Below are positions 1-33,532 of a DNA stretch of 33,532 nt, piece by piece. The stretch's first letter is position 1. Each line of letters starts with the position of its first letter. A model generated the notes under the pieces. The model was not told the origin of the DNA. It did no database searches and was given only the letters and a program-made list of their open reading frames with translations. Made by a program: the position numbers and the translations under genes. Source of the stretch: Saprospiraceae bacterium (lineage in GTDB: Bacteria > Bacteroidota > Bacteroidia > Chitinophagales > Saprospiraceae); the NCBI GenBank assembly GCA_022763215.1, contig JALEHC010000336.1:1-33532 (forward strand). Reading direction: 5' to 3'.

Positions 1-1047
1 GACCTTTATTTTCAGCAAAAAGGTATTGCCCCTACCGGTGATCGAAGAATGTACTTCAAAATGGTACTGTATTTTTCACTTGATATCCTATTCTATATCC
101 TGATGATGAATGCTACCACACCACTCGCTTTTTATAGCTTTTATTTGTTAATGGGCCTTTCGGTATTACTCACTGCTTTTAATGTTTCGCATGACGCAGC
201 TCATGGCGTAGCCGTAAAAGGAAAATTCTGGAACGACCTGCTTTTCCAGATTAGTTTCAATTTACAAGGCAATAATGCATACGTCTGGGGAAAAAACCAC
301 AACGAATCGCACCACATTTACACCAATGTAGAGGGTAGCGATATAGATGTGCTCAATAATCCGGCAGTACGCATGACCGAAAGCCAGCCTTTACGTTGGT
401 ATCATCGCTATCAATATTTATACACGCCAGTGCTGTATCTTTTGTATTCGCTCAATTGGTTTCTATTTCGCGAAAGCCTGATGCTGATCAATTTTTCATC
501 TCGAACTATCGACATTCACATTCCGCGTATAGAAATTTTCAAACTTATCTTTTTTAAGCTTTTGTATATAGCCTATATGATTGTTTTGCCAATCGTTTGG
601 CTCCCATTTTCATGGGAAATGGTACTACTTGCTTTTTTGCTTAATCACTTTCTTGTTTCCATTATATTCACAGCAGTGTTGGGTGTTTCTCACTTGTCGG
701 ACTATGTTCACCATCCTGAACCCGATGAAAACGGCCTTTTGCCTATGAGTTGGGCTCGTTTGCAACTCTGTACTTCCATCGACTATCATTCAGATAGCGT
801 TTTCCTCAATTGGACACTCGGTGGATTCAATGCACATGCACTGCATCACTTGTTGCCGCATATCTGCCATGTGCATTATCTCGAAATTCTACCAATTTTT
901 CGTTCCCTTTGTGAAAAATATGAAATGGAATACATGGAAATGCCTTATAGCGAAGCGCTCGCTTCTCATTTCCGCTTTCTATACAAAATGGGTCATCAAA
1001 AACAGATAAGTCCGATTCAATATGGAAAACAAGCATATTCTTATTAA
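1..1047 (+). CDS. Membrane fatty acid desaturase (5' end cut by window)
   Basis: The protein belongs to the membrane-bound di-iron fatty acid desaturase family, which introduces double bonds into acyl chains at the membrane. The three histidine boxes are visible: HDAAH after the first hydrophobic segments, HNESHH about 35 residues later, and HALHH near the C-terminus. Hydrophobic stretches between boxes 2 and 3 fit the usual membrane-spanning pairs. An ATG exists at 49, but the frame is open back to base 1, and the 16 upstream codons (DLYFQQKGIAPTGDRR) read like the conserved desaturase N-terminal segment. The true start therefore lies to the left, and an estimated 15-30 residues are missing. 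The gene overlaps the next desaturase by 26 bp, so the two are probably co-transcribed. Substrate and regiospecificity (acyl-lipid, acyl-CoA or sphingolipid) cannot be read from the sequence. Confidence 0.9.
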   Translation, partial: DLYFQQKGIAPTGDRRMYFKMVLYFSLDILFYILMMNATTPLAFYSFYLLMGLSVLLTAFNVSHDAAHGVAVKGKFWNDLLFQISFNLQGNNAYVWGKNHNESHHIYTNVEGSDIDVLNNPAVRMTESQPLRWYHRYQYLYTPVLYLLYSLNWFLFRESLMLINFSSRTIDIHIPRIEIFKLIFFKLLYIAYMIVLPIVWLPFSWEMVLLAFLLNHFLVSIIFTAVLGVSHLSDYVHHPEPDENGLLPMSWARLQLCTSIDYHSDSVFLNWTLGGFNAHALHHLLPHICHVHYLEILPIFRSLCEKYEMEYMEMPYSEALASHFRFLYKMGHQKQISPIQYGKQAYSY

Positions 1048-2083
1048 AGAAGACCAGCAATTGTTTCAGCAATTGCTGGAAGCCATCAAGACAGAGCTAG
1101 TCATTGATCCAATCAAAACCCGCAATTTTTTGATTTTCAAATTCGTGGTTTATCTCAGTCTCACGGTTTTTAATTATTGGCTGTTGTTCCAGATTAGTCA
1201 TACAGGATTGTTCTTGCTGGCATTTATAAGCTATGGATACGTCAGCTTATTATTCGCATTCAATTTTGCACATGATTTTTCTCATAATACGGTCTTTAAG
1301 AATTCTGTCTGGAACAATCTAGGATTTATTGCACTCTACACCATGGTTGGTGCGCATGCAGAAGCATGGCGGTTACGCCATGTACATTCGCATCACTTTG
1401 CACCTAATGTAGATGGTTACGATTCTGACCTGAGCATCTCCCCGCTAATCCGAGTTATTCCGGGTAGCCCGCACCGTTGGTACAACCGTTTTCAACATTG
1501 GTATGCACCAATAGCTTATATGAGCTATTCGCTATTCTGGATTTGTATCAAGGATATTGTATTGCTTTACGCAAATGATCCGCTATTGGGTAAAAAAAGC
1601 TGGCGTTACCACCTTTCATTTTGGCTTCAAAAAAGTATTTATTTTGGGTATTTGCTTGTACTTCCGCTTTTGTTAAGTGAGCAGCACTGGACTTGGGTAT
1701 TACTGGGTTTTCTGTTGATGCACTTATTTCAGTCCTTGTTTTTATTATTTACTTTTTTCATTACTCATCATGTAGAGGAAACATTCTATCCAACTACTAA
1801 TACATCAGGGATGATACAAACTTCGTGGTTTCGCAATCAGGTGAGCAGTTCAAATGACTTTTATCCATTTAGCGAAGCGGCTAATTTTGTTTTTGGAGGT
1901 TTTAACAACCATGTGGCACATCATCTCTTCCCAAATATTCATCATGTACATTATCCGCGGCTCAACCGTTTGTTATATCCTATGCTGAAGGCACATGGGC
2001 TTACGCCAAATCAGACCGGATTTTGGGGTGGTATACGCTCACATCTATTGCTGCTCAGGCGTATGAGTGTTCCTGACAGCTAG
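1022..2083 (+). CDS. Membrane fatty acid desaturase (second copy)
   Basis: This 353-residue protein is a second membrane di-iron desaturase, related to the gene before it and probably an old tandem duplicate. Histidine boxes are HDFSH, HVHSHH and HVAHH, the last followed by a further HH. The N-terminal ~35 residues are hydrophilic, then come two hydrophobic segments before box 1, and another hydrophobic pair lies between boxes 2 and 3, which is the usual topology. The ATG at 1022 sits inside the 3' end of the first gene in another frame. It gives a family-typical length, so I keep it. The two proteins are clearly diverged, so they may act on different positions or substrates. The gene ends 7 bp before a hairpin that separates it from the convergent glycosyltransferase gene. 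Confidence 0.92.
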   Translation: MENKHILIKEDQQLFQQLLEAIKTELVIDPIKTRNFLIFKFVVYLSLTVFNYWLLFQISHTGLFLLAFISYGYVSLLFAFNFAHDFSHNTVFKNSVWNNLGFIALYTMVGAHAEAWRLRHVHSHHFAPNVDGYDSDLSISPLIRVIPGSPHRWYNRFQHWYAPIAYMSYSLFWICIKDIVLLYANDPLLGKKSWRYHLSFWLQKSIYFGYLLVLPLLLSEQHWTWVLLGFLLMHLFQSLFLLFTFFITHHVEETFYPTTNTSGMIQTSWFRNQVSSSNDFYPFSEAANFVFGGFNNHVAHHLFPNIHHVHYPRLNRLLYPMLKAHGLTPNQTGFWGGIRSHLLLLRRMSVPDS

Positions 2084-2086
2084 TGG

Positions 2087-2106
2087 TGTATTTACCGAAA
2101 GGTAAA
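2087..2106. terminator. Hairpin between convergent genes, repeated element
   Basis: The sequence TTTACC-GAAA-GGTAAA (2091-2106) is a perfect 6-bp stem closed by a GAAA tetraloop. It lies in the 25-bp gap between the convergent desaturase (stop at 2083) and GT39 gene (stop at 2109), where a bidirectional terminator would be expected. There is no long U-tract on either side. The same 20 nt, including the leading TGTA, recur at 9581-9600, where a terminator role is less obvious. Terminator function is inferred from position and symmetry. Confidence 0.5.
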
Positions 2107-2108
2107 TC

Positions 2109-3557
2109 CTACTGCCCAGCTTTGCGCTGATACACTTTTACGCGTCCGTCTTTACCGGTTGACTGATCAAGTTGGTAAAATTCTTCGAGATAGGGTTCGA
2201 GTCGGTCGTCTTTCAGTGGTCGCTCAAGTACGATAAACTTCGGTGCCGCTTCATAAATACGGGCCAGCCCTGCTTCGACATCAATTTCCATTGCCTGAAC
2301 GTGCTTCGGTTCCCAAAACAAAGAATGATGCAGATATCGAATAGGGCATTCTTTATCCAATAAAAAGTAGGCAATCTGATGAATATTCGCCATGTAAATC
2401 TGGTCGTCAGGGCCTAATTGTGGTTCCATGTATTCCGAAATCTGGCGAGCATAATCCGTCTTGTCATAATAGTCTGCTTTTTGAATAAATAAATTCACCA
2501 CAATCAAAAGCGCCAAAAAAGAAAACCCAAATTTTGGTCTCGTAATAAAGCGCAACCAGCGCGGCAAACGCTCCGCAGGAACTCCAAAGAAAAGCCCCGC
2601 CGTAAAACTGAAAGGCACCAAAAACTGAATACAATAATGCCAGTAATGATTACCCGGGATCAAGATCACCACCCAAACCAAAATCCCCCACAAAGCACTG
2701 AATTGTCGCATTGGTAAGGGTACTGACTTGGAAAACAAGGCATAAAAATAGAAGATAGAAACGGGCAAAAACCGAGGATAAAAATCAGCAAAGAAAAATT
2801 TGAAATAATCCGAAACAATTCGAGTTTTCGGGTATCGTCCACTCACTGTAAAGGTGTGAAACCAAAACGATTCCAATTCCTCCAACTGATAATAATAAAG
2901 TAAAACCAGACCAAACGGAATACAAAATGCTATTCCCATCCACACGCACTGCCGAAGGGCCGTAGTCCAACTTTGTTCTTGATGCCAAGCTAGCAACAGT
3001 AGAAAAAAGCCAAAAGCAGCGGCATCAAACATCACCACATACTTGATAATAAAACCAATTCCCAAGCTCAAGCCAGCCAGAAAAAACAAGCCATCGCGCT
3101 TTTCATTGATAAATAGCCAAAGCGCCAGAGCTGTAAATAAATTAAAGAAAGTCTCCGTATTAGGCGCAATGCCGAAAAAGGTATACAACGAATTAACAAA
3201 CAGGAAAATAATACCGCTCCCAAGCGCTACGCGCTTAGACTGACCATTTTTGAGTTGTGCCAGGTATAACAAAAACCCCGTCAATGCAATGATTAATGCT
3301 ACCAATAAACGAAATGCAAAAATTGATTTGCCGACGAGCAATTGCATGCCAGCAACCACTAGAAATATGCCAACTGGTTTGGTATCAATATAATCTACCT
3401 GGTAGGTCATACCTTTTAGCATCGCATCAGCGATTACCATGTAAGTAGACTCATCGTGATCAATAACGGTAGGAAAAAAAGAAAAAATGCGTAGTACTAT
3501 TGCCAGTACACTGAATAGCAATAGCGTCTGTGCATGTGTCAGACGATCCAATTTCAT
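2109..3557 (-). CDS. GT39/PMT-like membrane glycosyltransferase
   Basis: This 482-residue polytopic membrane protein resembles the ArnT/PMT-like (GT39, GT-C fold) glycosyltransferases, which move sugars from polyprenyl-phosphate donors to acceptors on the outer face of the inner membrane. After a first TM segment there is the loop motif DHDE (residues 33-36), followed by YIDTKPVG, the typical acidic first loop of GT-C enzymes. About ten hydrophobic segments follow, then a soluble C-terminal region of about 120 residues. It is the last gene of a leftward unit, 37 bp downstream of a GT4 gene, and its stop lies next to a hairpin. Acceptor and donor are unknown. Given the GT4 partner, a surface glycan or glycolipid is a reasonable guess. 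Confidence 0.85.
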   Translation of the reverse strand: MKLDRLTHAQTLLLFSVLAIVLRIFSFFPTVIDHDESTYMVIADAMLKGMTYQVDYIDTKPVGIFLVVAGMQLLVGKSIFAFRLLVALIIALTGFLLYLAQLKNGQSKRVALGSGIIFLFVNSLYTFFGIAPNTETFFNLFTALALWLFINEKRDGLFFLAGLSLGIGFIIKYVVMFDAAAFGFFLLLLAWHQEQSWTTALRQCVWMGIAFCIPFGLVLLYYYQLEELESFWFHTFTVSGRYPKTRIVSDYFKFFFADFYPRFLPVSIFYFYALFSKSVPLPMRQFSALWGILVWVVILIPGNHYWHYCIQFLVPFSFTAGLFFGVPAERLPRWLRFITRPKFGFSFLALLIVVNLFIQKADYYDKTDYARQISEYMEPQLGPDDQIYMANIHQIAYFLLDKECPIRYLHHSLFWEPKHVQAMEIDVEAGLARIYEAAPKFIVLERPLKDDRLEPYLEEFYQLDQSTGKDGRVKVYQRKAGQ

Positions 3558-3594
3558 TGTTTATCCTGCTTTGGTGGGATAAAGATAGTATTCC

Positions 3595-4698
3595 CTATGA
3601 TTTTTTCACCAAATCTTCGTAGACCTGTTTCATTTCACGCACAGAGCGTGCGGTATTGAAATAATCACCAATGTGGGCTCGCGCTTTTTTCCCCATCTCA
3701 GTTCTTAATGCTGGATCACGCCAATATCGCAACATTGCTTCCGCTAAAGGTTTGGATTGGCGAGGTGTAACAACCAATGCGCTTTGCCCATCAATAGCCA
3801 GGCCTTTATTGCCAGAAATAGAGGTCGCAACGCAAGGCCGCCCCAATGCCATAGATTCAATCAGCGATTTTGGGATAGCTTCCCCAAAAATAGAAGGTAA
3901 CACAGATACATCATTACCAGCTACGATATTCATCACATCCTTACGAAAGCCAGTGAAAATCACTTTGTTTTCAAAGGGAGTTCCCTTAATAATTTTCAGG
4001 TTTTGAGGAGTATCCATATCTCTACCGATCAAAAGAATATAAAGCGGTGCATCTGCGGGGAAGTATTTGGTGGCTTCGAGCAAATAAGGCACACCTTTCA
4101 TGCGTCGGTTATTGGCCACTGTCGTAAAAACGAAGGCATCTTCTGGCAGATCAAACTCTTTTCGGACATCTAGTGGTTCGATACCTTCATACCACTTTAA
4201 CTGATGGCCTTTGTTGACGATGATCAGTTTGTCTTTCGGAAGTGTCCACTGAGCACTCAACTGCTCATAAACAGAATCAGCCAGACAAGTAATTTTATCA
4301 ATTCTAGGATTCAGGAAAGTCAGATAACTAAGTGGATTCCACCAGTGAATATTTCCAGCATAACCGCGGTAAGCGACTACTTTTACAGGAAGGCCTTTGG
4401 CCGCCCGAATACCATTAACAATGGCCGGATTATTGAATAAGTGCATGACATCGTGCTTCCCTTCGGTCAGCACTTGTCGGATTTTGGCGACAGCCGCCTT
4501 ATCGAATTTTTTATCTGGGTGAAACGGAATAACTTTTACACCGGCCTCCTCAAAGCGTTTGACAAAAGGCGCATGGCCGTAGGTCATGACCTCCACTTCT
4601 ACTCCTGCTTCCTTAAGGCCGATAAATAATTCACCTTCCGGACGAACGGCATTGTAGTTGTCATCATAATTACTAATTACCAATACTTTGAGCGACAT
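3595..4698 (-). CDS. GT4-family glycosyltransferase
   Basis: A cytoplasmic GT-B fold glycosyltransferase of family 4. The N-terminal Rossmann segment is SLKVLVISNYDD. The C-terminal donor-binding half contains IVAGNDVSVLPSIFGEAIPK followed by SLIESMALGRP, which is the conserved E-x7-E region that contacts the nucleotide sugar. I place the start at 4698 (MSLKVLV), giving 367 residues. A start at 4746 is possible but would add 16 unconserved-looking residues and overlap the upstream gene by 26 bp, whereas 4698 leaves a 22-bp gap. The gene sits between the HD/PycTM gene upstream and a GT39-like gene downstream on the same strand, so all three are likely one transcript. The specific sugar cannot be inferred. 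Confidence 0.9.
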   Translation of the reverse strand: MSLKVLVISNYDDNYNAVRPEGELFIGLKEAGVEVEVMTYGHAPFVKRFEEAGVKVIPFHPDKKFDKAAVAKIRQVLTEGKHDVMHLFNNPAIVNGIRAAKGLPVKVVAYRGYAGNIHWWNPLSYLTFLNPRIDKITCLADSVYEQLSAQWTLPKDKLIIVNKGHQLKWYEGIEPLDVRKEFDLPEDAFVFTTVANNRRMKGVPYLLEATKYFPADAPLYILLIGRDMDTPQNLKIIKGTPFENKVIFTGFRKDVMNIVAGNDVSVLPSIFGEAIPKSLIESMALGRPCVATSISGNKGLAIDGQSALVVTPRQSKPLAEAMLRYWRDPALRTEMGKKARAHIGDYFNTARSVREMKQVYEDLVKKS

Positions 4699-4720
4699 GT
4701 AGCTATGTTTTCGAGCTGAT

Positions 4721-5887
4721 TTAGGCGTTTCCGCCAAAAAATTCACTTAATGTAAGCCCAAAAATAAGCACAGATATGGTAATTCCGAACATAAAGATGG
4801 TATAACACAATCGGAGCAAGCGGTATTTCTCGCCCAGGGCACTGCCCAAATAGAATAAATCACGCATAATGGAGGCTTCCAGATGCTCTTCGTCTTCGAT
4901 CACTTTTTTCATGCCCTGTTCGTAAGTCGGGTAATTCATTTTATAAAAATTACCGAAGAAAAAGAGGTTGGAGCGCTTTTGTGTAATCAAATCCTCAGAA
5001 GTAAAACCCGTCATTTTGATAGGCCGAGTAGCCATAGTTGCGAAGATCATTGATGTCAGGCACGTCAAAAACAAAACGCCGATCGGGTAAATTAAAGTAG
5101 GTCGATCGCCTACAAAAGTGGCAGCCAGCGGCATGGCGATGGTGATAATTAGAGCATTGACACTTAGCATGATGTTGGCTTTATTATCAGCCAGATTGGT
5201 CAGGTCAAGGTGATTACGCAAAGCCGTTTTAAACATCATTTGCGCACCTTTATTGCTGGTAATGGTATCGCCAGCATCTTTAAGTTTTTTCTTTCTTTTA
5301 TCTTTTTTGACGATTTTTTTCATGGATTTCAGGTTCTCTTGGAGGGGTTCCTGAAAATCTTGTTGAGCTACTTCGGTATGGTATTCATGGTTTTTGATGA
5401 ACTGATAGTTCATTTTATGCCATTCTTCGTCGGTATATTCTTTGCCCAGAAAAACTTTCCACTCATGGCGCAGGCCAGCTAGTACTTCATTGTAGCGGCC
5501 ACTTCCAAGATTATTGAGGTCTGCATCCTGAATCACTTCTTCTAACTGATCCTGAGCGGTTTCGCCAACTTTAGTAGCACCGATACATGCTGTTACTTTT
5601 TGCAGCTTTGTTTCCGGATAGTCGTGCTGACGCAAAAACTTACGGGCAATTTCCTTGCCCACTTCTTCATGTCCGGTATATACTTTCGTAAAACCCGTAT
5701 CATGAAACAGAGCTGCCAATTGCAGGATCTCGGTTTCCTCTGCATTTAGCGAAAGCTTGGAAGCCAGTTTGAGGCAATTGTCACGCACTGTCAGCGTATG
5801 GGTCAGATTATGGTACCGATGATCTTTGGTGAGTTCATTGGTGAGTAGCTCTCGTACATAATCTTCGGCCTTTTGTACAATATCCAT
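4721..5887 (-). CDS. HD phosphohydrolase fused to Pycsar-effector-type TM domain
   Basis: A 388-residue two-domain protein. Residues 1-175 are an HD metal-dependent phosphohydrolase with the motif set complete: H26/H30 (HNLTH), H62-D63 (FHD) and D121 (QDADLNN). After a Lys-rich linker (188-203), residues 218-388 match the membrane domain that databases call Pycsar system effector/DUF5706 (PycTM). This part has the signature ADNKANIMLSVNALI, two TM segments around 241-286 and a final TM at 361-381. PycTM domains in Pycsar phage defence respond to cCMP/cUMP made by a PycC cyclase and damage the membrane. No nucleotidyl cyclase is present in this window. The HD domain could hydrolyse a nucleotide or phosphorylated signal, but its substrate is unknown. 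It is the first gene of the unit that continues into two glycosyltransferases. A housekeeping role rather than defence is possible. Confidence 0.85.
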   Translation of the reverse strand: MDIVQKAEDYVRELLTNELTKDHRYHNLTHTLTVRDNCLKLASKLSLNAEETEILQLAALFHDTGFTKVYTGHEEVGKEIARKFLRQHDYPETKLQKVTACIGATKVGETAQDQLEEVIQDADLNNLGSGRYNEVLAGLRHEWKVFLGKEYTDEEWHKMNYQFIKNHEYHTEVAQQDFQEPLQENLKSMKKIVKKDKRKKKLKDAGDTITSNKGAQMMFKTALRNHLDLTNLADNKANIMLSVNALIITIAMPLAATFVGDRPTLIYPIGVLFLTCLTSMIFATMATRPIKMTGFTSEDLITQKRSNLFFFGNFYKMNYPTYEQGMKKVIEDEEHLEASIMRDLFYLGSALGEKYRLLRLCYTIFMFGITISVLIFGLTLSEFFGGNA

Positions 5888-6002
5888 CTGTTTTTCTGCT
5901 GGTTGACATTTGTAGATATATGTGCCCGGTTCTAGGAACTGGTTCTCAAACCGTACAACGCTTTAAGTCCGGGAACGTTCTGCTTTTTTCAGCAACAAAG
6001 TA

Positions 6003-6010
6003 CAAATATA
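6003..6010 (-). promoter_or_regulatory. -7 box TATATTTG for the HD-PycTM/GT unit
   Basis: On the minus strand TATATTTG is a perfect match to the Bacteroidota sigma-ABfr -7 consensus TAnnTTTG. It lies 115 bp upstream of the HD-PycTM start. A -33 TTTG is not clear; a TTTTCG run lies about 22 bp upstream. A start near 5995 would leave a leader of about 108 nt. That leader contains a CCCGG/CCGGG inverted repeat (about 5921-5973) and could fold. The placement just behind the aminotransferase gene suggests that the downstream three-gene unit has its own promoter. Confidence 0.55.
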
Positions 6011-6055
6011 CCTTTCCTATATCAATAGTGCCCGAAAACACGCAGGAAAGTCACA

Positions 6056-6910
6056 TTATGTGAGTAAGCTAATCGTTTCGCGATGTTGTTGTCGGCGATA
6101 TTCCAGAAACAAATCAGATAATTTCCCCATGTGTTGCCCTGCTTGCCCATTCCCAATTTGCTGTTGATCAATTTGTACAATGGGCATCACTCCTTTGATC
6201 GTACTACACAAAAAAGCTTCCTTGAAGGCTGTTAGTTCCTCTAAATAGACTGGTCGAACATGCTGCTCGTAAAACAATTGACTTGCTTGGCGCAAATTTT
6301 TCAAAGTAACACCGACCAATGTTTTCGCTTCTGGAATGATCATACGATCTTCTTGATCAATAAAAATAACATTGGAGCGAGCTGCTTCGCTAATAAGCCC
6401 ATTCTGATGATATAAAATATCAATGGCACCAGCCTCCTGCATAGGTTTTCGCAAATACATGGCCATAAGGTAATCTGTCGATTTGGCTTTCGCCAAATGC
6501 CTTTGATAGTCGTGTGTTATCAAGCGCACTCCTTCTGAATATGCGGTACTTGGATAGCCAGGTCGTGGATATTGCAAAATGCACAACTGCGGTGCCCCCA
6601 AGGTAATACCATCCACTGATTCGCCACCGGTAAGCAGCAGACGAATTCCTCCTTCTGACGCTTCATTTTGGCGGATTAGTTCCAGTACCTGTTCCTTAAG
6701 CACCGGTTTTTTATAAGGTATTTCCAAGCCAACAATATCCGCAGAGTGGAAAAAGCGATTGATATAATCATCAAAAAAATAAGGATGGTACTGTTCAAAA
6801 AGAAAAAAATCGAATATACCATACCCTCTCAACAAGCCCAGATCATTCACAGATACCGTGGCCTGCTTGGCAGGTACGATCTGGCCATTCATACTGTAAT
6901 ATCTTATCAT
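6056..6910 (-). CDS. Class IV PLP aminotransferase / aminodeoxychorismate lyase-like
   Basis: A 284-residue fold-type IV PLP enzyme, the family that includes branched-chain aminotransferase (IlvE), D-amino acid aminotransferase (Dat) and 4-amino-4-deoxychorismate lyase (PabC). Visible features are LRGYGIFDFF near residue 27, the PLP-binding lysine K143 in KSTDYLMAM, and ISEAARSNVIF with E175 and N180 that contact the cofactor. The length is normal for the family. The particular substrate cannot be decided from motifs alone. It is preceded by a strong hairpin 35 bp upstream that separates it from the protease gene. No convincing TAnnTTTG box lies in the short gap, so expression may depend on read-through or a weak promoter. 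It is followed by a 168-bp gap holding the promoter of the next unit. Confidence 0.88.
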   Translation of the reverse strand: MIRYYSMNGQIVPAKQATVSVNDLGLLRGYGIFDFFLFEQYHPYFFDDYINRFFHSADIVGLEIPYKKPVLKEQVLELIRQNEASEGGIRLLLTGGESVDGITLGAPQLCILQYPRPGYPSTAYSEGVRLITHDYQRHLAKAKSTDYLMAMYLRKPMQEAGAIDILYHQNGLISEAARSNVIFIDQEDRMIIPEAKTLVGVTLKNLRQASQLFYEQHVRPVYLEELTAFKEAFLCSTIKGVMPIVQIDQQQIGNGQAGQHMGKLSDLFLEYRRQQHRETISLLT

Positions 6911-6944
6911 TACCTAAGTAGTTAGACGTATCACAATTTAAAGC

Positions 6945-6972
6945 CGGGCTCTACACATGTAGAACCCGGCGA
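6945..6972 (-). terminator. Strong hairpin downstream of metalloprotease gene
   Basis: The 12-bp arms GCCGGGCTCTAC (6945-6956) and GTAGAACCCGGC (6961-6972) are separated by ACAT. In the minus-strand transcript the single irregular pair is a U-G wobble, whereas in plus-strand RNA it would be a C-A mismatch. The structure therefore suits leftward transcription, where it lies about 40 bp after the metalloprotease stop. The U-rich tail is short (UUUAAAUUG). It probably terminates or attenuates before the aminotransferase gene. Confidence 0.7.
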
Positions 6973-7013
6973 TTTTATTTTCCGACTTGTTTTAGGTGTT
7001 TCTGGATAACGGA

Positions 7014-9437
7014 TTAGTGCATACCACCACAGCCGATAGGCGAGCCATCCGGCATTGATTTGGAAGCTGGCAGTTTGAAGCTATCTGGATTGCGGCTAAA
7101 GCTTCTGATTTGCTCTTGCAAATACAACCAATGAGCTTTTTGCGCTTCGTTATCTGTCATTCCAGCCTTAGCGGCCACAATCTTTACAAAATCAGAAGCC
7201 TGCAACATGGCTACCGCAGACACTTGCGGCATTACGTCCTTATCACCGGCGAGCTTTAGCAAATGCATAACAACTTGCTTTTCGACCATGCGGCTAATTT
7301 CCTGAGAGAAGTCATCCGAAGCAGGATCGACTTGCACGGCATTCATTATTTTATCAAAATATGCGGACAAAGACATGTGGTTACGACTTCTTGCATGCTG
7401 TTCGACGATACGCGCCAATCTTTCCGGATTCATCATAAACTGAATCGTATGCTGAGCAGCGCTTTCTGCCGCGCCAATTGGATCAAAGGTCAATCCGGTA
7501 CGTAGTTTGAACAACTCCCGACCCCGACCATACCCCATAGGTTGAGGTGGAATTAATTGAATTACGCTTTCCGGAATTCGCAGGAAATCAGGATCAAGGC
7601 TCGCCAGCATAGCATCTAGTGCTTCGCGTTGTTTATCTGCATCCACCATTTCATTGGTTATTTGACCGTCACCTCGCACAGCATAGGTATATCGAATGCC
7701 ACCAATCAATTTGCTTACTGCTTCAATTTGGTAGCGATGTGCCAAATATAAAGGCACCAAAACATTTTCGAGCATAGCCATTGGCGTACCCATTGGAATA
7801 TTTTTTTCATCAAAGGAAGCCAATGCTGCTTCGCGCACTTCACTCAAGCGCCAAAATTCAGCCACAGCATCGCCATTGTCCCATAAGTGGGCATCTGGGT
7901 GTGCACCATAAGCAGGTCGAGCATCTCGATCAGAAATAAAATGTAAGCCCTGTTCCATATTTTCAGTCAAGATTTTTTGGAGGGCTTCTTTTTCGCTAGT
8001 CCCTTTCGGGAAATCCGAATAGCCGTACATAATGGTACGCTTATCCCATGCTCCGATTCCGGTGTCATAGGCTTCTGAAAAATCCATTGTCCCATCACTT
8101 TTCAGCTGAATGAATGGATGCGGATAATCCATGACAGATGCTCTGTTGTTTACGCTGGACGCAAAATTGTGGGTTAAGCCGAGCGTATGACCAACTTCGT
8201 GAGCAGACAACTGCCGTAATCTTGCTAAGGCCATTTCCAGCATACGCGGATCTGGATTTTCGCCATTTGCGTAAGCATCGATCAGACCTTGTGCAATCAT
8301 AAAATCTTGTCGAACTCTCAGGGATCCCAACAAAACATGACCTTTGATAATTTCACCCGTTCGGGGATCCGTAACCGAGCTACCGTATGACCAGCCACGC
8401 GTAGAGCGATGTACCCAATTGATGACATTGTAGCGTACATCCATTGGGTCAGCTTCTGGAGGAAGCACTTTTACCTGAAATGCATTTTTAAACCCAGCAG
8501 CTTCAAAAGCCTGATTCCACCAACTAGCGCCTTCGATCAGAGCAGATTTGATCGGTTCTGGTGCACCTCGGTCGAGATAATAAACGATGGGTTCAACTGC
8601 TTCACTAACTGCCGCATTTGGATTTTTCTTTTTAAGTCGATGACGAGTAATGAACCTTTTCACCAGCGGTTGATCGATGGGCGTAGCATAATCCTGATAA
8701 GAAGAAGCATAATATCCAGAGCGTGGATCAAAAGACCGAGGCATATAGTCATCATCTGGCAGCTCTACAAAAGAGTGGTGCATACGTACGGTCAATGCAT
8801 CCGATGAAGGGGCGACGGATCGTACCCAGCCACCACTAGCTTGGCCAGTAAAGGTGACTATTGCTTCAAACTCTGAGTTTTTCGGAAAGTTTTTGGTACG
8901 ATTCATATAAAGTGCAGAGCGAGAAGCATCGAGTTTATAGCTCCCTTGGTTACGCGATCGAAGTCGATTGACTACACCGTGGGCATCACGCAGCAAAAAT
9001 GGCGTTAAGTTGATGAGAATTTTACCATCGCTGGTAGTAGTAGCTTCGAAGCCAAAAATGACGGATTGGGCGAAAGCCTCTTCCACGGATTTGCGTTCAT
9101 CATCATTATCGCTAACGGCTCTAAATTCGTAATTAGGCTGTATTAGGAGAACTTTTGGTCCACTTTTGATAAACTTTACCACTCGTGTATCCCCCAATTG
9201 ATTGCGATCGAGGCCAATATCATTTGAGCCAAGTCCGGCCGGAAGGGAATTTACATATAGAAATTCTTGATTGAGTTTATCCACTTCCAACCAAATATCG
9301 CCTTTTTGGTTATCCCAATAAAAGTTGAAATAGCCTTCAAAAGCCTGCATACCAGAAGTCATCTGAGCCAAGCTCTTCTGCCCAGAAAGGCTAAGGGTAA
9401 AAAGAAAAGAAAACAGAAAAGTAAATCGAAGGATCAT
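7014..9437 (-). CDS. Secreted zinc metalloprotease (DUF5117/DUF4953 type)
   Basis: An 807-residue exported protein of the Bacteroidota zinc-dependent metalloprotease family with DUF5118/DUF5117 N-terminal regions and a DUF4953 metzincin-like catalytic region. Residues 1-24 form a clear signal peptide (positively charged start, FTFLFSFLFTLSLSG core). The segment GYFNFYWDNQKGDIWLEV starts the DUF5117-like part. The zinc motif HEVGHTLGLTH is at residues 413-423, and an SVMDYP turn soon after resembles the metzincin Met-turn. The C-terminal region is predicted alpha-helical and ends in GCGGMH. ATG at 9437 gives the signal peptide directly. It is divergent from the adhesin gene. Substrate is unknown; it probably acts in the periplasm or outside the cell. 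Confidence 0.9.
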   Translation of the reverse strand: MILRFTFLFSFLFTLSLSGQKSLAQMTSGMQAFEGYFNFYWDNQKGDIWLEVDKLNQEFLYVNSLPAGLGSNDIGLDRNQLGDTRVVKFIKSGPKVLLIQPNYEFRAVSDNDDERKSVEEAFAQSVIFGFEATTTSDGKILINLTPFLLRDAHGVVNRLRSRNQGSYKLDASRSALYMNRTKNFPKNSEFEAIVTFTGQASGGWVRSVAPSSDALTVRMHHSFVELPDDDYMPRSFDPRSGYYASSYQDYATPIDQPLVKRFITRHRLKKKNPNAAVSEAVEPIVYYLDRGAPEPIKSALIEGASWWNQAFEAAGFKNAFQVKVLPPEADPMDVRYNVINWVHRSTRGWSYGSSVTDPRTGEIIKGHVLLGSLRVRQDFMIAQGLIDAYANGENPDPRMLEMALARLRQLSAHEVGHTLGLTHNFASSVNNRASVMDYPHPFIQLKSDGTMDFSEAYDTGIGAWDKRTIMYGYSDFPKGTSEKEALQKILTENMEQGLHFISDRDARPAYGAHPDAHLWDNGDAVAEFWRLSEVREAALASFDEKNIPMGTPMAMLENVLVPLYLAHRYQIEAVSKLIGGIRYTYAVRGDGQITNEMVDADKQREALDAMLASLDPDFLRIPESVIQLIPPQPMGYGRGRELFKLRTGLTFDPIGAAESAAQHTIQFMMNPERLARIVEQHARSRNHMSLSAYFDKIMNAVQVDPASDDFSQEISRMVEKQVVMHLLKLAGDKDVMPQVSAVAMLQASDFVKIVAAKAGMTDNEAQKAHWLYLQEQIRSFSRNPDSFKLPASKSMPDGSPIGCGGMH

Positions 9438-9472
9438 ATGCGTTTTTTTATACTAATCACGATGTTGATTTC

Positions 9473-9480
9473 CAAAAATA
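9473..9480 (-). promoter_or_regulatory. Candidate -7 box TATTTTTG for metalloprotease
   Basis: Reading leftward, TATTTTTG matches TAnnTTTG and lies 35 bp upstream of the protease ATG, leaving a leader of about 25-30 nt. The -33 region has only an imperfect TTTAC. AT-rich sequence makes chance matches common, so this is a tentative call. Confidence 0.4.
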
Positions 9481-9580
9481 TCAAAAAGTAAATAGCCTAC
9501 GCATGTAAATGGTTGATTTTTTATACTTGGTATACTCCCGTAATTCTAGCCAAGTTTGGCCCGGTATTGAGCAAGAGCAT

Positions 9581-9600
9581 TGTATTTACCGAAAGGTAAA
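9581..9600. repeat. Second copy of the 20-nt hairpin repeat
   Basis: TGTATTTACCGAAAGGTAAA is identical over 20 nt to 2087-2106. The last 16 nt fold as a 6-bp stem with a GAAA loop. Here it lies in a divergent promoter region, about 145 bp upstream of the protease start and 185 bp upstream of the adhesin start. A plain terminator role therefore does not explain it. Flanks outside the 20 nt differ between the copies. Confidence 0.75.
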
Positions 9601-9699
9601 GCTGGAATGGAAAGACCTCCAAACATTGAAATTATATTTGGGAATAAAATTAACCTATCAAACGTCATTCAGTTGAAATTGAAAATGTATATTTAAAGC

Positions 9700-9725
9700 C
9701 CAAATATATTATTAGCTATATTTGG
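9700..9725. promoter_or_regulatory. Inverted pair of -7 boxes upstream of adhesin gene
   Basis: CCAAATATA (9700-9708) and TATATTTGG (9717-9725) form a perfect 9-bp inverted repeat with an 8-bp spacer. Each arm contains TATATTTG, the TAnnTTTG -7 consensus, one for each strand. The rightward copy would start adhesin transcription near 9731, about 55 nt before the ATG at 9786. Another rightward TATATTTG lies at 9633-9640. The symmetry could also be a regulator-binding palindrome. Confidence 0.5.
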
Positions 9726-9785
9726 AACGATCGATCGCAATACTAGCTAAAAGTAGTATTGGAAAGAATACAATTCCTCTCATTT

Positions 9786-12700
9786 ATGAATTACTTTAGA
9801 GACCTAAGCCTTACTTGTGTTTTCTTATTTCTATTTATTTCTCCTATCATTAGCCAAAATGGTAATTTTTATTTCGTAACCGCTTGTGATAAAGGTGATG
9901 GAACCGCGGAGTTCAATTTTGACATTATAAAAATTAATATCCTTCAACAGAATAATGCCTCTTCAGGGAATATTGAATTATATTTTGATCCAGGGTTGAG
10001 CAATTTGCTTCCGAACCAAAGTATGCTGGTTTCACAAGACAGTACAATTTATGCACAAATTGAAGCAGATCAATTTCCAGGAGGTTCAGAAGCCATTCCG
10101 ATTGATTTGTTCGTATTGCCGCTACCAGTACCTGAAATAATTGGTGATTTACAAATTTGTGTAGGGGAATCCACGACCCTAGAAGGTACGGGGGGCGAAA
10201 CTTACGAATGGGTAATATCTACGCTGAACGATTCTATGATGATAGAAGGGAATACAGTAACCCTTAATGAAACCAATCAGGGGCCACTGTCACTAACTGT
10301 TACGGATATCGACGGATGTATGGCAACAATAAGAGATACCTTAGAGTTTTCAAACTTACTGGAAACCGAGTGTTTTGTATCTGGCTTGGCCTCCTCTCCT
10401 ACTGTCCCAGATGGAACAGTAGCAGTAGACATTGACAATGGCCGTCCAACCTTTACCCTTTATGTTGTAAATGAAGATAATGAGGAAGTTATTACACCTG
10501 TGAGTGGTTTTGAAGGTGGAATTTTTGATGTTCCAGACATTCCTATCGGTAATCACCTCTTGATTATTGAGGATGCTTTTAATTGTTTTGACACCTGTGC
10601 ATTTGAGATGCAAGTTTGCGATTTTAGTATTGACGAAGATGCAAGTTTTGCGACCGATTTAAACTGTTTTGAAGACCAGTCGGGTGCGATTGACCTTGTT
10701 TTGAATGGCGGAGTTGGTCCTTATACTTTTCTGTCAGATCAAGTGGACATTGATAATACAACGAATAGTGCCAACAATTTGCCGGCAGGCACTTATGAGA
10801 TTGTTGTAGAAGATGGTTTGAGGTGTAAAGACACTATTTCATTTACTATCAATCAGCCGGAACTACTACAACTATTTTGCACGAGTATTGACGCTATCAA
10901 TGAAGGTGCTAGCAATGGCATGATTCAATTAGACTTTGAAGGCGGTACGCCGCCCTATTCCGTATCATGGTCAGGAACCATGAGTGGGATGGAGTCTGAA
11001 ATCGCTGCGGATACGTTTACAATAGTTGGTTTGCTGGTAGGAGATTATACCATTGAATTGACAGATGCAAATGGCTGCACGGAGACTTGTACAAATACAA
11101 TTTCGGGTCAACCTTGTACCTTGGATGTAGATTATGCAGTTACAAATATCAATTGTGCCTCTGAAGCACAAGGAATCATTGAATTAATGGTTGTAGGAGG
11201 AGTTCCTCCTTATCAGTACAATTGGAATATTGATTCATTGAATAGCGAACCAATCGTAGACAGCTTATTAGCTGGAATTTATCAGGTAACTGTAACAGAT
11301 GCAATTGAATGCGCTGTGGCATTGGAAATTGAAATAACAGAGCCTGAAATTCTATCAATAATCAATTGTTCGGAAGTAACGCCTACCACTCAGATTGGAG
11401 GAAGTGACGGCACAACTACAGTTACAATTAGTGGTGGTGTGGGGCCTTACAGTTATACGTTTGATGGCGCGTCTAATGGTAGCCAAGAAGGTATAACAGA
11501 CACTGAAGTCTTAATAGAAAACCTACCAATGGGGGATTATACCCTGATTGTTAGCGATATATTCAATTGCACTGCCGTCTGTAATTTCACCATTTTAGAG
11601 CCAGATTGCAGTAATTTGGGATTGGCATTGACAGCGACAAATGTTAGCTGTTTTGGAGGTACGGACGGTAGCATTACACCAACGATTACCAATGGAACAC
11701 CTCCGTTTACTATTGAGATCAATAGTACAGAAGGCTATAATGATCTTATACCAAGTATAAATTTGAACACATTTGATATTACTGATTTGCCAGCAGGCAA
11801 CTATCTTATAGAAATCACCGATACCAGACTATGTTCTGTTACAGAAGCTATTGAAATCTTCGAGCCAGAGCCTATTGAGTTAGATTGCAGCAATACGACT
11901 GATGTAAGTGTTGTTGGAACCAATACCGGATCGGCAATAATCACTTTTACGGGTGGAAATCCGGGGCTTTATGCGATTAGGCTTGATTCTCTTGGAACTA
12001 TATTAATGGAAGGCACAACAAATGATGATAGCTTCCAATTTACAGAACTTTATGCAGGAACTTATTCCGTCACGGTAATAGACCAATTGGGCTGCAATCA
12101 GAGTTGCTCAATTGTCATTAATGCTCCCGATTGTGATGATTTTAGTGTTCAATTGGAGGCCACCAATGTTAGCTGTAATGGCGAAAATGACGGAAGCATC
12201 AATGCAGTGGTTATCGATGGTGTTTTGCCCTTGCAAGACGTTAGTTGGAGCAATGGCGCAGATGAATTGAGCCTGGAGAATCTTACGCCTGGGGATTATA
12301 CCCTTACGGTGACAGATGCACGCGGATGCTCAGATGCCATGACTGAAACCATTTCGGAGCCGGCGGAAATTGTACTTACATGTGATACATTTGGCGTAAG
12401 CCAGGTAGGAGGCAACGATGGTATGATACAAATTACCTTCCCGGGTGGAAACCCAGGTGTAGACTCTATCTTTTTGGACTCCATGGGTATTAATTTGGAT
12501 CAAGGTACCACGGGAAATAATAGTTTTCAGTTCGATGGCTTATTTGCAGGAACCTACACCGTAACGGTCATTGACCCCTTGGGGTGTACCCAAAATTGTA
12601 TTTCTGTAATTAGTGAACCAGCATGTGATGATTTTAGTGTTCAGTTGGAGGCCACCAATGTTAGCTGTAATGGCGAAAATGACGGAAGCATCAATGCAGT

Positions 12701-14909
12701 GGTTATCGATGGCGTTTTGCCCTTGCAGGATGTTAGTTGGAGCAATGGCGCAGATGAATTGAGTCTGGAGAATCTTGCGCCTGGGGATTATACTCTTACG
12801 GTAACAGATGCACGTGGATGCTCAGACGCCATGACTGAAACCATTTCGGAGCCGGCGGAAATTATGCTCACCTGTGATGCATTTGGCGTAAGCCAGACAG
12901 GAGGTAATGACGGTATGATACAAATTACCTTTCCGGGTGGAAACCTAGGTGTAGATACTGTTCTGCTGGATTCCATGGCGATCAACCTAGAGCAAATTAT
13001 CTCGACTGACGATGCCTATCAATTTACAGGTCTCTTTGCAGGCGAATATCAAATTATCGTTATTGATGCAATAGGTTGTACAGCTACGTGTGCAGTTACT
13101 GTAGAAGAACCAAACTGTGATATTGAGCTAGTTTATTCATTAGATACGATTGCGTGTAATGGCGATCTTGTGGAGCTTGACCTTACGGTAAATAATGCGT
13201 CGCAGAACAATCTTTCGTTTGAATGGTCAGATGGCGTAATGACGGAAGACCGAACCGATCTGGTAGCAGGAACTTATGCCGTGACTGTAATTGATAATAA
13301 TACCCTTTGTGAAGCGGATACTATAATTATGATATCCGAACCAACCGAATTAGTGATTGCCAACTGTACATCGCCCGCGGCAGGGATTAATTTTATTGAA
13401 TTAGGATTTAGTGGGGGAACGCCCAATTATGAGGTGGTAGTTACGAATGGAGTTAATACCATTTTGATCAATGACTTTGAAGGTGGTGATACGCTATTGA
13501 CGAATTTACCTGAAGGAGAATACAGTGTCACTATGACAGATAGTAACGAATGTAGCTCTATCTGTTCTTTCACTATTTCAGAAGATGATGATCCGCCGCC
13601 TCCCAACAACAATTGTGATGATGCGTTGCTGCTTACGCTAAATGAGCCCGTATTATGCCCAGGAGATACGATAGTAGTCGATACTTTTATGGGTGTCAAT
13701 ACTGCTGGAGCCACGGCTTCCAGCATCAGCCTTTCTCCGGATTGTGCTATGATGGGTAATTTTAGTCAATTAGAATGGGATGTATGGTATCGTATTGAAG
13801 CGTTGCCAGCCTTTATCCAGGAATTAACCATTCGTGTACACTCTGATTTTGATCAACCGCATTTGGTTTTATTCGACGGTACCGATTGCGACAACTTAAT
13901 AGAGCTAGCTTGTAGCTTTGACGAAGATGGTGATCGTTTAGCCACGATCAGCATTCCAGCGCCCATGGAAGGCAATACCTATTTGTTGATGCTTGGAGGG
14001 ATTGATGTTGGGGGATTTGAGGTGGTGCTGGAATCTGAATATGAAGCAACCTTTTTTGAACTTGGTTTCTCACCGGCAGAGATTATATCAATCAATTTAA
14101 ATCCGTCCGAAAATAAAGTTGATCTGATTGCGGAGGATTATTCGAGCATAGGAAGTTTTGGCATGTGGCAAAGCAATTCTTCTAGTGTTGTCTTTTCTGA
14201 TGCAAATGAAGCGATAACGGAAGCCAGCAATTTACAGATATGTAATAATACTTTCACATGGTTAGTGTCTACTTTTGAATGTCCTTTTTATGATGAGGAT
14301 CAAATTAGTATTTTCAATTCAGGTGGAATTGAGTTAGAAGCCAGAGACACTTTTTTTGAAATTGAAGAAGGGACAAGCATTGAAAATGCTTTTTTTATTG
14401 AAAACGACTTTTTGGACACGCTTTCACAAGTTCGTATTGAAATTATTATGCCACCTACATCCGGATCATTAATGGTTTTTGACTCTATAACCAGCCAGTT
14501 TACCTATTCTCCTAACGAAGATTTCATAGGTATTGATTCTTTTCGATACCGCATTTGTCCAGTTTTTGATTGTCCGGAAGTTTGTGATGAGGGAGTGGTG
14601 TATGTAAATGTAATTGATAAAATAGAATGTGAGTCTCCATTTTTTTCTCCGAATGGAGATGGGAAGAATGATATGCTAAAGTTCATAAAACTCCTCCCTC
14701 CCAATAATTTTGAGAATAATCGCTTAGAAATTTTTGATATAACTGGAAAAGCTGTTTTGGTAGCACAACCTTATTTAAACAATTGGACTGGGGAATTCAA
14801 TGGTAATGACTTAGAAGATGGCACTTATTTTTTTACACTATGGTTAGACTATACTCAAAAGGAAAAATTCTGTAAAGGTTTTATTACCCTTATATCAAAT
14901 TCTAAATAA
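9786..14909 (+). CDS. Giant SprB-repeat adhesin with gliding/T9SS C-terminal domain
   Basis: A 1707-residue secreted surface protein. I start at ATG 9786 (MNYFRDLSLTCVFLFLFISPIISQ), which begins a good signal peptide; an in-frame TTG at 9759 only adds nine residues. From about 10370 to 13590 there are roughly 13 SprB-like units of about 80 residues, typically ATNVSCNG..DGSI...GG..P.....GDYTLTVTDA.GC, in two alternating types. One pair of units is duplicated almost exactly (period 492 bp). After a PPPPNN linker there is a beta-sandwich resembling a pre-peptidase-type domain (about 13600-14040), then an Ig-like cadherin/Big_9-style domain (about 14340-14610). Last comes the CHU_C gliding-motility C-terminal domain beginning ECESPFFSPNGDGKNDMLKF, which is a type IX secretion sorting signal (type B). 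A SprF-like gene follows 7 bp later. Likely role: a cell-surface adhesin for gliding or attachment. Confidence 0.93.
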   Translation: MNYFRDLSLTCVFLFLFISPIISQNGNFYFVTACDKGDGTAEFNFDIIKINILQQNNASSGNIELYFDPGLSNLLPNQSMLVSQDSTIYAQIEADQFPGGSEAIPIDLFVLPLPVPEIIGDLQICVGESTTLEGTGGETYEWVISTLNDSMMIEGNTVTLNETNQGPLSLTVTDIDGCMATIRDTLEFSNLLETECFVSGLASSPTVPDGTVAVDIDNGRPTFTLYVVNEDNEEVITPVSGFEGGIFDVPDIPIGNHLLIIEDAFNCFDTCAFEMQVCDFSIDEDASFATDLNCFEDQSGAIDLVLNGGVGPYTFLSDQVDIDNTTNSANNLPAGTYEIVVEDGLRCKDTISFTINQPELLQLFCTSIDAINEGASNGMIQLDFEGGTPPYSVSWSGTMSGMESEIAADTFTIVGLLVGDYTIELTDANGCTETCTNTISGQPCTLDVDYAVTNINCASEAQGIIELMVVGGVPPYQYNWNIDSLNSEPIVDSLLAGIYQVTVTDAIECAVALEIEITEPEILSIINCSEVTPTTQIGGSDGTTTVTISGGVGPYSYTFDGASNGSQEGITDTEVLIENLPMGDYTLIVSDIFNCTAVCNFTILEPDCSNLGLALTATNVSCFGGTDGSITPTITNGTPPFTIEINSTEGYNDLIPSINLNTFDITDLPAGNYLIEITDTRLCSVTEAIEIFEPEPIELDCSNTTDVSVVGTNTGSAIITFTGGNPGLYAIRLDSLGTILMEGTTNDDSFQFTELYAGTYSVTVIDQLGCNQSCSIVINAPDCDDFSVQLEATNVSCNGENDGSINAVVIDGVLPLQDVSWSNGADELSLENLTPGDYTLTVTDARGCSDAMTETISEPAEIVLTCDTFGVSQVGGNDGMIQITFPGGNPGVDSIFLDSMGINLDQGTTGNNSFQFDGLFAGTYTVTVIDPLGCTQNCISVISEPACDDFSVQLEATNVSCNGENDGSINAVVIDGVLPLQDVSWSNGADELSLENLAPGDYTLTVTDARGCSDAMTETISEPAEIMLTCDAFGVSQTGGNDGMIQITFPGGNLGVDTVLLDSMAINLEQIISTDDAYQFTGLFAGEYQIIVIDAIGCTATCAVTVEEPNCDIELVYSLDTIACNGDLVELDLTVNNASQNNLSFEWSDGVMTEDRTDLVAGTYAVTVIDNNTLCEADTIIMISEPTELVIANCTSPAAGINFIELGFSGGTPNYEVVVTNGVNTILINDFEGGDTLLTNLPEGEYSVTMTDSNECSSICSFTISEDDDPPPPNNNCDDALLLTLNEPVLCPGDTIVVDTFMGVNTAGATASSISLSPDCAMMGNFSQLEWDVWYRIEALPAFIQELTIRVHSDFDQPHLVLFDGTDCDNLIELACSFDEDGDRLATISIPAPMEGNTYLLMLGGIDVGGFEVVLESEYEATFFELGFSPAEIISINLNPSENKVDLIAEDYSSIGSFGMWQSNSSSVVFSDANEAITEASNLQICNNTFTWLVSTFECPFYDEDQISIFNSGGIELEARDTFFEIEEGTSIENAFFIENDFLDTLSQVRIEIIMPPTSGSLMVFDSITSQFTYSPNEDFIGIDSFRYRICPVFDCPEVCDEGVVYVNVIDKIECESPFFSPNGDGKNDMLKFIKLLPPNNFENNRLEIFDITGKAVLVAQPYLNNWTGEFNGNDLEDGTYFFTLWLDYTQKEKFCKGFITLISNSK
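12132..13115 (+). repeat. Tandem in-frame 492-bp duplication inside adhesin
   Basis: The segments 12132-12623 and 12624-13115 align at a constant offset of 492 bp (164 codons). The first ~290 bp of each copy are nearly identical at DNA level, with only scattered, mostly silent changes such as LENLTPG/LENLAPG. The remainder is more diverged but still homologous. Each unit holds two SprB-like modules. The DNA identity points to a recent duplication or gene conversion compared with the other, strongly diverged modules. Confidence 0.9.
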
Positions 14910-14916
14910 AAACCTT

Positions 14917-15987
14917 ATGCATAATCAATACATCAATGTTTTATTTTTAATCTTATTAGCAAGTTTTTATGCTAAGAGCCAATCGTTTGTTACAAATGTT
15001 TCAAATTATAATCATATTGGCATGATTAATCCAGCTTTTTTCGATACTTATTACATAATTAATGGAGTTGAAAATGATAAAAGACATACCATAAATTTCT
15101 ACCATAGGCACCAACAATTTAAAGGATATGAAGGCCTACCTCAAGATGTCGGGATAAATTATCAAGGAACTTATAATTCTAAATATCTATTTGGAGGAGG
15201 AATTTATGGTCAAAAGTTAGGTGCACTTAACACCACAAAATTTAATATAAAGTTTGCATTATTAGTTTTAGGAGGAGCTAATGATAACCGAACTAACCAT
15301 TCGGATAGTAGGATCTTTATTGGCATTGGAATAGATGGGGGGGAATCTTACATTCAAAAAAATATTCTTACCATAATTGAAAAAGATGATAGGATTTTTA
15401 GCGATTTTAACTTCACAAAAAACTTTTACTGGATGCCCAAATTAGGTGTAATGGGCAGAATCTTTTTGGGGAGTGATAATTATTTTATTTTCGGAACTGC
15501 TTTTTCTGGCAGATTTGAAAAACTTAGTATCAATACACCTTTCGAGAAAACTGAAAGAATTAATCTGAATACTTCTTTTTTGATCAAAACAAGTAAAGGT
15601 GATTCTAATTCAACAACAAAAAGCTTAAACTTTTTAGAAATAGCCTTGTTCAATGAAACTTTCACTTCGATTTTTACTAAAAAAAGAAATATTTTAGTAA
15701 GTCGTTTCGATATTTTGTCACGTTTTTACTTAAAATTTGGTTCAGATAGTAATATTAGTAACTGGAATCTACAAAACGATTACCTTTCAATAGGATTGGG
15801 AGTTAAAAACATGAATTTCAATCCCCATTTGACGGGAAATATATTCTTCGAAACGAGTTATTTCTTTTATAATTTTTTGCCTAACTGTGATTTTGGAGTT
15901 AATTTTAGTTACCAAACTAGAAAAAATAAATTTGAAGGTCTACAAAGCATGAGTGCATACGCGACTAGGATAACCTTTGTCTTTTAA
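14917..15987 (+). CDS. PorP/SprF-family outer membrane protein
   Basis: A 356-residue protein with signal peptide (MHNQYINVLFLILLASFYAKSQ) and the N-terminal NPAF motif (residues 38-41) typical of the PorP/SprF family, outer-membrane beta-barrel-like proteins of the type IX secretion/gliding machinery. The alternating hydrophobic/polar pattern and the C-terminal aromatic residue (TFVF) fit an outer-membrane barrel. In other Bacteroidota, a SprF-type gene directly follows a SprB-type adhesin and is needed for its secretion or surface attachment; the 7-bp gap here matches that pairing. Its DNA is noticeably more AT-rich than the adhesin gene. The last 23 bp overlap the 3' end of the convergent TSP3 gene. 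The family call is by motif and context because the overall sequence is divergent. Confidence 0.8.
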   Translation: MHNQYINVLFLILLASFYAKSQSFVTNVSNYNHIGMINPAFFDTYYIINGVENDKRHTINFYHRHQQFKGYEGLPQDVGINYQGTYNSKYLFGGGIYGQKLGALNTTKFNIKFALLVLGGANDNRTNHSDSRIFIGIGIDGGESYIQKNILTIIEKDDRIFSDFNFTKNFYWMPKLGVMGRIFLGSDNYFIFGTAFSGRFEKLSINTPFEKTERINLNTSFLIKTSKGDSNSTTKSLNFLEIALFNETFTSIFTKKRNILVSRFDILSRFYLKFGSDSNISNWNLQNDYLSIGLGVKNMNFNPHLTGNIFFETSYFFYNFLPNCDFGVNFSYQTRKNKFEGLQSMSAYATRITFVF

Positions 15988-17839
15988 AGATATATAAATA
16001 GCCTTTGGTTCCTACAAATAATAGCTCTCCATTTTTATTGAATATTAAATGTGTTGGATAAATATCCTTAGGAAATGACGGGAAGTAAGCCTTCATATTT
16101 AACCACTTTTCAGTTCTAAAGTTTATTTTTGGGCTTTTTCTTTTCCAGATTTCAATTCTCCCGGCTCCGGACATTTCTGCAAATACAACATATCGATTAT
16201 CAGCACTGAAAGCATAGTTTATTAAACTTTTTTGGTAGCCGCTATATTTAAAATATATGGTATCAACTTGCAATGTATTTGACGTTGGCCAATTTCCTCT
16301 AAGTATAGCTTTATCTTTTTGTACTAAAATAACTGGCTTCTTATCTTCACCTTCCAATAACTTTTGTTTTTGCTCAAAATGAGGAACTTGCTTTGGTTCG
16401 TATATTTTCATTTCTTTATCTCTGAAAGCCTCAACTTTTGTCATAAACTTATTTCCGTTACTTTCTTCCGAGTATATTTTTAAAGTATTTTTACTAGATT
16501 GGCTATCAACAGAAATAATTTGCCCAATTTTTTTTCTATTGTTTGACTCAAATGCTGTTCGAATACCTTTCTCGTTGTCAAGTGATACGACATATAAATA
16601 ACCTTGTTGAGATCCAACAACTAATAACTCCTCATCCCAAACTAACTTCATATAGTTAATAGGGTCACTTCTTGGTACTATTTGTTCAAGGTGTTTAAAT
16701 GAAAAAAACTCTTGCGGACACCCATCAGAACCTGTACCAGCTACTGTTGGGCACTCATCATCAAAATCCCAAACTCCATCTCCATCTGCATCAGGACACC
16801 CATTATTTTCTAATTCCCCCACATGGCAAGGGCATAAATCAACTAGGTCATTTAATGAATCTCTATCAATATTTGGGCAGCCATTTAAATTTACATTAAC
16901 CGAGTCGATCTCACCGTAAGTGTCTGGACATTTATCTAAATAATCAGGCACATTATCTCTATCAGTGTCTGGGCATCCGTAAAATGAATCTTGATAATAC
17001 CCTGTTATTTTATCTCCGGCTATTCCTATGCAAGAATTAGACTCATCTTTATCCGCAATTCCGTCTCCATCCTGGTCTGGACAACCGTTAGCTAGACCAG
17101 GTATAAACGGACATTGATCGTCCCAAGTAGATAAATTTTCCCATTTACCGTTACCATTATGAAATCCGTCTCCATCCCAGTCTAAACATCCTTTCACGAC
17201 TCCATTTGTGAAGGGACACAGATCGGGATTAAAATCATCGTTTGTTAGAAAACCGTCGTTATCTGGATCATCTTCATTAATTATTTTCATAGAAAATATC
17301 CTACTTTTCAACCTTCCTAATTGCCAATAACAAAAAAAGTTAATTCTCATTGGGATTGAAAAGGCGATCTTTTGTCCCTTGCACTTCTCAAAATTTATAT
17401 TGATGATTGTTGTGGCATTAGCATCAACCCTACTTAAACGAGTTCTATTTTTATCGCTAAGATTAACTTCAGGGAAAAATCCTATTTTTGTAAAGATTGC
17501 TTTTGAAAGATCGATTGAAAAAGAAGATTGTGGGTATTTATTAACATTATTTATGAATTTCAAAAGCTTTATTGAATTAGTGGTTGCCTTCCCTTTTTTC
17601 TCTGCATATCTGAAAATAAGTCCAATTGTAGCATTTTCATTTATGAATACCTTATCTAGGTATTCATTTTTCAAATATTTATAATCTTCATCTGAAATAA
17701 TATTTGATTCGATCACATTATTTGTAATGATTAAAAAATCCTCAATATTTTTTAACCAAGGAGCACTATTGCTATTTTGGCTATTAGACCTAGAAACACT
17801 TAGAAAAAAAATAAAAATGATAAGGAATCTAAAAATCAT
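15965..17839 (-). CDS. Exported TSP3-repeat / beta-propeller-like protein
   Basis: A 624-residue protein with signal peptide (residues 1-20). Residues 25-185 are not recognised. Residues 191-375 hold about six thrombospondin type 3-like calcium-binding repeats: DPDNDG, DWDGDG, DQDGDG, DTDRDN, NIDRDS and DADGDG, most followed by D.CP. Residues about 380-624 show spaced blade-like motifs (LLVVGSQQGYLYVVSLD, YVVFAEMSGAGRIEIWKRK, LLFVGTKGYLYIFKR), suggesting a WD40/beta-propeller. There is no CHU_C or obvious sorting tail. It is the last gene of a three-gene AT-rich operon, and its start overlaps the upstream stop by 4 bp, so translation is likely coupled. It probably resides in the periplasm or at the outer membrane. 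Biochemical function is unknown. Confidence 0.75.
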   Translation of the reverse strand: MIFRFLIIFIFFLSVSRSNSQNSNSAPWLKNIEDFLIITNNVIESNIISDEDYKYLKNEYLDKVFINENATIGLIFRYAEKKGKATTNSIKLLKFINNVNKYPQSSFSIDLSKAIFTKIGFFPEVNLSDKNRTRLSRVDANATTIININFEKCKGQKIAFSIPMRINFFCYWQLGRLKSRIFSMKIINEDDPDNDGFLTNDDFNPDLCPFTNGVVKGCLDWDGDGFHNGNGKWENLSTWDDQCPFIPGLANGCPDQDGDGIADKDESNSCIGIAGDKITGYYQDSFYGCPDTDRDNVPDYLDKCPDTYGEIDSVNVNLNGCPNIDRDSLNDLVDLCPCHVGELENNGCPDADGDGVWDFDDECPTVAGTGSDGCPQEFFSFKHLEQIVPRSDPINYMKLVWDEELLVVGSQQGYLYVVSLDNEKGIRTAFESNNRKKIGQIISVDSQSSKNTLKIYSEESNGNKFMTKVEAFRDKEMKIYEPKQVPHFEQKQKLLEGEDKKPVILVQKDKAILRGNWPTSNTLQVDTIYFKYSGYQKSLINYAFSADNRYVVFAEMSGAGRIEIWKRKSPKINFRTEKWLNMKAYFPSFPKDIYPTHLIFNKNGELLFVGTKGYLYIFKRQRLS

Positions 17840-18474
17840 TGTCTTTTTGTTTCAACTACTGATATATTTCTAAATTTAACTTCCCATACACCTCTACTTT
17901 GCCACGCAAACACCTCAATATTCTTAATAGTTATATCTTTGTATTCTCCTGACATGCCAACTCCTAAAAATGTCTGTTCATACTGACATATAGCCTTAAG
18001 ATAATCAAACTCATCTCTTCCTAATTCTTTCTCTACGATTCTTCTCCCGTAATCATCAAGGGAGAGAACCCCTAGGTTTTTAAGGTTTAACTTTATTAAA
18101 CCATATTTTTTTTCAAGTCTTTCATATCTATCAAAATACTCTCTAATTGTTCCATTAAATACAATAACATTATTTGCATTCGATACTTCAATCTTAGACC
18201 CAACAAAAAACATCCCTGTTGTTAAATCTTCTAAATCCATTCTTCTTTCTGTTCGCTTGGTTCTTGTACCAATATCTTCAAGATTAATCAAAAATTCCTC
18301 GACATTATAATTAATTAAATCTTCTAAATCTGGATCAATCCCCAAGTTTTCCGTAATAACATATAGATTAAGATGATCTTTATGATTATTTGATTCATTC
18401 TTAAGAACTTCATCAGCATCATTAAACTGACATATTAAAAAAGGAAACATTATTAAAATGTAGATCTCTTTCAT
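17836..18474 (-). CDS. Unrecognised small exported protein
   Basis: I do not recognise this 212-residue protein. The first 17 residues (MKEIYILIMFPFLICQF) are hydrophobic and could be a signal peptide or lipoprotein-like leader, with Cys at residue 15. The rest is rich in Asp/Glu/Lys, without Cys clusters or a known catalytic motif, and ends with beta-rich-looking sequence (GVWEVKFRNISVVET). Both ends overlap neighbours by 4 bp (17836-17839 and 18471-18474), the ATGA-type arrangement that indicates translational coupling in an operon. Products of such tightly coupled genes often work together, here probably with the 4-TM protein upstream and the TSP3 protein downstream. The coding sequence is strongly AT-rich. 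Confidence 0.7.
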   Translation of the reverse strand: MKEIYILIMFPFLICQFNDADEVLKNESNNHKDHLNLYVITENLGIDPDLEDLINYNVEEFLINLEDIGTRTKRTERRMDLEDLTTGMFFVGSKIEVSNANNVIVFNGTIREYFDRYERLEKKYGLIKLNLKNLGVLSLDDYGRRIVEKELGRDEFDYLKAICQYEQTFLGVGMSGEYKDITIKNIEVFAWQSRGVWEVKFRNISVVETKRQ

Positions 18475-19475
18475 ATTGAATAACTTAGGTTTGTGATTTT
18501 ACCACTAGTTGGTGAAATACTGTAATCAATAACTTTAACTCCTTTAAACTCACGGGAATTTAACAAAGTTAGAAACTGCATAGTTTCTCTAAATTTTATT
18601 TGCCTCTTCCTAAGATTTGGAAAATATTCAATGAATTCGCATTGCTCCTCAAAAAATCTCATTTGCTCAAGAAAAGATTGATTTTGTTTGTATTTGCTCT
18701 TTGCCAGTATATTTAAAGATATTTCTACCTCACTTTTTATCTCCATAAAAAAAGTCAAATCTTCATATTTACAGTATTCATTATTGTATCTTAAAGTCCT
18801 AATTTCTATAGAATCTGTGTAAATAGAATTTTCTAATCTATCTAAAAAAGATGATATTCTTTCTTCTTGTAAATTCTTTATTTTAATATCTCTTTTTAGT
18901 TTAAAGTTCCCTGAAACATTGATAAAAGAAGAATCAATTTGTTCCCTTAGCTTTTTATTACCTTTCGAGTTGGCTAATTCATTTAACTTTATTTGAAGTT
19001 CTGCTCTATCTAAAGGTTTAAATTGCTTATATATACCTATCGGTAAACAAGAAGCTATTAAGACAACCCCTGCTAAAAATAATACTATGAGTTCTGGTTT
19101 ATGAAGAAAATGATTTGGAAAATATTTCTCTTTGAAAAAGAATGTAAAAATTGAAATAAAAATTAGACTAAGTCCCAAGACAAGAAGTAATACTGACTTT
19201 ACACCTAAATCTAATTGATAAATAAACATGCATTCTTCCTTGGAGGCCTGATTAGTAGTATAAAGGACCATAATGCCTCCAATAGAAAGAATTCCACCAA
19301 TTAATACTCTTGTGTTTTTCGATGGTTCTTCGAATTTCACTCCCTTTCTAAAAGAATACCCTATGACTGGAAGCCCTAAAACTAGCATGCCTATACCTAT
19401 CAAGTAAGGTGAATATATCCAAACCAAATCTTCTAAAGCTGGAAAAACTTCCAAAATGTCTCTTAAATAATCCAA
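18471..19475 (-). CDS. Unrecognised four-TM membrane protein
   Basis: A 334-residue protein of unknown family. Four hydrophobic segments are visible in the N-terminal half (YLIGIGMLVLGLPVIGYSF; VLIGGILSIGGIMVLYT; SVLLLVLGLSLIFISIFTFFF; LIVLFLAGVVLIASCLPIGIY). A soluble C-terminal region (about residues 165-334), rich in Lys/Glu and probably helical then mixed, follows. The short tail ends in YSISPTSGKITNLSYSI. It is the first gene of the leftward AT-rich operon and overlaps the next start by 4 bp. The soluble part could face either the cytoplasm or the periplasm. No catalytic motif was found. It could anchor a complex with its two exported neighbours, but that is inference from gene order only. 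Confidence 0.7.
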   Translation of the reverse strand: MDYLRDILEVFPALEDLVWIYSPYLIGIGMLVLGLPVIGYSFRKGVKFEEPSKNTRVLIGGILSIGGIMVLYTTNQASKEECMFIYQLDLGVKSVLLLVLGLSLIFISIFTFFFKEKYFPNHFLHKPELIVLFLAGVVLIASCLPIGIYKQFKPLDRAELQIKLNELANSKGNKKLREQIDSSFINVSGNFKLKRDIKIKNLQEERISSFLDRLENSIYTDSIEIRTLRYNNEYCKYEDLTFFMEIKSEVEISLNILAKSKYKQNQSFLEQMRFFEEQCEFIEYFPNLRKRQIKFRETMQFLTLLNSREFKGVKVIDYSISPTSGKITNLSYSI

Positions 19476-19819
19476 TGTTTGAGGTATTTACGATTAAAAA
19501 CCAAATAATACTTCAATGCTCAAGGGATAGGAGATAATTCTATTAATTTTAATTTTTATAGGCAGAAATTATGCCTATCTTTTATTTAGCAAAATTCATT
19601 TCTGCTAAAATACAGAATTATCAGACTAAAGCACAAAACACATTGGTTAAATTAATATAAAAAAATAACGCACTTGTAAACCAGGCAAATAACTTTTGCC
19701 GTATCATCAAATAAAAATAGTATTTGTAAGTCCCCACCCCAACATTTCCACCAAAATCCCAAGCACATCTATACCATCTTTCTTAATATAGTGGTTATAG
19801 GATCAAAATAATTTCAACC
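19476..19819. other. AT-rich divergent intergenic region with nested hairpins
   Basis: About 340 bp between the divergent 4-TM gene and the thioredoxin-fusion gene. I see no gene. Two perfect small hairpins lie close together: ATAGGC/GCCTAT (19558-19578) and TTAGCA/TGCTAA (19586-19608). An alternative 8-bp pairing, GCAGAAAT (19562-19569) with ATTTCTGC (19598-19605), would exclude both. No perfect TAnnTTTG box was found for either gene. The last 90 bp before the thioredoxin gene are C-rich on the plus strand. Confidence 0.5.
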
Positions 19820-20839
19820 ATGAAAAAATTGATATATACCATTTCATTTTTATTTGTTGGCGCGGCCACCTTTGCAACACAACCTATCGAATTGGGAGAT
19901 GTACAGTGGAACCGCAAATTATCCAATGCACAAGCCCTCTCCAAAACCACCGGTAAAGCCATCCTTATCTTATTTCAGGAAGTCCCAGGCTGTTCTACCT
20001 GTCGAAATTATGGCCAACAAGTGTTACAACATCCGCTTATCGTTGAAACCATCGAAACCCATTTTGTGCCCTTAGCGATTTATAACAACAAACAAGGAGC
20101 CGATGCCCAAACCCTTCAATATTTTAAAGAACCGGCCTGGAATAATCCCGTCGTGCGTATAGTTGACGATTCCAGAAGAGATATTATTCCCAGAATTAGT
20201 GGAAATTATTCAGCCCTTGGTTTGGTGCAAGGAATGATCCAGGCCATTGATTTACAAAATAAAGTCGTTCCCCAATATTTGATATTGTTAGAAGAAGAAT
20301 TACGGGCCGATCTTACCGGTACCCAGCAGGTCCATTTTTCCATGTATTGTTTTTGGACAGGAGAAGGAGCATTAGGCGCAATTGATGGCGTTATCGATAC
20401 CAAACCGGGTTTTATGGATAGCCGCGAAGTCGTAACGGTTTCATACGATCCATTAAAAATTAGTCTTACCGAATTAACCCAAAAGGCAAAAAAACAAAAT
20501 GTAGCCAACCATGTATACATTAACCAAGCCGATCAGAAAAAAGAAGCGGCCCAGGTTGTTGGCCAAAATGCCGTATCCCATCAAAAATCATTTCGCCCAG
20601 ATCGAGAACCCAAATATTATTTATCCAAAACGCCATACCGTTTTTTACCAATGACCCGCACCCAACGGACCCGCGCCAATGCATTAATAGGTAAGGGCCA
20701 AAAAATTGATCATATTTTATCACGACAACAAAAAGAATTATACCAAACCATCATCAAAAGAAAAGATATCAATTGGCCCGACACCATCGGCCAAGATTTC
20801 CGCCAATCATGGCAATCCATCACCACCATCATCCCGTAG
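19820..20839 (+). CDS. Thioredoxin-MsrA-like fusion, VPGUxT type (Cys form)
   Basis: A 339-residue exported protein with signal peptide (MKKLIYTISFLFVGAATFA). Residues about 25-145 are a thioredoxin-like domain with the motif VPGCSTC (C58, C61) and a likely cis-proline P110 (NNPVVRI). This matches the VPGUxT thioredoxin-like (seleno)protein family, in which the first Cys position is often selenocysteine; here it is Cys. Residues about 170-225 resemble MsrA: YCFWTGEGALGAIDGV with C177 at the catalytic position and EVVTVSYDPLKISLTEL. The MsrA segment that normally carries the TGHAE motif is missing, so reductase activity is uncertain. The C-terminal region TPYRFLPMTRTQ...LSRQQ is typical of this fusion family. 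Probable role: periplasmic thiol redox chemistry. Its TAG stop lies in the left terminal repeat of the following element. Confidence 0.8.
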   Translation: MKKLIYTISFLFVGAATFATQPIELGDVQWNRKLSNAQALSKTTGKAILILFQEVPGCSTCRNYGQQVLQHPLIVETIETHFVPLAIYNNKQGADAQTLQYFKEPAWNNPVVRIVDDSRRDIIPRISGNYSALGLVQGMIQAIDLQNKVVPQYLILLEEELRADLTGTQQVHFSMYCFWTGEGALGAIDGVIDTKPGFMDSREVVTVSYDPLKISLTELTQKAKKQNVANHVYINQADQKKEAAQVVGQNAVSHQKSFRPDREPKYYLSKTPYRFLPMTRTQRTRANALIGKGQKIDHILSRQQKELYQTIIKRKDINWPDTIGQDFRQSWQSITTIIP

Positions 20840-21021
20840 GGGGCGACCAACGTGTCCCCCCCAACTCGTCCAAAACCCCAAAACGAGCCCGCGAGTCAAA
20901 AAACGTCCCACCACAAGCGAGCCGGGCAACGCCCGACGAGCCCGGCGCAACGAAGTGAGCAGGGCTAGGGATGGCATCAGCCCGACCCCATAACCGCCAA
21001 AGGCGGTGGGGTAGCCCCCTA
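20837..21021. repeat. GC-rich structured element with terminal inverted repeats
   Basis: A 185-bp element bounded by TAGGGGGC (20837-20844) and its exact reverse complement GCCCCCTA (21014-21021); similarity extends as TAGGGGGCkACC. Inside are several hairpins: CGGGC-AAC-GCCCG (20923-20935), GGGCT/AGCCC (20962-20983), and ACCCC...ACCGCC-AAA-GGCGGT-GGGGT (20985-21012). It is much more GC-rich than its neighbours and lies exactly between convergent genes. The TAG of each repeat is the stop codon of the adjacent gene. It looks like a dispersed, MITE/REP-like intergenic repeat. No coding sequence is credible inside it. Confidence 0.75.
20985..21012. terminator. Strong two-part hairpin downstream of ligase gene
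   Basis: Inner stem ACCGCC/GGCGGT with AAA loop, outer stem ACCCC/GGGGT, and a three-base bulge on the left side. It starts 7 bp after the ligase stop in leftward transcription and could also act on rightward transcription from the thioredoxin gene. There is no U-tract, so Rho-independent termination is uncertain. It may simply be part of the repeat element. Confidence 0.4.
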
Positions 21022-22605
21022 AGCATTCAAAAACGCCTTCAAATCGGCCAATGTATTCGCCTCCTCTTTCGGTTTATCCTTTCGCCAACGATTAATCCGT
21101 GGAAAACGCAAAGCCACCCCCGATTTATGCCGATTAGAAGCCCGAATACCCTCAAATGCAATTTCAAAAACATGATGCGGAGTAACACTCCGAACCGGCC
21201 CAAAACGTTCGACCGTATGTTTGCGTACCCAAGCCGTAATTTCTCGAAATTCTTTGTCCGTCAAACCAGAATAAGCTTTCGTAAATGGAACCAACAAATC
21301 GCCATCCCAAACCGCAAAAGTGAAATCCGTATACAAATTCGCTCGTCGCCCATGGCCCCTTTGCGCATAAATCATTACCGCATCTATCATCATCGGATCA
21401 ATCTTCCATTTCCACCAATCTCCTCGCTTACGGCCCGATCGATACGGAGAGTCCTTTCGCTTCAGCATAATCCCCTCCGAATCATATTCTCGCGATTTAT
21501 CCCGCTCCTCGGCTAAAGCCTCCCAATTGTCGAATTGCAAACGCTCCGATAACATCAATACTTCCTCATTGCATTGCGCAACCGCGTATTCCAACAGCTT
21601 TCGCCGCTCTTCCATCGGCTTTTGCCGAATATCCTGCCCTTCCCATTCCAGCAAGTCATAAGCCATCAAAATAACCGGCGCTTTCTTCAGTATATTTTTG
21701 GTGATATTCTTTCGCCCAATCCGAGTCTGCAACAAATTAAAAGACAATGGACGTCCATCTTTGAATGGTAAAATCTCTCCATCTAGTACCGTCCCATTTG
21801 GTAACTTCTCAGCCAAAACTGCATATTCCGGAAATTTATCTGTGACCAATTCTTCACCCCTCGACCAAACAAATAATTCATCGCCCCGAACAATCAATTG
21901 CCCCCTGATTCCATCCCATTTTCGCTCCGCTTGCCATTCCTCAGGTGCCCCCAAATCCTCAGGCCCCTCGTCTAGTGCATACGCCAAGTAAAATGGATAT
22001 GGCTTCGACAAGTCTTCCATCGGATCAGAGGAAAGAATCAAATCATGGAAAGTAGTATCATCAGGCGTCCAATCTCCCATCAATCGGTGTGCCAACGTAT
22101 TTTCTTCAATGCCGGTATATTGGGCCAAAGCCCGTACCATTAGTTTTTGGGATACCCCCACTCGAAATCCACCCGTAATCAACTTGTTAAAAATGAAGCG
22201 TTCTGCATAATTGAGTTGTCGCCAAGCCCATTTTACCTTCTCTCGCTTTTCTTCTTCCTCCAGTTTACCCAACGACTTGATGAAATCAATCCAGTAAGTC
22301 AGCGATTGATCTTGTTCTTCAAAATCAGGTGGTAAAGTCAGTGCTATGGTCTCCGCCAAATCTCCCACCACATGATAACTTTCCTCAAAAAGCCACAATG
22401 GAATGCTGCCTTCTTCCGAAGCCCAATGCCGAAGTAAAGTGGTATTGACCGTTCGTTTGGGTCTACGATGCGATAATATGGCTACGGTCCACAACTTGTC
22501 TTGGTCATGCTCGCTTTCGCGAAAAAACTGAGCCAAGGCCTCCACTTTAGCATTCGTTTTTGTCGTCTGATCTAGTGCTGTAAATAGCTTGGCAAATTGC
22601 TTCAT
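21019..22605 (-). CDS. ATP-dependent DNA ligase (ligase-associated cluster type)
   Basis: A 528-residue ATP-dependent DNA ligase. The adenylation motif I is KWDGIRG with the nucleophile lysine at residue 229. Further motifs are visible: DGEILPF (motif III), ESEGIML-type DSEGIMLKRKDSPY (motif IV), and KRGDWWKWKIDP (motif V). The N-terminal ~200 residues form the all-alpha DNA-binding domain and the C-terminal part is the OB fold ending RFPRINRWRKDKP. This is the ligase found with the MBL-fold ligase-associated exonuclease, whose gene lies immediately upstream with a 4-bp overlap. Other genomes also carry a ligase-associated helicase and a phosphoesterase (pdeM) in this cluster; neither is here. 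The pair is thought to repair DNA ends. The stop codon TAG comes from the adjoining repeat. Confidence 0.95.
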   Translation of the reverse strand: MKQFAKLFTALDQTTKTNAKVEALAQFFRESEHDQDKLWTVAILSHRRPKRTVNTTLLRHWASEEGSIPLWLFEESYHVVGDLAETIALTLPPDFEEQDQSLTYWIDFIKSLGKLEEEEKREKVKWAWRQLNYAERFIFNKLITGGFRVGVSQKLMVRALAQYTGIEENTLAHRLMGDWTPDDTTFHDLILSSDPMEDLSKPYPFYLAYALDEGPEDLGAPEEWQAERKWDGIRGQLIVRGDELFVWSRGEELVTDKFPEYAVLAEKLPNGTVLDGEILPFKDGRPLSFNLLQTRIGRKNITKNILKKAPVILMAYDLLEWEGQDIRQKPMEERRKLLEYAVAQCNEEVLMLSERLQFDNWEALAEERDKSREYDSEGIMLKRKDSPYRSGRKRGDWWKWKIDPMMIDAVMIYAQRGHGRRANLYTDFTFAVWDGDLLVPFTKAYSGLTDKEFREITAWVRKHTVERFGPVRSVTPHHVFEIAFEGIRASNRHKSGVALRFPRINRWRKDKPKEEANTLADLKAFLNA

Positions 22606-23624
22606 TCTTCCTCGTTTGAATCGGTTTTGTCAGACATTTCCGTAAGCTCTCCTTCGTATTCGGTTTCGACAATCTGAGCATCGTAGCCTTCCTCGGCTAA
22701 CCATCGCCGGAAAATGTCTGTGTAACCATGCGTCACAAATATGCGTTCTGCACCGGAAGCTTCTATCGCCGTATTCAATCCTTCCCAGTCCACATGATCG
22801 GATAATACAAACCCGCGATCTGCTGCTCGCCGCCGCCGCGCTCCTCTCAGCATCATCCAACCCGATGCCACACCCAGCGAAGCTGATTTAAACTTTTTTA
22901 TCCAGGCTGATCCCATTGCTGATGGTGGACAAATCACCATATTTCCGATGTAATCTTTTTTGTTAAGCCCTTGATGTACTCTTATCGTATCCTGCAATTT
23001 GACGCCTTGTGATCGAATCACTTCATTGACATTCTCTACTGCTCCATGGGTGTATATTTGCCCAATCGAAGTATCCAAATGCTGGATAATTCGCTGTGCT
23101 TTTCCCAATGAATACCCCGATAATACACTCACTTTGCCTTCTTCCTTATTCTTTTGCCACCAGCTGTTGATGTCATCAAATACTTCTTGTTGGGGCTTCC
23201 ATTTATAAATAGGCAAACCAAATGTACATTCGGTAATAAAGCTATGACATTGCACAGGTTCGTATGCTTCCGCAAATCCGTCATCCTCGATTTTGTAATC
23301 TCCAGATACCACCCACACTTCACCTTTGTACTCAATTCTGATTTGGGCAGAACCTAATATATGTCCTGCCGGATGAAAGGAAAATTGTACACCATGTATC
23401 GACTTCTTTTCACCATAGTCAATCGTCTCCACATTAATATCGCCAAGCCGATACCGGATGACTGGCATGGCCGAGGTCGTACATAAATAATATTGATGCC
23501 CCCAACGACTATGATCTGCATGGCCATGCGTGATCAATGCTCTTTTGACCGGCCGCCACGGATCAATATACACATCCGCTTGTGGACAATAAATGCCTTC
23601 TTTCCGAAATTCGAGTAAACTCAT
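22602..23624 (-). CDS. Ligase-associated DNA exonuclease (MBL fold)
   Basis: A 340-residue metallo-beta-lactamase/beta-CASP-type protein of the ligase-associated DNA exonuclease family, related to SNM1/Pso2-like nucleases. The metal-binding signature HGHADH is at residues 33-38, GHILGSAQIRI about residue 90, a metal-binding SGDY about residue 110, and the late motif FVTHGYTDIF near residue 300. The length is normal. The start overlaps nothing upstream: 68 bp separate it from the NTF2-like gene. The last codons overlap the ligase start (ATGA, 22602-22605), so the two are translationally coupled. It probably processes DNA ends for the partner ligase. The acidic C-terminus (EMSDKTDSNEEE) is unremarkable. 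Confidence 0.93.
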   Translation of the reverse strand: MSLLEFRKEGIYCPQADVYIDPWRPVKRALITHGHADHSRWGHQYYLCTTSAMPVIRYRLGDINVETIDYGEKKSIHGVQFSFHPAGHILGSAQIRIEYKGEVWVVSGDYKIEDDGFAEAYEPVQCHSFITECTFGLPIYKWKPQQEVFDDINSWWQKNKEEGKVSVLSGYSLGKAQRIIQHLDTSIGQIYTHGAVENVNEVIRSQGVKLQDTIRVHQGLNKKDYIGNMVICPPSAMGSAWIKKFKSASLGVASGWMMLRGARRRRAADRGFVLSDHVDWEGLNTAIEASGAERIFVTHGYTDIFRRWLAEEGYDAQIVETEYEGELTEMSDKTDSNEEE

Positions 23625-23692
23625 ATCATTTGAATGCTTCTGTGAAGATTACACTTAACATCCAACAAGATCCGGAGTGGATCGTTCAGCCG

Positions 23693-24043
23693 CTATTTCG
23701 ACAAGGCTTCCTTTGCGCCCGCAGAATCGTATATGATACGAAGTGAAGTGATTTTTTGACTTTCGTCAAATTGAAAAATGTCTACACAGTCAAAGGTATA
23801 GGTCTCACCATTTGCCATTTTCCAAGTATAAGTAAAATACAAACTACTGCTATTGCTGGCTTCATTGACAAATCCTTCCTGAAAACGCAGGATAGACGCA
23901 GTCGTATCCTCAAATAATTCCCGATAGAAATCACTTGCCAGTTTTTCACCATATACCGGAGAATAAACCACTGCTTCCGCAGAAAATAACTCCATCAGAG
24001 CTTCATAGTCCGCTTTCGCTAAAAGCTGGAGATATTGCTTCAT
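23693..24043 (-). CDS. NTF2/SnoaL-like small protein
   Basis: A protein of 116 residues (123 if started at 24064) with an NTF2-like/SnoaL cone fold pattern: an N-terminal helical LQLLAKADYEALMELFSAEAVVYSPVYG, followed by alternating beta strands (SSLYFTYTWKMANGETYTFDCVDIFQFDESQKITSLRIIYD). It may be a nuclear-transport-factor-2-family small-molecule-binding or enzyme-like protein; ligand unknown. I prefer the start at 24043 (MKQYLQLL), 4 bp after the kinase stop codon. A start at 24064 would overlap the kinase gene by 17 bp. It is probably co-transcribed with the kinase and may be a sensory or accessory partner, though this is only context. Confidence 0.75.
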   Translation of the reverse strand: MKQYLQLLAKADYEALMELFSAEAVVYSPVYGEKLASDFYRELFEDTTASILRFQEGFVNEASNSSSLYFTYTWKMANGETYTFDCVDIFQFDESQKITSLRIIYDSAGAKEALSK

Positions 24044-24047
24044 GATG

Positions 24048-27000
24048 CTAAGCTTCTGCTTCATGCGACTTCAGATTTTTTCGAATTGTAAATATAAAGG
24101 TAGTTCCTAAATCAGGCATCGACTCTACTTGAATGCGACCATGATGCTGTTCAATTATTTTTTTGCAAATAGCTAAGCCCAAGCCTGTTCCCTGATACTC
24201 GCCACGACGATGTAGCTTTTTAAACAACACAAATATCTTATCAAAAAATTCAGGTGAAATACCAATGCCGTCGTCTTTTATTCGAAATTCCCAGTGTGCT
24301 TCCAATTCTTTCCACATAACTTCAATCTTGGGCGACTGCCCCTGCTTGTGAAACTTGATAGCATTATTGATCAAGTTCTGGAACAATTGCTCCATCTTGG
24401 TCTTGTTAGCTTCTACTACAGGTAAATTTTCTGGTACAGAAATAACTGCCTGCTTTTCGTTAATCAACTCTTTTAGCCCACGCAACACAAATTCTATGGT
24501 ACTGCTCAAATCAACATCGGTGATTTCGTGCTCCTCAGTATCAATTCTCGAATAAGTCAACAAATCTTGAATCAGACGATTCATATGATCTGCACTCTCA
24601 ATTATAAATCGAATATACTTTGAAGCAGATTCATCCAGTTTATCTCGATATTTTTGATCTAGTAACTGTGCAAAGCTCCGCATCGTACGTACCGGCTCCC
24701 GCAAATCATGCGAGGCAATGTAGGCAAAGTTCTCTAACTGCATATTTGAATCAATGTACTCTTTCAACTGCTTGTTTTTGACATCTAGTTCCTTGAGCTT
24801 CTCTTGTAGGCTATTTTGCGCATTTTTTAAAGCCGTTATATTACGAACAACTATAATGACTTCATTGTCATTTATGGCACTTATTCGAGCTTCAAAAAAA
24901 TTAATGACATCACCGTCCGGAAGCATATATTCAAAGGTTTTCACTTCCTTGTCCCGAATAGCCAAATTGGTATTGTAAATAGCTGCTGAGGATATATATG
25001 CAGGTAAAACTTCTTGAATATTACGGCCTAAAAATTCTTCAGGTAAGGTGTACAGATTGCTATCCTCTTGCTCAGAGGCATAATAACTCAAAAACATACC
25101 AGCTCTGTTAATTCTAAATTTCAAATCTGGCAGTGCTTTCAAAATAGCTTGGTTCAATTCTTCTCTTTCTGACAAACCATGCTGAGCCTGTACCCGGTCT
25201 GTTATATCTTCCGCCATGCAAATGATATGCTTGAAGTTACCATCGGTATCTTCAATAAAACCCATCGCTACTCGTGCCCATACCGGACGACCGTTGTTGC
25301 CACGCATTTGCTTTTCAAAGCGAATACGGCTTTTATCTTGTTTTTCAGCTTCGCCTGCCAATACGTGGAAAATATCTTCTTCTTCAAAGTAAAACTCAGT
25401 AAGCTCCTTCCCAATAATTTGATCATTATCATAGCCAAGCATTTTACAAAACTGCTCGTTCACTCTGAATATCCCTCCTTCCATATTCACAAAAGCAATT
25501 GCCAATGGACTTTCTTCAAACAGATTTCTAAAAAATTCTTCGCTTTCGCGCAATGCGACATCCGCTTTCTTCCGATCCGTAATATCCATGTGAGTACCTA
25601 GTGCACGAAGCGGAGTTTCGTTATCCCCCCAAACCATTACTCTTCCACGGTCATAAATCCACTTCCAATCACCATCTTTCGTCCGCATCCTGAATTCACC
25701 TTCAAAATGAGAGGTTTTATAATTAATATGGTGCTGTACCAGTCCCCAGACCGTACCTCGATCATCCGGGTGAATCAGTTCCAAGAAAGTCTCAAGATTC
25801 GGAGCCAATTCTTCTAATTGAAATCCCAGCATTTCTGCCCAATATTTATTGTAGGCGACTTCACCACTTTTGATATCCCAATCCCAAATTCCCAGATTAG
25901 CTCCTTTGACCACCATGTCCATTCTTTCCTGACTCTCATTTAGGGCTTTTTCGGCTTTTTTATGCTCTGTAATGTCTTGTTGAGTCCCCCAAACGCCTAC
26001 CAGGTGGCCATCTCTTACAATGCCGATTGCGTTATTCAGAAAATGTTTATACGCTCCATCAAGTGATGTTTCTATCGTTTCAACATTATGCGATCGAAAG
26101 CCATTTTCCAAAAATGCCTTTACCGCCTCCACATTATAATCTTCAAAGTGGCCTTCGTGAAGCTGGTAAGTTGGCTGCCCCGTGATATCTTCTACTTTTT
26201 CATATCCATACATTTTGGCGAAAGCCAGATTACACTCCTCTATGTAGTTATTTTCATAAAATGCTTTGACCTGTTCTGCTATTGGTAAATCAATGGAAAT
26301 TCCGTCTTTTCCACACACAGAAAAATAAATCCCATCAGAACTGTACTCTATAAAATCACGATATCGTTGTTCACTTTCTGCCAAACGTTCACGGCTCCGC
26401 TTATCATTATTGATGTCCTGAAGTACCATCAAAAATGTGGTAGCTTCGCCTTTTTCATTTCTGGAAAAAACCCTCAACCGCTCTTTGTACCAATGCCAGT
26501 CACCTTCTTTATTTTGAATACGAACTTCCGCTTCAAGCACTTCATTATTTTCAGATGCAGCTGCTGAGCGAAATAAATTGCTGATGGCTTCAGGATAATC
26601 TTCCGGATGAATTTTTTCCTTGAAAAATTGTAGCGGATGCTCCAAACTTTTTATTTCCCAACCCAAAAAAGATTGTTCTACATTCGCAGATACCAACTCC
26701 ATTTGCTCAACATCAATAATCAGGATGGTGTCCGGTATAATTTTGGTAATGCTATCCGATAGATATTTTTGATCTAGTATGCTTTGCTCAATTTCCTTTT
26801 GATAACTCAGATCATTTATTACGCCAAGTATACCATCTACTTCGCCTTTATCATTAAAAATAGGCTTCTTGACACACTGTACATAAAGTTTCATTTCGTC
26901 AGACAATGCAAGTTCCAGGTAATGGACCTGCATCTGACCGGTTTCATAAACTTCAGTTTCCCATTTTCGAAATAGCTCAAACTGATCTTTATTAGGGTAA

Positions 27001-27569
27001 AAATCTTCATTCGAACGACCTATCAAATCAGCCTCTTCTATGCCGTAGGCATCGCAAACCGCTTTGTTGACCATTCTGAAATTGCCTTTTCGGTCTTTTA
27101 CATACACCAAGCTCGGAATTGTATCTACAACTCTTCTGGCATATTCAAAATCCGCTACTCCTGACTTGTTTTTTTGGAGAAAAGTGCCTAAAGTGATCGC
27201 AAAAGACTGCATCACCTCCTTTTCTGCTTCTGTCCATTGATACTGGTCAGAATTTTGCGCGAATATTAATTGTCCTCCCGTTGCTATTTCGATTTTGTAT
27301 TGCGTAGAAAAATCAGCAACAGAAGTAGCGCTTGTTTCTTCCTCCCAAAATGATTCTCTGTGTATAAGAGCATAGGTAGATGACGGAGCATCTTTCTGCA
27401 AAAACACGCCAGCACTATGAGTAACTACCCCCATTTTTATAAGCGCATTCCTGAGCGCTTGTTGCTTATCTTCTGTATTAAGCAGAATAAGAAGAGCCTC
27501 ATTTAGGGTTTTCACCAAATGCAAAACATGTTCGGATGTTACCGATGTAGAACGGGCATTCTCTTTCAT
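24048..27569 (-). CDS. Multi-PAS sensor histidine kinase
   Basis: A 1173-residue soluble histidine kinase with no TM segment or signal peptide. Residues ~1-140 look GAF-like. About six PAS/PAC domains follow (near 145-255, 270-390, 400-540, 550-670, 675-795 and 805-915), several ending in clear PAC sequences such as GDWHWYKERLRVF and GDWKWIYDRGRVMVWG. Then come a coiled-coil linker, HisKA with phospho-acceptor H954 (ASHDLREPVRT), and HATPase_c with N-box (NLINNAIKF), G1 (DDGIGI) and G2 (GTGLGLAICKKI) motifs. There is no receiver domain, so a separate response regulator is needed; a single-domain one lies about 1.2 kb away beyond queG. Signals are likely intracellular (redox, light or small ligands). 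The ATG at 27569 opens a 283-bp divergent gap. Confidence 0.93.
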   Translation of the reverse strand: MKENARSTSVTSEHVLHLVKTLNEALLILLNTEDKQQALRNALIKMGVVTHSAGVFLQKDAPSSTYALIHRESFWEEETSATSVADFSTQYKIEIATGGQLIFAQNSDQYQWTEAEKEVMQSFAITLGTFLQKNKSGVADFEYARRVVDTIPSLVYVKDRKGNFRMVNKAVCDAYGIEEADLIGRSNEDFYPNKDQFELFRKWETEVYETGQMQVHYLELALSDEMKLYVQCVKKPIFNDKGEVDGILGVINDLSYQKEIEQSILDQKYLSDSITKIIPDTILIIDVEQMELVSANVEQSFLGWEIKSLEHPLQFFKEKIHPEDYPEAISNLFRSAAASENNEVLEAEVRIQNKEGDWHWYKERLRVFSRNEKGEATTFLMVLQDINNDKRSRERLAESEQRYRDFIEYSSDGIYFSVCGKDGISIDLPIAEQVKAFYENNYIEECNLAFAKMYGYEKVEDITGQPTYQLHEGHFEDYNVEAVKAFLENGFRSHNVETIETSLDGAYKHFLNNAIGIVRDGHLVGVWGTQQDITEHKKAEKALNESQERMDMVVKGANLGIWDWDIKSGEVAYNKYWAEMLGFQLEELAPNLETFLELIHPDDRGTVWGLVQHHINYKTSHFEGEFRMRTKDGDWKWIYDRGRVMVWGDNETPLRALGTHMDITDRKKADVALRESEEFFRNLFEESPLAIAFVNMEGGIFRVNEQFCKMLGYDNDQIIGKELTEFYFEEEDIFHVLAGEAEKQDKSRIRFEKQMRGNNGRPVWARVAMGFIEDTDGNFKHIICMAEDITDRVQAQHGLSEREELNQAILKALPDLKFRINRAGMFLSYYASEQEDSNLYTLPEEFLGRNIQEVLPAYISSAAIYNTNLAIRDKEVKTFEYMLPDGDVINFFEARISAINDNEVIIVVRNITALKNAQNSLQEKLKELDVKNKQLKEYIDSNMQLENFAYIASHDLREPVRTMRSFAQLLDQKYRDKLDESASKYIRFIIESADHMNRLIQDLLTYSRIDTEEHEITDVDLSSTIEFVLRGLKELINEKQAVISVPENLPVVEANKTKMEQLFQNLINNAIKFHKQGQSPKIEVMWKELEAHWEFRIKDDGIGISPEFFDKIFVLFKKLHRRGEYQGTGLGLAICKKIIEQHHGRIQVESMPDLGTTFIFTIRKNLKSHEAEA

Positions 27570-27852
27570 ATATAAGGCATTATTAATGCTACCAGATCAA
27601 AACAAATAGATTCCTGCTAATCGCTATTGAGGAAATGATATATACTCTTGTCAAAAACCAGGAATGACAATAAGCTTAAGGGGAACATTGGAAATACGGA
27701 TGAGTGTAATATCCAATTACTATGGATATATTGTGTTTTATTTTATTAGAACTAAGATAAAAATTTTATATAGATAATCGAACCCACAGCTAGCTTAGTA
27801 CTTCCTAAATAGAAATTCCTGTAGCTTTAATTGATAAAAACCAAGCTGCCGC
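27570..27852. other. Divergent intergenic region, kinase/queG
   Basis: No gene seen. The middle is AT-rich (27710-27780) and would hold promoters for both genes. No perfect TAnnTTTG was found on either strand; TACTCTTG near 27647 is a one-mismatch match. I see no strong hairpin. Confidence 0.4.
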
Positions 27853-28803
27853 ATGTCAAATACGGTTTTACATACCAAAATGATAAAAGAAGAGGCCTAC
27901 CGCTTAGGTTTCCAGTATGTCGGTATTGCCAAAGCTGAATTCATGGAAGAAGAAGCACGCCGCCTCGAAGCATGGCTCAACCAGCAATACCACGGCAAGA
28001 TGCAGTATATGGAAAACCATTTCGACAAACGCGTAGATCCCACTAAGCTTGTTCCAGGTGCTCAAACCGTCATTAGCCTGCTTTACAATTACTACACGCC
28101 GGAAAGTCAAAAAGATCCGGATGCACCTAAAATTTCCAAATATGCCTTTGGGAAAGATTATCATCAGGTTATCAAGAAAAAGCTTTATGCTTTGACAGAC
28201 TTCATCCAACAAAAAATCGGAGAAGTAAATGGTCGGTGTTTTGTAGACTCTGCACCAGTACTTGAGCGTGATTGGGCCAAAAGAAGTGGCAACGGATGGG
28301 TCGGAAAAAACACACTTTTGATTCACCCCAAAGCCGGTTCCTACTTTTTTTTGGCAGAACTGATCATCGACCTGCCACTCGAAGCAGATGGCCCGATGAA
28401 GGACTACTGCGGTACTTGCACACGTTGCATAGATGCCTGCCCAACTGATGCTATTTCGCCGAAAGGCTACTTCATGGACGGCAGTAAATGTATTTCCTAC
28501 CTTACCATTGAATTGAAAGACAAAATCCCAGAGGCTTTTGAAGGAAAAATGGACAATTGGATGTTTGGTTGTGATATTTGTCAGGAAGTTTGCCCTTGGA
28601 ATCGTTTTGCACATAAGCACAAAGAAGAAGCCTTTGAACCACACCCTGACTTGTTAGAAATGAAAGAAAAAGACTGGATAGAACTCACCGAAGAGGTCTT
28701 CCGCGAAGTATTCAGGAAATCAGCTGTTAAACGTACTAAATTTGCTGGTTTGAAAAGGAATATAGCGTTTCTGAAGAAAGAGGGAAAAACTACGAACGAC
28801 TAA
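27853..28803 (+). CDS. queG: Epoxyqueuosine reductase
   Basis: A 316-residue QueG, the cobalamin- and Fe-S-dependent enzyme that reduces epoxyqueuosine to queuosine in tRNA, the last step of the pathway. The first 4Fe-4S motif is [12 protein letters not shown] from C186; the second is [11 protein letters not shown] from C240. The conserved segment [39 protein letters not shown] upstream holds the proposed catalytic Asp and active-site residues of the family. Length and order are normal. ATG at 27853 is the first start and gives the usual N-terminus. The 3' end overlaps the convergent response-regulator gene by 14 bp. Confidence 0.95.
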
Positions 28804-29218
28804 AATGTGGTTTGACATTGATGTTGACCCAAAACTGTACAATGGTGTCTACTGTTTTTTCGAGCTCCGAAAAATCAATGGGTTTATTGACATACGCATT
28901 TGCGCCAAGCTCATAACAGGTTTTGATATCTGCTTGATGATTAGAAGACGTGAAAACGACAACTGGCAGTTTTTTGAGATCGGTATCTACACTTAGTTTT
29001 TCCAAAACTTCGATACCATTCATTCGCGGCATATTGAGGTCTAATAAAATCAAGCCAATATTATCAGAAGCTTCTTCGCCCAAGAAATTCATGAGCGCTT
29101 CACCATCTAATAAATGTTTGATTTCAAGGTCGTTAGCAACAGATTCGAATGCTAATTTCGCAAGCTCAACATCAGCCATATTATCTTCGACCAAAAGGAT
29201 TTTTCTTGACAAAGCCAT
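28790..29218 (-). CDS. Single-domain response regulator (Rcp1-like)
   Basis: A 142-residue stand-alone receiver domain. It shows E11-D12 for metal binding, phospho-acceptor D60 (LILLDLNMP), T90 (VVFTSS), and K112 in the KPI motif. No output domain follows. Rcp1-like regulators of this layout usually receive phosphate from PAS/phytochrome kinases or feed phosphorelays. The nearby multi-PAS kinase on the same strand, separated by queG, is a candidate partner, but proximity is the only support. The 3' end overlaps queG by 14 bp. Confidence 0.93.
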
Positions 29219-29594
29219 GTAGTAATGCGATTGTTGTTACTCAAAAATTGCGAAAATCAAAGGCTATAATTATCACTTAGGCCTCTTAATAAGACCTCAA
29301 ATTAACTAATTTTTTGACAATTTTTAGATATTATGGATTTTATGTCCATTCATGGTCTAATTATTGCCCCTTCTCACTTAAAAGATGAGATTCGCTAACT
29401 TATTAAACCTTGACTTTCTAAATTTTACTAAAAAAATGGCTCAACAATTTTGTTGAAGAAAATGAATTGCTCACTTGAAAAAGTGTAGACATTTTCAATG
29501 AGAATACTTTTTCTTTCACTTTATTTTGTTCTGCCACGTAGATTAGGATACATTTATTCTACGAATTAGTCTTTCAAATGTTCAGTTATTCCAA
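29219..29594. other. AT-rich divergent intergenic region
   Basis: About 375 bp without a gene. Two small perfect hairpins lie in tandem: TCAACA-ATTT-TGTTGA (29441-29456) and CACTT-GAAA-AAGTG (29472-29485). A CGTAGA/TCTACG inverted repeat lies near 29538-29564, just upstream of the transporter gene. A leftward TAGCCTTTG (near 29255) resembles the -7 box with one extra base. No perfect TAnnTTTG was found. Confidence 0.4.
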
Positions 29595-30758
29595 ATGAAA
29601 AACATTAGCCGTTATTTTGCTGTTCTCGTCTCCTTTCTGTTGGTTGCACTACTGATTTATACCTTTAGTCAGATTGTCACCTATGTACTTATAGCTTGGG
29701 TACTTTCCATGGTTGGCCAACCCTTGATGCGATTCTTTCAGCAACGGATTAAAGTCGGCAAATACCGCATGGGGCCTACCTTTAGTGCAATGCTCACCTT
29801 GCTCACCTATTTTATCATCCTGGTCTTTTTGTTTGTTATGTTTGTTCCTTTGATTGTCGAACAAGCCAATAACCTTGCTGGCGTTGACTATGCGGCCCTA
29901 TCAGGGGCACTGGAAGAACCGATACAGCAACTTCAAGACTGGTTATTGAGTAAAAACATCAACTGGGACCCACACCAGATGGAAAACAGACTTAATGAAA
30001 CCCTCGCAAATAGCTTTAATACGGAGTTTGTGGGTAATTTTTTTGGTTTTCTTTTGTCTACGGCAGGAAGTATCTTTATTTCTATCTTTTCAATTGTCTT
30101 TATTACCTTTTTCTTCCTCAAGGAAAAAGGCTTATTTCTGAACTTCCTTCTGGCACTGGCTCCCAACAAATATGAAAAAGAAGTCATCAACTCTGTAGAT
30201 TCTATCAGTCATTTATTGACGCGTTATTTTGGAGGTATTCTGTTACAAATTTCGATTATAACCGTCTATGTGTCCTTTTTCTTGAGTATGATGGGAATCC
30301 AAAATGCACTCCTAATTGGCTTTTTTGCTGGGGTGATTAATGTTATACCCTACCTTGGCCCCATTATTGGCGCACTGTTTGGTGCCTTTATTACGATATC
30401 TTCCAATTTGGATGCCGATTTTTATAATGAAATTTTACCACTTCTTACCCGCGTGCTTATTGTGTTTGCTACGGTTCAATTATTGGATAATTTCATTTTG
30501 CAGCCATTTATTTTTTCCAGCAGTGTGCTGGCACACCCACTCGAAATTTTCATCATCATACTTATGGGGGCCCAAATTGGTGGTATTACGGGCATGGTAC
30601 TCGCCATCCCAACCTATACCGTGCTGCGCGTAGTCGCCAGGGTATTTCTTAGTGAATTTAAGATTGTTCAAAAAATTACCGATCGAATTCAAGATCATGA
30701 AGAAGAGATGAAAAAGGAAGAAGAAATGAAAAAACTAAACGACCAAGAGACTTCCTAA
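29595..30758 (+). CDS. AI-2E/PerM family transporter
   Basis: A 387-residue polytopic membrane protein of the AI-2E transporter (PerM/UPF0118) family. Hydrophobic segments are arranged as in the family: two or three near the N-terminus, a long amphipathic region (about residues 95-145), then a cluster of TM segments including the conserved NVIPYLGPIIGALFGAFIT and a C-terminal segment with the motif HPLEIFIIILMGAQIGGITGMVLAIP. The C-terminus is a charged Glu/Lys tail. Members have been linked to autoinducer-2 export or Na+/H+ antiport, but substrates are not predictable from sequence. The gene is alone and is followed by a hairpin. Confidence 0.92.
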   Translation: MKNISRYFAVLVSFLLVALLIYTFSQIVTYVLIAWVLSMVGQPLMRFFQQRIKVGKYRMGPTFSAMLTLLTYFIILVFLFVMFVPLIVEQANNLAGVDYAALSGALEEPIQQLQDWLLSKNINWDPHQMENRLNETLANSFNTEFVGNFFGFLLSTAGSIFISIFSIVFITFFFLKEKGLFLNFLLALAPNKYEKEVINSVDSISHLLTRYFGGILLQISIITVYVSFFLSMMGIQNALLIGFFAGVINVIPYLGPIIGALFGAFITISSNLDADFYNEILPLLTRVLIVFATVQLLDNFILQPFIFSSSVLAHPLEIFIIILMGAQIGGITGMVLAIPTYTVLRVVARVFLSEFKIVQKITDRIQDHEEEMKKEEEMKKLNDQETS

Positions 30759-30793
30759 AAAAAGGAGCGTTTTACCAATTTATGCTCTTTTTT
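30758..30793 (+). terminator. Terminator-like hairpin after transporter gene
   Basis: An A-run plus GGAGC (30758-30768) pairs with GCTC plus a T6 run (30784-30793) across a 15-nt loop, with one bulged G. The T-run on the right gives the U-tract of a Rho-independent terminator for rightward transcription. It begins at the last base of the transporter stop codon. Confidence 0.65.
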
Positions 30794-30807
30794 GACCACT
30801 TAATTCT

Positions 30808-30815
30808 TAAATTTG
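30808..30815 (+). promoter_or_regulatory. Candidate -7 box TAAATTTG for terminal secreted-protein gene
   Basis: TAAATTTG matches TAnnTTTG. It lies about 140 bp upstream of the ATG at 30954, just after the preceding terminator. A TTTG at 30791-30794 is too close (13-bp spacer) to be a standard -33 box. Plausible by position; not certain. Confidence 0.4.
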
Positions 30816-30953
30816 GTCACTCATAGATTTTACACCCATTCCTCTCCCGATTGGCCGATATTTGTCATTGAATATAGCAAACATCCACCTCACACAACGA
30901 AACTCCTGAACAACGCTACCCTTTTTTAATGACTAAAGGCAATCAAATACATC

Positions 30954-33532
30954 ATGACACCAAGGAACTTTCTATTTCCGCTTTTCGCTAGTGCAGTTTA
31001 TCTTTTGGCACAAATCACCGTTCAGACTAATCTGGACCAACGCCAGCAACATGCACTCAGCTTTTTAATTAGTTGTAACGGAAACGTGGGCACTAATTTT
31101 TTCCCGCAAGGGGACTTCGGAACGGGCAGCGACAGCTTACTTGCCGTTGATCCTGGCTTCGCAGTGGACTTTGTGTTCAGCTCCTCTGCACCACCACCGG
31201 ATGGCACCCTCGTCTATACCAATGATACCCAACCGTGGAATATTAACCCCAACTGGATCAATACAACAGATAATGGCTCCGAGCCCATGTCTTATATGAT
31301 GCTCGTCAATGCAGCTGAAACAACGGGTGTTTTCTTCGAACAAACTTTTGATGTTTGCGAAAATAATGCCTTCGAAATTTCTGCCGATTTTATTAATATT
31401 CTCAACAACACAGCTCCTTCAAATACCAATCCGGATATCAGTTTCCTGATCAATGGACTCGAAATATTTTCTACCGGAGCGCTTCCACAAGATGAAAACT
31501 GGCATACCTTCGCCACAACTTATCAAACGGCTGTAGGCGAACAAGACTTTACGCTTCAGCTACGCTCTAATACTATTGCCGCTAATGAAAATGTATTTGC
31601 AGTCGATAATATCGCTCTTCGAGCATGCGGCCCTGATGTGACCGCCGAAGAACTCAATCCAACGCCCCATTGCCCAAATGACACCCTACAACTGGAAATT
31701 AATGTTGGCCCTGACTACAGCAATCCTTTCATCCAATGGCAGATATCACTGGACGAAGGGAATAACTGGACAAATTTTGGTTCGGCGACTACCAATAATA
31801 CCCTGCAAATTGCATCCGTTCCTTATCTAGCTCGGTATCGGGCACTAGTCGCTAACGCCGACTCCAATATTGTGCTGAATACATGCACCATCATTTCCAA
31901 TGAGGTGATTCCTACATTTAATGATATTGATGTTTGTGCGTCCTCTATCGTTGATCTCGATGATCGTTGTAGTGGTTTGAGAGGTGAAAATATCCTCCCT
32001 GATGGTGATTTTGGAAGTGGCCAAAGTAATACACTCGAATTCGATCCAGGCTTTGCTCCTGGCTATATTTATACAACTGATCCACCTCCGTCTGACGGAG
32101 ACTATACAATTACCAATAATACAACTTCATGGGGCGATTTTGCCCTCAATGGTTGGATCAATACAGGCGATAATAGTGCTGATCCGGAGGGTTATATGAT
32201 GGTCGTAAATGCAACGGTACAGCCGGGTGCATTTTTTCAGCGTACCGTAGATGTATGTGAAAATACGAATTACGAATTTTCTGTGGATGTCATTAATGTA
32301 GTCGAACCAATTGGTGTACAACGTATTCAACCATTGGTCGATTTTCAGATTGATGGCCTCACGCTTTACTCGACAGGTAATGTTCCGCAGGATGGCCAAT
32401 GGCATACTTATGGTTTTTCATTTACAACGGCACCAGGCGTTTCGGAAGTAACCCTTACCCTGCTCAATAATGCTCCTGGAGGTATCGGCAATGACCTTGC
32501 ACTCGACAATATTTCATTTCTGGCTTGTGGCCCGGAGGTGGAAACAGGTGCAGTTGCAGAAGGCCCATACTGCCCGGGTGATCCGGCTGAAATCAGCATT
32601 GGCATAGGCCCTGGACTTGATGACCCGATTATTCAGTGGCAGCTTTCGCTGGATGGCGGCAATAACTGGGAAAATACGGGTACTCCGAGTACGGATACTT
32701 TTTTAGTGATTAATTCACTGCCTTATCAGGCTCAATACCGTGCTTTGGTGGCAGAATCAGAAGCCAACTTAGCCAATATCGCTTGTAGTGCGCTTTCCGA
32801 ACCTATTCTTTTCGACTTTAGCCCAATCGAAGATTGTTATACAAATCCAATAGCTCAAACGGGCCCAATTTGTAATGGCTTGCTTGGCCCTGAACTGATT
32901 CCAGACGGCAACTTTGGCTCTGGTGTGGATACTGTTGGACCAGCATTACCAGCAGGTGTCACAACTTATAATTATACAACGGATTCGTTTCAGATAGATG
33001 GTAATTATAGTATTCTTAATCAACTGTATTTTGATCCGGGGGCAGGAAATTTTCCAGATACCGCCTGGATTCAATTGCAAGACCAAAGTGAAAATCCGGA
33101 AGATTATTTCATGTTGATCAATGCAGATGATCAAAGAGGTATTTTTTACCAAACGGAAATAACTGGACTTTGTGAAAATACATCGTATCAGTTTTCAGCA
33201 GATTTCATAAATGTGCTCTCTCGCTATTTTGGGCCTTTTGGCAATTTTAGTACTTCTATTTTGCCAGATATCGACTTTGTCGTTGCTCCGGTGGGTACCA
33301 ACAGAGAGCTCCTTGAGGCTATCCCGGCAGCATACAATACAGGCGGCATTCTCAATGACTCCACCTGGCACCATCATGGATTTACTTTTGAAACACAAGC
33401 AGGCCAGACTTCTGTGATTGTGGCACTTCGTAATCATGCAGGGGTTGGCAACGGCAATGATTTTGTTATTGATAATGTCTCTTTGCGAACTTGTTTTGGA
33501 CAGGCTAATGTCTTTATCAATCCAATCTGCGA
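30954..33532 (+). CDS. Secreted repetitive surface protein (3' end beyond window)
   Basis: An open frame from ATG 30954 to the window end, at least 859 residues with no stop. The N-terminus (MTPRNFLFPLFASAVYLLAQ) looks like a signal peptide. Three long repeats start at C-x-G segments near 31074, 31968 and 32868, with periods of 894 and 903 bp. Each repeat starts with a jelly-roll/carbohydrate-binding-like module (DGDFGSG, GYMMVVNA, VCENTNYEFSVDVINV, W-H-x(2)-GF, LDNISFLACG), of unknown ligand. Repeats 1 and 2 continue into an Ig-like module (CPGDPAEISIG, IIQWQLSLDGGNNWENTG, YQAQYRALVAES). A gliding/T9SS C-terminal domain is expected downstream but is not visible. Likely a surface adhesin or glycan-binding protein. 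Confidence 0.85.
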   Translation, partial: MTPRNFLFPLFASAVYLLAQITVQTNLDQRQQHALSFLISCNGNVGTNFFPQGDFGTGSDSLLAVDPGFAVDFVFSSSAPPPDGTLVYTNDTQPWNINPNWINTTDNGSEPMSYMMLVNAAETTGVFFEQTFDVCENNAFEISADFINILNNTAPSNTNPDISFLINGLEIFSTGALPQDENWHTFATTYQTAVGEQDFTLQLRSNTIAANENVFAVDNIALRACGPDVTAEELNPTPHCPNDTLQLEINVGPDYSNPFIQWQISLDEGNNWTNFGSATTNNTLQIASVPYLARYRALVANADSNIVLNTCTIISNEVIPTFNDIDVCASSIVDLDDRCSGLRGENILPDGDFGSGQSNTLEFDPGFAPGYIYTTDPPPSDGDYTITNNTTSWGDFALNGWINTGDNSADPEGYMMVVNATVQPGAFFQRTVDVCENTNYEFSVDVINVVEPIGVQRIQPLVDFQIDGLTLYSTGNVPQDGQWHTYGFSFTTAPGVSEVTLTLLNNAPGGIGNDLALDNISFLACGPEVETGAVAEGPYCPGDPAEISIGIGPGLDDPIIQWQLSLDGGNNWENTGTPSTDTFLVINSLPYQAQYRALVAESEANLANIACSALSEPILFDFSPIEDCYTNPIAQTGPICNGLLGPELIPDGNFGSGVDTVGPALPAGVTTYNYTTDSFQIDGNYSILNQLYFDPGAGNFPDTAWIQLQDQSENPEDYFMLINADDQRGIFYQTEITGLCENTSYQFSADFINVLSRYFGPFGNFSTSILPDIDFVVAPVGTNRELLEAIPAAYNTGGILNDSTWHHHGFTFETQAGQTSVIVALRNHAGVGNGNDFVIDNVSLRTCFGQANVFINPIC
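31074..33532 (+). repeat. Three ~300-codon tandem repeats in terminal gene
   Basis: Anchoring on the (D/G)(D/N)FGxG motif gives positions 31113, 32007 and 32910, spacings of 894 and 903 bp, both multiples of three. Similarity is clear at protein level (CENxxYxFSxDxINV, WHxxGF, DNxxxxxC) but DNA identity is low, so this is an old amplification, unlike the recent duplication in the adhesin at 12.1-13.1 kb. The third repeat is cut by the window end. Confidence 0.85.

Follow-up and report, generated by a model that had tools for sequence, protein, structure and literature searches.

The window analysed here, a stretch of 33,532 nucleotides from a Saprospiraceae bacterium (contig JALEHC010000336.1), carries on its minus strand a translationally coupled operon of three genes (P0003, P0002 and P0001; Table 1), encoding a membrane protein, a small exported protein and an exported protein with TSP3-type repeats. 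As judged by its structure model, the middle protein, P0002, is an exported NTF2-like protein with a clear fold yet no named family. The trio resembles a rapidly evolving branch of a wider exported operon family of Bacteroidota that is apparently undescribed; in the open-licence literature searched, no paper was recognised, by title and the start of the abstract, as dealing with this operon or with P0002-like proteins.

Gene order and recurrence of the trio

The coordinates, strand and sizes of the three genes were confirmed as first stated. The preliminary description had proposed a coupled operon with two 4-bp overlaps, and both overlaps were found to be ATGA.

Table 1. Features of the P0003-P0002-P0001 operon (positions are those of the window).
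Feature	Position	Strand	Basis or remark
P0003, membrane protein, 334 aa, TTG start	18471..19475	-	four hydrophobic segments; ~186-aa C-terminal tail
P0003 membrane region, residues 17-148	19032..19427	-	hydropathy
Overlap P0003/P0002, ATGA	18471..18474	-	4 bp, read from sequence
P0002, small exported protein, 212 aa	17836..18474	-	relatives found in other genomes
P0002 NTF2-like domain, residues 43-212	17839..18348	-	AlphaFold2 pLDDT 76.7; Foldseek, VIA-align
P0002 Y-x-D-x-T-x-K motif, residues 178-184	17923..17943	-	alignment of relatives
Overlap P0002/P0001, ATGA	17836..17839	-	4 bp, read from sequence
P0001, exported protein, 624 aa	15965..17839	-	ORF translation
P0001 N-terminal domain, about residues 20-190	17270..17782	-	NTF2-like relation suggested by group of seven only
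P0001 TSP3-type calcium-binding repeats, about residues 190-377	16709..17272	-	start of stretch by eye
P0001 C-terminal region, residues 378-624, probable WD40-like propeller	15965..16708	-	weak sequence matches

Among 398 genomes of the family to which the window belongs, 15 contain relatives of P0002, at 19 places, and the distribution of these is patchy. The same gene order (TM protein, P0002-like protein, exported TSP3 protein) was found at five of the 19 places, namely the window, G191, G235, G361 and G186, the TSP3 protein of the last having about one TSP3 repeat. The trio recurs as a unit, its order being shared with four other genera, with overlaps or short gaps between the genes. Two more loci (G210 and G287) contain a P0002-like and TSP3 pair joined by an ATGA overlap, and the overlap of the P0002/P0001 type is kept in some of the trio and pair loci of other genera. 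The P0002 relatives from trios share 21-27% identity with P0002 of the window. The tree of the P0002 family has long branches and does not fix the placement of the window and G361. No Rfam family matched the window at gathering scores; two chance-like Rfam snoRNA matches lie near the start of the operon.

Products of the three genes

Four hydrophobic segments of P0003 (residues 17-35, 57-75, 95-113 and 130-148) were identified by Kyte-Doolittle hydropathy, in agreement with the four-TM protein of the preliminary description. This count hinges on the TTG start, as the next in-frame ATG falls within segment 1; an in-frame TAA is located immediately upstream of the TTG. The C-terminal tail is predicted to be periplasmic from the charge pattern of the loops. 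Pfam yielded weak matches only (best E 0.02), NCBIfam (E<=0.1) and PADLOC (E<=0.01) none, and a contig scan with P0003 matched 115 stretches of the genomes, with no true relative among them. For comparison with profiles of the P0002 family and its partners, 2000 random decoys were used, of which 1540 to 1606 were scored. The P0003 tail was equalled or exceeded by 94 of 1540 scored decoys against the P0002-family profiles, and the window tail alone gave E 0.45 in hhalign, neither value being significant. Against the half-domain of the upstream partner in the wider operon described below, P0003 reached at best E 0.12, in one profile search, and the trio group gave 17.7% against the half-domain profile, with 0 of 40 shuffles as high.

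P0002, whose signal peptide was judged by eye, likewise had no match in Pfam or NCBIfam (E<=0.1), the curated NTF2/SnoaL families included, or in PADLOC (E<=0.01), and the statement that the first two genes match no known family holds for these three collections. Structure prediction yielded an alpha+beta cone fold with a curved sheet and N-terminal helices, typical of NTF2-like proteins, and the best structural match had Z 13.4 over 108 residues (rmsd 1.8). NTF2-like superfamily members often diverge beyond the reach of profiles. P0002 is similar to members of this superfamily (SnoaL, ketosteroid isomerase, scytalone dehydratase, CaMKII hub, TAP-p15) in its modelled fold (Z 10-13.4), but shares only 4-15% sequence identity with them in the listed alignments, and differs in being exported, in lacking a Pfam match and in having its own Y-x-D-x-T-x-K motif. 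The motif is present in 90 of 92 standalone P0002-like proteins and in none of the 83 N-termini encoded by the fourth gene of the wider operon; in the model, its alternating Y, D, T and K residues lie on one strand (residues 176-193).

The TSP3 repeats of P0001 are supported, as residues 286-377 match those of an OmpA-family protein of solved structure (5wtl, 9.6e-25); no OmpA domain of P0001 was found in Pfam. For residues 378-624, the PDB gave 28 matches at E<=1 (best E 0.003), WD40 propellers as far as the names were recognised. Pfam gave eight matches, of which the four best are propellers, each below its cut-off (best E 0.0015). Thus, of the TSP3/beta-propeller architecture proposed earlier, the TSP3 part stands, whereas the propeller is weakly matched; a WD40-like propeller below curated cut-offs is probable. 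The AlphaFold2 model of P0001 from a seven-row alignment (mean pLDDT 33.8) was used for no fold claim. Compared with P0002-family profiles, the P0001 N-terminus was equalled or exceeded by 29 of 1545 scored decoys, and the window N-terminus alone gave E 0.086 in hhalign, again not significant. Taken as a group of seven, the trio and pair N-termini gave 86% (E 5e-6), with 0 of 40 column shuffles as high; this signal leans on the row of G235, being 12.4% (E 0.0024) when that row is removed. The TSP3 protein of the G235 trio joins the fourth-gene N-terminal profile at 5.4e-12. A relationship of the P0001 N-terminus to NTF2-like domains is therefore suggested, from the group of seven only.

A four-gene operon of other Bacteroidota

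Outside the window's family, the P0002-like gene belongs to a conserved exported operon of four genes, in the order: a lipoprotein or membrane protein with a half-domain at its C-terminal end, the P0002-like protein, a protein of ~277 aa, and a protein with a related N-terminal domain and a variable C-terminus. The locus sample comprised the best 80 of 357 relatives; eight duplicates were removed, and four of the remaining 72 yielded no standalone P0002-like ORF by the criteria of this count. In a separate analysis of the loci, L037, L080, L088, L106, L159 and L161 yielded none. In the sample of 80, the full order was found around 54 of 68 P0002-like genes, the half-domain gene upstream in 64 of 67 and the ~277-aa gene downstream in 61 of 67, with profiles iterated on the same loci that were later counted. 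The fourth-gene N-terminus is related to the P0002 family (hhalign 98.5%, E 2.4e-15). Ten of the C-termini were scanned, the counts resting on Pfam only: LRRs were found in eight, TPRs in one and nothing in one; TSP3 and FGE-type motifs also occur in partner C-termini. The ~277-aa protein resembles NTF2-like proteins by eye, but hhalign gave at best 11.6% (E 0.0026), and its membership is not claimed. In the PDB, neither the core P0002 profile nor that of the ~277-aa family had a match at E<=1. According to the tree, the core operon of other orders evolves slowly. Genes adjoining P0002-like genes elsewhere include kinase/PP2C/FHA, YukD/E1/E2 or tubulin-like genes, as well as TIR genes. The window genome has its own P0002 paralogue, a fused protein whose C-terminus is of FGE type and whose gene lies in a MoxR-AAA neighbourhood.

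The trio resembles the four-gene operon in the position of the P0002-like gene, which has a membrane or lipoprotein partner on one side and, on the other, an exported partner whose C-terminus varies, in the frequent ATGA overlaps, and in the Y-x-D-x-T-x-K motif that window P0002 shares with the P0002-like proteins of that operon. It differs in that the ~277-aa third gene is missing, the anchor is a multi-TM protein, and TSP3 repeats with a propeller-like region take the place of the LRRs.

Possible function and alternative explanations

We give about an even chance to the trio being an accessory envelope operon built around the exported NTF2-like protein and forming an anchored ligand-binding or sensing complex with an exchangeable head. 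P0003 would be the inner-membrane anchor and extend its tail into the periplasm, P0002 could bind this tail and the N-terminus of P0001, and P0001 would bear a propeller-like head on a TSP3 rod, the whole acting as a ligand-binding or sensing device. The head, whether a propeller, a possible barrel, or an LRR, TPR or sulfatase-like domain, would be swapped between lineages. Beside kinase/PP2C/FHA, YukD/E1/E2 or tubulin-like genes the complex may form the outer half of a signalling system; no such gene is found beside the window trio. A more tentative proposal, which we hold possible but clearly less probable, is a modular trans-envelope receptor of Bacteroidota in which NTF2-like domains interact. 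Its parts would be a half-domain held by an anchor, a P0002-like subunit that is free and bears the Y-x-D-x-T-x-K site, and a partner whose recognition head is exchangeable (LRR, TPR, sulfatase-like, or TSP3 with a possible barrel or propeller). The same outer assembly would be plugged into kinase/PP2C/FHA, YukD/E1/E2 conjugation, tubulin-like or MoxR-AAA inner modules, the window trio being a stripped version with no inner module. If so, several envelope operons of Bacteroidota would have in common a recurrent exported family with no curated model, and surface-type recognition domains would be linked to bacterial kinase, ubiquitin-like and tubulin-like modules.

The cell-envelope complex of the preliminary description remains plausible, and the exported and membrane proteins recur as a unit, but the adhesin-tied role also proposed there lacks support. 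In its favour, the trio lies tail-to-tail with a plus-strand ORF (14917-15987), overlapping it by 23 bp, and the partner of this ORF contains SprB repeats and a CHU_C domain; one upstream partner gene elsewhere (L074) also has SprB repeats. However, the name SprF for the ORF is unconfirmed, as it matched no Pfam family even with the limit relaxed to E<=10 and lies at none of the genome's 11 PF11751 places. That the trio supports or regulates this pair is very unlikely, and its dependence on SprB/SprF was rejected: in BLASTP against all ORFs of the pooled P0002-relative loci, the SprF-like ORF, the only query, matched itself alone at E<=1e-3; the 11 other PorP_SprF genes of the genome are on other contigs, none of them with a P0002 relative; and both trio and adhesin pair are missing from the 19 kb examined in one congener, whose right flank is syntenic with the window. 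Chance adjacency of three unrelated envelope genes is the least credible alternative. In line with it, a search of 199 family genomes gave no relative of the P0001 C-terminus outside its own genome, and P0003 is not matched by sequence in the relatives' loci; the recurrence of the order in four other genera led us to reject chance adjacency.

A closer competitor, slightly less probable than the trans-envelope receptor, is P0002 as a secreted NTF2-like enzyme or small-molecule binder, with P0003 and P0001 accessory or loosely linked. Its structural matches include many proteins that are enzymes or have a pocket (scytalone dehydratase, LinA, ketosteroid isomerase), and the Y-D-T-K residues are nearly invariant on one strand, as those of a pocket would be. 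Pure oligomerisation or partner-binding domains (CaMKII hub, TAP-p15) are also in the match list, so the fold does not decide between enzyme and binding; the related domains in the operon partners speak for an assembly and against a lone enzyme. Rather improbable is a conflict or defence role, the trio being a fast-evolving offshoot of NTP-dependent conflict systems. The patchy distribution and long branches fit it, as do the TIR, E1/E2, kinase and tubulin-like neighbours elsewhere and the setting of the own-genome paralogue. In a paper on such systems, NTF2 ligand-binding domains lie beyond TM segments in one class, and MoxR-vWA ternary and GTPase-centric systems are described (eLife 2020, PMC7159879); the paralogue likewise has as neighbour an AAA gene of MoxR type, whose bpMoxR match is below the cut-off, but the trio has no NTPase, vWA, effector or nuclease gene, none of its proteins matches PADLOC, and the core operon evolves slowly in other orders. 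The preferred reading, an anchored complex around the NTF2-like protein, is accessible to experiment, as the four-gene operon occurs in genera available in culture, Roseivirga, Marinoscillum and Fulvivirga among them, where its function is testable, with Y-x-D-x-T-x-K as a defined motif.

Gene content of the operon and fold of P0002

The operon consists of genes for a membrane protein (P0003), a small exported protein (P0002) and an exported TSP3 protein (P0001). Their positions and strand are as in the preliminary description, and its two 4-bp joins proved to be ATGA, common to each neighbouring ORF pair; the last ORF, P0001, shares 23 bp with the SprF-like ORF of the adjacent adhesin pair. 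P0003 had been called a 4-TM protein, and four hydrophobic segments were counted; its loop charges are compatible with a periplasmic tail. Signal-like hydrophobic N-terminal stretches were read by eye in P0002 and P0001, and a hydrophobicity scan flagged residues 1-19 of P0001 and no segment of P0002. Pfam, NCBIfam and PADLOC contained no curated family for P0002 or P0003, in agreement with the earlier statement that neither matched a family recognised from the sequence alone. As for the TSP3/propeller assignment of P0001, the TSP3 repeats stood (match to 5wtl, 9.6e-25), the propeller being reduced to a weak resemblance of the C-terminus to WD40 propellers. The region 5' of P0003 is predicted to fold into a branched structure (-36 kcal/mol, z -3.91; 0/200 shuffles folded as stably) with no Rfam family, and could be a structured leader.

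Coordinates of the features in the window and in loci (L) holding P0002 relatives
Feature	Sequence	Positions	Strand	Remarks
P0003	window	18471-19475	minus	334 aa, TTG start
P0002	window	17836-18474	minus	212 aa
P0001	window	15965-17839	minus	624 aa
SprF-like ORF	window	14917-15987	plus	
Candidate leader	window	19476-19640	minus	165 nt, 5' of P0003 start
PycTM (Pycsar effector) domain fused to HD domain	window	4721-5887	minus	
ATP-dependent DNA ligase	window	21019-22605	minus	4-bp overlap with partner
Ligase partner gene	window	22602-23624	minus	
PKD protein	L005	7311-8030	minus	directly adjoins a trio
PKD protein	L031	6856-8418	plus	directly adjoins a trio
Tubulin_2 protein	L086	9483-12581	minus	

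The AlphaFold2 model of P0002, obtained from a 12-row alignment (P0002 and 11 relatives), had a mean pLDDT of 76.7 and a pTM of 0.71. Since Foldseek listed NTF2-like proteins for this model (best E 5.9e-5), and VIA-align matched it to a designed NTF2 (Z 13.4, 108 residues, rmsd 1.8) and to 3duk (Z 12.1), P0002 is, as modelled, an NTF2-fold protein. NTF2-like, TSP3 and WD40-like parts are already known; no description of the operon or of the P0002 family was found in the literature searched.

Distribution of the trio

Built from P0002 and two relatives, a profile had matches at 19 places, spread over 15 of the 398 genomes from the window's family. All 19 were inspected for gene order; one, in G046, is truncated by the contig end, and another, L037, has no ORF hit. 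The trio recurs: the order membrane protein, P0002-like exported protein, exported TSP3 protein was present in five places, window included. The others are in genomes G191 (gaps 9 and 10), G235 (overlaps 8 and 4), G361 (overlaps 4 and 4) and G186 (overlap 4 and gap 4), the last having a TSP3 protein with about one repeat. The G191 trio sits inside a run of MoxR-, VWA- and TPR/BatD-like ORFs, named by eye. A pair made up of the P0002-like and TSP3 genes, joined by an ATGA overlap, occurs in genomes G210 and G287; FHA and PP2C genes (Pfam) occur at the G210 locus, and ORFs similar to them by eye at that of G287. C-termini of the TSP3 proteins differ between loci: those in G191, G235 and G361 look by eye like outer-membrane barrels and had no Pfam match, and that of P0001 had no relatives in other genomes among the 199 family genomes searched. 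The PKD proteins of L005 and L031 are homologous (34% over 221 aa); L081 holds another relative, and none was seen in the window.

The trio is accessory, as its distribution among relatives is patchy and it is absent from the 19 kb read in the window's single congener. Profile matches were found in only 1/14 genomes of G361's genus, and in 8/100 relatives of G191 and 8/99 of G235, mostly of other types. In the congener, gene order is conserved for the thioredoxin-like gene, the ligase and the ligase partner, at 63-83% identity (82-83% for the ligase and its partner). Within those 19 kb no other window ORF had a match, which means that trio and adhesin pair are both missing there.

The wider P0002 family

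P0002 clearly belongs to a wider family, with profile matches in 19/298 genomes at the order level and 11/395 of a phylum sample (own genome included). GTDB contigs yielded 357 related stretches, the best 80 of which, minus 8 duplicates, gave 72 loci. In this best-80 set a standalone P0002-like gene was present in 68/72 loci; the upstream gene ended in a half-length P0002-type domain (64/67), a ~277-aa exported protein was encoded next downstream (61/67), and the second downstream protein had an N-terminus matching the P0002-type domain (58/65). All three features accompanied 54/68 genes, and the downstream overlap was exactly 4 bp in 32/67. Counts were lower in the 18 order loci (standalone gene in 13, with half-domain gene 8/13, ~277-aa gene 10/13, fourth gene 9/13, all three 7); among the 19 family loci, 11 had the standalone gene and 0 the full four-gene order. 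Profile comparison shows homology between the fourth-gene N-terminus and the P0002 family (98.5% in hhalign over 141 columns, E 2.4e-15); ten fourth-gene proteins scanned carried LRRs (8), TPRs (1) or nothing (1). The motif Y-x-D-x-T-x-K occurs in 90/92 standalone proteins, in strict form in 7/10 fusions, and in 0/83 fourth-gene N-termini. In the tree, trio P0002s of G186, G235 and G191 group together (96/83); the core operon is slow-evolving, unlike the P0002s of the window and G361, which lie on long branches with no supported placement.

For the P0001 N-terminus and the P0003 tail, the signs of membership are indirect: each alone was not significant against family profiles. As a group, seven trio or pair N-termini matched the fourth-gene profile (86%, E 5e-6; 0/40 column shuffles as high), dropping to 12.4% (E 0.0024) minus the G235 row; five anchor tails reached 17.7% (0/40 shuffles as high), and 1.1% minus the G361 row.

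Possible function and neighbouring modules

The trio may, with about even chances, form a ligand-binding complex that is anchored and either periplasmic or directed to the surface, in which P0002 would be the central subunit and P0001 an exchangeable head; the bolder reading as a modular receptor is tentative. The main rival, a secreted enzyme or binding protein, seems rather improbable; structure matches of P0002 include dehydratases as well as CaMKII hubs and TAP-p15, so the NTF2 fold cannot separate an enzyme from a partner-binding domain. A role linked to SprB/SprF, to which the tail-to-tail adhesin pair might point, is highly unlikely: the congener's 19 kb have neither trio nor adhesin pair, the window's genome carries 11 further PorP_SprF genes, all on contigs lacking a P0002 relative, and a BLASTP search with the SprF-like ORF against ORFs of the pooled loci matched nothing but itself at E<=1e-3.

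In the order's other families the P0002-type cassette lies beside YukD, E2 and E1 genes, kinase, PP2C and FHA genes, Tubulin_2 or TIR genes. YukD-, E2- and E1-type genes diverge from a P0002-type operon in L074 (Pfam), L076 and L077 (by eye), and the first operon gene of L074 carries ankyrin and SprB repeats. The Tubulin_2 gene of L086 is directly 5' of the half-domain, P0002-like, ~277-aa and fourth-gene series. A second P0002 relative in the genome of the window itself (L006, contig C526) is fused within a 1454-aa protein with TM segments, the P0002-like domain being internal and the C-terminus FGE-type; this protein's gene adjoins a MoxR-type AAA gene.
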